64,000 nt of DNA, taken from Candidatus Thalassarchaeum betae. Lineage in GTDB: Archaea; Thermoplasmatota; Poseidoniia; Poseidoniales; Thalassarchaeaceae. Under the pieces are notes generated by a model. The model searched no databases. It was not told the DNA's origin and was given only the letters and a program-made list of their open reading frames with translations. Location of the stretch: positions 1 through 64,000 of the forward strand of contig PSPG01000007.1 of the NCBI GenBank assembly GCA_003193925.1, given 5' to 3'. This document shows, piece after piece, positions 1 through 64,000 of this stretch; within the stretch, counting starts at the first letter, position 1; each line of letters opens with the position of its first letter. The position numbers were made by a program, and so were the translations under genes.

Positions 1-15
1 ACTCCGTCGTTCGCT

Positions 16-91
16 AGTCCCTTAGTGTAGTGGTCCATCATACGAGACTCTGGATCTCGTGACCCTGGTTCGAATCCGGGAGGGACTACCA
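16..91 (+). tRNA. tRNA-Gln (anticodon CTG)
   Basis: A complete cloverleaf can be drawn by eye. The 7-bp acceptor stem pairs 16-22 with 81-87. The anticodon stem is CGAGA/TCTCG around the loop CTCTGGA, with anticodon CTG at 50-52. The T-loop region contains GGTTCGAATCC. The discriminator is A88 and the CCA tail (89-91) is encoded. The anticodon reads CAG (Gln) codons. No intron is visible. The promoter lies mostly outside the window. Confidence 0.95.
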
Positions 92-99
92 TTAGCGCG

Positions 100-279
100 T
101 CACAGTGAGCGGTAGAGCAACTGAGAGACCCAGCTCACCATGATGATGACCATGAACCAGCCCAAGGCTGCCTTCGCCCATCCAGTCGGCTCCTTCTTAG
201 GCGGGAACGGGTCAATCCCGGCATCGATGGCCTCCGCTATGATCGCGAGTTCCTCCTCGATGGACTCGGGGGCCTTCAT
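100..279 (-). CDS. small single-pass membrane protein, 59 aa
   Basis: A short reading frame that begins 7 bases after the stop codon of the upstream aldo/keto reductase gene and so is probably co-transcribed with it. The first half is acidic (MKAPESIEEELAIIAEAIDA), followed by a Pro/Lys stretch and one hydrophobic segment (about residues 38-56, rich in Trp, Met, Val and Ile) ending in YRSL. This is the layout of a small bitopic or tail-anchored membrane protein. I recognise no family. Support comes from the tight spacing, ATG start and codon use like the neighbours (GAG, GCC, ATC). It stops 8 bases from tRNA-Gln on the opposite strand. Confidence 0.6.
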   Translation of the reverse strand: MKAPESIEEELAIIAEAIDAGIDPFPPKKEPTGWAKAALGWFMVIIMVSWVSQLLYRSL

Positions 280-286
280 GTCTACC

Positions 287-1135
287 TCACGGCTCCGAAG
301 TCGGGTCCCATCCAGAGATGTACGACTCCTCGAGCGCGGCGAAGGCCTGCTCGGTCCCTGTCAAGTCCACCTCGAGCGCGGCGAGGTTCTCCGAGATCCT
401 TACCGGGTTGCTGGACTTCGGTATGGTGATGGCGCCCGCGTCCAAGCACCACTTGATTGCAGCTTGGGCAGGTGTGCAGCCGAGCGAGGCGGCGATATCC
501 GTGATTCCCGCCTCGGAGATCTTGTGGGCGCGGGCCAGCGGTGAGTAGGCCATGGCCACCGCTCCGACGCCTTCTGTGGCCGCTCGGAGAGCGGGGCGCT
601 GGAGCCACGGGTTGACCTCGATCTGATTAACCGAGGGCATCACGCTGGCGTGGGACAGCATGGCGTCGAGATGGTGTGCGCCGTAGTTGCTCACCCCGAT
701 GGAACGGGTCCAACCATTGGACAGGCACTCCTCCATGCCGCGCCAGACCGGGGCCCTCGCATCGATGTCCCCGGGTGGCGCGTGAATCAAGTACAGGTCC
801 ACGTGGTCCAGACCGAGGTTCGCAAGGCTCTGCTGGCACCTCTGGACGGTCTCCTCGTGACTGTTAGCATGAGGTTGTCGTAACTTTGTTACGACAAAAA
901 TCTCATCTCGGGGAATTCCTGATTCCCTGACGGCCTCGCCGACCTCGTGCTCGTTGCCGTATGCCATCGCGGTGTCGATCAGCCTGTAACCCTGCTCGAG
1001 CGCGTACAGCACGGAGGCCTTGCACTCTCCGGGCTCGCCCATCAGGTAGACGCCGAGCCCGAACATCGGCATCTCAACCTGATGGAGCCTATCCCCGGTC
1101 TCGGTGCTGGTGTTCGCAATAGTGACCGAGCCCAT
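287..1135 (-). CDS. aldo/keto reductase
   Basis: An NAD(P)H-dependent TIM-barrel oxidoreductase of about 282 residues, the usual family length. The catalytic tetrad is visible in order: Asp and Tyr in DTAMAYGNEHEVG, Lys in VVTKLR and His in LIHAP. SIGVSNY and the cofactor-binding IPKSSNP near the C-terminus are also typical. The substrate cannot be told from sequence. I chose the ATG at 1135 (MGSVTIANTS) because an AT-rich box, TTGAATAC on the minus strand at about 1157-1165, sits 22-30 bases upstream, as expected for a leaderless archaeal mRNA. A longer frame exists but adds 42 non-conserved residues. Divergent from the NUDIX-MBL gene; followed by the 59-aa membrane protein. Confidence 0.9.
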   Translation of the reverse strand: MGSVTIANTSTETGDRLHQVEMPMFGLGVYLMGEPGECKASVLYALEQGYRLIDTAMAYGNEHEVGEAVRESGIPRDEIFVVTKLRQPHANSHEETVQRCQQSLANLGLDHVDLYLIHAPPGDIDARAPVWRGMEECLSNGWTRSIGVSNYGAHHLDAMLSHASVMPSVNQIEVNPWLQRPALRAATEGVGAVAMAYSPLARAHKISEAGITDIAASLGCTPAQAAIKWCLDAGAITIPKSSNPVRISENLAALEVDLTGTEQAFAALEESYISGWDPTSEP

Positions 1136-1209
1136 GGCCGGCGAAGGTTCGCTTCCGTATTCAATCGTTATTGTAGCGAGATTGAAGCGATGCACCCCGT
1201 CGAAGGCCC

Positions 1210-2754
1210 GTGGGCGAGTTGCCAGACGGCGTGGAGTTGCCTCGGTCGGAAGAAGGGGCACCTCGCCCGTCGGCTTCGGTGATGCTCAGCAGGGAGCGCT
1301 TGGGCGGCCATGAGATTCTCCTCGGGCACCGTGTGTCCGAGTTGCCGACGTTCCCCGACCTCTGGTCATTCCCGGGGGGCGGAATCAGCAGAGCCGACAG
1401 GCACGCCGCCCCAGCCCACCCCGAGTGGCTTTCGGAACGCGGCGGAGACCGCCTCGCCGCCTTCGCGCTGCTGAGAGAGATGGTCGAGGAGGTCGGCATC
1501 GCCCCTGATGGCAGCGGCGGCTTCATCGAGGTATCCGCGGACGTGAGGAAGCTAGTCTGCAACGATAAGTCAGGATGGCTCGAGGCAATGGAGTCGGGCA
1601 GGCTCTCAGTCGAGGGTTTCCACTGCGAGGTGATCACAGAGCGAATCACGCCTCCTCAGGCCCCGACCCGCTTCCATAACCTGTTCTTCCACGTGCCGAT
1701 AGGCAGCTCCGACGCCCAGCCCAGCTTCCCGCCTGGACGCAGCGAGTTCGACGAGTTCCGCTGGTGGCGGCCCTCAGACCTGCTTTCCTCTTGGGAGGGC
1801 AACGAGCTCCGCCTTCCCCCTCCCATAGTCACCCTCGCGCGCGACCTGGTCGAGGCCATCGGGCGCGAGGGTGATTTGCGGTCGGCTTGCGACTCGCTCG
1901 CAGCAGACCCGCCCTCGGGACGGCACAGGTTCGAGTTCGCGCCCGGGGTCGAGTGCGTCCTGATTCCGACAGCCACCCTGCCGCCTGCGACCCACACCAA
2001 CTGCTACGTGCTCGGGGAGAGGGGCGGTCAGAGAGTCGTCGTCGACGCGGCAGCGAAAACCGATGAGGCGATGGAGGAACTCGCCCTGAAGATCGATGAG
2101 ATTCGCTCCGACGGTAGTTCGATCATCGCCACCATATTCACCCACAGGCACCCTGACCACATCGGCGACTTGAACCGGATCTCAGAGCTCTACACAGCAC
2201 CCATCTGGGCCAGCGAGCAGACCCACGAAGTGATTCCGGAGTGCGATTCCGACAGGGTGCTGAGAGAAGGTGACTCATTCACTCTCGAGGGGGCTAGCGG
2301 CGAGGTGCGCTGGGAGGTGATCGAAAGCCCGGGCCACTGTCCCGGGCAGATCTGCCTGGTCGGTCATGCGGGTATCGTCTGCGGCGACAACTGCTCGGTC
2401 GTCGGAACCATCCTGGTCCCCTCGGGCGAGGGCGACATGGGGGCCTACATCTCCGGGCTCGAGAGGCTGCGGGCGCTGAAGCCGAAGATGCTCTTCCCAG
2501 GCCATGGGCCTCCGGTTGCTAACCCCGAGAAGCTGCTGACCCACTACATCGAGCACCGGAAGGCCCGACAACAGAGGGTTCTGGAGGCGGTCAGGGAAGG
2601 CAACTCGAACCTCGCCGACATAGCCAGTGCGGCCTACTCGGACACCCCTGATGCGCACCCCCTGCTGGCGCAGGACCAAGCGCTCTCTCACCTGAAGGAG
2701 CTGCAGAGGGCCGGTCAGGTCGAACACGATAGCGGAGGCTACTCAGCGCTCTGA
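1210..2754 (+). CDS. NUDIX hydrolase - metallo-beta-lactamase (LACTB2-like) fusion
   Basis: A 514-residue two-domain protein. Residues about 20-210 are a NUDIX domain: FPGGG, then after an insertion the helix REMVEEVG, a stretched NUDIX box (GX5EX7REUXEEXGU). Residues about 235-440 are a metallo-beta-lactamase domain with the zinc motif THRHPDH (H312, H314, D316, H317), the later SPGHCPGQ and CGDN motifs, and FPGHGP. The last 70 residues (EHRKARQQRVLEAV onward) resemble the winged-helix C-terminus of LACTB2-type MBL proteins, which are single-strand endoribonucleases in animals. NUDIX domains usually cleave nucleoside diphosphates linked to another group; the pairing suggests nucleotide or RNA clean-up (inference). 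The GTG start is used because the frame has no earlier ATG and the next one would clip the first NUDIX strand. Confidence 0.85.
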   Translation: MGELPDGVELPRSEEGAPRPSASVMLSRERLGGHEILLGHRVSELPTFPDLWSFPGGGISRADRHAAPAHPEWLSERGGDRLAAFALLREMVEEVGIAPDGSGGFIEVSADVRKLVCNDKSGWLEAMESGRLSVEGFHCEVITERITPPQAPTRFHNLFFHVPIGSSDAQPSFPPGRSEFDEFRWWRPSDLLSSWEGNELRLPPPIVTLARDLVEAIGREGDLRSACDSLAADPPSGRHRFEFAPGVECVLIPTATLPPATHTNCYVLGERGGQRVVVDAAAKTDEAMEELALKIDEIRSDGSSIIATIFTHRHPDHIGDLNRISELYTAPIWASEQTHEVIPECDSDRVLREGDSFTLEGASGEVRWEVIESPGHCPGQICLVGHAGIVCGDNCSVVGTILVPSGEGDMGAYISGLERLRALKPKMLFPGHGPPVANPEKLLTHYIEHRKARQQRVLEAVREGNSNLADIASAAYSDTPDAHPLLAQDQALSHLKELQRAGQVEHDSGGYSAL

Positions 2755-2814
2755 ATCCAGGTCAAGATTGAAAACACTGGTAGCACGTGTCTAGCACTGA
2801 CAGGTGGGCTTCCC

Positions 2815-3963
2815 TTGACTGAGGACGACCGGTGGTGGAAAGATGACGAGGATGCCGGTACCTCCAAGGAAGACGTCGAGAAGATGCTGAATGAGGCCGA
2901 GGCCAAGCGCCTCAAGCGCGAGGAGGAGCTCGCGCAGGCCGAGCACGAGGCCAAGATAGCCGAGCTGGAGAGGGCCGAGGCGGACGCAAGGAGCGGGGTG
3001 CCGGATGAGGAACCAGTCGCAGCTCCGGGTACGGCTCGGGGCGAGGCCCGATCACGTGAAGAAGCGTGGATGAGGGACGGGTTCGATTCGATTGAGGACT
3101 GGATGTTGTACGAGGCCACGAAAGACGGAGAGCTCACACCAGAAGAACAGCAGGATTTCATTGAACGAGCACACGGAGGTTTCCTCGGTATGTGGTGGCT
3201 GTCCCCTGGAGAGGGTCTTTTCGTCATCATTGTAGCTTTAGTTACCCTTGTTGCTGGTGTATCCGGAATAATTTCATATACCAACTTTGAGCCATGGGAA
3301 GAGACCACTGGGACCATCCTTGGAGATGGGGACGAAACCGGGACCGCTTGGTATTGGGATGGACCGTATGAAGTCGAATACTGCGATGATTACGGATGCA
3401 ACTATTGGGAGGAGTGGGAGTGCAGTGCAGACATCAATTACGGATACTCGGTAAACGGAGCCGACTACAACGCTTGGGAGTTAACGGATTGGGAGACCTT
3501 CGACTATCCGTGCATCGACGAGTACGTGAATGTGACTTACCCGATTGGGGCTGAACTCTCAGTATACTACAACCCCGATGGCCCTAGTGAATCTTCCCTG
3601 AGCGAGCCCACGCAATTCGCGGCGGCTCTTTTCTGCCTGCCTATCCTCATAATTATTCTGATCGTCGCCTTGGTCTACTCTCGCTACTCTAACACTCCGA
3701 GCAACTCGATGGGTTACACCGGCAATGGCTTCAGTGGCCAGCAGCAAACTGTGATCATCAACAACTCCGGATGGAGGCGCTGGTCCGGATGGGGGCGCTG
3801 GCGCGGGCATCATCATCCAAGGCATCATCATTCCAGTAGAAGAAGAATCGGTGGCGGTGGGTCGCGCGGTGGCGGCAGGTCCGGCGGTGGCGGTGGGTCG
3901 CGCGGTGGCGGCAGGTCCGGCGGTGGCGGTGGGTCGCGCGGTGGCGGCCGTCGTGGCAGATGA
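2815..3963 (+). CDS. DUF3592-like membrane protein with Gly/Arg-rich C-terminal repeat tail
   Basis: A 382-residue protein starting at TTG, 8 bases after an AGGTGG Shine-Dalgarno at about 2801. Residues 20-60 are a charged Glu/Lys/Ala-rich coiled coil. Residues about 135-157 and 269-289 are membrane segments, with an extracytoplasmic domain between them containing three to four Cys and ending in VYYNPDGPSES, the signature of DUF3592 proteins. The last 38 residues are almost only Gly, Arg and Ser (GGGGSRGGGRS repeated), preceded by a His cluster (HHHPRHHH). The tail is encoded by a 36-base DNA repeat. Gly/Arg tails of this kind bind RNA or drive condensation in other proteins; here a cytoplasmic RNA or protein tether is only a guess. 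Low-complexity decay is an alternative. Confidence 0.75.
   Translation: MTEDDRWWKDDEDAGTSKEDVEKMLNEAEAKRLKREEELAQAEHEAKIAELERAEADARSGVPDEEPVAAPGTARGEARSREEAWMRDGFDSIEDWMLYEATKDGELTPEEQQDFIERAHGGFLGMWWLSPGEGLFVIIVALVTLVAGVSGIISYTNFEPWEETTGTILGDGDETGTAWYWDGPYEVEYCDDYGCNYWEEWECSADINYGYSVNGADYNAWELTDWETFDYPCIDEYVNVTYPIGAELSVYYNPDGPSESSLSEPTQFAAALFCLPILIIILIVALVYSRYSNTPSNSMGYTGNGFSGQQQTVIINNSGWRRWSGWGRWRGHHHPRHHHSSRRRIGGGGSRGGGRSGGGGGSRGGGRSGGGGGSRGGGRRGR
3850..3954 (+). repeat. 36-bp direct repeat, about 2.9 copies, coding
   Basis: A 36-base unit starting GGTGGCGGTGGGTCGCGC is repeated exactly at 3850-3885 and 3886-3921, and partly at 3922-3954. It encodes the 12-residue Gly/Arg/Ser unit of the DUF3592-like protein. 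Exact identity at the DNA level suggests recent expansion by slippage or unequal crossing-over. Confidence 0.9.
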
Positions 3964-4008
3964 TCGCTCGACCGAAGGCTGAAATCCACTTCTCCTTAGG
4001 CTCGTTTA

Positions 4009-4872
4009 ATGGAAGAACTGTGGAGCGGCGCGCCCGAGCTTCCGCTGGCCAGCGCCGAGGAACTCTGGATCGAGGTCGCAAAAGGTGTCTCCGTACGAGT
4101 CCTCAGATGGACTCCGGATGAGTCGTCTGCAGCTTCTTTGAGCCCGGTTGTGGTCGTACCCGGCTGGGGCTCGGTCTTCGAGGGCTGGCGCCCGCTGCTG
4201 ACCGAATGGGCCACGCGCCGTCCGATTGTCTACATCGAGACGCGCGAGAAGAAGAGTGCTCGCATTACTAGGAAGGTGCGGCGAGAGGACTTCGAGATGC
4301 GTCATCACGGTCATGATGTCGCTGCTGTGCTAGCCGAGCTGGAGATAGATTCGGGGGAGGTCGACTGGTTCTCATCCTCTCTGGGCTCAACCCTGCTCAT
4401 CGATGCGTACCAGAGCGGTGTACTGGCTGGTCGCTCGTCGATACTGCTCGCACCGAACCCCGACTTCCCGTTCCCCCTGTGGGCCAGGGTACTGCTCAAC
4501 GTGCCGCTACCGAAGTTCATCCATCCAGCGCTTGTGCGATTCGCGGTCTGGATCGTCGAGAGGAGGACCAAGGAGGAGGGGCAGCGGATACGCTATCGGA
4601 GGACCCTGATGTCCCAAGACCTCGAGAGGCTGCTGCTGAGTTCGAGGGTGAACATCAGGTACAGCCTGCCTCAGGACCTCTCCGGAGCCACTGTGCCGTG
4701 CGCGGTGATGACCGCGACATCCGACACCCTGCACGACATGGACAAGGTCCTCGACATCGTCGAGAGGTTGCCGAACGCCGTCCTGATCGAGGTCCCTAGC
4801 AACCAGTACGCGCACGAGGCTGATGTGTTGGTTGAAATCGAAGAATTTCAGGCCTCGGTGAAGAATTGGTGA
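4009..4872 (+). CDS. alpha/beta hydrolase-fold protein
   Basis: A 287-residue protein with the layout of an alpha/beta hydrolase: an early strand and oxyanion turn (VVVVPGWGSVFEGW), a nucleophile elbow FSSSLGST near residue 123, a candidate acid in TATSDTLHDMD, and a late His in QYAHEADV. The elbow reads S-S-S-L-G instead of the usual G-x-S-x-G, so its first glycine is replaced by serine. There is no signal peptide. The substrate is unknown. The gene starts with ATG 45 bases after the DUF3592-like gene and precedes the NFACT gene on the same strand. Confidence 0.7.
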   Translation: MEELWSGAPELPLASAEELWIEVAKGVSVRVLRWTPDESSAASLSPVVVVPGWGSVFEGWRPLLTEWATRRPIVYIETREKKSARITRKVRREDFEMRHHGHDVAAVLAELEIDSGEVDWFSSSLGSTLLIDAYQSGVLAGRSSILLAPNPDFPFPLWARVLLNVPLPKFIHPALVRFAVWIVERRTKEEGQRIRYRRTLMSQDLERLLLSSRVNIRYSLPQDLSGATVPCAVMTATSDTLHDMDKVLDIVERLPNAVLIEVPSNQYAHEADVLVEIEEFQASVKNW

Positions 4873-4928
4873 GTTTTCGCGAAGCGATTGCCTGATGAAG
4901 GGCAGTTGAGCCGGCCGGGTTGAGCAGT

Positions 4929-7070
4929 ATGCGTGAGCAGTCCTCCTCGTTCGATGTCGCACGCGTCGTGCGTGAGCTTTCCGAGCTTATTGGTGCCCGT
5001 GCACGCAAGGCGTACCAACCGCACTACGAACAAGTGGTCTTGAGGCTGAATCGGAAGGGAAAGCCATCAACTGATTTGGTCATCGTAAGAGGGAGGAGGG
5101 TATACACCTCGAATCGAGACAGGCCGATGCCATCGAAACCGTCCCAGTTCGCCATGGTCCTGCGCAAACACCTCAACAACTCGAGATTTGTCGCTGTCAG
5201 ACAATATGGTTTCGATCGAGTCATCGAACTGACCTTCGAGCACGGAGGCGGGCAACTCAAACTCATCATCGAACTGTTCCGTGATGGAAATGTGCTGCTA
5301 CTCGATGATGAGGGAGTAATCATCCAACCACTGACGCATGCCAAGTACGCTAGTCGAACGCTCAAGAGAGGGGTCCCCTACTCTCCCCCTCCAGAGGCCG
5401 TGGACCCGCGCCAGATGGACCGTGCAGCCCTCGACGAACTGCTTGATGGCAGTGAGCACAATCTGATTCGTACCCTCGCCGCCCGCGCCAACTTCGGGCG
5501 TGTATACGGCAGCACAGTATGCTCCATCGCCGGGCTGGAAGAGAAGATGGATGCCAACTCTCTCGACTCCGAGCAGCGCGATGCGCTGGAGCAGGCCATC
5601 CAATCGATGTTGGATGAGCTCTCCGCAGGCGCCGGCGCGATGATGTGGATGGTCGACTCGGAGGCTATGGCGGCGTGGAACGAGGCCGACAACGAGGCCG
5701 ACAGGGACACCGCTTCAGCCGGGATCTCCGAAATCGCCCCAATCGACCTCTCGTACATGGATGCCGGGATGATGGTCGAGGTCGGCTCGCTCTCGCTGGC
5801 CTACGACGCTGTCTTCGGATCCTATGACGCTGCTGCATTCATCCGCCGTGAGGAGGAGCGTTTGGTCGATTCCGGTGAGGACGAGGGCGAGAGGCAGGCC
5901 AAGCTGGATCGCAGGGCGACACAGCAGAGGGCGGCCATCGACCGGTTCCACGAGCGTGCGGCCATCACGCAGGAGCTGGGCAAGTCCATCCAGGATAACT
6001 GGGAGCATGTCGAATCCATCCTGACTCAATTCAACGCCGCTGTCGAGTCCGAGAACTGGCAGAGCGTCGAAGACAAACTAGTGGATGTGCCGTGGATCGG
6101 CAGCGTCGACCCCGTCAAGGGCACCATCGTCGCCTTCCTCCCCGACGAGGACGGCGAGCCCGGTGCCAGCATCACGCTCGAAGTGGCGCACACCGTGCAC
6201 CAGAACGCACAGCGCTACTTCGAGGAGGCTCGCTCGCAGAAGAGCAAGTCCAAGGGTGCTCAAGCTGCTCTGGCTGGTACCGAAGAGGCTCGCGAGAAGG
6301 CTGAGAAGCGCGCCGCCAAGGACGCTGCCGCGGGAAGGCTGCGCGGTAGGCAGAGAAGCAAGCGCTTCTGGTTCGAGAAGCATCGCTGGGCCATGCTCTC
6401 GGGCGGGCATCTGCTCATAGGCGGAAGGGATGCGAAGGGCAACGACACCGTCGTCCGCAAGCACCTGACATCCAACGACCTGTACTTCCACGCCGACCTG
6501 CACGGCGCTCCCTCGTGCTCGCTCAAGCTCAAGGACGGACTGGCGCACAACCAGAACCCGTCCGAGGCCGTCCCCGAGGGCGTCGCCTCGCTTCAGATAG
6601 TTCAGAACCTCGGAGAGGGGCTGGAGGACGCTCGCGAACTACCAGAATCGATGCACTCAGAGGCTGCGCAAGTAGCGGTATGCTGGTCGAGGGCCTGGGG
6701 CGGCGGAGGGGCGGCGGCCACCGCTTTCCACGTTAGGCGGAGCCAAGTGTCGAAGACCACTGAGACCGGCGAGTCGCTCGCCCGGGGATCGTTCGTGGTA
6801 CGCGGGCAGAGGAACTGGCACCGCGAGCTGTCGCTGGAGCTCGCTATCGGGATGGCGGTCGTGAACGGTGTTCCAATACCCGTCTCAGGCACGCCTGTCA
6901 CGATCTCGGAGAACTTCGAGCGCTGGGCCAAGGTCTTGCCGGGGCGCGAGAAGAAGGAGAGTGTCGCCAATCGGATTTCGAAGGCGACGGGGCTCGCTCA
7001 GGACGACTTGCTATCCTGCCTGCCGCCCGGAAACTGCTCGGTCGAGGATCACGGCCTGATTCAGCCTTGA
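4929..7070 (+). CDS. rqcH: NFACT-family ribosome quality control protein (RqcH/Rqc2/NEMF homologue)
   Basis: About 713 residues, as expected for archaeal NFACT. The N-terminal NFACT-N domain (residues 1 to about 200) has YGFDRVIEL, whose Asp-Arg pair matches the residues that RqcH/Rqc2 need for CAT or alanine tailing. A helical region follows (about 330-470), then the NFACT-R domain RFWFEKHRWAMLSGGHLLIG with YFHADLHGAPS. The family binds 60S/50S-peptidyl-tRNA complexes from stalled ribosomes and directs untemplated tailing. ATG 4929 follows a possible TTG at 4920, so the start is uncertain by three residues. The 3' end overlaps the opposing GNAT gene by 10 bases. Confidence 0.93.
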   Translation: MREQSSSFDVARVVRELSELIGARARKAYQPHYEQVVLRLNRKGKPSTDLVIVRGRRVYTSNRDRPMPSKPSQFAMVLRKHLNNSRFVAVRQYGFDRVIELTFEHGGGQLKLIIELFRDGNVLLLDDEGVIIQPLTHAKYASRTLKRGVPYSPPPEAVDPRQMDRAALDELLDGSEHNLIRTLAARANFGRVYGSTVCSIAGLEEKMDANSLDSEQRDALEQAIQSMLDELSAGAGAMMWMVDSEAMAAWNEADNEADRDTASAGISEIAPIDLSYMDAGMMVEVGSLSLAYDAVFGSYDAAAFIRREEERLVDSGEDEGERQAKLDRRATQQRAAIDRFHERAAITQELGKSIQDNWEHVESILTQFNAAVESENWQSVEDKLVDVPWIGSVDPVKGTIVAFLPDEDGEPGASITLEVAHTVHQNAQRYFEEARSQKSKSKGAQAALAGTEEAREKAEKRAAKDAAAGRLRGRQRSKRFWFEKHRWAMLSGGHLLIGGRDAKGNDTVVRKHLTSNDLYFHADLHGAPSCSLKLKDGLAHNQNPSEAVPEGVASLQIVQNLGEGLEDARELPESMHSEAAQVAVCWSRAWGGGGAAATAFHVRRSQVSKTTETGESLARGSFVVRGQRNWHRELSLELAIGMAVVNGVPIPVSGTPVTISENFERWAKVLPGREKKESVANRISKATGLAQDDLLSCLPPGNCSVEDHGLIQP

Positions 7071-7669
7071 TTGCGCTGGCGCCACTCTGGCGCGGTTATC
7101 GCGTACAGTGCCGCATCGACATAGTGGTCGTACAGCCACTCCCTGTCCTTGGTGATCCCTTCGAGGCGCATGCCCAGACGCTCTGCCACCGCCCTGCTGG
7201 CGGTGTTGTCGGTCGCCGCCTCGAGCACGAAACGATGGAATTCAAGGTCGTCGAAGCAGTGGTCCATCAGCCTAGCGCAGCATCGCGTCACGATACCCTG
7301 TCCCGTGAACTTCTCGGAGAGCCAGAAACCTATCCCGCATGCTCGGTTGCCGCGGTCGATCCAATTCAGCCCCATCCCTCCGATGTAACGGCCAACGAGC
7401 CTGATTCCGTAACTGGCCCCGTCCCCTTTCTCGTACTCCCTCAGAGTCCCTCTCAGGAACGTCATCTCGTTTTCGGGGCTAGTGATGTCATCGAGCCAAG
7501 GCAGCCACTCCCGCAGGTACTCTCTGTTGCCCTCGATCTCGACGAACATCTCCTCTGCGTCATCCGGCATTGCCTGACGCAACTCCAAGCCCTCGTCGAC
7601 CATCAGGACGGGGGCTGGGAGAGATCTGTCGCCAGAAGGCAACCTAGGTCCTCCGCACCTCCCAGACAT
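7061..7669 (-). CDS. GNAT acetyltransferase, RimJ/RimL type
   Basis: About 202 residues. LELRQAMPDDAEEMF at the start, GIGFWLSEKFTGQGIVTRC (strand 4 plus the acetyl-CoA-binding loop) and ATDNTASRAVAERLGM (the conserved Asn and the ERLGF-type helix) identify the ribosomal-protein N-acetyltransferase-like GNAT group. The acceptor may be a protein N-terminus or a small amine. An AT-rich CCTAAATG lies about 22-29 bases before ATG 7669, supporting that start; ATG 7603 directly before the domain is an alternative. Convergent with the NFACT gene and overlapping it by 10 bases. Confidence 0.88.
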   Translation of the reverse strand: MSGRCGGPRLPSGDRSLPAPVLMVDEGLELRQAMPDDAEEMFVEIEGNREYLREWLPWLDDITSPENEMTFLRGTLREYEKGDGASYGIRLVGRYIGGMGLNWIDRGNRACGIGFWLSEKFTGQGIVTRCCARLMDHCFDDLEFHRFVLEAATDNTASRAVAERLGMRLEGITKDREWLYDHYVDAALYAITAPEWRQRNQG

Positions 7670-7748
7670 GGTATTTCGCATCGGTGCGGGCATTTAGGGG
7701 GTTCGCGTTTGGCGACAATGCTTCAAGCGTGGTCCATCAGGGGGGCGC

Positions 7749-8828
7749 ATGGGGAGCGGTGGCATCGGTAACTGGACCTATTCGGATTACCTGCAGTTGC
7801 ACGAGCTGCTGGGGCTGCAGGGCGAGGAGCGGGGCATCAATTCGGACGAGATGCACTTCATCATCGTCCACCAGACTTTCGAATTGTGGTTCAAGCAGGT
7901 GATTCGCGAGTTGTCCGAGGCTCGCGACATACTAGGTCGGGTCCCGGTGCCTGAGGACGAGATACCCCGAGCCGTCGACCACCTCGGTCGAACAACCGAG
8001 ATCTTTCGCCTCATGGCCAGTCAGTGGACGGTTCTCGAGACCCTCACGCCGCAGGGCTTCCTCACCTTCAGGGACGGGCTCGGCACGGCCTCGGGCTTCG
8101 AGTCCTTCCAGATGCGCGAGTTCGAGATACTGCTCGGCCTCGAGAACGAAGACCGGATCGGCGGGATGGACCCAATCTCGAGCTTCAGGCGCATGGCCGA
8201 GGGGGACGAGCGGGCGACTGCTAGGCTAGCCCGCCTCGAGGAGGCGATGTCGCGACCCTCTCTCTACGAGTCTCTGATGAACTGGGTCGAGCGCACCCCC
8301 ATCATGGGCTCCGCATACGGCAGCGGTGGCGATGGCGAGGTCGTTCGGGCCTACGTGGAGTCTCATCTGGAGTCTCACAGAGCCCTGAGCGAGGCAGCAT
8401 CCGAGAGGGCATCCGGATGGGGTGCTGGCGATCCGGGGAAGATGGCGGCGAGGATGGCTGCGGCCCACGATGGAGCCGTGTCGTTCCTGATGCCGAGCGG
8501 CGAGGTCAGCCGAGCTAGAGCTGGGCTGCTGTTCATCGAGTCCTATCGCGAGTTGCCGCTGCTGACATGGCCGCGCAAGCTGATTGACGCGATTGTCGAA
8601 TTGGAGGAGTCGATGGTCAAGTGGAGGCACGCTCACGCCCGCATGGTCGAGAGGATCATGGGCAGGCGCATCGGAACAGGCGGAACGAACGGGGTCGACT
8701 ATCTCGATTCGACTTCGAGGTATCGCATTTTCAAGGACCTCTGGGCGGTTCGGACCATCCTGATCAAGCCGCAGGAGCGCCCGCCGCTGCAGAACGCTGA
8801 GTTCTACGGCTACAGCGCCGATTCGTGA
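7749..8828 (+). CDS. kynA: tryptophan 2,3-dioxygenase
   Basis: A 359-residue heme enzyme that opens the indole ring of L-tryptophan to N-formylkynurenine, the first step of the kynurenine route. The family signatures are clear: DEMHFIIVHQTFELWFKQ (residues about 33-50), TASGFESFQMREFE, the proximal-heme-His region KWRHAHARMVERIMG, and GTGGTNGVDYL near the end. ATG 7749 is preceded by a purine-rich AGGGGGG. No other kynurenine-pathway gene is present here; the next gene is a thiolase. A typically bacterial or eukaryotic enzyme, so lateral acquisition is likely. Confidence 0.95.
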   Translation: MGSGGIGNWTYSDYLQLHELLGLQGEERGINSDEMHFIIVHQTFELWFKQVIRELSEARDILGRVPVPEDEIPRAVDHLGRTTEIFRLMASQWTVLETLTPQGFLTFRDGLGTASGFESFQMREFEILLGLENEDRIGGMDPISSFRRMAEGDERATARLARLEEAMSRPSLYESLMNWVERTPIMGSAYGSGGDGEVVRAYVESHLESHRALSEAASERASGWGAGDPGKMAARMAAAHDGAVSFLMPSGEVSRARAGLLFIESYRELPLLTWPRKLIDAIVELEESMVKWRHAHARMVERIMGRRIGTGGTNGVDYLDSTSRYRIFKDLWAVRTILIKPQERPPLQNAEFYGYSADS

Positions 8829-8885
8829 TTGCGAAGCGACGCTTCAATCGGACCTTTGAAGGGCGCCTCGCCTCTCGAGCAGGTC

Positions 8886-10046
8886 ATGCCGCAAGCGGTC
8901 ATATGCGCCTACGCGCGAACCCCCTTTGGCAAGCACCGCGGGGCGCTTTCCGGATACAGCGCGACCGAGCTCGGCGCGATGGCTGTGAAGGAACTCCTCG
9001 AGCGCGCTGGGATCGACCCGGCCAGCGGCGTCATCGACCAGGTCTACATGGGTCACGTCTTGCAGACAGGGTCCGGTCAGGCGCCGGCCCGACAGGCCGC
9101 GATGAACGCCGGCCTGCCCGTTACGACTCCATGCACCAGCGTCAACAAGGTCTGCGGCTCTAGCCTCAAGGCTGCCATGATCGCCGCGACCGAGATTCGC
9201 GCCGGCGTCTCGCGCATGGTAATCGCCGGCGGCATGGAATCTATGAGCAACGCACCTCACTTCGTCAGGCGGGCGCGGCGCGGTGAGGAGGTATCCTACG
9301 CGGCGCTGGAGTCCGTCCTAGTCCACGACGGCCTCAAGGACGCTTACACCGGCGAGGCGATGGGGAACGCAGGGGAGACCATCGCGGGCGAGCACAGCAT
9401 CAGCCGCGAGCAGTCAGACGCTTTCGCAATCCGCTCCCACGCCCTCGCCAACAAGGCCTGGGACGAGGGCTGGCTCGACAAGGAGTCGTTTCCCGTCGGC
9501 GGACTCGAGCGAGACGAGGGGATTCGCCCGGACTCTAGCATGGACTCACTCTCCGGCCTGCGTACAGTATTCAGTGACGGTGGGCAGATCACTGCTGGCA
9601 ATTCCAGCCAAGTCTCGGACGGCGCCTCGGCGGTGCTGGTCGCGTCCGAGGAGGCAGCCGAGGAGCACGGCCTGCCCGTGCTCGCCCGGATAATCGACTA
9701 CGCCACCTCTGGCGTCGAGTCGCACAGGGTCATGTCGGCTCCCATCCCGACGGTGCGCAACCTCCTCAAGAGGAACGGCATGAGCATGGACGACATCGAC
9801 ATCCTCGAGCACAACGAGGCCTTCGCCGCCGCATCGTGCGCCATCCAGATGGTACTAGGCGTGTCCGAGGACCGATTCAACCCCCACGGAGGGGCAGTTG
9901 CGATAGGGCATCCGCTCGGAGCCACCGGGACGCGTTGCCTGATGACCCTGGTCAACGCGCTCGAGAGAATCGGGGGGCACCGTGGAATAGTGACGATATG
10001 CCTCGGCGGGGGCAATGCCGTGGCTATGCTGGTAGAGAGAGATTGA
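8886..10046 (+). CDS. acetyl-CoA C-acetyltransferase (thiolase)
   Basis: A 386-residue type II thiolase, full length. The nucleophile Cys90 lies in [10 protein letters not shown]; the His of [26 protein letters not shown], and the second catalytic Cys in CLGGGNA are all present. It condenses or cleaves acetoacetyl-CoA, feeding mevalonate synthesis or acyl-CoA breakdown. ATG 8886 ([17 protein letters not shown]) is the natural thiolase start; an in-frame TTG at 8829 would add 19 unconserved residues. It follows tryptophan dioxygenase on the same strand with a 57-base gap. This is the bacterial-type thiolase, not the archaeal HMG-CoA-linked SCP2 type. Confidence 0.95.
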
Positions 10047-10056
10047 GTCGGAAACA

Positions 10057-10073
10057 CGCCCCCTCTGGGGGCG
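10057..10073 (+). other. GC-rich hairpin between thiolase and rpoK
   Basis: CGCCCCC-TCT-GGGGGCG forms a perfect 7-bp stem with a 3-base loop, 10 bases after the thiolase stop. No T-run follows, so it is not a standard archaeal terminator. It may protect the 3' end of the mRNA or cause pausing. Confidence 0.5.
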
Positions 10074-10089
10074 ATTCGCGGTCATAGCC

Positions 10090-10096
10090 CTTATTT
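10090..10096 (+). promoter_or_regulatory. TATA-like box of rpoK
   Basis: CTTATTT lies 24-30 bases before the rpoK ATG (10120), the distance expected for a leaderless archaeal transcript starting at or next to the start codon. Confidence 0.5.
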
Positions 10097-10119
10097 GGGA
10101 GTCTCCGGTCGCCCGGCCG

Positions 10120-10380
10120 ATGGTCAAGCCCGCAAGACCCCACACGCGCTTCGAGAAGGCGCGAATCATCGGCGCCAGAGCCCTGCAAATCAGCATGGGT
10201 GCGCCGCTGTTCGTCTCTGAGGACGAACTGCGCGAGCACTTCAGCGACGAATTGATCCAACTCTATGGCGTCGAGGAGGCCAAGTGGAGGGTCGTCCTCG
10301 ATCCGAACAAGATAGCGATGCTCGAGTACGAGGAGGACAGAATACCCATCGACGTCGACCCGCACACCGGCGGCGTTTGA
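10120..10380 (+). CDS. rpoK: DNA-directed RNA polymerase subunit K (Rpb6/omega homologue)
   Basis: An 86-residue subunit that stabilises the archaeal RNA polymerase clamp. The hallmark [17 protein letters not shown] followed by MGAP occupies residues 9-29. The C-terminal part is somewhat longer and more acidic than in many archaeal RpoK proteins. It stands alone here, not in the usual ribosomal-protein/enolase cluster. The start is supported by a CTTATTT box 24-30 bases upstream. Confidence 0.92.
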
Positions 10381-10458
10381 AGCCCCGAATCGGTTCGGGC
10401 AAGTCTATTTATCGAGTCGCCGGGGCCGTCTCAGGAGTGATTCTGCCTGCTCGACGGG

Positions 10459-11496
10459 ATGCAAGTCAAGCACTTGACGGGTGCCCTGATAGTGATCACC
10501 TTCCTAGTCATCGCGCTGGGTGGAGTCGTCCGAATATACGACGCAGGCGAGTCCTGCCCGGACTGGCCGACGTGCTTCGGAACCTGGGGCTTCGATGTCT
10601 CGGAAGCCGAGCAGGCGGTTTGGTACGAGGCCCATCCGGACGAAGTCGACTCGCGAGGCGCCGATCACAGGTACACGACCTTCCAATTATTCACCGAGTG
10701 GGCGCACAGGCTGCTGGCAGGGGTCGTGCTGGGCCCACTGGTACTGCTCAACTGGCTCCTGGTCAGGCGCGACGAGGAACTCGGCTCGGAAGCCAAGCTC
10801 GCCTCAAGCGTCGTGGTGGCTCTGATCGTCTGGCAGGGCGCAGTGGGCTGGTTGACTGTGAGGATGGACAACGAGCACTGGAGCGTGGCGTTGCATCTGG
10901 GCTCGGCCCTCGCTTTCATGCTCAGCCTGATATGGCTTTGGCTCGCGGCTGTCAGGGACAGATTCGAGCAGCCCGAATGGGCTACCTTCGACCCAGTGCT
11001 GGCACTCAAATGGAGGAGTCGGCTGGCTTGGCTCTCTGCGGCCACGCTGTTCACGCTGTTCTCCGGGGCCTTCGTCTCGACCACCGCCGGTGCGAACACC
11101 GGCTGCGGGGTGAACGGCCTGTATGACTCCTGGCCTCTGTGCAACGGGGAGCTCCTGCCGTCCATCGATGACTGGGTCCTGCAGTCGCAGGTGATTCACC
11201 GGTGGCTGGTCCTGGCCGTCGGGGTCGCTCTGCTGGTAGCGTCTTACCTGATCTGGAGGGAGGGAGAAGGCGGGCAGTGCGGCAGTACATTATGCAAGTG
11301 GATCTGGGGGTCCACCGGGCTGTATCTGGTCAACATAGTTATCGGGGCCTCCTACATCCTGTCATGGGACATGGTAGACGGCTATCTCGAGTACCTCTCG
11401 CTGGTTCACCTGGTGCTGGCCTCACTGGTGTTTCTCGTGCTTGCCACAGCCTGGCTAGGCTCGACAGTCGCAGCCCTCCAAGAGAGGAGATTGTGA
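10459..11496 (+). CDS. ctaA: heme A synthase (COX15/CtaA family)
   Basis: A 345-residue integral membrane protein with about 8 helices. It oxidises the C8 methyl of heme O to a formyl group, giving heme A for cytochrome oxidase. GGVVRIYDAGESCPDWPTC carries the Cys33/Cys39 pair; His83 in TEWAHRLL, the later VALHLG and VIHRW histidines, and a second Cys pair in GCGVNGLYDSWPLC match the two heme-binding halves. Its stop codon overlaps the ATG of ctaB by one base (TGATG), so the two are translationally coupled. A TATA-like TCTATTTATC lies at 10404-10413. Confidence 0.93.
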   Translation: MQVKHLTGALIVITFLVIALGGVVRIYDAGESCPDWPTCFGTWGFDVSEAEQAVWYEAHPDEVDSRGADHRYTTFQLFTEWAHRLLAGVVLGPLVLLNWLLVRRDEELGSEAKLASSVVVALIVWQGAVGWLTVRMDNEHWSVALHLGSALAFMLSLIWLWLAAVRDRFEQPEWATFDPVLALKWRSRLAWLSAATLFTLFSGAFVSTTAGANTGCGVNGLYDSWPLCNGELLPSIDDWVLQSQVIHRWLVLAVGVALLVASYLIWREGEGGQCGSTLCKWIWGSTGLYLVNIVIGASYILSWDMVDGYLEYLSLVHLVLASLVFLVLATAWLGSTVAALQERRL

Positions 11497-12536
11497 TGGG
11501 TGGTCTGGGTCCGTACTTCGAGCTGACCAAGCCACGTGTAGTGGTGCTGCTTCAGATCACTGCACTCTGTGCCGTATTGGTCCACGACATGCTCGATTCG
11601 GGTTCTCTAAGTATGGCTTCTGCTGAGACGATGCTGATCGTCTTCGTCGGGGGCTACCTGAGCGCCGGAGGCGCCAACGCGGTCAACATGTGGTACGACC
11701 GGGACATCGATCCGAAGATGTCGCGAACCGCCGATAGGCCGGTCCCCACGGGGGCGGTCTCTCCTAACGCGGCGCTGGGGTTCGGAGTCGCCCTGTCGAT
11801 GCTTGGGATAGCGTGGTTCGTTCTTCTTGCTAACCAAGTTGCCGCCTTCTGGTCGGCCTTCAGCATCCTGTTCTACGTCTTCGTCTACAGCATCTGGCTC
11901 AAGCGGACGACACCGCAGAACATCGTCATCGGCGGCATAGCCGGCTCGACACCGCCCGTCATCGGCTGGGCCGCCGCGGAGGGCGACCTGTCGCTTGCGA
12001 CTAACTCACTGGATTCGCTGATCGATTCCGTCTTTGACCTCGGCAGCCTGATGCCGTGGTTCATGTTCCTGCTGATCTTCCTGTGGACCCCTCCGCACTT
12101 CTGGGCCCTCGCCCTGTATCGCTCCGGGGAGTACGAAGAAGCAGGGATTCCAATGATGCCCAACGTGAAGGGGGGTAAGAGGACGTTGCGAGAGATGAAG
12201 GTCTACACTCTCCTTCTGATAGCCCTGTCTGTCGCTGCCCCAATGAGCTACGGCGGCTTGGATGAGGGGGACGTCATCTACCACGTCCTCGGATGGACCG
12301 TGGTCGGACTCAGCATATGGTACGCCTCCACCGTCTGGAGGATAGACCTAGACGAGCACCCCGACCCCAGTGGGAGGATTCCGAGCGCTGCTCGCTCGTT
12401 CTTCGTCTCGATTCTGTACCTCGCGATGATGTTCGTGGTGCTCGTCACCGCGAGTTTCGGTCTAGGAGGGGCGTTGGTGGGCGCAGTCCTGGTACTGGTG
12501 GCCATCCTTCGCAGCGAGACTCGGGCGAGGGCTTGA
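11496..12536 (+). CDS. ctaB: protoheme IX farnesyltransferase (heme O synthase)
   Basis: A 346-residue UbiA-superfamily prenyltransferase that transfers farnesyl from farnesyl diphosphate to heme B, giving heme O, the substrate of the preceding CtaA. The Asp-rich motif NMWYDRDIDPKMSRTADRP (diphosphate/Mg binding) and the second motif region WTPPHFWALALY are intact, and nine or so hydrophobic helices are visible. The start MGGLGPYFELTKPRVV is fixed by the family's ELTKPR motif and by the TGATG overlap with ctaA; the open frame extends far upstream, but only inside ctaA. Together the pair indicates an aerobic heme-A oxidase elsewhere in the genome. Confidence 0.95.
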   Translation: MGGLGPYFELTKPRVVVLLQITALCAVLVHDMLDSGSLSMASAETMLIVFVGGYLSAGGANAVNMWYDRDIDPKMSRTADRPVPTGAVSPNAALGFGVALSMLGIAWFVLLANQVAAFWSAFSILFYVFVYSIWLKRTTPQNIVIGGIAGSTPPVIGWAAAEGDLSLATNSLDSLIDSVFDLGSLMPWFMFLLIFLWTPPHFWALALYRSGEYEEAGIPMMPNVKGGKRTLREMKVYTLLLIALSVAAPMSYGGLDEGDVIYHVLGWTVVGLSIWYASTVWRIDLDEHPDPSGRIPSAARSFFVSILYLAMMFVVLVTASFGLGGALVGAVLVLVAILRSETRARA

Positions 12537-12600
12537 GTTCCCCGATGGTTTCAAACACCTAGCGTGCCATGGGCGTTGCGTCGTAAAGCGAGATGAGGCA

Positions 12601-13857
12601 ATGGATGAGCAGGACCTGATTTACGATTGGAACAAGATAGACTACGAAATCGAACGTGACGCGTCGAGGCACCCGCACGAACTGTGGTTCGACGACGAGA
12701 CCCTGCGCGACGGTCTGCAGAGCCCCAGTGCGCGCAATCCGACGATAGAGCAGAAGATCGAGCTCGTCGACTTCATGGAGACTCTGGGCATTCAGAAGGT
12801 GGACCTTGGACTGCCCGGCGCCGGCCCGTTTCACATCGACCACATCGACGCCATGCTCTCGCACATGGGCGAGAACGGATACGCGCTACGCCCGGGCTGC
12901 GCCGTGCGCACTGTAGTCAGTGACATCGAGCCGCTCGTCGAGCTCCAAGCCAAGCACGAGCGGCGAATACAGGCCAGCGCCTTCCTCGGAACCAGCCCGA
13001 TCCGCCAGTATGCGGAGGGCTGGACGATGGATAAGATCCTCTCGACCGCGGAGAAGGCGGTCTCTTTCGCAGTCGACAACGACATTCCGGTGATGTTCGT
13101 CACCGAGGACACCACTCGCAGCAAGCCCGAGGAGATCAAGGCGGTCTACACCAGAGCGATGGAGCTCGGCGCTGACCGCATATGCGTGTGTGACACATGT
13201 GGGCACGTCACCCCTAACGGCGTGCGCAAGCTGCTCGCTTTCATACAGGACGAAGTCATACCCGATGCGGGTGTGAAGCGCCGTGACATCGAGGTCAACT
13301 GGCACGGGCACCAGGACCGTGGCCTCGGAGTCGCCAACAACCTAGCAGCTTACGAGGCCGGCGCTGATGTCATCCACGGTACTGCCCTGGGTGTCGGCGA
13401 GAGGGCTGGGAACGCACCTCTTGACCAGACTCTGGTCAACCTGAGCCTGATGGGCGTCATCAGCAACGACCTGACGGCCCTCAACGAGTACATGCGCAAG
13501 GCGCACGAGTACATCGAGGTAGCCCTGCCGAGGAACTACCCGGTGTTCGGCGAGGATGCCTTCGAGACCGGCACCGGAGTCCACGCATCGGCGGTGATTA
13601 AGGCGATGAAGAAGGGTGACCACTGGCTAGCAGACCGTGTTTACTCCGGGGTCCCGGCGGCCGACTACGGACTCCAGCAGGTGATCCGCATCGGGCACAT
13701 GAGCGGGCGCTCGAACATCATCTGGTGGCTGCAACAGAACGGCTACGAAGTGACGGACGACCTGATATCGCACATGCTCGAGGTCGCCAAGGGCCAACGC
13801 AGGCTGATGACCGACGGAGAGGTCCGCGCTGCCATCTCAGAGTTTCATGCCTCGTGA
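12601..13857 (+). CDS. 2-isopropylmalate synthase/HMGL-family acyltransferase-aldolase
   Basis: A 418-residue TIM-barrel enzyme of the HMGL-like family, which joins acetyl-CoA to a 2-oxo acid (isopropylmalate, citramalate or homocitrate synthases) or cleaves related esters. Visible motifs are FDDETLRDGLQSP (catalytic Arg and metal Asp), the metal-binding VNWHGHQDRGLGVAN, and GVGERAGNAPLDQ. After the barrel, GTGVHASAVIKAMKKG and GRSNIIWWL resemble the linker subdomains, but the regulatory LeuA dimer domain is absent, so leucine feedback is unlikely. The exact substrate cannot be assigned; isopropylmalate synthase is the leading guess. No other leu genes are nearby. Confidence 0.8.
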   Translation: MDEQDLIYDWNKIDYEIERDASRHPHELWFDDETLRDGLQSPSARNPTIEQKIELVDFMETLGIQKVDLGLPGAGPFHIDHIDAMLSHMGENGYALRPGCAVRTVVSDIEPLVELQAKHERRIQASAFLGTSPIRQYAEGWTMDKILSTAEKAVSFAVDNDIPVMFVTEDTTRSKPEEIKAVYTRAMELGADRICVCDTCGHVTPNGVRKLLAFIQDEVIPDAGVKRRDIEVNWHGHQDRGLGVANNLAAYEAGADVIHGTALGVGERAGNAPLDQTLVNLSLMGVISNDLTALNEYMRKAHEYIEVALPRNYPVFGEDAFETGTGVHASAVIKAMKKGDHWLADRVYSGVPAADYGLQQVIRIGHMSGRSNIIWWLQQNGYEVTDDLISHMLEVAKGQRRLMTDGEVRAAISEFHAS

Positions 13858-13897
13858 AGCAGCGGCTTCACGCTTCAGACGAATGGCTAAATGGTGA

Positions 13898-16800
13898 ATG
13901 CAGTCGGGGTCGACCATGCGTACGGCACTTGCCGTCCTCCTCGTCCTACTAATCGCTCCCTTGGGGGGAGTTGCGTCGGGATCTCCGGGTGCTCCGGTCG
14001 ATCTCGAGATCGAAGGCGACGAGATCATGCCGACCTACTCGAGGTCGGTCCAATTGGGCTTCAACCGTGTGGAGGATCTAAACCAGTACACCGAGGAGCA
14101 GTTGTCTGAAACCAATGAGTGGCTCGTAGTCACTCGAGTGCCAATCCACAGGCACTTGTGGACCAAGGCGGCACCTGAGCTCAGTGAGCCCGCCCCCATC
14201 CTGCGTGGTGCATACATCTGGCACTTCGAGGAGCCACTGAAGGCGCTCCCGCAGTTACAGAAATCGCTGGAGGCAGGAGAGATTGAGTCGTTCTCGCCAC
14301 TCGTGCTGAAGAAGCAGAATCCGAGGACCATCCCCAACGACACCGACTTCGACGACCAGTGGCACCTCGAGAACACCGGCCAGACCAACGGCGTCTCCGG
14401 CGAGGACGCCAATGTGACCGGTGCCTGGGACACCTACACGGGCACGGGCGTGGTCATCAGCGTGGTCGACGACGGGCTTGACCACGCTCATGCAGACCTC
14501 AGCCCGAACTACTCCCCCCTACTGTCGTACGACTGGTGCAACGATGACGAAGACCCGAGCCCCTCCAGCTGGAACGGTCACGGGACAGCTGTCGCCGGCG
14601 TCGCCGCTGCGGTTGGCAACAACTCCCTCGACGTCACCGGCATCGCCTTCGACGCCACCATCGCGGGCTCGACGCTCATCGCCTGCTGGGCCGGGGACTC
14701 GCTCGAGGCGGATGCGCTTAGCTACGAGAACGACGACATCGACATCTACACCAACTCATGGGGACCGGTCGACGACGGTCAGACCCTCGAGGCCCCCGGG
14801 CCGCTGACGCTCGCGGCCTTCGAGTACGACGCCTACCAGGGGCGTGAGGGCCTAGGCAACGTGATCACCTGGGCCGCCGGCAACGGGCTGGGCTCCAATG
14901 ACAACTCGAACTACGACGGCTACGCCAACAGCCGCTACACCATCGCCGTGACAGCGATCAACCACAACGGCGAGCAATCTTACTACGCCGAGCCCGGTGC
15001 CAACATCCTGGTCGCCGCTTACTCGAACGGAGACGGCGAGGGGATTACCACCACTGACATCACGGGCTCGGGCGGCTACAGCAACGGCAACGTGACGCAT
15101 GACTTCGGCGGCACTTCGAGCGCCACGCCCCTAGCCGCCGGCATCATTGCGCTAATCCTCGACGCCAACGGGAACCTGACTTGGAGGGACGTACAGCACG
15201 TCCTCGTCAACAGCGCGCGCATGAACGATGCTAGCGACTCGTCATGGGAGCTCAATGGGGGCGGGCACGACGTCTCCCACAAGTACGGCTTCGGAGTGGT
15301 CGATGGCGGCGCAGCGGTATCCGTCGCAGAGAACTGGCAGAACGTGGGAGAGGAGCTCAACGCCACCTACGGCCCGTACACGCCGTCCATCGACATCCCG
15401 GACGATTCGACCGGCTGGACCGAGGTGACGACCGTCGTGACCCAGGAGTACTCACTCGAGAGCGTCGACGTGGCCGTCGACATCTCACACACTGCCCGGG
15501 GCGATCTCGACATCGTGCTGGTCTCGCCCTCGGGAACGGAGTCGTGGCTGGCCGAGTCGCGCAACGACAACGGCAACCACTACTCCGACTGGATGTTCAG
15601 CACCGTCAGGCACTGGGACGAGTCATCGCTCGGGACCTGGACGCTGAAGGTCCGGGACACCGATTCGGGCACTAACGGCACCCTGAACTCGTGGGAGCTC
15701 ATCCTGCACGGTGTCGACGTGGACTACGACCACGATGACGACGGGCTGTCCGACGAGAACGAGACGCTGGTCTACGGAACCGATCCCTACAACCCAGACA
15801 CCGACGGTGACGGTCTGAACGACTACGACGAGGTCATGGTCTACGGAACCAACCCGCTGCTCACCGACACTGACCTCGACGGGCTTACCGACGCAGCCGA
15901 GGTGTTCAGCACCGGCACGGACCCGCTCGATTCGGACACCGACGACGACGGTCTCAGCGACGGTGCCGAGGTGAACTACTGGCTGAGCGACCCGCTGGTC
16001 TACGACCCGGACGCGGACTCGGACCTGTTCTACCACTTCAACGACTGCAACGACACTAATCCCGACGTCAACCCGGGCAAACCCGAACTGCTGAACGGGA
16101 TCGACGACGACTGCGACGACTATATCGACGAGGGTTACAACTTCACCGACAGGGACAATGACGGCCTTATGGACTGGGACGAGTACCACGTCCACGGAAC
16201 CGACTACATGGACGAAGACACCGACGACGACGGTCTTTATGACGGCGAGGAGGTCAACATTTTCGCCTCTATGGGGGCGGACCCGCTGGTTTACGACCCG
16301 GATGACGACAATGACAGCTGGTACTGGTTCCAAGACTGCGACGACGAAGACGGAGAGCGCTCGCCGGGACATCCCGAGTTACTCGACGGCTTAGACAATG
16401 ACTGCGACTTCCTGATCGACGAGGACTACTGGACACTGGACACGGACAACGACGGACTCTACGACTACGACGAGTTCCACAACATCACCACCGACCCGCT
16501 CGACGGCGACAGCGACGGTGACGGCCTTCCTGACGGTTTGGAGTACAACGAATACGCCTCGCTGGGAGCCGATCCGCTGGTCTACGACCCAGACGCGGAC
16601 AGCGACGGCTGGTACTGGTTCCAAGACTGCGACGACAACGACTCCGACCGCTCTCCGTCCAAGCCGGAGGTGCTCGACGCCAAGGACAACGACTGCGACG
16701 GGGTCGTCGACGAGGACTTCTTTGAGCTCGACAGCGACGGTGACGGTCTGACAGACTATGAGGAGTACCACAACGTCACCAGCAACCCAGGGCTCGCCGA

Positions 16801-17674
16801 CAGTGACGGCGACGGTCTGTCTGACGGTTACGAGGTCAAGGTGACCGGCTCCGACCCGGTGAAATTCAACTTCGACAGGGATGAAGACGGGTTCTACGAC
16901 TTCGAGGACTGCGAGGACCTGGTGGACACGATCAACCCCGACGGCATCGAGGCGTGGAACGGCTGGGACGACGACTGCAACGATGCAGTGGATGACGGAC
17001 TGGACCGACGCACTCTGGTGACTACCGAGCCGGACTTCAAGCGCGTTTACGCCTGGGACGCCGTCAATGACACTCTAGTGCTGACGATGAGCGCCATCCC
17101 ACCTCAGGTCGAGGCAAGTATCTCCTGGCAGTTCGGGGACTTCACCCTGACCGACAATGTGAGTTCTGACGGCAAGACGGTGGTCATACGGCCGATTGAC
17201 TGCGAGGTGCGCAACGGCACCCTGACGATCTACCTGTGCGACCAAGGGAGCGGTCCCCAGCAGGTCACTGCGACCATGGTGGACTCCGGGATCACCACCG
17301 TATTCGTCTGGGACCTCGACATGGAGGTCTGGATCCCTCCACCGACCCTGCTCGAGAGACTGTTCTCTTTCATCGTCAGCCCCATTGGCATCGTTGTCAC
17401 CCTCGTGCTGCTGCTGACCGTCCTAGTCGGTGGTGTTTACGCTGGAATGAGGTTCTCGCACAACCGCAAACTCAAGGACGCCTACCAGGCATACGACCTG
17501 AAGTCCGAGAAGTTCGCCCTCTCGCCCGAGCTCGGGCAGTACGAGCTGCCATCAGCGCCGGACCTAGGCTCGCTGATAGGGCAACAGAACACCCCCGTCG
17601 AGCTCCCTCCATTGCCTGCTCGCCCGGTCGAGGAGAGCGAAGACGGCATACCGAGAGCGCCGGACTTGGACTGA
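13898..17674 (+). CDS. secreted, membrane-anchored subtilisin-like protease with P-domain and Asp-rich repeats
   Basis: A 1258-residue type I membrane protein. It has a signal peptide (to about residue 30), a propeptide-like region, and an S8 subtilase domain with Asp191 (VVDDGLD), His228 (NGHGTAV) and Ser407 (GGTSSATP). A proprotein-convertase P-domain follows (about 490-605: SLESVDVAVDISHTARGDLD), giving a kexin-like order. Next come thrombospondin-type-3-like Asp repeats (DTDGDGLNDYDE) and MopE-like Cys motifs (DCDDxD...DNDCD), including three 97-residue tandem units. Then a beta-rich domain, a membrane helix (about 1150-1175) and a cytoplasmic tail of about 80 residues. It probably acts on the cell surface, Ca-stabilised, degrading proteins. 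An inner ATG at 13916 is an alternative start. Its stop codon directly abuts that of the opposing gene. Confidence 0.93.
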   Translation: MQSGSTMRTALAVLLVLLIAPLGGVASGSPGAPVDLEIEGDEIMPTYSRSVQLGFNRVEDLNQYTEEQLSETNEWLVVTRVPIHRHLWTKAAPELSEPAPILRGAYIWHFEEPLKALPQLQKSLEAGEIESFSPLVLKKQNPRTIPNDTDFDDQWHLENTGQTNGVSGEDANVTGAWDTYTGTGVVISVVDDGLDHAHADLSPNYSPLLSYDWCNDDEDPSPSSWNGHGTAVAGVAAAVGNNSLDVTGIAFDATIAGSTLIACWAGDSLEADALSYENDDIDIYTNSWGPVDDGQTLEAPGPLTLAAFEYDAYQGREGLGNVITWAAGNGLGSNDNSNYDGYANSRYTIAVTAINHNGEQSYYAEPGANILVAAYSNGDGEGITTTDITGSGGYSNGNVTHDFGGTSSATPLAAGIIALILDANGNLTWRDVQHVLVNSARMNDASDSSWELNGGGHDVSHKYGFGVVDGGAAVSVAENWQNVGEELNATYGPYTPSIDIPDDSTGWTEVTTVVTQEYSLESVDVAVDISHTARGDLDIVLVSPSGTESWLAESRNDNGNHYSDWMFSTVRHWDESSLGTWTLKVRDTDSGTNGTLNSWELILHGVDVDYDHDDDGLSDENETLVYGTDPYNPDTDGDGLNDYDEVMVYGTNPLLTDTDLDGLTDAAEVFSTGTDPLDSDTDDDGLSDGAEVNYWLSDPLVYDPDADSDLFYHFNDCNDTNPDVNPGKPELLNGIDDDCDDYIDEGYNFTDRDNDGLMDWDEYHVHGTDYMDEDTDDDGLYDGEEVNIFASMGADPLVYDPDDDNDSWYWFQDCDDEDGERSPGHPELLDGLDNDCDFLIDEDYWTLDTDNDGLYDYDEFHNITTDPLDGDSDGDGLPDGLEYNEYASLGADPLVYDPDADSDGWYWFQDCDDNDSDRSPSKPEVLDAKDNDCDGVVDEDFFELDSDGDGLTDYEEYHNVTSNPGLADSDGDGLSDGYEVKVTGSDPVKFNFDRDEDGFYDFEDCEDLVDTINPDGIEAWNGWDDDCNDAVDDGLDRRTLVTTEPDFKRVYAWDAVNDTLVLTMSAIPPQVEASISWQFGDFTLTDNVSSDGKTVVIRPIDCEVRNGTLTIYLCDQGSGPQQVTATMVDSGITTVFVWDLDMEVWIPPPTLLERLFSFIVSPIGIVVTLVLLLTVLVGGVYAGMRFSHNRKLKDAYQAYDLKSEKFALSPELGQYELPSAPDLGSLIGQQNTPVELPPLPARPVEESEDGIPRAPDLD
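15989..16861 (+). repeat. three 291-bp tandem repeats inside the subtilase gene
   Basis: Units start at 15989, 16280 and 16571, exactly 291 bases (97 codons) apart, each beginning with the codons for DPLVYDPD. Each unit joins a MopE-like Cys pair to one or two Asp-rich Ca-binding loops. Units 2 and 3 are more alike (both with WYWFQDCDD), suggesting stepwise duplication. Confidence 0.85.
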
Positions 17675-19057
17675 TTAGGACCATCTGGGGTCAGCCTCGC
17701 CCGCTTCGTCGTCCGCGATGTCATCATCGTTACGCCCCCACTCGGCGTCTGGCGAGCCGCCGGACCACTCTCCCAAGACTGAGATGTCCTCGACATCCTC
17801 GTCTTCGCGCCACGGCGGGTCGCCGTCGGAGCCACTGGTGACGAGACAGCCCTCGGGATCGAGTCTCTTCCTCAGCGTCTTAACACCGCGAGTCACCGGC
17901 AGGAGGTGTCCTATCGGGGTACCAGCGTTGACGAAAGGATGGGTGGCCGTGGAGATCAAGAGTCCCCTTGTCGGAGCGAGGACGTCGTAACCATCGCCCG
18001 GCCTCTCCGGATCGGTCACGGTAGCCACCGTCTCGCCCTTCTCGACGAAGCTGCCAGCCGGGGTCAGCACGTCCAGCAGGCCGCCTTGGTCGGAGCGGAT
18101 CCAGACCGAGCCTGAGGCCAGAATCCTGAATCTGGGACGGCTGGGGTATCCTGGTAGCACCTTGAGGCTGCGAAGCACGTTCAACACGCCGTAAATCGCC
18201 ACTTGCACGGACTCGGGGTCGGCCTCGTTCGGGCCACCGCCCTCGTAGGTGATGGCGCCGATACCGGAGTCGTTGGCCATTCTACGTAGAGAGCCCTTCG
18301 GGCCTTCGTTGTCGAGTATCGCCTCGATGCCGAAGGCCCTAGCGATTCTATTGCTGGCACGGTGGGCGAGGTTAGCGCGTATTTGCGGCATGTTGGTGCG
18401 ACCCACGGCGGCGGTGTGCAGGTCGATCACGTGGTCGCTGCCTGAGATGACCTTGTTCCACAGGCGGTGAGCCACCCTGGAGGTTGTGTTGCTGTCGGGC
18501 TTGCCGGGGAAACTGCGATTCAGATCCCTGCCGTCGGCCATGTACCTGCTCTGACGCCGATAGCCCGGGAGATTCACCACAGGGACGATCCGCAACGTGC
18601 CGGCCATGGCTGCAGGGTCGATCGCCTTGTCCTCGCCGAGGATGTTGGGGCCGCAGAGGTAAGTCAGGGCCAGCGGCCCGACGAGCTCGTTGCCGTGAAG
18701 AGCCCCTAGGATGGTGACCACTGGCCCGGGCCTGGCACCGTGGACCACGGTGATAGGAATGGGCCATGACTCCCCGATGTCGACTTCCAGCAAGTCGAAC
18801 TCGATCTGCCGGACGGTGCCGGGGTTGATTCTCTTCCTGAGGAACCTGTGATACTTCGGGCCGTCCTTCCTGGACCACCTCTTCGGTGTCCCGGAGCTGT
18901 CCTCGAGGGCCTTCTCGATCTCCTTCCTGCGGCTCTGGGGAATCTGATTGGCGACCTTCAGGGGCTGCGAGCGCCTGCGCTTGGCCCTCGGCGCCGCGGC
19001 CTCGGCGGGCTTGGCGGACTCCTTGTCATCTACATCTGAACGCTTGGCTGGCAACAA
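17675..19057 (-). CDS. succinylglutamate desuccinylase/aspartoacylase-family zinc hydrolase
   Basis: A 460-residue protein whose core (about 95-400) is an M14-like AstE/AspA fold. HGNE gives zinc ligands His and Glu, VIDLHTAAVG gives the third His, and DLNRSFPG with TYEGGG complete the active-site set. Such enzymes hydrolyse N-acyl amino acids or similar amides. The N-terminal 90 residues are unusually basic (AKRRRSQPLK, RKRINPG) and the last 45 very acidic (EDEDVEDIS, NDDDIADDEAGEAD). There is no signal peptide, so it is cytoplasmic. The start is TTG 19057; no ATG exists in the N-terminal part. Stop abuts that of the subtilase with no spacer. Confidence 0.82.
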   Translation of the reverse strand: MLPAKRSDVDDKESAKPAEAAAPRAKRRRSQPLKVANQIPQSRRKEIEKALEDSSGTPKRWSRKDGPKYHRFLRKRINPGTVRQIEFDLLEVDIGESWPIPITVVHGARPGPVVTILGALHGNELVGPLALTYLCGPNILGEDKAIDPAAMAGTLRIVPVVNLPGYRRQSRYMADGRDLNRSFPGKPDSNTTSRVAHRLWNKVISGSDHVIDLHTAAVGRTNMPQIRANLAHRASNRIARAFGIEAILDNEGPKGSLRRMANDSGIGAITYEGGGPNEADPESVQVAIYGVLNVLRSLKVLPGYPSRPRFRILASGSVWIRSDQGGLLDVLTPAGSFVEKGETVATVTDPERPGDGYDVLAPTRGLLISTATHPFVNAGTPIGHLLPVTRGVKTLRKRLDPEGCLVTSGSDGDPPWREDEDVEDISVLGEWSGGSPDAEWGRNDDDIADDEAGEADPRWS

Positions 19058-19140
19058 CCCACGGAGCAGGTCCTTCGATTAAGAGCATGCGTTCTCAGAA
19101 CTCTAGGAATTTTCATTTCCCAGTGGCCCTCCCCGGAGTC

Positions 19141-19617
19141 ATGGCAGGGGAGCGCGGCCCATCGGTGCAGGAGGAGCACGCACCGAACAGTATCTGCTTC
19201 GGTTGCGGTCCCGCTAACGAGAAGGGGCTCAGAATCCGCTCTTTCCGCTCCGAGGGAGGCTTGCAGATGGAATTCGCCCCCTGCGAGGAGCATCAGGCGT
19301 TCCCGGGCATGGTCAACGGTGGCATAATCGGCACTCTGCTAGACTGCCACGGTAACTGGACGGCAGCGATTGCACTGATGGATCAGGCAGGCGACTCAGA
19401 GGCGCCATGCACTGTCACGGCCTCCTACAGCATCCGGCTGAGAAGGCCTACTCCCTATGGCGTCATACTGCACGTCAGCTCCGAGGTCGAGGAGATAGGG
19501 GATGACAGGGCCAAGGTGCGATTGGCACTCACTGCAAATGGCGACCTGTGCGCCACCGGAGAGGGACTCTTCGTGGCGGTAAAGGAGGGGCATCCGGCCT
19601 TTCACCGTTGGAATTAG
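19141..19617 (+). CDS. hotdog-fold thioesterase (PaaI/4HBT-like)
   Basis: About 158 residues. The N-terminal CFGCGPANEKGLRI is the Cys-x-x-Cys-Gly motif seen in one PaaI-like thioesterase branch. AFPGMVNGGIIGTLLDCHGN is the active-site helix region with the acidic residue, and later strands (VTASYSIRLRRPTP) complete a hotdog. It likely hydrolyses an acyl-CoA. I chose ATG 19141, not the upstream ATG 19087, because the AT-rich AGGAATTTTCATTT at 19105-19118 lies 23-36 bases before it, right for a leaderless promoter. The next gene, hel308, starts 47 bases later. Confidence 0.85.
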   Translation: MAGERGPSVQEEHAPNSICFGCGPANEKGLRIRSFRSEGGLQMEFAPCEEHQAFPGMVNGGIIGTLLDCHGNWTAAIALMDQAGDSEAPCTVTASYSIRLRRPTPYGVILHVSSEVEEIGDDRAKVRLALTANGDLCATGEGLFVAVKEGHPAFHRWN

Positions 19618-19664
19618 CGCTAACTCCTCGGCATCCTTTAGAACGGCCGAATCGAAGACCGTAC

Positions 19665-22214
19665 GTGGCGCAGTCATCAGACCAGCCCTCGCGCAGGCTC
19701 GAGGACTTGAATCTCGACGACAGGATCGTGGAAATGCTGCGTGACCAGTGGGGCATCGAGGAGCTCTTTCCGCCTCAGGCCGAGGCCTTGCCCCCCGCCC
19801 TCTCTGGACGCAACGTGATGCTGACGATCCCCACTGCCAGCGGCAAGTCGCTGGTCGCGCACCTGACCATTGTGCACCGACTCACTACCGACTTGGAGGG
19901 AGCGCGGGCGCTGTACATAGTACCGTTGAAGGCGCTCGCCACAGAGAAGGTCAAGGAACTCAGGGCAATCGCAGGAAGCGTTGGACTGCGAGTTGGCCTA
20001 GCGATTGGCGACAGAGATGGTGAGACCGGGCTGATCGAGGATTCGGACATTCTCGTCTGCACCAGCGAGAAGCTGGACTCGCTGCTCCGGACCCGCTCGG
20101 AGCTGATGGACAAGGTCGGGATAGTGGTCAGCGACGAGTTCCACCTCCTGCACGACCCGGGCAGGGGTCCGACCCTCGAGATCCTGCTCTCCCGCATCAG
20201 GCACCAGCGACCGGAGGCTCAGATCATCGCCCTCTCAGCCACTGTCGGCAACTCCGAGGAGATGGCCGAATGGCTGGATGCCGAGTTGATCGTCTCCGAC
20301 TGGCGCCCGGTCACGCTCCGCTACGGCACGCTCACCGGCCTGGATGTGAGCGTCCACCGGGTCGACGGCAGGGGTGACGAGGAGTTGCCTGAGCCGCGTT
20401 CGATAGAAGGCAAGTCGACTCATCCCCTGCAGGCCGTCCTCGAAGACACGGTGCGAGACGGGGGTCAGCTCCTCGTCTTCGTCTCGTCGCGAGCCTCCGC
20501 CCAGAAGGAGGCGCGCGAACTCGCCAGGCACACTCGCAGGAGACTGGTCGAAGGCAGTGACGCGTTCAATCCCGGCTTGACGGAGCATTGGGATCGGATT
20601 GCCGACAGACTGGCTAGGCGGAATGACGACTCTGCGATGGTCAAGGCCCTGGTCACCTCCGTCAGAGGAGGTGTTGCCTTCCACCATGCCGGGCTCACGA
20701 GCGGGCAGCGCTGTCTGATCGAGGAGGCGTTTCGCGAAGGCTGGCTCCTCTGCGTTGTCGCGACTCCGACCCTCGCGCAGGGCGTCAACCTCCCTGCCCG
20801 GCGCGTCGTGGTAAGAGACCTGAGGCGCTGGAGCACGGTGGCGGGCAGGACCATGCCACTGCCGGTGATGGAGGTCAGGCAGATGATGGGCAGGGCTGGC
20901 AGGCCGAAGTACGACGATGTCGGAGATGCCTGGCTGCTCGCCAAGAGTCGCGAGGAGGAGGCCGACCTCGTCGACCTCTACCTCCTCGGGGCTCCCGAGG
21001 AGGTGACTTCGAAACTGGCCAATCCAACAGCTCTGCGCGCCGAAGAGGACCCAGCGCTACTGACTCACGTGCTCTCCATGGTTGCGACCGGTGGCACCGA
21101 TGACCGAGACGCCTTGGGACGTTTCTTCTCGAAGACATTCCTCGCCACCCAAATCGACTCTGAGTCGCTGGCCGCGAGGATCGACGATGTCGTCAGCTGG
21201 CTCGCTGCCAATGGGATGGTCGACAGGCTAGGCGAGTCTGACGAGGTCAAGGCGAGGATGCTGGAGGAGGAGCCAGTCCAGGAGCCGGAGGAATGGGAGG
21301 ACGAGGTGCCCTCGTGGGTCGGCTCGGCCTCCGAAGTCACCGGCCTCGACGTCGCTTCTGGACCAATCAGGAGATACGGCGAGAAGCCTCGCAGGGGCCC
21401 GCCGATCTTCGGCTTCCGCAAAGCCAGCATACATGATTCGTACGAGCCTGACCCGCCCGAATCGCCTTCGATGACTTACAAGGCGACCGCTCTCGGAGAG
21501 AGGGTCGCTCAACTCTACCTCAATCCGATATCAGGGCGCATCATCCGTGACGGCTTGGGGCGGGCCATGGCCATCCTGACGGGAGAGGACAAGCACGGGC
21601 AGGTCTCGCCACTCAGCCTCTTGCATCTGGTCTCCTGCACGCCCGACTTCATGCCGCTCTGGCCTCGCAAGGACGACTACGACGCCATCCAGGCCGCTTT
21701 GCACGGGCACGAGCGCGAGTTCCTAGCCGAGCCCATCGACTTGGACGAGGAGCGGCGGATGAAGGGTGTGCTCGTCCTGCAGTCGTGGAGCGACGAGTCG
21801 CGCGTAGATCACATTGAGCAGGAGTGGAACGTCCAGCCGGGGGACCTGCACGGGCGGGTCGAACAGGCCGAGTGGCTGCTGTACGCCACTCGGCGTATCC
21901 TCGCGGAGGACAAGGAACTGGCCTCTCTCGACAAGGGTGCACACCGCACTCTCGTCGAAGCGGTCGACGAGATGCACAGGAGGGTGCGATACGGCTGCAG
22001 GGCCGACCTGCTGGGCCTCGTCGCCCTGCGGGGGGTCGGCCGAGCCAGAGCAAGGCAGATGGCCGACCTGCTGGGAGTCTCGAACGCCGCGGACGTCGCT
22101 GCGCTAACCGAGAGGGACCGCGAGAGGCTGTCCGACCTGCGGGGATGGAGCCCTCAGCTGGTTGAGAACCTGGTCGCGGGGGCCGGGCGGTCCATCAGAC
22201 GCCGCTCCCGCTAG
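19665..22214 (+). CDS. hel308: Hel308-type superfamily 2 DNA helicase
   Basis: About 849 residues, longer than typical archaeal Hel308 (about 700). Motif I is PTASGKSL (about 56-63), motif II DEFH, motif III SATVGN, motif V ATPTLAQGVNLP, and motif VI QMMGRAGRPKYD. The C-terminus has a helix-hairpin-helix (LVALRGVGRARARQMADLLG). The enzyme unwinds lagging-strand-type branched DNA at stalled forks. The extra length includes an acidic linker (EEEPVQEPEEWEDEVPSW) and following segment between the helicase core and the ratchet domain. GTG 19665 is chosen from the family's N-terminus and an AT-rich box TTTAGA about 24-29 bases upstream. Followed by cgi121, a neighbour pair seen in other archaea. 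Confidence 0.93.
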   Translation: MAQSSDQPSRRLEDLNLDDRIVEMLRDQWGIEELFPPQAEALPPALSGRNVMLTIPTASGKSLVAHLTIVHRLTTDLEGARALYIVPLKALATEKVKELRAIAGSVGLRVGLAIGDRDGETGLIEDSDILVCTSEKLDSLLRTRSELMDKVGIVVSDEFHLLHDPGRGPTLEILLSRIRHQRPEAQIIALSATVGNSEEMAEWLDAELIVSDWRPVTLRYGTLTGLDVSVHRVDGRGDEELPEPRSIEGKSTHPLQAVLEDTVRDGGQLLVFVSSRASAQKEARELARHTRRRLVEGSDAFNPGLTEHWDRIADRLARRNDDSAMVKALVTSVRGGVAFHHAGLTSGQRCLIEEAFREGWLLCVVATPTLAQGVNLPARRVVVRDLRRWSTVAGRTMPLPVMEVRQMMGRAGRPKYDDVGDAWLLAKSREEEADLVDLYLLGAPEEVTSKLANPTALRAEEDPALLTHVLSMVATGGTDDRDALGRFFSKTFLATQIDSESLAARIDDVVSWLAANGMVDRLGESDEVKARMLEEEPVQEPEEWEDEVPSWVGSASEVTGLDVASGPIRRYGEKPRRGPPIFGFRKASIHDSYEPDPPESPSMTYKATALGERVAQLYLNPISGRIIRDGLGRAMAILTGEDKHGQVSPLSLLHLVSCTPDFMPLWPRKDDYDAIQAALHGHEREFLAEPIDLDEERRMKGVLVLQSWSDESRVDHIEQEWNVQPGDLHGRVEQAEWLLYATRRILAEDKELASLDKGAHRTLVEAVDEMHRRVRYGCRADLLGLVALRGVGRARARQMADLLGVSNAADVAALTERDRERLSDLRGWSPQLVENLVAGAGRSIRRRSR

Positions 22215-22247
22215 AGACCCTTCTTCAACCGGAGGCTATCGCGTGCC

Positions 22248-22817
22248 ATGGCGGATGCTCACTTGGTGCCTTGGTTCCCCGCATGGGGCGTCAGCATGCC
22301 CGAGCCGATTGGCGAACCGGCTGATGTCGTCGCGTTGTTCAACGAGTGGAGACCGAGCGAGCGATGGCTGCTGCTGGCCTACGAGGCCGCCTGCAGCGAG
22401 ATTCGGCTCTGGACTGCCTGGTCGGCGCTGAGGCGCCGTGAGAAGGAGGGCAGGATGGTCGCTAGGACCTGCGATGCCGAGTTCCTCAGACTGATCTCCG
22501 GCACGCACCAACTGAGCACCGCCTTCGAACGCGCCGGGATTAACAGCGGTGACGAATTCGCTTGGATCGTCTACCTGCCTGAGTTCGGGGAGGGTGAGGG
22601 GTTCGGCGAAATCAAGATCCCCCGCTCGACGTATCTCAACAACGACTTGGGGGCTACGAGACTGATCGAGCACCTCGGGGGTACGCTTCTGGCCCGAAGG
22701 CCGGTACCCTCAGAGGAGGGTCTGCTCAGGCTGGGTGCTATCGAGCCTGGAGATTCGATACAGGTAACCAAACAAGAGGACGCTTACCTGCTCCACACCG
22801 CACTCGCAGACATGTGA
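22248..22817 (+). CDS. cgi121: KEOPS complex subunit Cgi121-like
   Basis: A 189-residue protein. The core RTCDAEFLRLISGTHQLS followed by TAFERAGINSGD closely matches the Cgi121 signature (E-F-L..SG..QI..A....G...G). Cgi121 binds Bud32 and the tRNA CCA end in the KEOPS complex that makes the universal N6-threonylcarbamoyl-adenosine at tRNA position 37. The first 60 residues are an extra Trp-rich segment (VPWFPAWGVSM) not usual for the family. Position directly after hel308 supports the call. The other KEOPS genes (Kae1, Bud32, Pcc1) are not in the window. Starts 33 bases after the hel308 stop. Confidence 0.75.
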   Translation: MADAHLVPWFPAWGVSMPEPIGEPADVVALFNEWRPSERWLLLAYEAACSEIRLWTAWSALRRREKEGRMVARTCDAEFLRLISGTHQLSTAFERAGINSGDEFAWIVYLPEFGEGEGFGEIKIPRSTYLNNDLGATRLIEHLGGTLLARRPVPSEEGLLRLGAIEPGDSIQVTKQEDAYLLHTALADM

Positions 22818-22824
22818 TGGTGCA

Positions 22825-22843
22825 TTGACCCCTTCGGGGTCAA
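22825..22843 (+). terminator. possible 3'-end hairpin after cgi121
   Basis: TTGACCCC-TTC-GGGGTCAA forms an 8-bp stem with a tight loop, 8 bases after the cgi121 stop. No T-tract follows, so it may be an mRNA-stabilising or processing hairpin and not a terminator. Confidence 0.4.
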
Positions 22844-22882
22844 ACTCATAGGTGAGCACCCTGAGGGCGGTGCGGCGATACG

Positions 22883-23128
22883 ATGGGGAAATTCTACGGT
22901 TTCCGGCACTGCGTGACCTGCAAGGTCGACTGCACAGCGGGTAACTTCATCGACTTCGAGAGCAAGAGATACTGCACGGCGTGCTGGATACAGAGTAACA
23001 ATCCCGACCACCCTGAACTCGAACAGATCAGGGAGCAAGTGAAGGATGCTGCTGAGCAGTGGAAGTGCCTCAGGTGGAGTCGCGAGGAAGGCCCTCTTCC
23101 CGATGGCCCAAAGCCGGTACGCCGATGA
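22883..23128 (+). CDS. small CxxC zinc-binding protein, 81 aa
   Basis: An 81-residue protein with HCVTCKVDC near residue 9 and YCTACW near residue 30. The Cys pairs are spaced about 20 residues apart, like a zinc ribbon or half LIM domain. The C-terminal half is a helical, charged segment with WKCLRW. No family recognised. It lies between cgi121 and the M3 peptidase on the same strand; its TGA stop (23126-23128) touches the peptidase Shine-Dalgarno (23128-23136), suggesting co-transcription and coupling. Could be a nucleic-acid or protein-binding zinc finger. Confidence 0.7.
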   Translation: MGKFYGFRHCVTCKVDCTAGNFIDFESKRYCTACWIQSNNPDHPELEQIREQVKDAAEQWKCLRWSREEGPLPDGPKPVRR

Positions 23129-23136
23129 GGTGAGAG
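23128..23136 (+). promoter_or_regulatory. Shine-Dalgarno AGGTGAGAG fixing a TTG start
   Basis: AGGTGA is complementary to the archaeal 16S 3' end. The same nine bases occur before the genes at 24893 (at 24883-24891), 27184 on the minus strand (27187-27195) and 27516 (27506-27514), each 1 or 2 bases before a TTG or GTG. Confidence 0.8.
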
Positions 23137-23137
23137 A

Positions 23138-24844
23138 TTGACCTCGAGTTTCGTAACCGAGGACTTCGATGCGTCAAAATGGGAGAACATCGAGCCCTAC
23201 GCCAACGACCTGCTGACTAGGGAGCTGACCTGCTCAGGATGCCTCGAGAGGCTGATAAAGGACAGTTCGACGCTCGCTGAGCACGTCTCGGAAGCAGGCA
23301 CCCTGCTCAGCATCGCGATGACCTGCGACACCGAGAATTCCAGCAAACTGCAGTCCTACCTCGACTTCGTCGAGAACGTCCAGCCGAAGCTGTCCGAGTT
23401 CGCTGACGCGCTCAACAGGAGGATGGCAGGGCATCCCGCTGTCGAGGAGTTACCCTCCCGCTACGACCTGATGATCAAGTGCATCCGCACCGACATTGGA
23501 ATCTTCAGGGAGGAGAACATCCCGCTTCAGGTCGAGGAGGCCAAACTCGAGACCGAGCATAGTACCATCACCGGGGCAATGATGGTCGAATACGACGGCG
23601 AGGAGAAGACCCTGCCACAGATGGCGATCTACCTCGAGGACACCGACCGCAGCGTCCGCGAGTCGGCTTGGCGGGCAATCACAGCCAGGATGGAGCAAGA
23701 TGCAGAGCGGCTCTCGGAGATTTACGATGAACTGATTCGAATCCGCCATCAGATCGCCACCAATGCCGGATTCGACGACTACCGTTTCTACATCTTCGAA
23801 GCCAAGCATCGCTACGACTACTCTCTAGATGACTGTCTGCAGTTCCACGACTCGATCGAGAGCGTGTGCGTGCCTCTGATGCACCAGATACACGGGGAGA
23901 GGCGCACTGCCTTGGACGTCGAGGCCCTGCGCCCGTGGGATGTCGGTGAGAAGTCTGGCGGCGGGGTCGATATCCACGGCAGGTCGCCCCTGCAGCCTTT
24001 CGATACCGTGGATGAGCTGATCTCCGGCTGCTCGAACATCTTCCACAGCATGTCGCCCGAGCTCGGAGGGATGTTCGACATGCTGAAGGAGAGGGACTCA
24101 CTGGACCTCGAGAGCAGGAAGGGAAAGGCTCCGGGCGGGTACCAGGCTAATCTCGAGAAGACCCGAATCCCGTTCATCTTCATGAACGCAGCAGGAACCC
24201 AAGGCGACCTGATGACGATGGTACACGAGGCGGGGCACGCCTTCCACTCGTGCTACAGCTCGGAGTTGGACCTCATCGACGAGCGCAACCCGCCACTGGA
24301 GTTCGCTGAGGTCGCTTCGATGTCGATGGAGTTGATGAGCCATCCTGAGTGGGGCGAGTTCTACAGCGAGGAGGAGGCTCGCAGGGCCAAGGCGGACCAC
24401 TTGGAGAAGATCGTCTGTTTCATGCCGTGGATGGCGACTATCGACGCCTTCCAGCACTGGGTGTACGCGAATCCGGAGCACTCCCGCGAGGAGCGCGCGG
24501 AGCACTGGCTGGAACTGAGGCGGAGGTTCGGGCCCAAGACCGACTGGAGCGGCTTCGAGGACCTGAAGGAGACTTCGTGGCAGGGCCAGCTGCACCTGTT
24601 CCAGGTGCCATTCTACTATGTGGAGTACGGAATAGCGCAACTCGGGGCGCTGCAACTGTGGCAGTACCACAGGAGGGACGCCTCGGACGCGCTCTCGCGC
24701 TACGCTCGGGCGATGAGCCTAGGCAACACTAAGCCCCTGCCAGAATTGTTCGGAGCAGCCGGCCTGAACCTCGGTTTCGGCGAGGAGCACGTAGGCTCCC
24801 TAATCGGTGAGTTGAACGAGGCCCTGACAGAGATCCAGGCCTGA
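23138..24844 (+). CDS. pepF: M3-family metallopeptidase (oligoendopeptidase F-like)
   Basis: A 568-residue zinc peptidase. The zinc motif is MVHEAGHAFH, with the third ligand Glu in EFAEVASMSME about 25 residues later, and HLFQVPFYYVEYGIAQLGA supplies the substrate-binding His/Tyr region near the C-terminus. Length and all-helical composition fit oligoendopeptidase F. It degrades short peptides in the cytosol (no signal peptide). Start is TTG 23138, preceded by AGGTGAGAG with optimal spacing. Together with the surface proteases it fits a protein-scavenging lifestyle (inference). Confidence 0.92.
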   Translation: MTSSFVTEDFDASKWENIEPYANDLLTRELTCSGCLERLIKDSSTLAEHVSEAGTLLSIAMTCDTENSSKLQSYLDFVENVQPKLSEFADALNRRMAGHPAVEELPSRYDLMIKCIRTDIGIFREENIPLQVEEAKLETEHSTITGAMMVEYDGEEKTLPQMAIYLEDTDRSVRESAWRAITARMEQDAERLSEIYDELIRIRHQIATNAGFDDYRFYIFEAKHRYDYSLDDCLQFHDSIESVCVPLMHQIHGERRTALDVEALRPWDVGEKSGGGVDIHGRSPLQPFDTVDELISGCSNIFHSMSPELGGMFDMLKERDSLDLESRKGKAPGGYQANLEKTRIPFIFMNAAGTQGDLMTMVHEAGHAFHSCYSSELDLIDERNPPLEFAEVASMSMELMSHPEWGEFYSEEEARRAKADHLEKIVCFMPWMATIDAFQHWVYANPEHSREERAEHWLELRRRFGPKTDWSGFEDLKETSWQGQLHLFQVPFYYVEYGIAQLGALQLWQYHRRDASDALSRYARAMSLGNTKPLPELFGAAGLNLGFGEEHVGSLIGELNEALTEIQA

Positions 24845-24892
24845 ACCGGCAGTATATTGCCACCAACGACCTAGCGGCGCAGAGGTGAGAGG

Positions 24893-26194
24893 TTGGAGAG
24901 CGTGGCTGAAGTCAGTTACTTCGGACGGCTGAGGCAGTTCAGCCGCAATGCGAGGCTGTACCTGCTCCACATCATCGGGATGGACCTCATCCACGGGGCG
25001 TGGGAGGTCCTGTTCAACCTCTACCTGCTAGCAGTGGGGTTCGATGTCAGGTTCGTCGGAATCAGGATAGCGGTACTCGGGATCGCCGGCGCTCTGGCTT
25101 CGGTTCCCGCGGGCCGTCTCGCAGACCGCATTGACCGCAAATGGGGATTCATCATCGGCGATGGCGGCGGGGCGGTTTGCGCCTTGGTCCTCATCATGTC
25201 AACTGACGCGACAATGATCCTTGCCTTCTCGGCCGTCTCGGCCTGCTTCAGCGCTCTGCATCGCGTGACCGAGTCGCCGTTCATGGCCGAGAACTCGGAG
25301 CCCGAGGAGAGGATACACTTGTTCAGCGTGGAGCAGGGACTGTCCACCCTTGCTGCTATGGCCGGGGCCCTGATCGCAGGGTTCCTTCCAAGGTACCTGA
25401 TGAGCTCGGAGGGCATGACTCTGATCGAGGCATATCGCTGGGCTGTCCATATCGGAATCGCCTGGTGGTTCCTTTCGCTGATACCGGCTATCATGCTCAG
25501 GAGGTACGTCTCGGAGGAGGTGGCCCGAGCCAGAGCCGAGGTCGAGCAGGAGAAGCGCGGCGGTTGGCTGTCTGCGATACGGACCCCGAAGACGGTGTAC
25601 CACTTCGTCGTGATCGGCACCCTGCTCTCCCTAGGAGGGGGCTTCGTGCTCCGTTTGGCGAACATCTTCTTCCACTACGACCTGCATGCGCAAGAGCACC
25701 AAATCGGCATGGTGTTCGCAGCGGGCTCGTTCTTCTTAGCCATCGGTGCCTTCGCCGTGCCTCTTGTCGTAGAGAGGCTGGGGGAGGTGGCCACGATCGT
25801 GTGGACGAGGTTCGCGGCAGTCCCGTTCATCCTTCTGATCGGGTACGCACCGGAACTCGCCACGCCAGAGACAGTGGTCTCGCTGGCTGGTCTGGCTTGG
25901 GTTCTGAGAACCACGCTGTTCAATATGTCAGGCCCGGCGTTCGAAGCCTTCAGCATGGGTCAACTGCATCCCACTGAGAGAGCGACCTACATCGGCATCT
26001 CGCACCTGTTCGGAAGCGCTATGGTTGCTGTCGGAGGCTATCTGGGGGCCGTCCTGATGGACAGCGGGGACTTCCGCACGCCATTCCTCGTGATGGCGGT
26101 GCTGTACGCCATCTCGACTGCGTTGTTCATGCGCTGGTTCAAGGGCGCTCCGGGCCTTTCGGACCCGAGCAGCCTACGGGAATCAGTCCGTTAG
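24893..26194 (+). CDS. MFS transporter
   Basis: A 433-residue membrane protein with about 12 hydrophobic helices in two halves. [14 protein letters not shown] between helices 2 and 3 is the MFS loop motif A. A central cytoplasmic loop ([15 protein letters not shown]) divides the halves, and [12 protein letters not shown] is typical of the second. The substrate is unknown; drug or metabolite export is the usual default. TTG start with AGGTGAGAG Shine-Dalgarno. Its last 12 bases overlap the opposing radA gene. Confidence 0.85.
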
Positions 26195-27184
26195 GCCCTC
26201 GGATGTCACGGTGAAGACCGCCTCGCCATCAGGCAGGTTGGGGCTGTCGACAAGGCGGGCTATGCGTCGGCCCCCCTTCGACTTCCTGAGGTACAAGCGG
26301 AATGTGCTGGCGTGTGCGACGATGTGGCCGCCAATCGCCCTAGTGGGGTCCCCCCACATGGAATCGGGCTTCGACATGACCTGGTTGGTAACCAGAATCA
26401 GAGCGTTCTGGACGTCTGCCAGCTGCTTGAGTTCCTTCATGTGGCGGTTGAGTTTCTGCTGCCTCGGAGCGAGCATGCCGCGGCCGATGTACTCGGCCCG
26501 GAAGTGACTCGTCAGCGAGTCGACGATGACCAGCTTGACGTCTATGTTCTTCGACATCCTCTTGATCTCGTCAACGAGAAGGGTCTGGTGCGCTGAATTG
26601 TACGCGCGGGCAACGTGGATCCTGTCAAGCGCGTCCTGCGGGTCGATGCCGACCCCTTCGGCCATCTGCGCTATGCGCTCGGGCCTGAACGTGTCCTCGG
26701 TGTCGATGTAGAACACCTCGCCATCGAGGCCTCCCTGGTCGAGAGGCAGGATCGTGTTGACGGCGAGCTGGAGCGCAATCTGGGTCTTTCCGCTGCCGAA
26801 CTCACCGTACACCTCGACGATGGCCTGAGTCTCGAATCCCCCCCCCAGCAACTCGTCCAGGGAGGAGGAGCCGGAAGTCAGTTTCTTCACCCGTCGGCGA
26901 CGATCCAGCAGGGCTTTGCCGCTGATGAAACCGCCGATGTTGGCTATCTTCTTGGCGCCCGCGATGATCTTGGCGGCGACGGCCTCGCCCAACTCGGCCT
27001 GCTCAGCCAGCTCCACCGGGCTCATCACCGCTATCGCGAGCAACTCCTCGAATCCGGCCTCACGCAGTTTCTCCGCGGTCGCGGGACCCACTCCTGGGAG
27101 ATCCTCTATCGTGTTCTCCGGCTCATCCACGTCAATCACTACCTCCTCTTCCTTTACACTCTCACTTGCAGTCTTCTTGGTCAC
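26183..27184 (-). CDS. radA: DNA repair and recombination protein RadA
   Basis: About 333 residues, the archaeal Rad51/RecA-family recombinase that forms filaments on single-stranded DNA and catalyses strand exchange. An N-terminal helix-hairpin-helix domain ([20 protein letters not shown]) is followed by the ATPase core: Walker [27 protein letters not shown], Walker [16 protein letters not shown], and the L2/DNA-binding loop region [11 protein letters not shown] with [11 protein letters not shown] start at GTG 27184 (VTKKTASES), because AGGTGAGAG sits immediately upstream; an open frame continues 16 codons further without a convincing signal. Convergent overlap of 12 bases with the MFS gene. 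Confidence 0.97.
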
Positions 27185-27322
27185 TTCTCTCACCTGTATG
27201 GCCGATATCGGGCTTCGATAGTATTTGAACAAACGATGGACCCCCTAGGGCGGTTGAAAGTGCTTCACACTGCGTACTTCCTAGGAGTGCGGCATTTTTC
27301 ACTTTCAGTTCAGATTCGTTCG

Positions 27323-27400
27323 TGGTAGCGGATGGTGGATTTGAACCACCGGTCTCCGGGTTATGAGCCCGACGAGATAACCTGGCTACTCCAACCCGCT
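27323..27400 (-). tRNA. initiator tRNA-Met (anticodon CAT)
   Basis: On the minus strand the acceptor AGCGGGT pairs with ATCCGCT, discriminator A27326, encoded CCA at 27323-27325. The anticodon loop is CTCATAA. The anticodon stem carries three consecutive G:C pairs (GGG/CCC) and the acceptor has A1:U72; both are initiator hallmarks, which distinguishes it from elongator tRNA-Met. No intron. Confidence 0.95.
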
Positions 27401-27423
27401 TCGGACCCGCCGTAAACGGTTGG

Positions 27424-27430
27424 TTATATG
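27424..27430. promoter_or_regulatory. TATA box shared by initiator tRNA-Met and the pyrC side
   Basis: TTATATG (CATATAA on the minus strand) is 24-30 bases upstream of the tRNA 5' end (27400), a standard archaeal distance. On the plus strand the same box would place a start near 27455, just before the mini-ORF and pyrC. Only one AT-rich element exists in the 115-base divergent spacer. Confidence 0.65.
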
Positions 27431-27456
27431 AACAGCACCTTAGACGGAGGGAAGGC

Positions 27457-27534
27457 ATGAGCGCGCATACGAACAGTCATGGGACTTCTCGCGCCGCAGC
27501 CTTTCAGGTGAGAGCGTGGCCGGGGACCTGCTGA
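27457..27534 (+). CDS. possible 25-codon upstream ORF overlapping the pyrC start
   Basis: ATG 27457 is preceded by a textbook GGAGGG (27446-27451) with 5-base spacing and also lies at the expected leaderless distance from the TTATATG box. The frame encodes 25 residues (MSAHTNSHGTSRAAAFQ...) and stops at 27532-27534, 16 bases into pyrC in another frame. No homology is evident. It could be a regulatory leader or chance; translating it would cover the pyrC Shine-Dalgarno. Confidence 0.3.
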   Translation: MSAHTNSHGTSRAAAFQVRAWPGTC

Positions 27535-28889
27535 TTCGCAATTCTGTGATGATAGTGGGTGGGCGTGCCGTTGACGGCGATATGCGGGTGGTCGACGGGC
27601 TCATCGGCAGCATCGCTCCTGGAGGCGGTCTCGAGCCCCGCGACGGCGAGTTGGTCATCGATGGCGATGGCTTGCACCTGCTACCCGGCGCCATCGACCC
27701 GCAAGTGCATTTCCGCGAGCCCGGGCAGCCGGAGAAGGAGGATATCGAAAGCGGCAGCAGGGCCGCTGCTGCTGGGGGGGTCACTGCCTTCCTCGACATG
27801 CCGAACAATGTCCCCATCGCGACCAGCATGGCTGCGATGCGGGACAAGCTAGACTCGGCCGCGCGCACCGCGGTGACTCATCACGGGTTCTTCATCGGGG
27901 CCACGCCAAACAACGTCAGCGAACTACAGGCAGCGGTAGGGTCCCCCGATGCGCCCTCGCCGAGCGCCGGCATCTGCGGAATAAAGGTCTTCATGGGGAG
28001 CAGCACGGGCGACCTGCTGGTCCACGAGCAGCAGCACCTGGAGGGCATCTTCGCTGGCACGGCGGGCATCATCGCGGTGCACGCCGAGGACGAGGACAGG
28101 CTCAACACGCGCAAGCCGGACTACGAGGACAGGACCGACGTCGCCGCGCATGCCGAGTGGCGGGACAGCGAGACCGCGTTCATCGCGACCCAGCGCGCCG
28201 CTGGGCTCGCCAATGACCATGGGCACAAGCTGCATGTCCTTCACCTGACCAGTGCACTGGAGGCAGACTGGCTGGCGAGCAACAAGGGCAGCCTGATTAC
28301 CACTGAGGTCTGCCCCCAGCACCTCACTTTCGACGACAGCGACGTGGCCGAGCGTGGCACCCGCCTGGTGATGAACCCGCCAATCAGGTACGCGGGGGAC
28401 CGTGAGACGCTATGGCGCCGGCTCAAGGACGGCACCATCGACTGCATCGCCACCGATCACGCACCCCACACCCTCGACAACAAGGCCCTCGGCTTCCCCC
28501 ACGCCCACGCCGGGATGCCCGGGGTGGAGAGCTCGTTGCCGCTGATGCTGACTCACGCGGCCGACGGGAGGTGCAGCGTCGCTGATGTGGCCCGCTGGAT
28601 GTGCGAGGGACCCGCACGCGTGTACGGGATGAGGGGCAAGGGCCGGCTCGAGGAGGGCATGGACGCCGATCTCGTGCTCGTCGACATGGAGACCCGCAGG
28701 TCCTTCTGCGACGCAGACACCTGGACGCGGGTCGGCTGGACAGCTCTCGACGGGATGTCGTTGATAGGCTGGCCGATGTTCACCATCGTGGACGGCGAGG
28801 TCGTCCATTCGCGTGATGCGGGCGGGCCTCTGCGCGGAAACGCGGTCGCTTCACCCGGCTCAGTCGGGCGGGCTCTGGAATTCTCCTAA
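27516..28889 (+). CDS. pyrC: dihydroorotase (amidohydrolase family)
   Basis: A 457-residue enzyme closing carbamoyl-aspartate to dihydroorotate in pyrimidine synthesis. PGAIDPQVHFREPG is the first metal motif, GIKVFMGSS carries the lysine that becomes carboxylated, and HAEDED, LHLTSA and CIATDHAPHT supply further ligands. In the first motif Gln occupies the place of the first His of HxH, a variant seen in one dihydroorotase branch as I recall; related hydantoinase-like functions cannot be excluded. GTG start with AGGTGAGAG immediately before. The TAA stop abuts the opposing lipoprotein gene's stop without a spacer. Confidence 0.85.
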   Translation: MAGDLLIRNSVMIVGGRAVDGDMRVVDGLIGSIAPGGGLEPRDGELVIDGDGLHLLPGAIDPQVHFREPGQPEKEDIESGSRAAAAGGVTAFLDMPNNVPIATSMAAMRDKLDSAARTAVTHHGFFIGATPNNVSELQAAVGSPDAPSPSAGICGIKVFMGSSTGDLLVHEQQHLEGIFAGTAGIIAVHAEDEDRLNTRKPDYEDRTDVAAHAEWRDSETAFIATQRAAGLANDHGHKLHVLHLTSALEADWLASNKGSLITTEVCPQHLTFDDSDVAERGTRLVMNPPIRYAGDRETLWRRLKDGTIDCIATDHAPHTLDNKALGFPHAHAGMPGVESSLPLMLTHAADGRCSVADVARWMCEGPARVYGMRGKGRLEEGMDADLVLVDMETRRSFCDADTWTRVGWTALDGMSLIGWPMFTIVDGEVVHSRDAGGPLRGNAVASPGSVGRALEFS

Positions 28890-31331
28890 TCAGCCTTCTA
28901 CGGTTGCCGAGTCCTGGTCTTCCTCACCGGGATCTTCCTCGCCGTCATCGACTTTGGCTTCCTCGTCGTCATCCTCGTAGTAGTAGGTCTCGGGAGTCTC
29001 GTAGCCGGGAAGTTCGAGCTCGACCATGAGCTCGAGGTTGTCGGTCCTGTGGACCGAGGCGCCGGCGGTGGAGAAGGCGTAGACGTAGTCGCCCATGAAG
29101 ATGGAGCGTCGGATGCTGGTGGAGCCGCCCCACCAGCCCGAGAGGCCGTCCTCGTTGTAGAAGTCGGAGTGGTTGACCATGCCGTGGATGCCGAGGGTGC
29201 CGTTCTCGGCGTCGACGTCGATCAATTGCAGGGTGGAGGCGAACTCGTAGCCCGAGTAGGTGTAGACGCGGCCGTCGATCTCTACTTGGTCGTACGTGTA
29301 TCGATAGGTGGAGAGCGGTACAGCGAGCAGTTGCTCGGGCGCCCAGTAGGTGAACGCCTTGTGCTCGTAGGTGGCCTCGGAGTAGGACCACGACCAGCCG
29401 CAGCTCCACTCGTCGCAGTTCTCGTCCTCGTAGCCAGGCGAGAGCGGCAGGGCGTCAGCGAGGACCGGGTTGGTCGGGTCGCTGACGTCGAAGAGCGAGA
29501 TCTGGGTCACGGACCAGTCGAGCCCGAGTCCGTCCGGGCCTGGCCCGATGCCAATGGTCAGGAGCGTGTCGGCGTCGATCGGGTGGATGTAGGTGGAGAC
29601 GCCGGGGATCTCGAGCTCGCCGAGGATCTCGGGGTCGGTTGGGTCAGAGAGGTCGATGACCCACAGCGGGTCCATGTTGCGGAAGGTCACGAGGTAGGCG
29701 CGGTCGCCCACGAAGCGGGCGCTCCAGATGCGCTCTCCGGCGGCGATGTCGCCGACGTGGCCAATCTCCACAAGCTCCGAGGTCTCGTCCTCGCAGCCCT
29801 CGGGAATCATGCACTCGGTGGCTGCGAGCGTGAACACGTTGTTCGTCGGCCCGGTCCACTCCTCGGTCTCGAGCCACCAGCGGCCCCAGGCGTCCTGGGT
29901 GGTAGCCACGCGGATGATGCCGTTGAGCTCAGAGAGCGAGAACTGGTCCTGCACCGTACCGTCGACCCTGCCAGATGCGACGTAGGTGGTCTCAGACGGG
30001 TCACTGATGTCGAAGATGTGAATGTTGGTCGCGTCGTCCCAGCCGGAATTGCGCCAGAACCACCACCAGTCGTTGGCGGGCTCGGCCAGAACCATGACGT
30101 CCTGAGAGGCGTAGACGTGGGCCCAAGACGAGGTGATGTGGTCGACTTCCAAGTCGACGTCGTCGCTGAACATCTGAATCGTCATAATCGTGGTGAAGCC
30201 GCGGCCGGCGCTGTCGGCGCTGGCGGCGAATTCGCTGCAGTCGCCAGAGCTGGTCGGGTGCTGGAACAGGCCCTGCGAGCCGATCTCGTAGATGTGTGGG
30301 GCGAAGTCATCCAGAGTTAGGTCATAGATGATCGCCGTGTTGGATGCTATGGTCTCCTCCATGCTCTCGTTCCAGATTTCCATCCTCTCCTCGTCGCTCT
30401 CGACGTTCCAGTAGTCCTCGGGCAAGTAGACCCAGGTACGCAGTCCCTCGATGTAAGTCCACAGGTGAGTCACCGAGCGGACGGTGCCGTCAACTAGTCG
30501 GGCGGTGTGGTAGTTGCCCTCGACGTAGATCTCGCGCTCCACCAAGGGAGCGGTTCGGTCGCTGACGTCGATGACGGTGTACTTGACTAGGTTCTGCACG
30601 CGCGTGTAGGTGTAGGAGTACTCTTCCTGACCGGGATAACTGACCGTCACCTCCTCGGACATGAACTCCCTGAGGGGGTCGTCCTGGTCGAGGCTCCAGT
30701 AGTAGATAGCCGATGCGACCACGAGCCGGTCTCCGTCGAGCATCATCTGCATCGGATAGCCCTGGATGCTCATGTTCGACTCGAGCGTGAGCTCGCCGAA
30801 CTCTGGCACTCCCATAATCACCAACAGGTTTCCGTTGAGCATGTAGATGTGGTAGCCGTCGGTCTTGAGGAAGTCAGCCTCATCGACGCCCTCCTCCTGG
30901 TTGTTGGTCTCGGAGTACTCGCCCTCGCGACTCGTATCGGCGCTGTTGGATGAGCCGGCGTCGCCGTCTGCGCTGGCCACGGGAGCGCCTTCCATCATCA
31001 CGTCGTCCTCCATCCAGACGCCGCCGCCGCGCCAGACCGGGCCCGCCCAGTGCCAGTAGGACTCCTGGTCGAGCGCGACCAGCATCTCGTTGTTCACGGA
31101 GCCCTGTAGGTCAGCGAGGAGGAGTTCGCACTCGTCGTAGTTGTCGAGGACCGGCGAGGTGCGCTCGCGGGTCGGCAGATCCAGTCCGGGGTACTCCCCC
31201 TCGAGCCAGTCGAGAACGGGGTCGATCACTACGTCGTCGATATCGTCGACAACGTCGTCCATCAGGCCTAGGCAGCCTGAGCTGAGCATCATCACAAGCA
31301 CCAGCATCGTAGCCGTGGGGCTTCTGTTCAT
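28890..31331 (-). CDS. secreted lipoprotein with C-terminal beta-propeller domain
   Basis: About 813 residues. The start MNRSPTATMLVLVMM with LSSGC is a lipoprotein signal peptide (Cys at about residue 20). After an acidic linker (DDVVDDIDDVVID), TNNQEEGVDEADFLKTDGYH is the signature of the Beta_propel (PF09826-type) secreted proteins; repeated blades with VIDLSDPTDPEILGELEIPG and ISLFDVSDPTNP follow. A strongly acidic C-terminal tail (EDDDEEAKVDDGEEDPGEED) ends it. It is held on the outer face of the membrane; the role is unknown. ATG 31331 is chosen because the upstream 27 codons precede the signal peptide. Stop abuts that of pyrC. Confidence 0.87.
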   Translation of the reverse strand: MNRSPTATMLVLVMMLSSGCLGLMDDVVDDIDDVVIDPVLDWLEGEYPGLDLPTRERTSPVLDNYDECELLLADLQGSVNNEMLVALDQESYWHWAGPVWRGGGVWMEDDVMMEGAPVASADGDAGSSNSADTSREGEYSETNNQEEGVDEADFLKTDGYHIYMLNGNLLVIMGVPEFGELTLESNMSIQGYPMQMMLDGDRLVVASAIYYWSLDQDDPLREFMSEEVTVSYPGQEEYSYTYTRVQNLVKYTVIDVSDRTAPLVEREIYVEGNYHTARLVDGTVRSVTHLWTYIEGLRTWVYLPEDYWNVESDEERMEIWNESMEETIASNTAIIYDLTLDDFAPHIYEIGSQGLFQHPTSSGDCSEFAASADSAGRGFTTIMTIQMFSDDVDLEVDHITSSWAHVYASQDVMVLAEPANDWWWFWRNSGWDDATNIHIFDISDPSETTYVASGRVDGTVQDQFSLSELNGIIRVATTQDAWGRWWLETEEWTGPTNNVFTLAATECMIPEGCEDETSELVEIGHVGDIAAGERIWSARFVGDRAYLVTFRNMDPLWVIDLSDPTDPEILGELEIPGVSTYIHPIDADTLLTIGIGPGPDGLGLDWSVTQISLFDVSDPTNPVLADALPLSPGYEDENCDEWSCGWSWSYSEATYEHKAFTYWAPEQLLAVPLSTYRYTYDQVEIDGRVYTYSGYEFASTLQLIDVDAENGTLGIHGMVNHSDFYNEDGLSGWWGGSTSIRRSIFMGDYVYAFSTAGASVHRTDNLELMVELELPGYETPETYYYEDDDEEAKVDDGEEDPGEEDQDSATVEG

Positions 31332-31408
31332 GCGGTGGGCGAATCGCTGGACGGATATCAAGCGGTTGGTGAGATGATTGGACAATTGTCCGGCCTCAGG
31401 CCTCGAAT

Positions 31409-31612
31409 TCAAACCATGGGCTCGCGTGGGAAGAACGGGAGAACCAGCGCATTGCGCAGCATTGGGGCAGGGATCGGATCCTCAGTATCCTCCTCCTTCC
31501 GGGTCATGGCGTTCGTCGTTCCAACGTCTCCCTCTTCGGTACCGGAGACGAGGCCTTGCGTGCCGCTCAGGAAAATCAGCGCGGCGATGTGTAGGTCCAG
31601 GTTTCGGTCCAT
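31409..31612 (-). CDS. small secreted protein sharing promoter and signal peptide with the dockerin protein
   Basis: A 67-residue frame starting MDRNLDLHIAALIFLSGTQG. Its first 36 residues match the start of the double-dockerin protein at 33999 (MDRTVDLTIAALIFLAGTAG) at most positions, then the sequences diverge (TRKEEDTEDPIPAP...). The upstream 45 bases also match, including CTTATG 26-31 bases before ATG in both. There is no dockerin or other domain. It may be a truncated paralogue or a short secreted peptide. It lies between the beta-propeller lipoprotein and pcm, both on the minus strand. Confidence 0.55.
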   Translation of the reverse strand: MDRNLDLHIAALIFLSGTQGLVSGTEEGDVGTTNAMTRKEEDTEDPIPAPMLRNALVLPFFPREPMV

Positions 31613-31637
31613 GAACAGCAATCATCTGCATACCCGA

Positions 31638-31643
31638 CATAAG
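31638..31643 (-). promoter_or_regulatory. CTTATG promoter box of the 67-aa secreted protein
   Basis: CTTATGTC on the minus strand, 26-31 bases before ATG 31612. The element and spacing are identical to those before ATG 33999 (box at 34025-34030). Confidence 0.55.
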
Positions 31644-31671
31644 CGGCTTGGGTCCATGAGTCACTCTTGCA

Positions 31672-32310
31672 TCAACTCCCGACCAAAGGCACGAAGCGGA
31701 CGCCGCATACGTCGCTTCGGTGCAGTGCGCCGTCCTTCTCCTGCCACTTCGCCAGACGCTGCCTCCTCCACCTGCCTATAGGTGCCACTATGGTGCCGCC
31801 AGGGGTTATCTGCTCGGGCCACGCCGCGGGCAGTCTCTTGGCGCAGGCGGCTGCGATGATCGCTTCGTACGGAGCGTGCTCGATCAGGCCCGTCTGCCCG
31901 TTGGCTGCTCTCAGCGAAGCAGGGGTGAGATCCAGTTCCTCCAGAGTCGTCCTCGAGGCCTCGGCGAGCTTCGGCAGAATCTCGATCGCGTGCACCTCTA
32001 GGCCCATGTGGACGAGAATGGCGGTCTGGTAGCCGGAGCCCGAGCCGATCTCGAGCACCTTGGCCCCCTCTTCGAGTTCGCTCAGGAGGCTGCTCATCAT
32101 CGCGACGATATACGGCTGGCTGATGGTCTGGCCGCTACCGATGGGAACGGGGCGGTCGCCGTAAGCCAGCCCGAGCTTGCTCGAAGGCACGAAGCGGTGA
32201 CGGGGAATCTCCCTCATTGCAGCTAGGACGCGCTCGTCGCTGATTCCCCGCGCCACCAGCTGCTTGTCCACCATCGCCTCCCTCTGGGAGCGTATGGCGG
32301 CGTCGCCCAT
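31672..32310 (-). CDS. pcm: protein-L-isoaspartate O-methyltransferase
   Basis: About 212 residues. The enzyme methylates L-isoaspartyl residues formed by ageing of proteins, starting their repair. GQTISQPYIVAMM and the SAM-binding motif VLEIGSGSGYQTAIL are diagnostic, followed by VHAIEI and a PGGTIVAPIG region. Length fits. ATG 32310 (MGDAAIRSQREAMVDKQL) has GAGGTG upstream with 5-6 base spacing; the frame extends further but without family similarity. Divergent from the hydrolase at 32405. Confidence 0.93.
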   Translation of the reverse strand: MGDAAIRSQREAMVDKQLVARGISDERVLAAMREIPRHRFVPSSKLGLAYGDRPVPIGSGQTISQPYIVAMMSSLLSELEEGAKVLEIGSGSGYQTAILVHMGLEVHAIEILPKLAEASRTTLEELDLTPASLRAANGQTGLIEHAPYEAIIAAACAKRLPAAWPEQITPGGTIVAPIGRWRRQRLAKWQEKDGALHRSDVCGVRFVPLVGS

Positions 32311-32404
32311 CGGAGCACCTCTGGGGCGAGTTCCGCGCCTCCGGACTTGACCTTGACGGTGCGAAGTAGAAAGAAAGAAGGGGTCCGGCGATGCACGCAA
32401 GCGC

Positions 32405-33352
32405 ATGGAAGCGCCGCCGAGCCTCGCGGACGGCAGGGTAGGCAAGATCGAATACCCATCGGCCAACCCTTTCGAGATTCATCACATCCTGCGCAAGATG
32501 GACTCGGTGCCGCCCCACCCCGTATTCGGCTCCCTGCTGGTGCCCGAGCACCCGGTCAGCGAGCCAATGCCGTGCGTGGTCGCCATGCACGGGAGCCTGA
32601 ACTGGTGCGGCCACCACCACGAGCACATCGTGGGCTGGCTCGAAGCCGGCTTCGCCGTCTTTAGGGTGCACAGCTTCGACTCGCGCCGCATCTGGTCCAC
32701 GGTCGAGCGCCAGATGAAAGTGACATACGCCATGATGCTGACGGACGTCTTCCAGGCCCTCAGGATGTTATCCACCCACCCAGCGGTAGATCCCACCCGC
32801 ATCGGGATCGCCGGGTGGAGCCTCGGCGGCACGGTCGCCCTGTACTCGGCCTGGGAGCCCATCGCCGAGGCGCTGGCACCCGGCGGCGAGCGCTTTGCAG
32901 CGCATCTCTCCTTCTATCCCGCAGCGCACCTGCGGATGGATGAGCAACGCTGGTCGCAGAGCCCCATCCTGGTACTGCACGGCTCCGAGGACGACTGGGT
33001 TCCGCTGAGCCTGGTCGAGGGGCTGGTCGAGGACATCAGACCGCACGGCGCGAACATCGAGGTTCACGTCTACGAGGGCGCGCAGCACTCGTTCGACTCG
33101 GTCGAGCCGCTGACCTTCGAACCCAAGGCCATCAGGCTGGACGGCCACATGACCGTCCGCATCGACGTGGAGGGCGACATGTCGTCGGAGATCATGCCGG
33201 GCGTGGTTATTCCGCTCAACGAACCCGAAGAGCGGTTGGCGGCCTTCGCGACCGCCCCCAACCTCGGAATCCACAAGGGGGGGCAGTGGACGGCGCGAAG
33301 GCACGCGCTTGGTTACAGCACTGAGTTCTTCCAGAGGAATCTCAGCGTCTAG
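32405..33352 (+). CDS. dienelactone hydrolase-like alpha/beta hydrolase
   Basis: A 315-residue cytosolic serine hydrolase. The oxyanion-side CVVAMHGSLNW, the nucleophile elbow GIAGWSLGGTVA, Asp in LHGSEDDWVP, and His in EGAQHSFDS form the triad. The fold resembles dienelactone hydrolases and acyl-peptide-hydrolase-like domains. The last 70 residues after the triad His are unusually long for the family (about 240). Substrate unknown. It converges on the dockerin gene with a 17-base gap. Confidence 0.82.
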   Translation: MEAPPSLADGRVGKIEYPSANPFEIHHILRKMDSVPPHPVFGSLLVPEHPVSEPMPCVVAMHGSLNWCGHHHEHIVGWLEAGFAVFRVHSFDSRRIWSTVERQMKVTYAMMLTDVFQALRMLSTHPAVDPTRIGIAGWSLGGTVALYSAWEPIAEALAPGGERFAAHLSFYPAAHLRMDEQRWSQSPILVLHGSEDDWVPLSLVEGLVEDIRPHGANIEVHVYEGAQHSFDSVEPLTFEPKAIRLDGHMTVRIDVEGDMSSEIMPGVVIPLNEPEERLAAFATAPNLGIHKGGQWTARRHALGYSTEFFQRNLSV

Positions 33353-33369
33353 TGGTGGCTCGTCCCGCC

Positions 33370-33999
33370 TCAGCAGCGCTCGCACTGAGCGCCCCAGAGG
33401 TGGTTGGCGAGAAGCACCAGGTCGAGCACGTTGACCGCGTGGTCACCGTTGATGTCGGCCCCTGCCATCGAAGCAGGTGCGTCCCCGTAGCCGAGGATAT
33501 ACTGCACCATGACGATGAAATCGCCGAGGTCGACGCTGCCGTCGCCGTTCGCGTCACCGCGAAGCGTGCGCACGGGCTGCAGCTCGGAGATCGCTACCAC
33601 AGGCTTGTCGGCCTTGCTAGCGCTGGTCTTGGCCCGGCTGTCCAGCGACTGCGCGCCGGAGTCGGACTCGTCCTCCCCCCAGAGATAGTCAGCCAGCAGC
33701 ACCAGGTCGGCAACGTCGACCGAGCGGTCGCCGTTGATATCGGCCTGTGCCATCGAAGCAGGTGCGTCCCCGTAGCCGAGGATATACTGCACCATCACGA
33801 TGAAGTCGCCGATGTCGACGCTTCCGTCGTCGTTCGCGTCACCGCGGAGGTAACGCACGTCGAAGGGAGCAGCCTCAGCTGACTCGCCATCCATGTCTTT
33901 CGTCGTTTCAACGTCCCCGATGTATTCACCAGAGACGAGGCCTGCCGTGCCGGCCAAAAAGATCAGCGCGGCGATTGTTAGGTCCACTGTTCGGTCCAT
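33370..33999 (-). CDS. secreted protein with two dockerin type I modules
   Basis: A 209-residue protein with a signal peptide (MDRTVDLTIAALIFLAGTAG) and two dockerin-like modules, each with paired Ca-binding loops: DANDDGSVDIGDF and DINGDRSVDVADL; then DANGDGSVDLGDF and DINGDHAVNVLDL. A Ser/Lys linker (AKTSASKADKP) lies between them. The final Cys pair (CERC) may form a disulphide. Dockerins dock onto cohesins in cellulosomes; outside these they serve as Ca-dependent adhesion modules. No catalytic domain or cohesin is present here. CTTATG lies 26-31 bases before the ATG. Compare the 67-aa protein at 31612. Confidence 0.88.
   Translation of the reverse strand: MDRTVDLTIAALIFLAGTAGLVSGEYIGDVETTKDMDGESAEAAPFDVRYLRGDANDDGSVDIGDFIVMVQYILGYGDAPASMAQADINGDRSVDVADLVLLADYLWGEDESDSGAQSLDSRAKTSASKADKPVVAISELQPVRTLRGDANGDGSVDLGDFIVMVQYILGYGDAPASMAGADINGDHAVNVLDLVLLANHLWGAQCERC
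33463..33561 (-). repeat. 99-bp repeat, copy 1 (dockerin module 2)
   Basis: About 99 bases nearly identical (roughly six mismatches by eye) to 33748-33846. Both encode LRGDANxDGSVDxGDF plus VMVQYILGYGDAPASMA. The high DNA identity shows a recent internal duplication of one dockerin half. Confidence 0.85.
33748..33846 (-). repeat. 99-bp repeat, copy 2 (dockerin module 1)
   Basis: Partner of 33463-33561, 285 bases apart in the same orientation. Synonymous and near-synonymous changes only, so the protein modules are almost the same. Confidence 0.85.
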
Positions 34000-34024
34000 G
34001 AAACAACCCCATCGGTGTACTAGA

Positions 34025-34030
34025 CATAAG
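34025..34030 (-). promoter_or_regulatory. CTTATG promoter box of the dockerin gene
   Basis: Minus-strand CTTATGTC, 26-31 bases before ATG 33999, within a 45-base stretch shared with the region before ATG 31612. This spacing implies a leaderless mRNA. Confidence 0.55.
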
Positions 34031-34081
34031 TAACTTGGTTCAATGATTGGACATTCTTCAACGCCGAGAAGGTGAATCAGA

Positions 34082-34330
34082 GGGTAGGGAATCCACTACC
34101 GAGCAGTCACTCGGTGGGTATGCAGCAGAATTGGTTGGTTGGGCTTACCGAGGCACCCATGAAACTAGCAACCAATGGATAGGGTTCACCTAGGAACCCA
34201 CGCGACCACTAGTGGTTAGTTGGGTTCCCTACCTACTACCCGTGGTTGATAGGGCCCCCCCATACCCCATTCAACCACCCGTGATGGATAGGGGGCCCCT
34301 TGCAACCTACCATTCAAGCAGGGCACCCCC
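34082..34330. repeat. inverted-repeat-rich noncoding block
   Basis: About 250 bases without a convincing gene but dense in short repeats. ATGGATAGGG occurs at 34175 and 34284, with the related GTTGATAGGG at 34245. The block holds a GGGTTC-ACCTAG-GAACCC hairpin (34183-34200), the palindrome CCACTAGTGG (34206-34215), GGTAGGGAA at 34084 matching TTCCCTACC at about 34225, and ATTGGTTG matching CAACCAAT around 34130-34177. Homopolymeric G and C runs (GGGCCCCCCC, GGGGGCCCC) stand out from the surroundings. It could be a structured RNA, a recombination relic or a decayed repeat element. Confidence 0.6.
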
Positions 34331-34340
34331 TTCTGCAATC

Positions 34341-34472
34341 GTGGCCAAGGACGACACTAGCACGATGTTCAAGCTCGGGACATTCGACGGTTTGAGCCCA
34401 CGATCTCTCGTGCTGCAAGGCTTGGGCTTGGGCGTAGTGGCTGCCGTATTGTGGTGGTATCCCGGTCCATGA
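34341..34472 (+). CDS. possible 43-aa membrane peptide coupled to the GNAT gene
   Basis: A frame from GTG 34341 (or ATG 34365, 35 aa) ending in TGA 34470-34472, which overlaps the GNAT ATG as ATGA. The peptide has a polar N-terminus (AKDDTSTMFKLGTFDGL) and a short hydrophobic helix (VLQGLGLGVVAAVLWWYPGP). The ATGA junction is typical of translationally coupled genes, the main support. No family is recognised and chance is possible. Confidence 0.35.
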   Translation: MAKDDTSTMFKLGTFDGLSPRSLVLQGLGLGVVAAVLWWYPGP

Positions 34473-34945
34473 TCCGTGAATGCCTCGAAGACGATTTTGA
34501 AGCGATCTACGAGATCATCAACGACGCCGCACAAGCTTATCGGGGAATCATCCCACCCGACCGTTGGCACGACCCGTACATGCCTCGAGGAGAACTTCGG
34601 GAGGAGATATCGGCCGGGGTCGCTTTCCTGGGTTATGAAAAAGAGGGGGAGTTGGCCGGGGTGATGGGGACACAAGACGTTCAGGACGTGACGCTGATCC
34701 GTCACGCCTACGTGCGCACCGCGCATCGCAACCAGGGCATCGGCGGGGAGCTCTTGGGCCAGATTATGGACGGGGCAACCCGTCCGGTCTTGATAGGCAC
34801 CTGGGCCGATGCGTTCTGGGCGATCCATTTCTACGAACGCCACGGTTTCACAGTGGTCTCACCGGGGGAGAAGGAACGGCTGCTGCGGAAGTATTGGAGC
34901 GTGCCAGACCGTCAGATTGTGACGTCCGTGGTGCTGGCCGCCTAG
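34469..34945 (+). CDS. GNAT-family N-acetyltransferase
   Basis: A 158-residue protein. MIRECLEDDFEAIYEIINDA is a GNAT start; GVMGTQDVQDVTLIRHAYVR precedes HRNQGIGGELL, the acetyl-CoA pyrophosphate loop (Q-x-x-G-x-G/A), and AIHFYERHGFTVV is the C-terminal ERxGF motif. Small-molecule or antibiotic-like amine acetylation is possible; the substrate is unknown. It ends 4 bases before the stop of the opposing winged-helix gene. Confidence 0.87.
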   Translation: MIRECLEDDFEAIYEIINDAAQAYRGIIPPDRWHDPYMPRGELREEISAGVAFLGYEKEGELAGVMGTQDVQDVTLIRHAYVRTAHRNQGIGGELLGQIMDGATRPVLIGTWADAFWAIHFYERHGFTVVSPGEKERLLRKYWSVPDRQIVTSVVLAA

Positions 34946-34949
34946 TGAT

Positions 34950-35792
34950 TCAGGCTGCAGCCTCGACCCGGGCGACCTCTCTGGAGGAGATCAGCACGTT
35001 CTTCCCGGTATCGGAGAGTCGCCACTTGGGGCGTCTGGCCTCCGTGGCTGGCTCGACCATCCTGCCGTTGCGCAGCTCGCTCAGGTGGTGGCTCAGCAGC
35101 TGCCGCGAGATGGCCAGCTTAACGCGGATCTCGGTGCCCGAGAGCCCGATGTTGCCCGACTCCGCCAGCACTTCGAGGATCGCCAGGCGGGTGCCGGCGA
35201 TCGGGTTGCGAATCCGGCTGACCGCCTCCTTGGTCAGGCTGGCGATGGCGTAACGGCGCAGCTTGCCGTCCCTCCACGAGATGATTTGGCCTTGTGACTC
35301 GAGGGTGTGGAGGTGGTATGCGGTGACTCCGTTGGCAAGGCCCAGGGCGTCACGCAGGGCGGAGAAGTGGATTCCCGCGTTCGCCTCGAGGTAACCGAGC
35401 AGCCTACCGCGGGTGAGCATGTCATCGCGGTTGCTCTTCATCCTAGCGAGCATCGGGGAGACCAGTGCGACGAGCACGGTGACCCGCATCACCTCGAACA
35501 GGATCGAGCCGAGTGCAAGCGAGCCGAGAGCGCCCACCCCGCCGGCGAGAAGTCGGGCGGGCAGGTCGGAGGCGGAGTCGTCGTCCTTCTCCCCGCGCTT
35601 CAGTACGGGCCCCCCGTCCGAGCTCTCCGAGTCCCCCGAAGAGTCCTCTTCGGCAAACGTGGGGGCCGTGCCCCTATCGTCATCGACGGTGTCGACGATG
35701 TCGTCGACGGGGGCGTTCATCATCCAGCCCCCGGCGAGCATCGCAGCCACCGCCAGAGCGGTCACGAAACGCACCGTCCGGACGCCTTCCAT
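34950..35792 (-). CDS. membrane-anchored protein with two winged-helix DNA-binding domains
   Basis: About 280 residues. An N-terminal hydrophobic segment (FVTALAVAAMLAGGW), an acidic Ser-rich stretch (EEDSSGDSESSDGG), and a second membrane segment (GALGSLALGSILFEVM and following, about residues 85-120) precede two winged helix-turn-helix domains: SALRDALGLANGVTAYHLHT and LAISRQLLSHHLSELRNG. The layout suggests a one-component sensor whose extracytoplasmic linker controls cytosolic DNA binding. ATG 35792 chosen; an upstream start adds 18 residues. The divergent M29 gene begins 102 bases away and is a possible target. Confidence 0.82.
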   Translation of the reverse strand: MEGVRTVRFVTALAVAAMLAGGWMMNAPVDDIVDTVDDDRGTAPTFAEEDSSGDSESSDGGPVLKRGEKDDDSASDLPARLLAGGVGALGSLALGSILFEVMRVTVLVALVSPMLARMKSNRDDMLTRGRLLGYLEANAGIHFSALRDALGLANGVTAYHLHTLESQGQIISWRDGKLRRYAIASLTKEAVSRIRNPIAGTRLAILEVLAESGNIGLSGTEIRVKLAISRQLLSHHLSELRNGRMVEPATEARRPKWRLSDTGKNVLISSREVARVEAAA

Positions 35793-35894
35793 CACTCTGC
35801 GCAACCCTCCTTCACCTATGACTGCCGTGGTGAATTGGTTTGACAAATCAGAGTGGTGTTGAATAGTGGAACTCCCATCACGGGCCGAGCAGCG

Positions 35895-36926
35895 ATGGCC
35901 GAGGAGTCAGATGTTACCATTGGTGACGACGACGAGCGAGCGGAGGCCATGCTTACCGCAGCCCGCTCTGTAGTGAGGACCTGTATGCAGGTCCGGCCTC
36001 ACGAGCACGTGCTGGTGGTCACCGACCCGTCGACTTCCAAGGTCGGGCGCTCCTTGTACGAGGCAGCGGCTGAGGTCACCGATAGGATACTCATGATGAT
36101 GATGCCGCGCAGCCACAGGCAGGGCAACGAGCCACCTTCATCCGTCGGCGACCTGATGCGTCGCCAGAACGTGGTACTGCTCGCCACTCGCAATTCCCTG
36201 ACCCACACCCGTGCGAGAATCACCGCCTCACGAGAGGGAGCTAGGATAGCCTCGATGCCCGGCATCGATGAGGAGATGCTGGCAATCGGCGGGATGACCG
36301 CTGACTACAACGCCCTGCAGCGTGAGATATCGGGCCTCAACCCAATACTTCGCAGGCGTCGCGACGTCCGTGTCACGAGTCCGGCCGGGACCGACGTCAA
36401 ATTCCGCACCGGCGCCAGATGGGTCTTGGAGGACAACGGCATCTGCAACCGGCCGGGACAGATCGCCAACCTGCCTGCAGGGAAGGTGTTCGTCCTCCCG
36501 AAAGAGGGGTCGATGAACGGCAAGGTCGTAATAGACGGCTCGTGGGAAGGGGAACTGCTCGATGAGCCGTTGATTTTCCTCGTAGAGGACGGTCTGGTCG
36601 TAGGCATCACAGGCGGCGAGCTCGCTGAGAGCGTCCAATCTGTCCTGGACGAGGCCAAGGTCGGGCTGCGCCAGTCCAAGGCCGGCCTGGTCAACACGGT
36701 CGCCGAGTTCGGCTTCGGGATGAACTCACGAGCCAGACTGACCGGAAACAGGCTCGAGGATCAGGTGGTTCGCGGCTCCGCTTACTTCGGATTCGGCGAC
36801 AACACCGCCCTCGGTGGGAGTGCGAATGTCGGAGTGCACATGCGCGGTGTCATGCTCAAACCGAGCATCGAGCTCAATGACGTCGATCTCGTGCTCAAGG
36901 GCAAGGTCACTGCCCGCAAGAGGTGA
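35895..36926 (+). CDS. M29-like aminopeptidase / 2,5-dihydroxypyridine dioxygenase-like metalloprotein
   Basis: About 343 residues resembling the archaeal leucyl aminopeptidase (aminopeptidase T) group. Supporting stretches are NLPAGKVFVLPKEGSMNGKV, VAEFGFGMNSRARLTGN, and the C-terminal GSAYFGFGDNTALGGSANVG followed by HMRGVML, which carry the Glu/Asn/His metal ligands of this fold. It could act as a peptidase or as a ring-cleaving oxygenase; neighbours do not decide. ATG 35895 gives a family-like N-terminus; a TTGAATAG box is about 30-36 bases before it. The TGA stop overlaps the Shine-Dalgarno of thiN. Confidence 0.75.
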   Translation: MAEESDVTIGDDDERAEAMLTAARSVVRTCMQVRPHEHVLVVTDPSTSKVGRSLYEAAAEVTDRILMMMMPRSHRQGNEPPSSVGDLMRRQNVVLLATRNSLTHTRARITASREGARIASMPGIDEEMLAIGGMTADYNALQREISGLNPILRRRRDVRVTSPAGTDVKFRTGARWVLEDNGICNRPGQIANLPAGKVFVLPKEGSMNGKVVIDGSWEGELLDEPLIFLVEDGLVVGITGGELAESVQSVLDEAKVGLRQSKAGLVNTVAEFGFGMNSRARLTGNRLEDQVVRGSAYFGFGDNTALGGSANVGVHMRGVMLKPSIELNDVDLVLKGKVTARKR

Positions 36927-36931
36927 TGCCA

Positions 36932-37546
36932 GTGCGAGCTCTCCTCTGGTGCAACGGCCAGCAGCCATCCTCGCATGTCGCAGAGGCCCTGCTGCAGGCC
37001 GGCTCGACGCCCTTCGGGGTCGATGGTGGTGCTGACAAGGCCGCTAGGGCGGGAATCGTGGTCGAGGAGGTCCTCGGTGATCTCGATTCGGTGGAGCTCG
37101 GCCAATGGGAGGGCAGGACCCACGAACTGCCCGACGACTCCAGCAGCGACTTGGCCAAGTCGATTGCGCTGCTCATCGAGCGGGGCTACAGCGAGATTGA
37201 CGTGGTGGGCTCCGACGGAGGCTCGACGGACCACGTCTTGGGAAACTGGGCTGCGCTCTGCGAGGCCCCGGGAGGGGCTCGCATCCGCCTTCATCACGAG
37301 GATGCCGTCACCCACCGGCTCCACCCACAGGATGGTGGCTTGGAGCTTGAGATCAGAGAGGGCAATGAGTTCTCAGTGTTCGCTCTGAGCCCCTGCAGCA
37401 GCGTCCATCTGCAAGGAGCCGAGTGGAATCTGGACGGAGAGGCTCTGAGCCTCTCCACCAGAGGGTTGCACAACCGAGGCACTGGAGACGTCGTTCGGAT
37501 TCAGGCCGACGGGATTCTCGCCGTAATCGTCCCGAGATGGGAATGA
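36932..37546 (+). CDS. thiN: thiamine pyrophosphokinase
   Basis: About 204 residues. It transfers diphosphate from ATP to thiamine, giving the cofactor TPP. Family motifs in order: DGGADKAARAGIVVEEVLGD followed by LDS, SSDLAKSIALL (metal-binding Asp and Lys), GSDGGSTDHVLGN, and the C-terminal LHNRGTGDVVRI. GTG 36932 is favoured because AGGTGA (36921-36926) precedes it by 5 bases; ATG 36926 two codons earlier is possible. Coupled to the M29-like gene. Its stop abuts that of the AI-2E-family gene (TGATCA). Confidence 0.88.
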   Translation: MRALLWCNGQQPSSHVAEALLQAGSTPFGVDGGADKAARAGIVVEEVLGDLDSVELGQWEGRTHELPDDSSSDLAKSIALLIERGYSEIDVVGSDGGSTDHVLGNWAALCEAPGGARIRLHHEDAVTHRLHPQDGGLELEIREGNEFSVFALSPCSSVHLQGAEWNLDGEALSLSTRGLHNRGTGDVVRIQADGILAVIVPRWE

Positions 37547-38617
37547 TCACTCCTCTTCGGCTACCTTCGGGTCGCGTGAGAGCATCATCGCGATCGGCCG
37601 GGTCCTCGGGTCGGACTCCAGCGCGATTTTCATGATGACTGCTAGAGGCACACCGAGTACCATTCCCATGATGCCCCACGCCCAACCCCAGAAGGCCACT
37701 AGCAAGAGCAGTACGATCGGTGACATGTCGAGCCTCTGTCCGGCTAGCTGGGGCTCGACCAAGGCGCCCCATACCTGCTGGTTGGTCACGAGTACCACGA
37801 TGAGTATGATGGCCCATGTCGGTGAGAGGATGATGAGGCCCAGTAAGATCGGTGGAATCAGGGATATCAGCGCCCCGACGTAGGGGATGAAATCCATCAT
37901 GAAGGTGATAGAGGCCCACATGAACCAGCCGGGGACATCGAGATACCAGAGCATTATCCCGGCGATCACGGCCTGCCCGAAGGCTACGGTGGCCCTCGTC
38001 ACGACGTAGGTGTTGATCCCCTCCCCGGCGTTGCTCGTGATGTCCTCGATGCGCTCGGCGTCACTCGGGTATGCCGCCTTGACCCTGCGTGGGAGGGTCT
38101 CGGCCTCGAGTATGATGAAGAGCAGGAAGATGAAGACGGTGGCCACGTTTACGGTGAAACTCGCGAGAGAGCCTACGAACGAGGCGATGTACTGGTCGAT
38201 GGTCTCCACAGAGAAGAGTTCCGTCAGCCCGCTGATGTCGAAACTGTAGCCCATTATCGAGATTCCCTCGAGCCACGTGACCTTGTCGTTGAGTTGTTGG
38301 GTCAACATAGGGACCTCATCGGTGAAGGCCGTGAGGTTGGCGTACAGGAGCTGCGAGGCCATCCACAGCACGAGGAAGAGCATGGCCACCAAAACGCCGT
38401 AGGGCATCAATGGATGGGCGTACTTCCCCTGCATCAGCGGCCGCTCCTCCAGCCATTGCGCAGCAGGCCGTATCAGTAGGAAGAGCAGCACAGCGATCAC
38501 CAGTGGCTGTATGACCACTTGGAGGCGGGTAATGGCCAAGACCGAGACCAGCAGGATGATCGCTATGTTCGCCACTGTGGCAGACTGCAAATCACTCAGG
38601 CTCTGTCCCTTTCCCAT
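37547..38617 (-). CDS. AI-2E family (UPF0118) membrane transporter
   Basis: A 356-residue protein with about 8 hydrophobic segments. The extracytoplasmic middle region (TAFTDEVPMLTQQLNDKV), FGQAVIAGIMLWYLDVPG, FIPYVGALISLIPPIL, and the conserved VEPQLAGQRLDMSPIVLLL with GMVLGVPLAVI match the family. Members export AI-2 in E. coli, or act as Na/H antiporters or lipid transporters elsewhere; the substrate here is open. A 15-base palindrome lies between its TATA-like AATTATTG and the start, suggesting repressor control. ATG 38617 with GGGGGAGAG upstream. Confidence 0.9.
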   Translation of the reverse strand: MGKGQSLSDLQSATVANIAIILLVSVLAITRLQVVIQPLVIAVLLFLLIRPAAQWLEERPLMQGKYAHPLMPYGVLVAMLFLVLWMASQLLYANLTAFTDEVPMLTQQLNDKVTWLEGISIMGYSFDISGLTELFSVETIDQYIASFVGSLASFTVNVATVFIFLLFIILEAETLPRRVKAAYPSDAERIEDITSNAGEGINTYVVTRATVAFGQAVIAGIMLWYLDVPGWFMWASITFMMDFIPYVGALISLIPPILLGLIILSPTWAIILIVVLVTNQQVWGALVEPQLAGQRLDMSPIVLLLLVAFWGWAWGIMGMVLGVPLAVIMKIALESDPRTRPIAMMLSRDPKVAEEE

Positions 38618-38637
38618 GCTCTCCCCCGTCTGCGCTA

Positions 38638-38652
38638 ATGCGTACTACGCAT
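38638..38652 (-). promoter_or_regulatory. palindromic operator-like site upstream of the AI-2E family gene
   Basis: ATGCGTA-G-TACGCAT on the minus strand is a perfect inverted repeat with 7-base arms. It lies directly downstream of an AT-rich AATTATTG (38653-38660, TATA candidate) and 20 bases before the coding start, where a bound repressor would block polymerase. Confidence 0.5.
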
Positions 38653-38671
38653 CAATAATTCCCCGGCCCCT

Positions 38672-39913
38672 TCAGCTCCCGGATGCCCTTTCGTATATCC
38701 CGATGAAGCGCTCTGCATCGTAATCGTAGGTGAATCGATCTAGAACTCTGCGACGCCCGGCTTCGCCCTTCTCCAGCATAGTCGCCCTATCTGACATCTC
38801 TGTTAGGATGGCATCGGCCATCGAGTCCGCATCTCCCATGGTGAACAGTCCGCCGACGCTGTCGTCGACCATCTCGGGCAGCGGTCCGTGATCCACTGTC
38901 ACTACCGGCGTGCCAGATGCCATCGCCTCCAGCGGGATGAGGCCCTGGCCTTCGTAGTACGAGGGGTAGACGACCAGGTCGGCCGAGCGGAACAGCGCGG
39001 CGAGCTCCTCGAACGGCATCCCGGACTCTATGGTCACCGCGTCGCCGATCCCGAGTTTTCTCGCCTGGCTCTCCAGACGCGAGCGCAGATGTCCCCTGCC
39101 GACGATCACCAAGCGGGCGGCCGGGGCAGAGACGCGGACCTTGGCGAAGGCCTTCAGGAGCGAGCCGTGGCCCTTCCTAGCAGCTAGTCTACCGACTGCG
39201 AGAAGGAGGGTGGAATCGCTTGACTGAGCGCCAAATCTCTGGCGAATTGCTGCGTGTCTCGACATCGCGTCCTCGTCATCGCGGTGCAGCGGGAAGAACA
39301 TGCTGGTGTCGACACCCCAGTGAACCACCTCGCAGTCCCAGTCAGGTGGTGGCGAGTACCGGGACTCGAAGTCGCGCTTGGTGGCGAGCGAGTTCGAAAC
39401 GCAGACATTCGAGCCGTTGATGGCGGCTCGCTCGTAGCCGGCGTAGTGCTTGGCGGTGAGGAGTATCGCGAGGTCGTTTGGATTGGCCCACACCGCCGCT
39501 TCTCTCTGCTCTGAGGCGGCAACGAGGCCATCGCGCTCGCCCAGCCACGAGCCGTGCAGCGAGGATACGACCGGGGCGACGTTGTCGCGGCAGCGGGCGA
39601 ACTGCCCCGCGCTCCAGGATATCATCGGGCAGTGGAGGTGGACGATGTCGACAGGTGCCCTGGCATGCAGGCGCTTCAGTGCACGCATCGCGCTGCGGCC
39701 GTACGAGCGGGTGAAGGCCATGGGAATCGGGACCCAGCCCACGGTCAGCACCTCGACCCCCTCGATTCGGGGCGGCTGGCCGCCTCCGCCGGAGCGCGTG
39801 ATCACCGTGACTCGGTGCCCCTTCGCAGCGAGCGCTGTCGACAGATGGTACACAGTGGAGCCCATTCCGCCCCAACGGGGCGGATATTCGGCTGACAGCA
39901 TGGCAATGTGCAT
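38672..39913 (-). CDS. GT4-family glycosyltransferase
   Basis: About 413 residues, GT-B fold. MLSAEYPPRWGGMGSTVYHL is the N-terminal acceptor-side glycine loop; VGRLAARKGHGSLLKAF opens the C-terminal nucleotide-sugar domain; YEGQGLIPLEAMASGTPVV holds the Glu-x7-Glu donor motif. It adds a hexose from an NDP-sugar with retention of configuration, likely to a surface glycan or glycolipid. ATG 39913 is preceded by GGAGGG with 6-base spacing. It is divergent from a GT2 gene, a small glycosylation locus. Confidence 0.9.
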   Translation of the reverse strand: MHIAMLSAEYPPRWGGMGSTVYHLSTALAAKGHRVTVITRSGGGGQPPRIEGVEVLTVGWVPIPMAFTRSYGRSAMRALKRLHARAPVDIVHLHCPMISWSAGQFARCRDNVAPVVSSLHGSWLGERDGLVAASEQREAAVWANPNDLAILLTAKHYAGYERAAINGSNVCVSNSLATKRDFESRYSPPPDWDCEVVHWGVDTSMFFPLHRDDEDAMSRHAAIRQRFGAQSSDSTLLLAVGRLAARKGHGSLLKAFAKVRVSAPAARLVIVGRGHLRSRLESQARKLGIGDAVTIESGMPFEELAALFRSADLVVYPSYYEGQGLIPLEAMASGTPVVTVDHGPLPEMVDDSVGGLFTMGDADSMADAILTEMSDRATMLEKGEAGRRRVLDRFTYDYDAERFIGIYERASGS

Positions 39914-40019
39914 CGCTACCCTCCGCTTTGCGCTCAGACCCCCGCCTTTCAAGCGAACGGACTCAGGGCAGGTATTCGCATCATTCAAAGCAGGACCTCC
40001 GGTGGCCCGCCCTGATAGC

Positions 40020-40751
40020 ATGGCCGAGATCCTGCCCGTCCATGTCACCGTGGTCATCCCCACTCGCAACGAGGAGGCCGCCATCGTGGACACCATCCGA
40101 TCGGTGCCGAATGACGGCTGGTGCGAGAAGCTGGACTTCCTCATCATTGACGGCAACTCGACTGATCGCACCCGAGAGCTGGCAGAGGGCGAGGGGGCGG
40201 CGGTTTACCTAGAGTCTCGCAAGGGCTACGGTAGGGCCTACAAGACAGGCTTCGCGGTGGCCCCCGGCGAGATCATCGTGACCATGGACGCCGACTGCAC
40301 CTACCCGGGTGAGGAGGTTCCCGGACTCGTACGCAAGCTGCTCGACGAGGGTCTGCAGTGGATCACCTGCGACCGTCTCCGACGCGCAGAGGAGGGGGCG
40401 ATGCCCGGGGTGCACGGCTTCGGCAACTGGGTCCTCTCGACAACTGCCACTGTGCTGTACTGGTACGGCATCCACGACTCCCAGAGTGGGATGTGGGTGT
40501 TTCGCAAGTCAATTTTCGAGGACGAGCACGTACGCCCCAAGCACGACGGCATGCCGCTCTCTCAGGAGTTCAAGATTCGAGCTCGCCGTTATCTAGGCAA
40601 GCAGATGACCACCGAGGTCAGCGTCCCATACCGCCCGCGTGTCGGGGAGGCTGAGATCAACACCTGGGGGGACGGTCTTCTCAATCTGAGATTCCTGTTT
40701 ACACACAGGCTAGGTCTGACCCGACAAGTCACGCCTTGGGGCCCTGAATGA
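40020..40751 (+). CDS. GT2-family glycosyltransferase (polyprenyl-phosphate hexose synthase-like)
   Basis: About 243 residues, GT-A fold. HVTVVIPTRNEEAAIVDTI, IIDGNSTDRT, GRAYKTGFAVAPGEIIVTMD and the metal-binding DADCTYPGEEV match dolichyl-phosphate-mannose synthase-like enzymes; there is no C-terminal membrane domain. It probably charges a lipid carrier with a hexose for glycosylation. ATG 40020 (MAEILPVHVTVVIP) is the natural start; the longer open frame upstream runs antisense to the GT4 gene. It ends 16 bases from the stop of the truncated lipid-synthase gene. Confidence 0.9.
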   Translation: MAEILPVHVTVVIPTRNEEAAIVDTIRSVPNDGWCEKLDFLIIDGNSTDRTRELAEGEGAAVYLESRKGYGRAYKTGFAVAPGEIIVTMDADCTYPGEEVPGLVRKLLDEGLQWITCDRLRRAEEGAMPGVHGFGNWVLSTTATVLYWYGIHDSQSGMWVFRKSIFEDEHVRPKHDGMPLSQEFKIRARRYLGKQMTTEVSVPYRPRVGEAEINTWGDGLLNLRFLFTHRLGLTRQVTPWGPE

Positions 40752-40756
40752 CGGAA

Positions 40757-40772
40757 CATAGGGTACCCTATG
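40757..40772. repeat. 16-bp perfect palindrome CATAGGGTACCCTATG
   Basis: A perfect 16-base palindrome in the gap between the GT2 stop (40749-40751) and the truncated gene. It contains the truncated gene's stop codon (complement of 40768-40770). It may be a two-way terminator hairpin, a protein site or a recombination scar. Confidence 0.6.
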
Positions 40773-41025
40773 GAACAGTTTGCCGATCCAGCCGCGCTCC
40801 ATCGATCTGCGGCGCATGCCGCTTGACGTCGACCCACCGGGCCAGCGGCCCATCGACTGAATCGATCACCATGGCGACGAACATCCAGAAGAAGGCCAGC
40901 CGGTAGTTCTCGACGAAGATCGCTTCCAACGACAGCAGCGCCCAGAGCGCACCGGACGCCGTGCCCAGGTGCACAGACATGGCGAGTGCTCGCCATTGCG
41001 GGCTGGTGCCGTTGTCTTGGCTCAC
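40768..41025 (-). pseudogene. pcs: truncated phosphatidylcholine synthase-like CDP-alcohol phosphatidyltransferase
   Basis: An 85-residue frame. MSVHLGTASGALWALLSLEA, then RLAFFWMFVAMVIDSVDGPL and ARWVDVKRHAPQIDGARLD, match the N-terminal third of bacterial phosphatidylcholine synthases (Pcs). The CDP-alcohol motif D-x2-D-G-x2-A-R-x8-G-x3-D is there, but the frame ends (RQTVP, stop) just before its last Asp; a working enzyme needs about 230-270 residues and 6-8 helices. The lost part is replaced by the convergent GT2 gene. GTG 41025 or ATG 40980 as start. It is downstream of the beta-helix gene. A decayed gene is most likely; a re-used short membrane protein is possible. Confidence 0.7.
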
Positions 41026-41061
41026 GGGCTTCTGCTGCTGCTCCGACCCCTTGAATCCTCG

Positions 41062-44000
41062 TCAATCGTCGAACTCCTCGTCTAACTCGCGCGGGTCGAA
41101 ACCGGACCACGACTCGATCATCTCGAGGTCCTTCGATATCTGCCTCCTGCGGGTCCCCGCATAGGCGATTCCCACCATGATGATGATTGTGAGTGCCACA
41201 ATCAGGAAAGGCAGGCCACTGCCCAGCAGCCAGTCGAACAGGCCGGTGTCCTCAGGCGACTCTATCGGGATGATCTCGATCAGACCGGGGCTGACCATGT
41301 CGCCGTCCAGCGCCCACACCTCGATCCTCGCGCTGCTCCCGGTGAGCGTCCAGACCGACCTGTACGTCCAGATGCCGTCACCGGCGAACAGGTCTCCCTC
41401 CATGCCGTCGTCGCGGAACTCCAGCGCTTGCGACACGCCGCCGGCGCGCAATTCACCTTGGACCATGTCGGTCGTGCCGTCGGGGTCGAGGAGCCTGACG
41501 GTGAGGAAGACAGAGGTCGGCTCCTCGAGATCGATGCTGGATGGGGAGACCGAGAACTCGTACAGTTGCGGCGAGCTGGAGCCGATGGTGAGGTTGATCG
41601 AGACTGACGAAGCGGCCCCACGGGAGTCCTTGACCAGGAGGTCGATCTGGACGGGGCCCGGCGGGAAGCTGGCGGAGTGGACCATCTTGTCACTCAGGAG
41701 AGTGCCGTCGCGCAGGCTCCACTGGTAGAGCACGATGTCGTCGTCGTAGTCGTACGAGCCCGAGGCGTTGAGCACCACTGGCTCGCCCGGTGGGATGTAC
41801 TGCCCCTCAGACAGTCCGGTGATGACCGCCACTGGGCCTGTCTCGAGCACTGTGAGGGTCTGCGAGTGGGTCCGCTGCATCCCGTTGGAGTCGATGAGCT
41901 CGAAGCGCAGCGTGTGGACCCCGGCGGGCAGGTAGTCGTTGTACCAGTACTCGGTCGTCTTGTCCTCGAGTATCGGCTCAGCGAGCAGGTCGGAGTACAC
42001 GCTGACGGTGAAGTCGTCGCCGTCCGGGTCGAACGAACGCCGGAAGTCGAACAGGACGGGGAGGTTGGAATAGACCTCGATGTCGGGTATCGGGGAATCC
42101 AATATCAGCACCGGAGCCGACTCGTCGACCCTGACCATGATCTCGGCGACGTCCGAAGCGCCCGAGCCGTCCTCGACGGTGAGGGTGACTTGGTGCACGC
42201 CCTCGGGCAGCCTCGTCTCGAGCACCCAGCCGCTTCCCATCGGCTCGCTCAGAATATCACTCTCCCAGAGCACGCTGACGAGGTCGGTGCTGGTGTCTGT
42301 CAGCGGGTTGCACACGAGCCCGCTGCCGTTGCTGGGCAGGTCGGAGCAGGCTGTGTCCCAATCGCCCGAGCCGGTCGCGTCGAAGACCAGCAACTCGCCG
42401 GAGTCGGTCAGTATGCCGTCTGTGGGGCTGGCGATCAGAGCCACCGGTGGAGAATTAGCAACACTCAACTCCACTGAGGCCGAATTCCACATCCCAGCGT
42501 GGTTCGGGCGGTTGTCGCTGGCGTACATCGTGATGATGTGGTCGCCCTTTGACAGCGTGCCTATCCACTCGACTGCCGAGTCTGGGGTGACTCCGGATGC
42601 CAGCAGGCCGTCGCGGTCGCTCCAGAACTCGAACTTCACCTCGTCACCCTCTGGGTCGAAGGTGTTGGTGCCATCGAGGTGCACGGTGGCTGAGGAGGCC
42701 TCACCGGTGCGGGAGACCTCCATGACGGCGAGCGGAATCTCGTTGTACAGCTCGACGTTGAACGTCCATGAGACAGGCACGTTGACCCCGTCAGAGGCGT
42801 AGACAGTGACAGAGAACTGGTTCGGAGCGCCCGGGAAGGTGCGGATGATGGTGTCTGGGCACTCCGGGTCCCCCGCTGGAGGTTGGCCGGAGCCCGACTC
42901 GTAGGAGGTCTCGACCCAGCAGTTCAGTTCGTCGCCTTCCGGGTCGTAGGTGCCTCCGAGGTGGATGGTGGCGTTTGCCGTGATACCGAGGTACAGCGTG
43001 CCCCAAGCCGAGATGGCAGGTGTCGTGCCCACCGAGAGCACGGGGGGCAGGTTCACCAGCTCAATCTCCCTGTTCTCCCAAACGCAATGGCCCTCCGTGT
43101 CGCACACCTCGAGCGTAATCTGGTGGGTCCCGTCGGAAAGACAGGTGGCCTGGCCGACGGCGTTGGCGAGCAGGTAGGAGCCGTTGCCCGAGCCTGTCGC
43201 AGTGCAGGCGGAGAGCAGCTCGCCGTCGATGCTACTGGTCCAGCTGTAGGTCAGCTCGTCATAGTCGAGGTCCCACGATTCATTCGCATCGAAAACCACC
43301 TCGCCACCGCTGGCGTAGACGCCCTCGTCCTCGGGCGAGTCCCACAGGATGAATGGCGGCTGGTTGGATAGCTCGAGCAGGCAGGTGACAGAGACGTCGG
43401 CATCCAGCGAGACCGCGGCGGAGTCGTTGTGGACCCCGTCGTAGTCGCACCCGGTGTGGACGGTGTTCACGTCCGACCATCCCTGCATAGGCGTCCAGCG
43501 CTCGCCGATGAAGGGGCCGAACGAGTCCTGTCCGGAGTAAGGCAGGGTGTCGTTGTAATCCGCTCCGTGCAAGTCGAAAGTCAGGTTGATGTCGGCGTAG
43601 GGGATGTGACGGAGGTGCTGGTTGATCGCATGCACCTCCACGAACCACATCACGTCGAGGATGTTGTCCTGACTTGCGTACGTCGGCGTGTCGAGCGGAG
43701 CGGAGGAGATCCAGCGCAAGTGGCTGTCGCCAAGCATCTCGAATCTGTCTGCGTAGCCGCTGGTGAACCAAGAGCCAGTGAAGTTGGTGAAACTCGACGA
43801 GATGCTGGCGGGAGCGCTGGGGTCGCAGCCCAAACCGACGTTATAGACGAGCAACTCGGTCTGGTCGACCATGTCGAAGCAGGAGTTCTCGTTGCCCCAG
43901 ATGACGCTGTTCTCGAGGTATGACGGCTCCTCGCCGTTGGCATCCCAGAGCATGCCCCCGTTGTCGCCGTTGAGGTCCAGTCCGCGGACCAGCCCGTCGA

Positions 44001-45708
44001 CCTCGACCAGCTCGACGGCGCGACCGGTCGAATTGAGATCGATCTTCATGTCATCGATGATGATGGTGCCGTCATGCGTCATCCCGGTGTTGTCGATGTC
44101 GAGCGCGGGCGCGTTGACCGAGTCCCTGATCTCGGTGGCGATCAGTTGCAGGTCAATGCTGTCGCGCACCACGATCCCGTGCTGGTCCTCGATCGATGTG
44201 CACTCGATGCAACTCGCGTTCTTGCCGCCGCTCATGACGTCGTTCGTCTCGTCGAAGTAGATGCCTGCACCCAATTCGGGCAAGGCAGCGCCGATGCCGT
44301 TGCGGTAGGTCGTCACATACGAGAGTTCGACGTTGCTTGAGTCACGCACCGAGACACCGTGCCCGCCGTTGTCCATGCTGAGTATGACTGAGAAATCAGG
44401 GTGGAACTCGCGCAGGTCGACCCCGGTGGCCCCGTTGTCGGCTATCACCCAGTTCGAGCCCTGCGCGCCGCCCTTCCAGAGGAGGACTCCGGGACCAGAG
44501 GAGTTCCGAACTTCGAGGTCATTGATCGTCGGTGCCCAGTTGGCGCTGCGCATGAACATGCCAGCCCTGTCGTTGAGTGGCGCTGTGGCGCTGGTCCTGC
44601 CGTTGCGCAGTAGAGTGACGTCGTTGAGGATTGTGGAAGGGCCGATCATGTAGGCCTTGAAGCCGACCACTGGATTGTCCTCGATCAGGGCCCCGTCGAT
44701 GTGGACGCCGCTGGTGTTGACCTCGAAGGCGGCATATCCAAGACCCGGGGTCTTGGCGCCCGGGCCGCCCGTCCCGCGTAGCTCTAGGTCGTCGAAGACG
44801 GCGTTGTAAGGTGCGTTGGTATACAGGCTGCGGTTGTACTGCTCGACCATGATGCCGCGGTACTGGCTGTCCTCGACGGTAGCTCTCACGAAGGTCGGGC
44901 GGGTGGTCCATCCCTGCGTGATGTGCCGGACGAAGATGCCGTTGTCGCAGCGGGTGATGTCGGAGTCGGAGATTAATGGGCGTGAGTCCTCGACCCATAT
45001 GCCAGCTGCGACGGCCAAGGTGGCGCCGCTGATGTTGGAAATCTGCAGATTCGAGATCAGGCCGCCGGAGTTGCCCCAGTAGTTGAGGCCGCGTGTGATC
45101 AGTCCGTCCATCGTCACGCCGTTGACTATCGGCGCGGAGTAAGCGCCCACTGATAGGCCGATTCCGTACCTCCATGTCGTCGAGAACGCGTGCACGTCCT
45201 GACCGCCGCCGTCTATCACGAGGTCGTTGATCCTCGGTGATGCGCTGCTGAACAGGTCGACTGCGACATTGTCTGCGTTTATCACCGTCAGATCGTTGAG
45301 GATGGGGTCGCTACCGTAGACGGTCACACCGTACTCGGCGTCGGTGATTGTGAGGTTCTCCAACTTGGAGCCGAGGCCGTCACTGGTCGAGTTGAACACA
45401 ATGCCGTCGTGGTTTCCCATGATCGATTCCAGCAGTACCGGCGATGTCGTCGTTCCCTGAATGGTGAGTCTGCCATCGACGGTGATGGTCTCGTCATCGC
45501 CGAGTTGGATGGTGGTGCCCGATTGCACGACGAGCACGTCGCCGCTCTCGACGGTGTAGCCGTCCTGCAGGACGACGGTGTCTGACCAAATGGTGGTCGT
45601 GCGCGCCCCGGCTCCAGCCGCAGCGGGGACGAGCGGTGCGGCGGAAACCAGCAGCAGCAGGACCAGTGCGACAGCAAGCCTGTGGGCTGCTGAAACGGGA
45701 GCGTGCAT
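41062..45708 (-). CDS. giant membrane-anchored surface protein with beta-helix and Ig/PKD-like domains
   Basis: About 1548 residues. A signal peptide (HRLAVALVLLLLVSAAPLVP) is followed by a pectate-lyase-like right-handed beta-helix region (about 40-640): repeats such as GRLTIQGT, LENLTITDAEYGVTV, ILNDLTVINADNV. Then come several Ig/PKD-like modules (DANESWDLDYDELTYSWTS, DGTNTFDPEGDEVKFEFWSD, NASGSYDYDDDIVLYQWSL). A C-terminal membrane helix (LPFLIVALTIIIMVGIAYAG) and a 33-residue acidic cytoplasmic tail end it. Beta-helix proteins bind or cleave polysaccharides or serve as adhesins; no catalytic signature is obvious. ATG 45708 chosen at the signal peptide. Confidence 0.88.
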   Translation of the reverse strand: MHAPVSAAHRLAVALVLLLLVSAAPLVPAAAGAGARTTTIWSDTVVLQDGYTVESGDVLVVQSGTTIQLGDDETITVDGRLTIQGTTTSPVLLESIMGNHDGIVFNSTSDGLGSKLENLTITDAEYGVTVYGSDPILNDLTVINADNVAVDLFSSASPRINDLVIDGGGQDVHAFSTTWRYGIGLSVGAYSAPIVNGVTMDGLITRGLNYWGNSGGLISNLQISNISGATLAVAAGIWVEDSRPLISDSDITRCDNGIFVRHITQGWTTRPTFVRATVEDSQYRGIMVEQYNRSLYTNAPYNAVFDDLELRGTGGPGAKTPGLGYAAFEVNTSGVHIDGALIEDNPVVGFKAYMIGPSTILNDVTLLRNGRTSATAPLNDRAGMFMRSANWAPTINDLEVRNSSGPGVLLWKGGAQGSNWVIADNGATGVDLREFHPDFSVILSMDNGGHGVSVRDSSNVELSYVTTYRNGIGAALPELGAGIYFDETNDVMSGGKNASCIECTSIEDQHGIVVRDSIDLQLIATEIRDSVNAPALDIDNTGMTHDGTIIIDDMKIDLNSTGRAVELVEVDGLVRGLDLNGDNGGMLWDANGEEPSYLENSVIWGNENSCFDMVDQTELLVYNVGLGCDPSAPASISSSFTNFTGSWFTSGYADRFEMLGDSHLRWISSAPLDTPTYASQDNILDVMWFVEVHAINQHLRHIPYADINLTFDLHGADYNDTLPYSGQDSFGPFIGERWTPMQGWSDVNTVHTGCDYDGVHNDSAAVSLDADVSVTCLLELSNQPPFILWDSPEDEGVYASGGEVVFDANESWDLDYDELTYSWTSSIDGELLSACTATGSGNGSYLLANAVGQATCLSDGTHQITLEVCDTEGHCVWENREIELVNLPPVLSVGTTPAISAWGTLYLGITANATIHLGGTYDPEGDELNCWVETSYESGSGQPPAGDPECPDTIIRTFPGAPNQFSVTVYASDGVNVPVSWTFNVELYNEIPLAVMEVSRTGEASSATVHLDGTNTFDPEGDEVKFEFWSDRDGLLASGVTPDSAVEWIGTLSKGDHIITMYASDNRPNHAGMWNSASVELSVANSPPVALIASPTDGILTDSGELLVFDATGSGDWDTACSDLPSNGSGLVCNPLTDTSTDLVSVLWESDILSEPMGSGWVLETRLPEGVHQVTLTVEDGSGASDVAEIMVRVDESAPVLILDSPIPDIEVYSNLPVLFDFRRSFDPDGDDFTVSVYSDLLAEPILEDKTTEYWYNDYLPAGVHTLRFELIDSNGMQRTHSQTLTVLETGPVAVITGLSEGQYIPPGEPVVLNASGSYDYDDDIVLYQWSLRDGTLLSDKMVHSASFPPGPVQIDLLVKDSRGAASSVSINLTIGSSSPQLYEFSVSPSSIDLEEPTSVFLTVRLLDPDGTTDMVQGELRAGGVSQALEFRDDGMEGDLFAGDGIWTYRSVWTLTGSSARIEVWALDGDMVSPGLIEIIPIESPEDTGLFDWLLGSGLPFLIVALTIIIMVGIAYAGTRRRQISKDLEMIESWSGFDPRELDEEFDD

Positions 45709-45826
45709 GGCTTCTCCGCTCTCCCTCTGCCTGTTATCCCTTGCGTACACATGGGCGCGCGCAAACCTACCAACAGCAGAGGTCATAAACGACAACCAAG
45801 CGCGAGGCTCGTCAAGAGGCCTGAGA

Positions 45827-46060
45827 ATGAGTACCGCCTTCGTTCTAATCGAGGTCGAACCGGGCTGCGAGCGCGACGTCTACCTTTCTCTCCTGGACAT
45901 AGACAGCGTCAGCGAGACGCACGTCGCATACGGCGAGTACGACCTCGTAGCGCGCATCGACTTCGATGACGAGAGGGAGATGGCTCGAACGCTCATAGGG
46001 AGCATGCGCTCCATCTCCGGGGTCATCAAGACAGAGACCTTGATTGCTGTGGAGGTGTGA
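45827..46060 (+). CDS. stand-alone Lrp/AsnC ligand-binding (RAM) domain protein 1
   Basis: A 77-residue protein: MSTAFVLIEVEPGCERDVYL, SETHVAYGEYDLVARIDFDD, SGVIKTETLIAVEV. This is the whole alpha-beta RAM (ACT-like) domain of Lrp/AsnC regulators without the helix-turn-helix. Such proteins oligomerise, bind amino acids, and can modulate full-length Lrp partners. It is followed after 2 bases by a same-length paralogue, so the two may form a hetero-oligomer. ATG 45827; the divergent surface-protein gene starts 118 bases away. Confidence 0.85.
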   Translation: MSTAFVLIEVEPGCERDVYLSLLDIDSVSETHVAYGEYDLVARIDFDDEREMARTLIGSMRSISGVIKTETLIAVEV

Positions 46061-46062
46061 TG

Positions 46063-46296
46063 ATGCCTGTCGGATTCGTGCTCATCACCACTGAGACCGG
46101 GGCTGAGGTCCGCGTTCACGAGGCGGTCAGCAAGATCACCGGAGTCGTCGGGCAGTGGATGATCTTCGGCTCGCACGACTTGTTCGTCAAGGTCGAGGCA
46201 GAGGACGAGGGCGAGTTGACCAAGTGCATCGTACAGGGAGTGCGTGGCGTCCCCGGAATCATCGAGACTCGTACCCTTATCGGCGCTGAGATCTAA
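46063..46296 (+). CDS. stand-alone Lrp/AsnC ligand-binding (RAM) domain protein 2
   Basis: A 77-residue paralogue of the preceding gene (MPVGFVLITTETGAEVRVHE, QWMIFGSHDLFVKVEAEDEG, PGIIETRTLIGAEI). The start is ATG 46063 with GGAGGTG (46051-46057) ending 5 bases before it and covering the end of the first gene, so the pair is translated from one mRNA. Its TAA stop overlaps the TAG stop of the opposing STAND gene (shared bases 46294-46295). Confidence 0.85.
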   Translation: MPVGFVLITTETGAEVRVHEAVSKITGVVGQWMIFGSHDLFVKVEAEDEGELTKCIVQGVRGVPGIIETRTLIGAEI

Positions 46297-48488
46297 ATCA
46301 AGCGCGTCATCCTCTGCAGCAGCTCGGAGGCAGCCGAGTTGCATTCCGCAGTCCTGAAGCGGCTTATCGCCTCGCGCCAGTGAGAGAGTCTGCGCTCGGG
46401 CTCCAGCACCCCTCTCCAGTACCAGCGCTGGGCGCACAGCCGCCGTTGCATCGCCTGGTCCTCTCGCAGAGGCTCGGTGGCAATCGAAGCGTGAGCCTCG
46501 ACCAGCCATTCGGGAGGGCTTCCGGCGGACTCGAGCGTGGCGTGGATGATTCGTATCCTCTCAGGCAGTTCGTCGCAGGAATCAATGTGAAATCTAGCCG
46601 AGGCTACCGCCTCGTCGGACGCCCTGCCGTCGATGCGCGCTGCCAGTCGGGCGCGTAGGTCCAGCACCTCCACGTTGGGGTGGTTCGGGCCCAATGCGGA
46701 TTCAAGGGCACTGCGCGCCCTCGCGGCAGTCGGCACATCGCCGGTGTCGAGGGCGAGTCCGTGTCGGAGCAGCTCGAGAGCGAGACTGGCAGCGCTGCGA
46801 TCGCCCTCGGGCAGGGTGGAGAGGTCGACTGCTTCGATGGCCCGAGCCAGTTCGTCTGCGAGGCTGGCTCTGATCGGCCCAGGCAGCCGGTCGTCATAGC
46901 GCCGCACAAGGGACGAGATGGTCCGTCTGGCGCGCTCGGCGGGCGGCAGTTCGGCGAGTGCTCTGGCCTCCATCTCGCCAGCGGCTCTTGAATCCCCGCG
47001 CAGGCGTGCGAGCCGCGCGGAGCGCAGCTTCCTACTCGCTCCGACCGTTAGATTCTCGATGTGCGACTCGGCGATCGCTGCCTCGCCGCGCTCTAAAGCC
47101 AAGTCGGCAGCAGCCTCGCGCAGCGATTCCTCGTCGCTGAGCCCGACCGCCTGCTCAATCAGTACCGCTGCGGCCGCGCTGTCCTGCTCGGCGATGCTCG
47201 GCAGGTGCTCCGCCAGCCACTCGGGGTCGGGCTCGCCCGAGTTCAGGAGGTGGTGGCCCTCCATCCTGCGCGCCCTCGCGCCTTCTCGGACAGCCCACTT
47301 GCGCGCCGCTTCGGAGTGAAGAGTCGATGCCTCCTCCTCGGACCACGAGCCACGCCTGACGTTCCGGATCAGGTGATGCGGCTCTACCATGACCCCGCTC
47401 CATCTGAGAATGGCTGAGTCTTCCAGCTCGTCGGTTCCATCTCCGTCGAAGAGTTCGCCCGTCTCGAGGGCGACTGGTGCGAGGCACAGTTCGTCCAAGG
47501 TGCCGACGCCGCGCTCGCTGAGACGTCGGATGACCGTTGCCTCAACGTACTCCTGAACGGCCTTGCCCTTCTCCGGGATGTCCTCCTCGGGCGACCACAG
47601 GTGAAGAGCCAACGGGTGACCTCCGAGCGCCTCGGCCACCTCCCTCGCCGTACCTCGATCGGTGTCCTCCGGGAGCAGCGATGTCGCGTGCTCCGGTGAG
47701 AGGCCCTCCAGCCTGACCTCCTCGAAGCCGTCGGGGATTCCGAATGGGCTGGGCGCCCTGACGACTGCCAGAACCGAGCCGTCACCCGAGCAAGTCTCGC
47801 CTAGAAGTTTCGCCACGCCTCTGGCGTGGCGTGAATGCAGCTCCTGGGCCTCATCCACCACCAACAGCGTCCGGGCGGCGTCTGCCGCGGCGGCGATGGC
47901 GGAAGCCGAGGACGGCGAGCCACCCCCGAGCCACATCTCACCGATTGCGGCAGCGTCGGTGTCAGCGTTGCACGACGCCCATCGCACGGTCCAGCCCTTG
48001 GCGAAGGCTTCCTCGGCCGCGGCGCGAGCGAGGCACGACTTGCCGATTCCCGGGAGGCCGCTGAGGATGATGCTGGAGCCCCCGAGCAGAGAGGAGGAGA
48101 GCGCGCGGGTGTCATCATCCCTGCCGTGGAGAGCGATCGCATCGGGGAGGGGCCCGAAGCGGCGCCCGCGACGCGCTGTGGGAGGGGCCTCGTATCCCGA
48201 GAGGGCCTCGCGACCGGATCCTGTGATGTGAACGACGGTGCGGCGGCGCGAGCCGCCGCCGATGACGTGCGTGCTACGTGTAGTCACGTGTCCCTCGGCC
48301 TCGAGAGCGGACAGCGGCGTGTGGAGGGCCGAGCGAACCACTCCAAGGGACTCGGCTAGGCCCGGCAGGGAGAGCGCCCGGGGGACGTCCCACGCGCCCT
48401 CCAACTCGGTCCCGAACTCGGCCAGGCGGGCTAGGATGCGCAGTTGCGCCTCGGAGAGCATGGCGCGCGAGCGAAGGCACGGGTTCAT
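46293..48488 (-). CDS. STAND-type NTPase with N-terminal winged helix
   Basis: A 731-residue protein. Residues 10-95 are a winged-helix domain (AQLRILARLAEFGTELEG, ALEAEGHVTTRSTHV). The NTPase has Walker A GLPGIGKS (144-151), Walker B TLLVVDEAQE (207-216), and the GxP motif ALGGHPLALHLW of STAND ATPases. The last 330 residues are Ala/Arg/Leu-rich helices of TPR-like look. The architecture is that of ATP-gated signalling switches: ligand binding to the helical repeats opens the NTPase and changes DNA binding or oligomerisation. ATG 48488 has AGGTGA 6 bases upstream; ATG 48461 is an alternative. Divergent from uvrC by 29 bases. Confidence 0.82.
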   Translation of the reverse strand: MNPCLRSRAMLSEAQLRILARLAEFGTELEGAWDVPRALSLPGLAESLGVVRSALHTPLSALEAEGHVTTRSTHVIGGGSRRRTVVHITGSGREALSGYEAPPTARRGRRFGPLPDAIALHGRDDDTRALSSSLLGGSSIILSGLPGIGKSCLARAAAEEAFAKGWTVRWASCNADTDAAAIGEMWLGGGSPSSASAIAAAADAARTLLVVDEAQELHSRHARGVAKLLGETCSGDGSVLAVVRAPSPFGIPDGFEEVRLEGLSPEHATSLLPEDTDRGTAREVAEALGGHPLALHLWSPEEDIPEKGKAVQEYVEATVIRRLSERGVGTLDELCLAPVALETGELFDGDGTDELEDSAILRWSGVMVEPHHLIRNVRRGSWSEEEASTLHSEAARKWAVREGARARRMEGHHLLNSGEPDPEWLAEHLPSIAEQDSAAAAVLIEQAVGLSDEESLREAAADLALERGEAAIAESHIENLTVGASRKLRSARLARLRGDSRAAGEMEARALAELPPAERARRTISSLVRRYDDRLPGPIRASLADELARAIEAVDLSTLPEGDRSAASLALELLRHGLALDTGDVPTAARARSALESALGPNHPNVEVLDLRARLAARIDGRASDEAVASARFHIDSCDELPERIRIIHATLESAGSPPEWLVEAHASIATEPLREDQAMQRRLCAQRWYWRGVLEPERRLSHWREAISRFRTAECNSAASELLQRMTRLI

Positions 48489-48517
48489 GGGCGTTCACCT
48501 GCAGCGCATCAACCGAC

Positions 48518-50245
48518 ATGGCCGTTGACCCGACGAATCTGGACTTACCCAGCAAGCCCGGAGTCTACCTTTTTCGAAGGGCGGACGACCGAGTTACTTA
48601 CGTCGGGAAGGCCACTGACCTGCGTTCGCGCGTGAGGTCCTACTTCGCGCCCAACCCCGACCGCGAGATGGTCCCTCGGCTGGTAGGTGACTCGGACCGC
48701 ATCGACTTCATCGTGACCAAGAACCCGAGCGAGGCCCTGATTCTCGAGCGGCAGCTGATCCGCGAGCACAAGCCGCGCTACAACTCGATGCTCAAGGACG
48801 ACAAGTCATACCCTTTCATCGCCCTGACCTCGCACGAGCACCCTCGCATCATCTACACCCGGCATCCACCCGAGGACGCACTTCGCTGGGGACCGTTCGC
48901 GGACGCCGGCGCGGCCAAGCGAGTCATCCAGCTGCTAAGACGCCAGTTCGGCATCCGCGACTGTCCTGAGCTGCTGCCTCAGGGATGCCTCGCGATGCAC
49001 ATAGGGCTATGCCACGCGCCGTGCATCGACCCCTCCGGCTACGACACCCAGGTGAAGGCTGCCGTGAGTGTGCTGGACGGGAATGCCGGAGTTCTCGTCG
49101 AGGCCCTGCAGGGAGAAATGGACCAGGCCTCGGATGGCCTCGACTACGAGGACGCTGCCAAGACGAGAGACCTGATAGGCGCGGTCCAGAGGACCGTCTC
49201 GCAGCAGGTCGTCCACAGCCGGTTCTACCAAGACTGCGATGCTATCGGCTTCGCCTCCCGCGGCGACACCGGCGTCGTGGTAGTATTGAATGCCAAAGAC
49301 GGGGTCGTACAAGGCCAGTTGGAGTACCCGCTAATCCACCGTGGCGACATCGCCGAATCGGTGGCTTGCGTACTGGCCGAGCACTACGCGGGCACCCGCC
49401 CACCGCACATCGTGCTGGTCCCGGCCCCCATCGGCGAGTCGATGGGTGACTGGCTCGCAGAGCGGCGCGGCGGCGCGGTCGAGGTCAGAGTGCCGCAGCG
49501 CGGCGAGTTGGCGCGGCTGCGCAGGATGGCTGACCAGAACGCCGACATCCAGGTCGTGCGCCACCAGAAAGGGCGCTCCGGCAGCCTCGAGCAGGCTGCC
49601 GCTGACGACGGAGCCGGGATGCTCGGATTGGACTCCCTCGACCACATCGTCTGCTTTGACATGGCTCAGTTGCAGGGCGAAGAGCGGGTCGGCGCCTCGG
49701 TGGTGCTGCGCAAGGGCCGCCCTGCCAAGAAGGAGTACAGGACCTATCGAGTCAAGACCGACGCACCCGACGACCTGCGAATGATGGTCGAAGTCGTCGA
49801 GCGCTGGCTCAAGCGCCAGGACGGCTGGCCAGACATGCTGCTGCTCGACGGCGGCCAGACCCACCTCTCGGCCATCCAGAGGATGCTCGACGGCCACGGT
49901 CTGACAGGACGCTTCCCTGTGGCCGCCCTGGCCAAGCGCGAGGAGACCCTTCACATGGAAGAGCGCGAGCCTCTCGTCCTAGGCAGGCACGGCAGGGTAC
50001 TCGTGCACGCTCGCGACGAAGCACATCGCTTCGTCAACCGCTACCACAGGAAGCGGCGCGGCAAGGGCGCCATGGACGACCCGCTAGAGGAGATCGAGGG
50101 CTTGGGCGCGAAGAAGATCCAAGCGCTGCTGCGCCACTTCGGGGGCAGGAGGGGGATCGATCACGCGAGCGTGAGGGAGTTGCGCGAGGTCCCGGGCATA
50201 GGCAAGGCGATGGCGGAGCGGATCCACGGTCATCACAACGGCTAG
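48518..50245 (+). CDS. uvrC: excinuclease ABC subunit C (UvrC)
   Basis: A 575-residue nuclease of bacterial-type nucleotide excision repair, which cuts both sides of a UvrB-bound lesion. N-terminal GIY-YIG domain (PSKPGVYLFR, VTYVGKATDLRSRVRSYF), a Cys cluster region (CPELLPQGCLAMHIGLCHAPC), the UVR motif (DYEDAAKTRDLIGAVQR), the RNase H-like domain (CFDMAQLQGEERVGASVVL, LLLDGGQTHLS) and a C-terminal tandem helix-hairpin-helix (LREVPGIGKAMAERIH) are all present. UvrA and UvrB are not in the window. Its TAG stop overlaps the opposing stop (CTAG). Confidence 0.97.
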   Translation: MAVDPTNLDLPSKPGVYLFRRADDRVTYVGKATDLRSRVRSYFAPNPDREMVPRLVGDSDRIDFIVTKNPSEALILERQLIREHKPRYNSMLKDDKSYPFIALTSHEHPRIIYTRHPPEDALRWGPFADAGAAKRVIQLLRRQFGIRDCPELLPQGCLAMHIGLCHAPCIDPSGYDTQVKAAVSVLDGNAGVLVEALQGEMDQASDGLDYEDAAKTRDLIGAVQRTVSQQVVHSRFYQDCDAIGFASRGDTGVVVVLNAKDGVVQGQLEYPLIHRGDIAESVACVLAEHYAGTRPPHIVLVPAPIGESMGDWLAERRGGAVEVRVPQRGELARLRRMADQNADIQVVRHQKGRSGSLEQAAADDGAGMLGLDSLDHIVCFDMAQLQGEERVGASVVLRKGRPAKKEYRTYRVKTDAPDDLRMMVEVVERWLKRQDGWPDMLLLDGGQTHLSAIQRMLDGHGLTGRFPVAALAKREETLHMEEREPLVLGRHGRVLVHARDEAHRFVNRYHRKRRGKGAMDDPLEEIEGLGAKKIQALLRHFGGRRGIDHASVRELREVPGIGKAMAERIHGHHNG

Positions 50246-53205
50246 TCTTCCCGCCAGTCGGGCGGTTTCTCGGATTCCTCTTCCTCGAAGTAAGCCTCGT
50301 CCACAACCACGACCTTGTCGTCGAACTTACCGAACTCGGCCTCCATGGCCAGTTCGGCCAGCCTCTGCTCCTCGGCGGCGGTCGTCTCCTTCCGCTCCTC
50401 CTTGCGCTCCTTCCTGAGCCTCCTGCGTCTGCTGATGAGCATCCCGATTGCGAAGAGTAGGACGAAGATGTAGGGAGCGAGCTCGCCGAGCACGAACATC
50501 CAGCTGACCTCGACTGTGTAGGTCACCGTGTCCGTGTTCTTGCTGCACTGCGCCCAAGTCGTCGCATCGGGGCATACGGGGGTCCTGTAGATCACCACCT
50601 GCCTTCCGTCGACCTCGGTCAGCTCTCCGAGCCCCATCTGGCTCTCGAAGGTGAGCAGCCTGATCGAGCTCGGCAGGTGAATCTCAATCCTAGCCGAGGA
50701 GCGGATAGTGCCGAAGACCATGTCCTCCATGATCGGTGGAATCTCGATGTAGCCCACCGCGTCCTCGACCTGGATTCCCGAGTCGGTGAATACCGGCGAT
50801 CCGAAGGCCATCGACAACCTGTTGGCAATCGCGAGACCGATTGCGGCCGGCTGCACTCTGACGTCGATCCCATCACCGTGCAAGGAGGCTCTTACTAAGG
50901 CGTCGTCAATCTTCGAGCCGAGGCGTAGTGGCACGCTGTCACCGACCTCGGCGTTGCTGGGCATGGTGATGGTGTCGAACGAGGCGACGAACGGAGTCGC
51001 GGTGAAATCACCCTCGAAGGTGTACTCTCCGAAACCGAAGTCCATCGGCACCGTCGTGATTGGCCCGTAGGACGCGATGAGGTCGCTTGACATCGAGGTT
51101 ATCGTCTCGGCGAGCTGCTGCATCCCCTCGTTGGAGATCTCGACATCGATGATGTCGCCCACGCCGAGGTCGAGGGGTGCCTCGAGGTCGGAGCCCGCGA
51201 GCAGCCCACCGATGCGACGGTCTCCGATCACCATCATCCTCCTCAGTAGGTCTGAAGGCACCGGATGGAGTTGTATCCCCTCTTCGTCGAAGTCGATCCC
51301 GAGCCTGTAGATTTCGAGCACGACCTCGGCTGAGAACTCGACCTCCACTGCGAATCCGGTCTCTCGTATCGCGAACTTCTCGATGTCGACCCTGATGTCA
51401 AATGAGACACAGGTCTTCTGATTCGATCCGCAAATCAGGTCGGAGCTATCGTCCTCGCAGGGGTCTGACTCGATGCAGATGGGGTGCCTCCAGTCGAACA
51501 GCCTGGTCCCGGTGAAGCCGAATTCCTGCTCACCGCCACCGCTCATGGGGGCGTGGATGACCACGGTTGACGAATCGCCGATGGTGGATTCTATCCACTC
51601 GGGCAGATGCAGGGTGAGCCTGAACTCGGTGCTGGGCATGTCGTCTGGTAGCAGGTCCTGTAGCCAGCCCGTGTCGGATGAGAGTTCGACCTCGACCACG
51701 TTCATCATCGAGGCCATGTCCTCGTCGGTCACAACCGAGAGGTCGATGCTGGTGATGTCGCCGCCGCTGTTCTCCAGCATGTTCTGGATCACCGTGGTAA
51801 CGCGCATCGGGGTGGATTGGGAGGTGGTCTGCAGCACCACGGGCCAAGTCCCGTCCATGGCATGCCGCCCGTCGATGCAGTACCTGACTTCGAGGGACTC
51901 GTCGCAAGTCTCGCCCGGGGTGTGATGGAAGCCGAGGCCCCCCTCGTCGTCTGCTTCGGCGAATTGCGGGGTGCCGAACCAGATGTCGGCACCGAGGGCG
52001 TTGGAGAAGGCCGTCGACATCTCCTCGATGGGGATTCCCTCGAGGATGGCAGTGAGGTCCTCGTCGACCTCCTGATCGAGCATCCTGATGCCATCGGAGG
52101 TCACCCAGGGGAATTCGATGGAGCCATCGTGGAGTTCCGCGCCCCACTCGTCGAGCGTCTGCGAGCCCAGATGGTGGATGGCTATCTCTAGGTCGAAGCG
52201 CGAGTTCTGAGTGTCGGTGGCATCAACGATCAGGTCGATGACGAGCGAGGGCTCGGTCGGGTCGATGCTGGCCGTCGGGGTGTCGAGCTCGCGGTGGACG
52301 AGCCTCGAGACCAGTTCCACCGCGTTGGTGTTGGCCTCTGTGACGGCCTGGGTGTTGTCGATATGCAGTATCGAGTACATCTGGGGGTGGCCGTCGAGCA
52401 TCCTCGCCCTCCTAGCACCGGGAGGCTCGACGCTCTGCACGTTGGCGTAGGGAGGGGGGAAGACCGAGAGTTCGATGGAGTGGCCCATCGGGGAGCTAGC
52501 GGAGAAATCGGAGTTCAGGGTCGCCCCCATGGTTAGCAGCCCCTGCATCATGCGGTTGATGTCAGAGGTCTCGGGCTTGAGCCCGAAGGAGTTGGAGTCG
52601 ACTTCCATCTGCAGTACGGCCTCGAAGCAAAGGGGCGGGTGGAACGGGTCGTTGTCGAAGCCGTTGACCTCGTCGATAGAGTCGGAGTCAGGATTGTAGA
52701 CGCAGGTGGCGTCCGGCTGCGACTTGAAATCGATCTCTGACACCGTCGTGATGGTGGTCGTGTTGACGTTCGGGAAGTTGATGTCGATGAACTCCTCCAT
52801 TATCTCCTCGACCCTCTCCAGCATCAGCTCGGAGACCGTGTCGCCGCCGCGGTCCAGGCTCTGGTAGTTCCGGATGTAATCAGCGGGTATGCCGTCCCAG
52901 GGCTTGCTATCCCCCCCGAGGTCGAGGTCATCCAGCCCGAGGTCTTCCCTCGACATCTCGTGGACCACCAGACCCACGCTCATCTCGACCATCTCCGCGT
53001 CCTCGATGTCGATCTCCACAGAGCTCCTCATCCACTCGTCACCCGGAGTGTGGTCAAGCGCCGAGTCGTAGTCGTCGCAGACGCCGCTCGCGCTGTTCCA
53101 AGTCGAGCAGATGTCGTTCTCCACATCGGGCTGTCCGGGTGGCGGGTCAGCCACGGCCAGAGGTGCTAGGAACAGCAGAACCAACAGCACGGCGGCGCGC
53201 TTCAT
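50242..53205 (-). CDS. large secreted, C-terminally anchored protein of unknown function
   Basis: About 987 residues. Signal peptide (MKRAAVLLVLLFLAPLAVAD), then a long mixed-fold extracellular part with few Cys pairs (CSTWNSASGVCDDY; CIESDPCEDD; CGSNQKTC). A membrane helix near the C-terminus (LAPYIFVLLFAIGMLI) precedes a basic then acidic cytoplasmic tail (SRRRRLRKERKEERKE). Repeated sandwich-like strands (SFDIRVDIEKFAIRETGFAV) suggest several beta domains; I recognise none. CTTATG lies 24-29 bases before ATG 53205, supporting that start over GTG 53217. It shares its 3' end with uvrC. Confidence 0.75.
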   Translation of the reverse strand: MKRAAVLLVLLFLAPLAVADPPPGQPDVENDICSTWNSASGVCDDYDSALDHTPGDEWMRSSVEIDIEDAEMVEMSVGLVVHEMSREDLGLDDLDLGGDSKPWDGIPADYIRNYQSLDRGGDTVSELMLERVEEIMEEFIDINFPNVNTTTITTVSEIDFKSQPDATCVYNPDSDSIDEVNGFDNDPFHPPLCFEAVLQMEVDSNSFGLKPETSDINRMMQGLLTMGATLNSDFSASSPMGHSIELSVFPPPYANVQSVEPPGARRARMLDGHPQMYSILHIDNTQAVTEANTNAVELVSRLVHRELDTPTASIDPTEPSLVIDLIVDATDTQNSRFDLEIAIHHLGSQTLDEWGAELHDGSIEFPWVTSDGIRMLDQEVDEDLTAILEGIPIEEMSTAFSNALGADIWFGTPQFAEADDEGGLGFHHTPGETCDESLEVRYCIDGRHAMDGTWPVVLQTTSQSTPMRVTTVIQNMLENSGGDITSIDLSVVTDEDMASMMNVVEVELSSDTGWLQDLLPDDMPSTEFRLTLHLPEWIESTIGDSSTVVIHAPMSGGGEQEFGFTGTRLFDWRHPICIESDPCEDDSSDLICGSNQKTCVSFDIRVDIEKFAIRETGFAVEVEFSAEVVLEIYRLGIDFDEEGIQLHPVPSDLLRRMMVIGDRRIGGLLAGSDLEAPLDLGVGDIIDVEISNEGMQQLAETITSMSSDLIASYGPITTVPMDFGFGEYTFEGDFTATPFVASFDTITMPSNAEVGDSVPLRLGSKIDDALVRASLHGDGIDVRVQPAAIGLAIANRLSMAFGSPVFTDSGIQVEDAVGYIEIPPIMEDMVFGTIRSSARIEIHLPSSIRLLTFESQMGLGELTEVDGRQVVIYRTPVCPDATTWAQCSKNTDTVTYTVEVSWMFVLGELAPYIFVLLFAIGMLISRRRRLRKERKEERKETTAAEEQRLAELAMEAEFGKFDDKVVVVDEAYFEEEESEKPPDWRED

Positions 53206-53228
53206 ACTGTTAGACACGCACTTCTGAC

Positions 53229-53234
53229 CATAAG
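53229..53234 (-). promoter_or_regulatory. CTTATG promoter box of the 987-aa surface protein
   Basis: Minus-strand CTTATGG, 24-29 bases before ATG 53205, the same element as before 31612, 33999 and 61820. Confidence 0.5.
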
Positions 53235-53266
53235 TCTGAATCCAAAATGCTTCAGCCTCAGGTCAG

Positions 53267-54157
53267 ATGCGCAGGGAGGACCCGCACCGCCGTCTGGCCG
53301 AAGCGGTGGGCGGGCTGCTCGCGGAGCAAGGGGCTTCGGATGAGGAGTGCATAGCACTCCTCGAACTGCTTCCGAGCAAGTGGGAGAGGTTCTCCGACGT
53401 CGTCCTGCTGCCGAGTTCGGCGTTCCGCGAGGAGTGGGATGAATACACCTCGGACGGCCTCTGGAGGGCTGTGGCTGGGGCAATCGGGGCCGACAGGGTC
53501 GGCAGGGTGGGCGAAATCTCGGGCGAGATGCGCGAGAGCTCGGCGGAGATGCTGCTGGGTGATGACGACTGGGTGATGCGCCGCGAGAGCGGGGTCGAGT
53601 ACGGCTACAACCTCACCCGGTGCATGTTCTCTGCTGGCAACATCAACGAGCGTCGCAGGATGGGCGAGGCGGCCCTCGCCGGTGAGGTCGTCGTCGACCT
53701 CTACTCGGGCATCGGCTACTACACGCTGCCGATGCTCGTCCACTCGCAAGTCGAGCACGTCCACTGCTGCGAGTGGAACCCAAATGCGGTGCGGGCGCTC
53801 GGTTCGAACCTCGAGAGCAACGGAGTGGCCGAGCGCTGCACCATCCACGTCGGTGACAATCGGATCACTGCGGCAAACCTCATCGGGATAGCTGACCGCG
53901 TCGTGCTGGGACTGCTGCCGACGTCGGAGGATGGTTACGAGGTCGCCATGGCTGCCCTCGGGCCATCCGGTGGGACCCTGCACGTCCACGGCGTGGCAGC
54001 AGCGGACGATCACGCCTCCTGGGCCCGGGGAGTCAGGCGGAGCCTGCAGGAAATCGAGCCCGGCTGCTCGCTCGAGGCTGGGCGGCCGATCAGGGTGAAG
54101 AGCTATGCTCCGCACTGGGACCATATGGTGCTTGACGTGGCGGTGTCCCGTCTCTAG
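53267..54157 (+). CDS. taw2: tRNA wybutosine-synthesis protein TYW2-like (Trm5/TYW2 family)
   Basis: A 296-residue SAM-binding enzyme. GYNLTRCMFSAGNINERRRM and VVDLYSGIGYYTLPMLV with LGLLPTSEDG (in place of the Trm5 N-x-P-P type motif) point to TYW2, which transfers the aminocarboxypropyl group of SAM to imidazoguanosine-37 of tRNA-Phe. The N-terminal 100 residues are the shorter substrate domain. Trm5 (m1G37 methylase) is the main alternative. ATG 53267, divergent from the surface-protein gene. A long antisense frame over it lacks any motif. Confidence 0.85.
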   Translation: MRREDPHRRLAEAVGGLLAEQGASDEECIALLELLPSKWERFSDVVLLPSSAFREEWDEYTSDGLWRAVAGAIGADRVGRVGEISGEMRESSAEMLLGDDDWVMRRESGVEYGYNLTRCMFSAGNINERRRMGEAALAGEVVVDLYSGIGYYTLPMLVHSQVEHVHCCEWNPNAVRALGSNLESNGVAERCTIHVGDNRITAANLIGIADRVVLGLLPTSEDGYEVAMAALGPSGGTLHVHGVAAADDHASWARGVRRSLQEIEPGCSLEAGRPIRVKSYAPHWDHMVLDVAVSRL

Positions 54158-54194
54158 CCGTCGAACTCAAGGCGAGCGACCCTAGCCCGCAGCC

Positions 54195-54878
54195 ATGGTC
54201 GCAGACTGGTTGCTCGAGGCTGCAGCGCAGTACAACGAGCAGTCGCTCGAAGGCAGGGACGCCTACCCCGCGCACATACTGATGCCGGTCGAGGCACTCG
54301 CGCAGATACTCGACTGGACCTTCCAGTCCCTGCCCGACGAGATACTCGTGGGAATGGACGTGAATGCCGAGATGCCGCACAGGAGGGAGGTCGAAGACGC
54401 GTACTGCGGCGTCGACTTCGAGAGTGGGCTGTTCTCGGGGCAGGGATTCGTGCTCGGCGAACCGCATCTGGTCAACCGCGGCGACTCGTACTCGGTCCAC
54501 CACGTCCCCGAGGAGTGGATGGATGGCCTGTTCTCCGAGGACCGGGGCGTGCGCGGCGGTCGCTTCTCGCACTGGCTGCACACCCACCCCAACGCCCCGG
54601 CGATACCCAGCGAGGCGGACGCCGAGGCCGCGCAGTGGACCGAAGGAAGTGACATGATCCTTGGCGTTCGCTACTCCCCCGAGGGGATGCTGCCGTGGTT
54701 CGACGACATCGAGGGCGAGCGCAGAGAGCTGTCACCCGAGGAGGACGGTCGTCCCGTCATCGGCAGGGCGATCACCGGTCACCTGATCCACGGACTGGAG
54801 CTGATCTCCTTCCACAGGAGGGGTTTCGCGGTGAACGTGGTGCTGACCGATACTGAGGGCTTGCCAATCGGTTGGTAG
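54195..54878 (+). CDS. JAMM/MPN-domain metalloprotease-like protein
   Basis: A 227-residue protein. The zinc motif HTHPNAPAIPSEAD is the JAMM signature (H-x-H-P-x8-S-x2-D), with a candidate upstream Glu in LPDEILVGMD. JAMM enzymes remove ubiquitin-like or SAMP modifiers, or trim sulphur carriers. The N-terminal 30 residues and the C-terminal FHRRGFAVNVVLTD strand flank the domain. No ubiquitin-like gene is adjacent; upstream is TYW2 (37-base gap). Cytoplasmic. Whether it is a deconjugase or has another hydrolase role is open. Confidence 0.8.
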   Translation: MVADWLLEAAAQYNEQSLEGRDAYPAHILMPVEALAQILDWTFQSLPDEILVGMDVNAEMPHRREVEDAYCGVDFESGLFSGQGFVLGEPHLVNRGDSYSVHHVPEEWMDGLFSEDRGVRGGRFSHWLHTHPNAPAIPSEADAEAAQWTEGSDMILGVRYSPEGMLPWFDDIEGERRELSPEEDGRPVIGRAITGHLIHGLELISFHRRGFAVNVVLTDTEGLPIGW

Positions 54879-54896
54879 ACTCTCGTGAGTTCGGAC

Positions 54897-55442
54897 TCAC
54901 GAGGATTGGTCTCTGAAGACGTGCTCGCGGTAATGCTCCAATTCGGCTATGCTGCCTCTGATGTCGTCGAGTGCGCGGTGCCCTGCTGGCTTGGTCGCCC
55001 GGGGGAGGTCGGGGTACCACCTGTCGACCAGTTGCTTGATCGAGGTCACATCGACGCTGCGGTAGTGGAAGAAGGCGTGCAGCTCGGGCATGTACCGGCG
55101 CAGGAAGCGCCTGTCATGGCTGATGGTGTTGCCACATAGAGGGGGGACCCCCGCTATGCAGTGATCATGCAGGAACTCGAGGGTCAGAGCCTCGGCCTCG
55201 GCCATCGGCATCCCATCGTTCCTGACCCTGTCGAGCAGCCCGTTCTCGGTATGGTGGGTGAGGTTCCACTCGTCCATCTTGGCCAGCTCCTCCTCGGGCT
55301 GGGCTATCGCGATGGCAGGCCCCTCGGCGACCACGGTGAGGTCGCCCTCGGTGACTATGGTAGCGATTTCGATGATCGTGTTCTCCTCCGGCTCCAGCCC
55401 GGTCATCTCGAGATCGATCCAGACCAGTCGCTCGTCGACCAT
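54897..55442 (-). CDS. orn: oligoribonuclease
   Basis: A 181-residue DEDDh exonuclease that clears 2-5 nt RNAs, such as nanoRNA and pGpG. LVWIDLEMTGLEPEENTIIE has the first Asp/Glu pair, CGNTISHDRRFLRRYMPEL the second Asp, and KPAGHRALDDIRGSI the His/Asp end of the active site; YRSVDVTSIKQL is Orn-typical. Orn is widespread in proteobacteria and eukaryotes but rare in archaea, so it was probably acquired. Ends 18 bases from the opposing JAMM gene's stop. Confidence 0.95.
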   Translation of the reverse strand: MVDERLVWIDLEMTGLEPEENTIIEIATIVTEGDLTVVAEGPAIAIAQPEEELAKMDEWNLTHHTENGLLDRVRNDGMPMAEAEALTLEFLHDHCIAGVPPLCGNTISHDRRFLRRYMPELHAFFHYRSVDVTSIKQLVDRWYPDLPRATKPAGHRALDDIRGSIAELEHYREHVFRDQSS

Positions 55443-55522
55443 GCGACTGGCGCTGGCGGGACGGTCTTAGGGGTTCTCATCCCAGGGCGAGTATCATAGC
55501 GCCCGGACCGTGCGCATGGGCG

Positions 55523-56785
55523 ATGAGCGGCATAGGTTACATCGAACTGCTCAGGAGGAACGCCCCCTTCCGCCGTCTCTTCGCCTTCAACGAGATCTCG
55601 TTCATCGGCGACTGGTTCACCGTCATCGCCCTGTTCATAATGGCTGGGCAGGCCACCGACAACTCGCCTTTGGCAATCGCGGGCGTGCTGGCCGCGAGGA
55701 GTTTCTCGCTGGCGCTGGCCACGCCGTTCACAGGCATGCTCGCTGACCGGTACTCACGCAAGGGGCTCATGGTGGGTGCCAATGTCGCTTCCTTCGTCGT
55801 GCTGGTCGTAGTGCTGGGATTCGACCTGCTGGAGAGCCTGACATCGGTGTACGCCCTCGCTGTGGTGATGGTGGCTGCGAGGGCGATGTTCGACCCTGCT
55901 GAGTACGCCTACCTGCCGAACATCTGCGACGAGCAGGAGCTCCTGACGGCCAACGCCCTGACCTCGGGGGGCTGGTCGGTCGCCTTGGGCGTGGGTTCCG
56001 CAATCGGCGGCCTGACCATCTCGCTCTACGGCATCGAGACCGCCTTGTGGATCGACACGGCGACCTTCGCTGTGGCCGCTCTGGGAATCATGACCCTGCC
56101 TTCTGGCGGGCCGGACACCTCGGAGCGCAAGGCGGCGAGACTAGGGGTTGTGCTCGGGGAGATGACGGCGGGATGGAGGCACATCCTCGAGAGCCCGCCG
56201 CTTCGCAGGGTGGTCTTCGCCAAGGGGCTGTGGGCATCCGGTGGCGGGGCACAGGTGTTCCTCCTCATCATCATCGGCATGGAGGCCGGCTTTGGGGATA
56301 TGGCGGCCGGCATAGGCATCCTGTTCATGGTTAGGGGCTTCGGTTCCGGGTTCGGGCCCGTGGCGGGCCGGCCGCTGATGGAGAGCCCGAGGCTGAGGCC
56401 CTACCTCATCGGGCTGTCCGTCGGCGTCAGTGGCCTCTTCTACATCGCCGTCTCTGCCGTGGAGTGGACCGATTTCATCCTCGTTCTGGTGTTCCTCGCC
56501 CACGCCGCCAGCGGCTTGAACTGGGTGCTGTCAACCACTTTCCTGCAAGAGCGGACGGCGGACGAGTGGCGGGGCAGGGTCGCGGGCACCGACCATTTCG
56601 GGATCACCCTGATGATGGGCGTCTCCGCGTTGGCGGCGGGGCTCATCATGCAGTACGAGCTGCTCGGTCTCAGGGAAGTCATCGCCCTGACCGGTATGGT
56701 GCAGATCACCCTCGGGCTGGTTTGGATCGCACTGGCATCTCCCCATGAGAGGAAGATGCTAGACCAGCCTCTGCAGTCCGGCTAG
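55523..56785 (+). CDS. MFS transporter (EntS-like exporter group)
   Basis: A 420-residue protein with 10-12 helices. The N-terminal FRRLFAFNEISFIGDWFTVI and loop motif GMLADRYSRKGLM, then AEYAYLPNICDEQELLTANA, fit the MFS_3/EntS-type exporters (enterobactin exporter, macrolide efflux relatives). The substrate is unknown. ATG 55523. Its last 27 bases overlap the opposing membrane-protein gene. Confidence 0.87.
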   Translation: MSGIGYIELLRRNAPFRRLFAFNEISFIGDWFTVIALFIMAGQATDNSPLAIAGVLAARSFSLALATPFTGMLADRYSRKGLMVGANVASFVVLVVVLGFDLLESLTSVYALAVVMVAARAMFDPAEYAYLPNICDEQELLTANALTSGGWSVALGVGSAIGGLTISLYGIETALWIDTATFAVAALGIMTLPSGGPDTSERKAARLGVVLGEMTAGWRHILESPPLRRVVFAKGLWASGGGAQVFLLIIIGMEAGFGDMAAGIGILFMVRGFGSGFGPVAGRPLMESPRLRPYLIGLSVGVSGLFYIAVSAVEWTDFILVLVFLAHAASGLNWVLSTTFLQERTADEWRGRVAGTDHFGITLMMGVSALAAGLIMQYELLGLREVIALTGMVQITLGLVWIALASPHERKMLDQPLQSG

Positions 56786-57568
56786 GACTAGCAGAGGCGC
56801 GATCGAGAAGGCGATGTCGCGTATGAGCGAGCGAGTGGACGCGCGGGCGCGGGCTGTGATTCGCGCCTGGATGTCCTTGTCCAGCCTGTCCATGGCCACC
56901 GAGGCGGGGCCCCTGACCTTTTCCAGCACTGACTCGATAGCGTCCGCGCCCATGTCGAGCAGGTTGGAGACCAAGTCGGTGACAAGGTTCTGTCGAGGGG
57001 CCGGAGTGAGCTCGCCATCGACCATGTGCTCGACGTCGATGATGTTCCTCCACGGGCGCGGTATCTCGATCTCCTTGACTCCCTTGAGTATCTCGCGCCC
57101 GACCACCGCCGTCTGTACGACCAACTTGGCGGTGCTGAGGTTGTACTTCGCGAGCGTCTGAATGTCCCGGCGCGAACGTGTGACCTTGTTGAAGTCGGTG
57201 ATCAGCCAAGCGGCCCCAGCTACGAGCAGTAGGATGACGCCGATCTGCGGCGTGTTCTCCCAACTCGGCCATCCGATGGGGCCGAACCAGACGCGGGCGC
57301 CGACGGCGACTATCGCAGGGAGCATGAAGGCGAGGACCTCGTTGGTGACGATCAGCCAGAAGCCCTCGATCGGCAGTTGCTTCAGCCTTGCGAAGAACCA
57401 CTTGACGTGCTTGGTCCTCTCACCGGGTGGGGCATAGGTGTTGACCAGGTCGACGAGCGGAGGAGCGACGAAGACTATCCTCATGATGAACGGAATGGCG
57501 AGCATCAGCAGGTAGGCATCCCAAGGCGAAGCCGGGGGCAGGCTGGGAAAGGCGATGGCCTCTGCCAT
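56759..57568 (-). CDS. conserved-looking membrane protein of unknown function
   Basis: About 269 residues. Hydrophobic segments at about 18-38, 70-92 and 105-125 precede a long amphipathic region (QNLVTDLVSNLLDMGADAIE) and a final helix (IAFSIAPLLVLAGLQRLV). No family recognised. ATG 57568 (MAEAIAFPSLPP) chosen over TTG 57583. It lies downstream of another membrane protein on the same strand with a 42-base gap, and overlaps the MFS gene end by 27 bases, the longest convergent overlap here. Confidence 0.65.
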   Translation of the reverse strand: MAEAIAFPSLPPASPWDAYLLMLAIPFIMRIVFVAPPLVDLVNTYAPPGERTKHVKWFFARLKQLPIEGFWLIVTNEVLAFMLPAIVAVGARVWFGPIGWPSWENTPQIGVILLLVAGAAWLITDFNKVTRSRRDIQTLAKYNLSTAKLVVQTAVVGREILKGVKEIEIPRPWRNIIDVEHMVDGELTPAPRQNLVTDLVSNLLDMGADAIESVLEKVRGPASVAMDRLDKDIQARITARARASTRSLIRDIAFSIAPLLVLAGLQRLV

Positions 57569-57610
57569 GGACTGCAATGGCAACTGACTGCCATCAACCT
57601 CACTACGGCT

Positions 57611-58045
57611 TCACATCGATGATTCGCGCAAGGTCGCTGCTTGGGTCATAGCCGACCTGACCAGCACGAAGGCGATTATCGCGCCGCCGCCGAAGGCCAA
57701 GCCGATGTACCGGTGTGTGTCGAAGAACAGCAGTGCGATCCCGACCAGAGACAGGTACGAGACCATCTGGCAGATGAGGGAGAGCCTCAGGAGCATGATG
57801 TACTCGATGTCGTGGGCGTTCTCGAACTCGTGGATGTAGGAGTTGATGAGGAAGAAGATGGCTTGGAACGGGAGGGCAGCGGCCAGAATGGCCAGACCGA
57901 CAACAGTGAGCATGTCGGGATTGTCCTTGCTCAGTTCCAAGCCCCGGAACAGCAGGTAACCCGTGTTCAGTCCTATGATGGCGGCGTGGATGGCCCACGC
58001 CTTGTCCGAAGTAGGGCTCTCGGCTCGGGCGCTTTCGGGAACCAC
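57611..58045 (-). CDS. four-helix membrane protein of unknown function
   Basis: A 144-residue protein with four hydrophobic helices (AAIIGLNTGYLLFRGL, MLTVVGLAILAAALPF, LICQMVSYLSLVGIALLFF, YIGLAFGGGAIIAFVLV). Between helices 2 and 3 is a charged segment NSYIHEFENAHDIEY. No family recognised. GTG 58045 is supported by an AT-rich TAATATTCAA 26-35 bases upstream, a clear TATA candidate. Probably in an operon with the following membrane protein. Confidence 0.65.
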   Translation of the reverse strand: MVPESARAESPTSDKAWAIHAAIIGLNTGYLLFRGLELSKDNPDMLTVVGLAILAAALPFQAIFFLINSYIHEFENAHDIEYIMLLRLSLICQMVSYLSLVGIALLFFDTHRYIGLAFGGGAIIAFVLVRSAMTQAATLRESSM

Positions 58046-58070
58046 GAGCGCTCTCGGCTTCGTGGCACAG

Positions 58071-58080
58071 TTGAATATTA
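58071..58080 (-). promoter_or_regulatory. TATA-like box before the four-helix membrane protein
   Basis: Minus-strand TAATATTCAA, 26-35 bases before GTG 58045, the most AT-rich stretch in the 112-base gap, consistent with a leaderless transcript. Confidence 0.5.
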
Positions 58081-58157
58081 CTCTCGATGAGTCGGCCTCT
58101 AGTGGTGTTATCGGGGAGGTGCTTGCTCATCCAGCACTTCCAGACAGGTGGAATCCT

Positions 58158-59597
58158 TCAGGGAATATCCCCCACATGACCATCCGCTTCCAGCAGCGCC
58201 GCCGTCCAGTCATTTTGAAAGACGCCTTGCGGATCAAGCGTATTGCAGACGGTGCGGAAATCATCGAACCGGGGGTAGAGAGAGGTCAGCTCGTCGGCCT
58301 CCAGTGGGCAGACTTTGCCCCAGTGCGGGCGCGCATGGAACAGTCGTGACATGCTTCGGGCCATGAAGCTCGCGAACAGGGAAAAACCAGCACGCCGTGC
58401 TGGCCTCGCGTAGCTGATGAAACTCAGCGCGTACCAGTCCTGCTCCCCGCCGCTGGCCATCGAGATCAAGGTGTCATCGGGAAGCACCCGCCGCACGCAG
58501 ATGGGGTAGTGGTGGCAGTACTTGTCGTGAAGCTCGGCCAGAGCCTCTTGCATGCCGAGCTCCTCGATTCGCTGCTGGTTGTCTGCGGACAACGCTGACT
58601 CCCTCCCGCCAGCAACCTTGATGACTTCTTGGGCAAACCCGAGCGCGTCCACCAACTGGTCTCTGAGCACGAACAACTCGATCTCAATGTGCCGAAAGGC
58701 CTCGTGCCTCATCACCAGCATGGACGAGGAGCGGTCCGTGACCTTCCAGTTGCGAATCAGGAATACCGGGACGAGGCGCCGAAAGTAAAACCGGACCAAA
58801 CGCCGACTTCGCAGCACGCGTTCCAGGAACAAGATCGGAAGGTGCAAGCCATAGTCCATCACCCCCAGCCAGTAGAGCCGGTACAGCCTGGCGAGGCGGG
58901 AACGCGGCCGGTCATGCTCACGCCGGTGTTGGCTGAAGTAGGACCAGTGCCAGGGGACGAGGTAGAACTGCTGGAGCGGAAATGACGCTTCGGCATCCAG
59001 GACGTCCGACAGCCGACGGGACTCGGTGAAATGCTCCTGTACGTTGTACTGTGCGCGGCAGCGGAGCTTCACGGCCAGGATGATTCCGAGCGAACCCAGT
59101 GAACAGCGAGCTGCCTGCAGCGGTTCTCCGGCGCTCAACTCCTCGATGATCGCCTGGCCGGTGGAAGCGTCATAGCGCGCCAGCCGCACCCCCACCACAT
59201 AGTGCGACATGCTCTGGCGTCCCGAACCGTGAGTGCCGGTGGAGATCGCCCCGGCGATCGTCTGGGCCGTGATCAGACCCAGCGAATGCAGGGTGGCGCC
59301 GTCGCGATCGAGCTCTTTGAGAAGGCGCTTGATCTGGCATCCGGCCCCAACCGTGGCAACGAACTGGTCGCCGTCGGGCTCGAGCAGGACGTCGTTCAAC
59401 CGTCGCAGGTCCAGCAGCACGCCGTCGCCGAGGACCGCATCGCTCCAGCTATGCAATCTGCCGACGGCGCGGATGCTCTGGCCGCGGTGCCTGTCGAGGA
59501 TCTGCAGGACTTCCTGCTCGTCGGCTGGGGTGTAGGCCGCCGAAGGCTTCAGCACCTGGTTGCGGCCGAAGTTCTTGCGATGCACGCCCTGAACCAC
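58158..59597 (-). CDS. FAD-linked oxidase, D-arabinono-1,4-lactone oxidase-like
   Basis: A 479-residue flavoprotein. The N-terminal FAD-binding part has SIRAVGRLHSWSDAVLGDGV and the AISTGTHGSG motif (the His carries covalent FAD in sugar-lactone oxidases); the C-terminal half has the ALO-type substrate domain ending DDFRTVCNTLDPQGVFQNDW. It probably oxidises a sugar lactone or alditol, passing electrons to O2 or cytochrome. Codon use is off-type: its 3' part favours GAA, GAT, GCG and CAA where the neighbours use GAG, GAC and GCC, a sign of recent transfer. GTG 59597. Confidence 0.88.
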   Translation of the reverse strand: MVQGVHRKNFGRNQVLKPSAAYTPADEQEVLQILDRHRGQSIRAVGRLHSWSDAVLGDGVLLDLRRLNDVLLEPDGDQFVATVGAGCQIKRLLKELDRDGATLHSLGLITAQTIAGAISTGTHGSGRQSMSHYVVGVRLARYDASTGQAIIEELSAGEPLQAARCSLGSLGIILAVKLRCRAQYNVQEHFTESRRLSDVLDAEASFPLQQFYLVPWHWSYFSQHRREHDRPRSRLARLYRLYWLGVMDYGLHLPILFLERVLRSRRLVRFYFRRLVPVFLIRNWKVTDRSSSMLVMRHEAFRHIEIELFVLRDQLVDALGFAQEVIKVAGGRESALSADNQQRIEELGMQEALAELHDKYCHHYPICVRRVLPDDTLISMASGGEQDWYALSFISYARPARRAGFSLFASFMARSMSRLFHARPHWGKVCPLEADELTSLYPRFDDFRTVCNTLDPQGVFQNDWTAALLEADGHVGDIP

Positions 59598-59635
59598 GCA
59601 CCTGCGAAGGACGGATCAGTATTGAAATCCTCGAC

Positions 59636-60157
59636 TTACCCATAGAGGTGCGAGAACTTGGCACGCACCTTCGCCAACTTCGGAGACACCACCATCTGAC
59701 AGTACGGGTTCATGGGATTATTTGAGAAATAATCGACGTGATAAGTTTCTGCCGGCCAGAACCTCTCCAGCGGCACTACCTCGGTGACGATGGGGTCGGT
59801 GTAGTGGTCCGAGTAATCCTCGATAACGGCTAATGCCTCCTCGCGTTGTTCTTGGTCGAAGTAGAGTATGATGCTCCTGTATTGGGGACCCACGTCATTC
59901 CCCTGTCTATTGAGTTGTGTACTATCATGGATGCAGAAGAACACATCGAATAATTGTCTGCGGGAGATCACCCCGGGGTCGTACGTGATCATCACGACCT
60001 CGGCGTGCCCGGTGCGCTTGTCGCAGACCTGCTCGTAAGTCGGGTTGTCGACGTGCCCACCGGAGTATCCCGGCACCGCCTCGCTGACTCCGCGGAGTCC
60101 CTTCAGCGCTCCCTCGACGCACCAGAAGCAGCCGCCGCCGAGAACGATGCTCTCCAT
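59636..60157 (-). CDS. msrA: peptide methionine-S-sulfoxide reductase
   Basis: A 173-residue repair enzyme that reduces methionine-S-sulfoxide in proteins. The catalytic motif GGGCFWCVEGA holds Cys10; GYSGGHVDNPTYEQVCDKRT and FFCIHDSTQLNRQGNDVGPQ are standard MsrA motifs. ATG 60157 has AGGTGAGG immediately upstream, which itself overlaps the guaB stop (4-base gap), so the two are coupled. The AUG at 60211 would only extend into guaB. Confidence 0.96.
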   Translation of the reverse strand: MESIVLGGGCFWCVEGALKGLRGVSEAVPGYSGGHVDNPTYEQVCDKRTGHAEVVMITYDPGVISRRQLFDVFFCIHDSTQLNRQGNDVGPQYRSIILYFDQEQREEALAVIEDYSDHYTDPIVTEVVPLERFWPAETYHVDYFSNNPMNPYCQMVVSPKLAKVRAKFSHLYG

Positions 60158-60161
60158 CGCC

Positions 60162-61625
60162 TCACCTGCGGTAATTGGGCGCCTCGCGGGTGATCTCAAT
60201 GTCGTGGACATGGCTCTCGGAGAGGCCCGCGTTGGTGATTCGGACGAAGTTGCAGTTGACCTTCATCTCGGCGATGGAGCCGTTGCCGGTGTAGCCCATT
60301 GACGAGCGCAGCCCACCGATCATCTGGTAGAGGGCGTTCTCAACTGGCCCCCTCGCAGGCACCCTGCCCTCGATGCCCTCGGGGACGTACTTACGGGTGT
60401 CGTCCTGTTCGGACTGGAAGTATCTCTCGTGCGCTCCCTCGCTCATCGCACCCAGCGAGCCCATTCCCCGATAGACCTTGTACGAACGGCCCTGGTAGAG
60501 GATTATCTCGCCGGGCGACTCGTCGGTGCCTGCCAGCAGCGAGCCGGCCATCACTGAGTCGGCGCCAGCGGCGATTGCCTTGGCGATGTCGCCGCTGTAC
60601 TTGATGCCGCCATCGGCGATGACGGGGATGCCGTGCCGGCTGCAGACCTCCACGACGCTCTGGACGGCGGTCAACTGCGGCACGCCGACCCCGGAGACTA
60701 TCCTGGTCGTACAGATAGAGCCCGGCCCTATGCCGACCTTCACCGCGTCTGCACCGGCCTCGATGAGCATCTCGGCGGCCTCCCCGGTGGCGATGTTGCC
60801 GGCGATGATCTGAGCGTCCTCGGGAGCCTGCTCTCGAATCGCCCTGACCGCGTCGATGACGCCGTGCGAGTGGCCGTGGGCGGTGTCGATTACCACGGCG
60901 TCAGCGTCGGCCTCGTACAGCGCCAGCGCACGCGCCACGCCCTTGTCGCCGGTGCCGGTGGCGGCTGCGACCCGCAATCGGCCCCGAGAGTCCTTGCAGG
61001 ACTTCGGATTATCGCGACTGCGCTGGATGTCCAGAACCGTCATCATCCCGGCGCAGCCACCGTCATCGTCCACGACGATGAGCCTCTCGATGCGGTGCTG
61101 GTGCAGGAGCTTCTTGGCGAGTTCCGGGTCGACGTGCTCGGGGACGGTGACAACCTCAGTGGTCATCATCGTGGAGACCTTGACCGAGTCGTCGGAGACG
61201 AACCTGATGTCGCGGTTGGTGATGATGCCGGCCAGAGTGCCTGAGTCGTCCACCACCGGGAAGCCGGAGAAGCCGTGCTGGGACTTGACAGCCCTGAGCT
61301 CACCGATGGTGCTGTCGGGTGAGATGCTGACCGGGTCTAGGACGAGCCCGGATTCGAATCTCTTGACGCGGTAGACCTCGGCGGCCTGCGCCTCCGCGCT
61401 CATGTTGCGGTGGATCACGCCGATGCCGCCGGCCTGTGCCATGGCGATGGCCATGCCGCTCTCTGTGACGGTGTCCATCGCCGCTGAGACCAACGGGATG
61501 TTGAGCGAGATGGAATTGGTCAGGCGCGTGCCGGTGTCTACCTCTGCGGGGAGGACCGCCGATTCGGCTGGGAGCAGGAGGACGTCGTCAAAGGTCAGTG
61601 CCTCGGGTATGCCGTCTTGCGCCAT
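60162..61625 (-). CDS. guaB: inosine-5'-monophosphate dehydrogenase
   Basis: A 487-residue enzyme oxidising IMP to XMP with NAD, the branch point to GMP. The TIM barrel has the catalytic Cys in [17 protein letters not shown], the flap Arg-Tyr region ([15 protein letters not shown]), and a two-CBS regulatory insert (about 95-210: [39 protein letters not shown]). Full length. ATG 61625. msrA follows on the same mRNA. Confidence 0.97.
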
Positions 61626-61787
61626 TAGGTATGGCCTATGGCAACTCTACTTGAACGATTCTGCCACAGTGCCTGAATGTGCTGTTCGAGAGCTCGGATT
61701 GGTCGGAATCGCTGCGGAAATATCGCTTCGCAGGAGCGCCCCTCCACGAGCAATTTCCCGTAGTCCCGCCGTCGACTTCAAGAACCC

Positions 61788-61793
61788 CTTATG
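61788..61793 (+). promoter_or_regulatory. CTTATG promoter box of the RimB-like gene
   Basis: CTTATGG lies 27-32 bases before ATG 61820, matching the CTTATG boxes of three other genes in the window. Confidence 0.5.
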
Positions 61794-61819
61794 GCCGCGC
61801 CCGGCCAAGAGAGATTGTC

Positions 61820-62263
61820 ATGTACGAGCTCGCAATGATAGGCTGGCGCGAGTGGGTCGGGATACCCGAGCTCGAGGACGAGCCGCTGCTCGCCAAGATG
61901 GACACCGGAGCGTGGTCGAACACCCTCCACGCGAGTGACATCGAGGTCGTCGAGTCGGACATCGAGACCCGTGTCAGGTTCCGCCTCTCGAAGGACGGCG
62001 ATTGGGTCGAGCGGCCGCTCGCCGACTGGCGTCGCGTGCGCGATACCGGGGGCCACGACACCATGCGCCCGGTCATCCGCACCACCCTCGAGATCGCAGG
62101 CATGGACTACGACATCGAGCTCTGCCTGAAGGATCGCTCGCTGATGCGCCACAGGTTCATCCTTGGCAGGAAGTTCCTGCGCCACGGCTTCTGCGTCCAC
62201 CCGGGGCGGCAGTGCATCCACTCTAGCGCGCGCTCGTTGCCCAGGATAGTCATGCAACTCTGA
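61820..62263 (+). CDS. retropepsin-like ATP-dependent zinc protease family protein (RimB-like)
   Basis: About 147 residues. [20 protein letters not shown], with [12 protein letters not shown] next, is the signature of the PF05618-type family: an Asp-Thr-Gly aspartic-protease-like motif in a small beta barrel. [20 protein letters not shown] completes the domain. In bacteria such proteins accompany RimK-type ATP-grasp ligases and remove their poly-glutamate products. No RimK is next to it here. ATG 61820 is chosen; CTTATG lies 27-32 bases before it. Confidence 0.85.
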
Positions 62264-62314
62264 GCCCCGCTGGCGAGTGCTGAAATGCTCTTGCGAGTAC
62301 GGCTGAGCGTGACG

Positions 62315-62974
62315 ATGGATGGCAGGGAGTCTGCTTACAGCCTGGTCAGCGAGCCTTCGCCGTGGTGGCTGCGTGGCCTTGCCATCATCATGGCTCTCCT
62401 AGTCATAATGATGGCGTTGGGGGCTCTCTCAGGCATCCTCACTCCCATGCTCATCGATAGGTATCTTCCCGATGACTGGGAGGAGATCGAGCCCTACCCC
62501 GAGGACGGGACGGAGGAGGATATCGCCAACTGGACTGAGGACAAGAAATTCTGGGACGAGTTGGTTGATTACATGGACGGCATGATGGGGGTGTTGGAGT
62601 TCTCCGCCTTGTACAGCGGGTTGCTCGTGATTCTGGGGCTGTTCTGCATCCCTGTTCTGTGGAAGGGCGATCGCGAGCTCGGAATCAAGCTGGTTGGAGC
62701 CTGGATAGGAATCAACCTGCTAGGAGGAGTAGTGATGATGTGGATGGTGTCTAAGGTCGGCTTCTACCCGCAGCTCGACTTCGGACCGGAGGCTGGTGGA
62801 ACTGAGATTCCTGAGGCCATCAACACGCTCAGCGCGATTGCGAGCGGCGCTCAGATTGTCATCTGCAACGGAATCCTGCTCGCTATCCTCGTCCTCGTCG
62901 CGAGTAAGTCCAAGCCCGAGACATCCTTCGACATTCCCTCTGGATTCCGTCCGAGCGAGCCTCCCCAATCTTGA
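62315..62974 (+). CDS. membrane protein of unknown function, about four helices
   Basis: About 219 residues. Hydrophobic segments at roughly 22-45 (GLAIIMALLVIMMALGALSG), 92-115 (LEFSALYSGLLVILGLFCIP), 125-145 (GAWIGINLLGGVVMMWMV) and 180-200. An acidic loop (DDWEEIEPYPEDGTEEDI) follows helix 1. No family recognised. Its stop lies 26 bases before a YbjQ gene. ATG 62315 is favoured (TGAAATG box about 30 bases before), ATG 62285 would add 10 residues. Confidence 0.7.
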   Translation: MDGRESAYSLVSEPSPWWLRGLAIIMALLVIMMALGALSGILTPMLIDRYLPDDWEEIEPYPEDGTEEDIANWTEDKKFWDELVDYMDGMMGVLEFSALYSGLLVILGLFCIPVLWKGDRELGIKLVGAWIGINLLGGVVMMWMVSKVGFYPQLDFGPEAGGTEIPEAINTLSAIASGAQIVICNGILLAILVLVASKSKPETSFDIPSGFRPSEPPQS

Positions 62975-63000
62975 AGCATCTATCACTGCGTGGTAGGAGC

Positions 63001-63336
63001 ATGGAACCGATGGTACAAGGCATACTAGTGGTGAATACGGAAACGATACCGGGCATGATGATCACCGAGACTCTCGGCGTGGTCAGCGGCTCGACGGTGA
63101 GAGCGAAGAACGTCTTTAGAGACTTCACACAGGGACTCAGGAACGTCGTGGGCGGCGAGCTCGTGAAGTACACCGAGTTGCTCGAGGAGTCGCGCAATGA
63201 GGCAATCGGTCGGATGGTGTCAGATGCGACGTCCAGAGGTGCGACAGCGATAGTCAACGTCAGGTTCGCGACCTCCGCTGTAACGGCGGGTGCTGCTGAG
63301 CTATTCGCCTACGGAACCGCCGTGAAGGCAGAGTGA
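63001..63336 (+). CDS. YbjQ/DUF74-family protein
   Basis: A 111-residue protein. MITETLGVVSGSTVRAKNVF, RDFTQGLRNVVGGELVKY and the AIVNVRFATS...YGTAVK ending match the YbjQ family of small homo-oligomeric, proposed heavy-metal-binding proteins. It is a complete stand-alone domain. The stop overlaps the next coding frame, which encodes a membrane-attached version. ATG 63001 or 63010 could be the start. Confidence 0.85.
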   Translation: MEPMVQGILVVNTETIPGMMITETLGVVSGSTVRAKNVFRDFTQGLRNVVGGELVKYTELLEESRNEAIGRMVSDATSRGATAIVNVRFATSAVTAGAAELFAYGTAVKAE

Positions 63337-63353
63337 GAGCCGAGGTGATTCAG

Positions 63354-63989
63354 GTGATCGATAGCGACGCTCCCAGACGGAGGGTGCTGGCCATCACAGC
63401 GCTGCTCTTGGTGGTAGGCTTCGCTGGCGTGGTCTCCGCCGCAGAACATGGGGGCGGTGGTGAAAGTGGATTGGAATGGCTTCTTTGGGGCCCCTTGATT
63501 CTGTTTGGTATTATTATCACGATTATTGGCATCGTCTGGGTGGTCGGCTACCCGATTTTGCTCGCCTGGGCAGTTCTGTTCAGCGGCAAGAAGCTGGATG
63601 ACCAGATTGCCGACACTGTGCAGAGGGAGGGGCAGACGCTCGCTACTCTGGGAAGAGACCCTCTGACAACCATAGACGGCGGCTATCGCACGGACATCAC
63701 ATCGTGCGGCATCGTCTGGGCGGGTGTGGTCTACGGGCCCAGTCACTGGTTCCTATTGCGCGGGTTTCTGAACAATCTGATCGGCGGCTCGATAGACGTC
63801 TTCCAGAAGGTCGTCTCAGCCGGTAGAGCCGAGGCCATGCAGCGGCTGCGCGAGCAGGCGGTCACCCACGGCTATGACGATGTGATCAACGTACGCATAG
63901 ACACTTCTAACATGGCGCCACAGGGAGCCAAGAGCTTGGTCAAGGCCGTCGAGATCTTCGCCTACGGCACCGGCGTCAAGTACGGCTAG
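63354..63989 (+). CDS. membrane-anchored YbjQ-like protein
   Basis: About 211 residues. An N-terminal hydrophobic segment (VLAITALLLVVGFAGVVSA) and a second (GPLILFGIIITIIGIVWVVG with the next helix) precede a YbjQ-like domain (VFQKVVSAGRAEAMQRLREQ, YDDVINVRIDTS, IFAYGTGVKYG). GTG 63354 is chosen because AGGTGA ends 5 bases earlier; GTG 63333 overlapping the previous stop is possible. Together with the preceding soluble YbjQ and a four-helix protein, it forms a small membrane cluster that ends 11 bases before the window edge. Confidence 0.8.
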   Translation: MIDSDAPRRRVLAITALLLVVGFAGVVSAAEHGGGGESGLEWLLWGPLILFGIIITIIGIVWVVGYPILLAWAVLFSGKKLDDQIADTVQREGQTLATLGRDPLTTIDGGYRTDITSCGIVWAGVVYGPSHWFLLRGFLNNLIGGSIDVFQKVVSAGRAEAMQRLREQAVTHGYDDVINVRIDTSNMAPQGAKSLVKAVEIFAYGTGVKYG

Positions 63990-64000
63990 GACTCGTCGTA

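Follow-up and report, generated by a model that had tools for sequence, protein, structure and literature searches.

Poseidoniales are abundant ocean archaea, of which we know of no cultured member. In the genome of Candidatus Thalassarchaeum betae, which belongs to this order, a short reading frame resembling the beginning of a bacterial phosphatidylcholine synthase (Pcs) runs into a 16-bp palindrome, and a glycosyltransferase gene converges on the same palindrome from the other side. The locus raises the questions of whether the frame is a remnant cut off at the palindrome, how a gene of this kind comes to lie in an archaeal genome, and what the palindrome itself may be. A passage of a 2021 review gives Pcs as "present exclusively in bacteria" (PMC7867332), and among the literature matches listed on phosphatidylcholine synthase and archaea no title or abstract opening reported an archaeal Pcs; a search pairing Poseidoniales with phosphatidylcholine had no match. 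Poseidoniales are already thought able to make mixed membranes, because they encode a glycerol-3-phosphate dehydrogenase of bacterial origin in addition to the archaeal pathway for ether lipids (PMC6461757).

In this paper we compare the window, that is, the whole stretch of 64,000 nucleotides analysed (positions 1 to 64,000 of contig PSPG01000007.1, assembly GCA_003193925.1), with related genomes. We put at about 0.72 the probability of the joint reading that the pcs gene is dead through an internal in-frame deletion, and that the palindrome is its native end and belongs to a dispersed family of exchange sites.

Results

A Pcs-like frame without its catalytic end

The frame and the elements at its 3' end are as follows.

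40768..41025, minus strand: pcs-like remnant, 85 aa, GTG start; made up of codons 1-80, the five native terminal codons and the stop
40786..41025, minus strand: retained codons 1-80; they encode the N-terminal helices and the motif through D80, DxxDGxxARx12Gx3D, without the last D
40786..40793, minus strand: deletion joint GGCTGGAT; in relatives, the segment missing here is bordered on either side by short stretches of similar sequence
40768..40785, minus strand: native pcs 3' end, RQTVP, TAG (compare RQTVS, TAG in the congener G005)
40757..40772, no strand: 16-bp perfect palindrome CATAGGGTACCCTATG; contains the pcs stop TAG and is the core of a 26-bp site

The minus-strand frame of 85 aa matches the N-termini of Pcs proteins, as first annotated; the start given for it, 40757, is that of the palindrome, while the frame begins at 40768. 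The initial annotation was also right that the Pcs N-terminus and most of the CDP-alcohol motif are kept and the last Asp is absent: D80 is present, and D84 is missing together with residues 81 to ~234, so that the window copy has neither the complete catalytic motif nor the fold. The NCBIfam model PhCholSynLeg matches the first 80 residues at E 3.8e-18, and Pfam CDP-OH_P_transf gives the frame 21.1 bits, slightly below its cut-off of 22. Since the product lacks the final catalytic Asp and two thirds of its fold, we infer that it is dead. It had been presupposed that the strain has no intact gene, and this holds for the assembly (91.8% complete), in which the frame is the sole pcs match.

Against their relatives the kept codons show dN/dS of 0.09-0.19, much as the intact pairs described below, with no relaxed constraint, and the loss of pcs is therefore taken to be recent. 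By itself the remnant is an ordinary deletion allele. The kept codons (40786-41025) are nearer to genes of the G010/G002 type (82-86% at the nucleotide level) than to that of G005 (78%); the adjoining DNA and the last pcs codons, unlike the kept codons, are nearer to G005, which hints at a mosaic ancestry of the region. Elsewhere in the window, the search for RNA families gave two tRNAs and nothing else, and internal direct repeats lie at 15740-16839 and 3849-3948.

Intact Pcs-like genes within the genus

Among 60 related genomes the pcs-like gene occurs in eight, namely the window genome and 7 of 12 other Ca. Thalassarchaeum genomes, and in none of the 47 others. The copies in the seven congeners are intact (236-242 aa), which answers the search for whole genes in relatives proposed at the outset and supports the claim that an archaeon here carries the non-functional remains of a Pcs-like gene of bacterial type. 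When a model of the seven proteins was run against 292 genomes of the order, eight matched, the remnant included, all within 1 of 22 genera. In a scan of named genomes the gene was found in seven archaeal records (Ca. Thalassarchaeum betae, Thalassarchaeum sp., Marine Group II MED-G34 and others) and in four from bacteria; the closest of the bacterial proteins, from a Phycisphaerae MAG, is 51% identical. The motif DGx2ARx12Gx3Dx3D is complete in all seven intact genes, and the catalytic residues are invariant in 11/11 aligned proteins, four of them bacterial. A misbinned bacterial contig was rejected as a source, as the same gene is present in seven separately named archaeal MAG records and the window neighbours match congeners over long stretches. 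The simplest reading is that the gene was probably acquired from bacteria.

Three of the archaeal intact proteins were compared with the NCBIfam Pcs models (NF045884-NF045888), to which they align over their full length (~220 residues, E 1e-35 to 1e-45) with 122-154 bits, missing the cut-offs of 300-440; because they fall below these equivalog cut-offs we call them Pcs-like and do not file them as Pcs. The Pfam superfamily score is 20.6, below the cut-off of 22. An AlphaFold model (mean pLDDT 83.6) has the CDP-alcohol phosphotransferase fold: its best PDB chains are phosphatidylserine synthases (7pow, Z 17.0, rmsd 4.8, 202 residues; 7b1k, Z 16.6, rmsd 3.9, 199 residues), and unrelated structures drop to Z ~10.5. 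A sequence search of the PDB gave two weak ABC exporter matches (E 0.003), taken as chance. The intact archaeal proteins resemble bacterial Pcs in the CDP-alcohol motif with its 12-residue spacing, in full-length alignment and in fold, and differ in their archaeal host and sub-cut-off scores, the window copy differing further by the loss of D84 and all beyond it. Archaetidylserine/phosphatidylserine synthases (PSS) belong to the same superfamily and are the best structural match, at Z ~17, but archaetidylserine synthase models score the same intact proteins at 29-41 bits, far lower than the Pcs models do. Among intact pairs with finite dS, dN/dS is 0.06-0.24 (one pair had saturated dS), and the intact genes are under purifying selection. 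Judged from sequence, the enzyme would add a choline-type headgroup to a CDP-activated lipid, choline being a candidate substrate by homology.

The deletion is internal and in frame

The remnant falls short of the seven intact genes by 453-471 nt, in each case a multiple of 3. The gene of G005 ends in LDRQTVS, followed by TAG inside CATAGGGTACCCTCTG, and the window frame ends in LDRQTVP, followed by TAG inside CATAGGGTACCCTATG; the ending common to both is LDRQTV-stop-CATAGGGTACCCT. The last five codons and the stop are therefore the gene's own 3' end, and the deletion is internal. A single in-frame event would have removed the roughly 460 bp between codon 80 and the last five codons, and its simplest mechanism would be recombination or slippage involving short stretches that resemble each other. 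The sequence at the joint, GGCTGGAT, is found again close to the end of the gene in four congeners and, with one change, in G005; the 8-bp repeat is deduced from the window and these gene tails, and gene heads in the relatives share only part of it.

The initial annotation had the gene cut off at the palindrome and the rest of it replaced by a convergent glycosyltransferase. Its observation that the stop codon TAG lies inside the palindrome (40757-40772) is correct, and the glycosyltransferase gene does converge; however, alignment with G005 places the native stop and palindrome downstream of an internal gap, and the glycosyltransferase gene adjoins the native 3' end without replacing anything. 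The break is at codon 80, ~14 bp short of the gene end; the palindrome, which is the native end, was left intact by the break and did not cause it. The frame can be explained without a misassembly at the palindrome. The deletion is an event separate from the exchange at the site discussed below, though near it.

A moved gene and an inverted block

Around the remnant the following features were compared between congeners.

40020..40751, plus strand: GT2 family glycosyltransferase gene, start codon uncertain; converges on the palindrome; in 12/13 genus genomes
34950..40751, no strand: 5.8-kb block bounded by the HTH gene and GT2; congeners differ in its orientation with respect to the flanks (inversion)
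34950..35846, minus strand: winged-helix (HVO_0163-type HTH) gene; its stop TGA opens TGAATCA, 34952 down to 34946
34451..34945, plus strand: GNAT acetyltransferase gene; fills the interval that holds pcs in G005
34087..34330, no strand: odd stretch of degenerate AGGG/CCC repeats; no match in the flanks compared
34073..34086, plus strand: half-site TGAATCAGAGGGTA; lies upstream of the dockerin gene, 74 bp from its start; this flank adjoins the pcs end in G005
33370..33999, minus strand: dockerin-domain protein gene adjoining the half-site; family call made on the G005 homologue

Read from one end, labelled X, the order in G005 is X, 5.8-kb block, pcs, dockerin gene, and in the window X, pcs, block, GNAT, dockerin gene. 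In G002, G008, G010 and G012 pcs lies beside a cation-antiporter-type gene (read from translation), and the window's genome has the same antiporter-side neighbours without pcs there. The block has GT2 towards X in G000, G005 and G010, and the HTH gene towards X in G002, G007, G008 and G012; the dockerin side adjoins GT2 in G006, as in G007, the two block ends of G010 are on different contigs, and G003, G004, G009 and G011 have other neighbours around the block. Since the orientation in G010 is unlike that in G002, G008 and G012, its closest pcs relatives, more than one inversion of the block is likely.

Some further observations concern these neighbours. The dense imperfect AGGG/CCC run between the half-site and the GNAT gene resembles decayed palindrome arms. 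An ABC-F-type ATPase gene (from translation) is another gene found in different places: in G008 it converges on pcs, and in the window's genome its start follows the TtcA-like site (L087 12568-12756 and L014 11150-12799). Contigs C46 and C40 of G011 hold two GT2 copies; this bin has 7% contamination, and two strains are likely.

A family of 26-bp palindromic sites at gene ends

The palindrome had been held notable in its own right. By itself it is at chance level, about 1.5 perfect 16-bp palindromes being expected per 64 kb at GC 0.62, and what makes it remarkable is its conserved relatives at other gene ends. The search for it elsewhere that had been proposed gave no second exact copy of CATAGGGTACCCTATG in the assembly; the family is dispersed across the genus. 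The family consensus is a 26-bp palindrome, TGANTCANAGGG-TA-CCCTNTGANTCA, in which TA separates two 12-bp arms. Its sites usually lie at the 3' ends of genes; the site in the window (40752-40777) has five mismatches to the consensus. With one mismatch allowed, the half-site TGAATCANAGGGTA gave 99 matches in the 13 genus genomes and the reversed control 11. Full sites with up to three mismatches numbered 28 in 60 family genomes against 1 for the control (forward counts), and were present in 14/60 genomes and 7/11 genera. A conserved short sequence in excess over chance, as looked for in a recombination site, is thus found.

In 20 distinct sites the stop codon of a long frame was often inside an arm. 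TtcA-like and HTH gene ends keep the half-site and continue after GGGTA into unrelated DNA, conservation up to GGGTA being partly selected, since these sites were picked by pattern. A look free of the pattern found half-site remnants at 5 of 13 GT2 ends (G000, G002, G008, G010 and G012, two of them weak), and, at 12 HTH ends, TGANTCANAGGG at three (G006, G007 and G010) and a bare TGAATCA in G000. Matches also cluster at contig ends: of the 48 half-site matches (among the 99) on contigs of known length, 27 were within 1 kb of an end against 4.5 expected, as strain-variable places would be predicted to show.

Gene neighbourhoods break at the sites

For ortholog pairs, the next 1.6 kb were compared by blastn or tblastx (E up to 1e-3), and pairs with <700 bp on either side were left out. 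Downstream of gene ends with a half-site, these 1.6 kb were unrelated in 12/13 pairs, against 44/491 control pairs; convergent gene ends without a site were broken in 20/143 pairs. Counted per gene end, 5/6 site ends were broken in all comparisons, against 7/204 controls. The six site ends come from five genes, one being probably a chance in-gene match that supplies the sole unbroken pair, and their number is small because most sites lie near contig ends. Partner exchange at the site between related genomes, the other property looked for in a recombination site, is found on these few independent genes. The rejoined right flanks that did prove homologous were matches inside coding sequence, a within-genome paralogue pair and the pair L035/L093, which has a TTAATCATAGGGTA variant; the rule is therefore not free of exceptions.

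Discussion

A possible exchange system

The pcs arm makes up a full site with the dockerin flank in G005 and with the GT2 arm in the window, where the dockerin arm faces other sequence. At several loci each gene keeps its own half-site, and the partner across the centre changes. A crossover at the TA centre would leave two 12-bp arms with swapped partners, and site-specific exchange at such sites would have moved pcs and would flip the 5.8-kb block. On this comparative evidence the 26-bp sites are most likely crossover points of site-specific exchange. Going further, the family Thalassarchaeaceae may have an undescribed recombination system, integron-like in its use of a 26-bp TA-centred palindrome at gene ends to exchange or invert accessory genes and blocks but with scattered sites, a proposal that we hold tentatively and at slightly less than even odds.

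As for the enzyme, an Xer-like tyrosine recombinase, one per genome in 12/13 genomes, is the only recombinase family in nearly all of them; no full site (up to 6 mismatches) was found in the stretches surrounding its gene, except one 6 kb away in a longer stretch of G000. A serine recombinase, suggested by the 2-bp centre, was rejected, being present in 1/13 genomes. REP elements are short palindromes between convergent genes that are moved by Y1 transposases; a Y1 (IS200-type) transposase was found in 0/13 genus genomes, the control matching in 5/14, and REP elements were rejected on this ground. A virus as carrier was likewise rejected, the exact 20-letter site core occurring in 0 viral contigs. 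A search of viral contigs for a Pcs-like gene gave 25 pattern matches, none confirmed.

Known systems share some of these traits. In PAISt of Streptomyces an 8-bp palindrome, TTCATGAA, at the bacA end is the integration site (PMC4057263); as proposed here, the exchange point is a palindrome in which a gene ends, and relatives carry degenerate copies of it, but PAISt has a proven tyrosine recombinase gene beside the site, whereas the Thalassarchaeum sites are dispersed, ~10 per genome, and none is linked to a recombinase. Archaeal dif is 28 bp long, with 11-bp arms and a 6-bp centre, and lies at the terminus (PMC5357621). Inverted arms and a single Xer-like recombinase per genome recall XerA/dif; however, the Thalassarchaeum site is a continuous 26-bp palindrome in many copies, and does not have the properties of dif. 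The integrase Int-pTN3 drives chromosome inversions in Thermococcales and acts on ~100-bp stretches (PMC5495485); frequent archaeal inversions are common to both cases, but Int-pTN3 is encoded by a mobile element, and no such element was seen at the Thalassarchaeum sites. Archaeal integrons capture genes across domains as single-gene units with a folded 3'-end site and are defined by attC clusters and IntI (PMC9668308); single-gene units with a site at the 3' end and the capture of genes across domains are the likeness, and the single, dispersed sites of Thalassarchaeum the difference. The terms 'Thermoplasmat', 'Poseidon' and 'Marine Group' had no match in the main text of that paper.

Other explanations

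The frame itself could be accounted for in other ways. If pcs were whole in the organism, the short frame would be an artefact of assembly or strain mixture that joins two nearby stretches or alleles. The source is a MAG, similar sites cluster at contig ends in regions of a type hard to assemble, and the affinity of the kept 240 nt with G010/G002 and of the last codons and palindrome with G005 is what a two-allele join would give; however, the shared stretch at the joint is only ~8 bp, an overlap too short for usual assembly graphs, the reading frame is kept across it, the joint lies inside a 77.6-kb contig whose flanks match G005 apart from the moved segment, and the assembly has no other pcs match, so that we regard an artefact as improbable. 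From the open frame, the in-frame deletion and the retained start region and low dN/dS it might be argued that the 85-aa protein has kept a use, such as regulating another membrane enzyme or acting as its partner, but recency accounts for the low dN/dS, and the genome has no second Pcs-like protein and the other seven gene-bearing genomes no short homologue; this we think very improbable. Hardly credible is a truncation at the palindrome by a rearrangement introducing GT2: the gene order has indeed changed at this locus, and one of the junctions falls in the palindrome, but the native stop and palindrome stand downstream of the missing part, as in G005, and the missing DNA is internal.

The exchange itself meets a serious rival, which we consider less probable than not though by no means negligible, in which the palindromes are a 3'-end signal (a bidirectional terminator, a stop-codon context or a protein-binding site) at which rearrangements are tolerated. 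Many full sites lie between convergent genes, with stops inside the arms (TGA of TGANTCA, TAG of CATAG), and archaeal gene order often breaks between operons. Against a signal of this kind, site-free convergent ends break in only the 20/143 pairs given above, a gene retains its half-site when the opposite half is replaced (pcs, GT2, HTH, TtcA-like), some sites are upstream of a gene (dockerin, 74 bp), and a T-run is absent after the sites.

Implications

Of these findings, the Pcs-like gene of the archaea and the family of palindromes are the ones worth following. A conserved Pcs-like enzyme in one genus of Poseidoniales predicts an ether lipid with a choline-type headgroup; archaetidylcholine has reportedly been found in Methanopyrus kandleri. 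With intact, broken and absent copies of pcs, the genus is a natural experiment. Gene gain in Poseidoniales has often been reported, to our knowledge without a known machinery; should the palindrome be a crossover site, it would offer a mechanism for gene turnover in the order. The single genes exchanged would then include pcs-like, GNAT, luciferase-like, nitroreductase and ABC-F genes, and such a recombination system would explain both the movement and the loss of a bacterial lipid gene within the genus.

Two other genes beside palindromes differ in composition from their surroundings. In G061, of another genus, a dockerin gene (L113, 713-1330) whose start is nearly identical to that in G005 has GC 0.60 beside genes at GC 0.42 and adjoins a perfect palindrome; it is either a recent transfer between genera or a binning error. 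A luciferase-like monooxygenase gene in G000 (L088, 11281-12339, contig C4) has GC 0.48 against 0.61 around it and ends at a full palindrome near the contig end.
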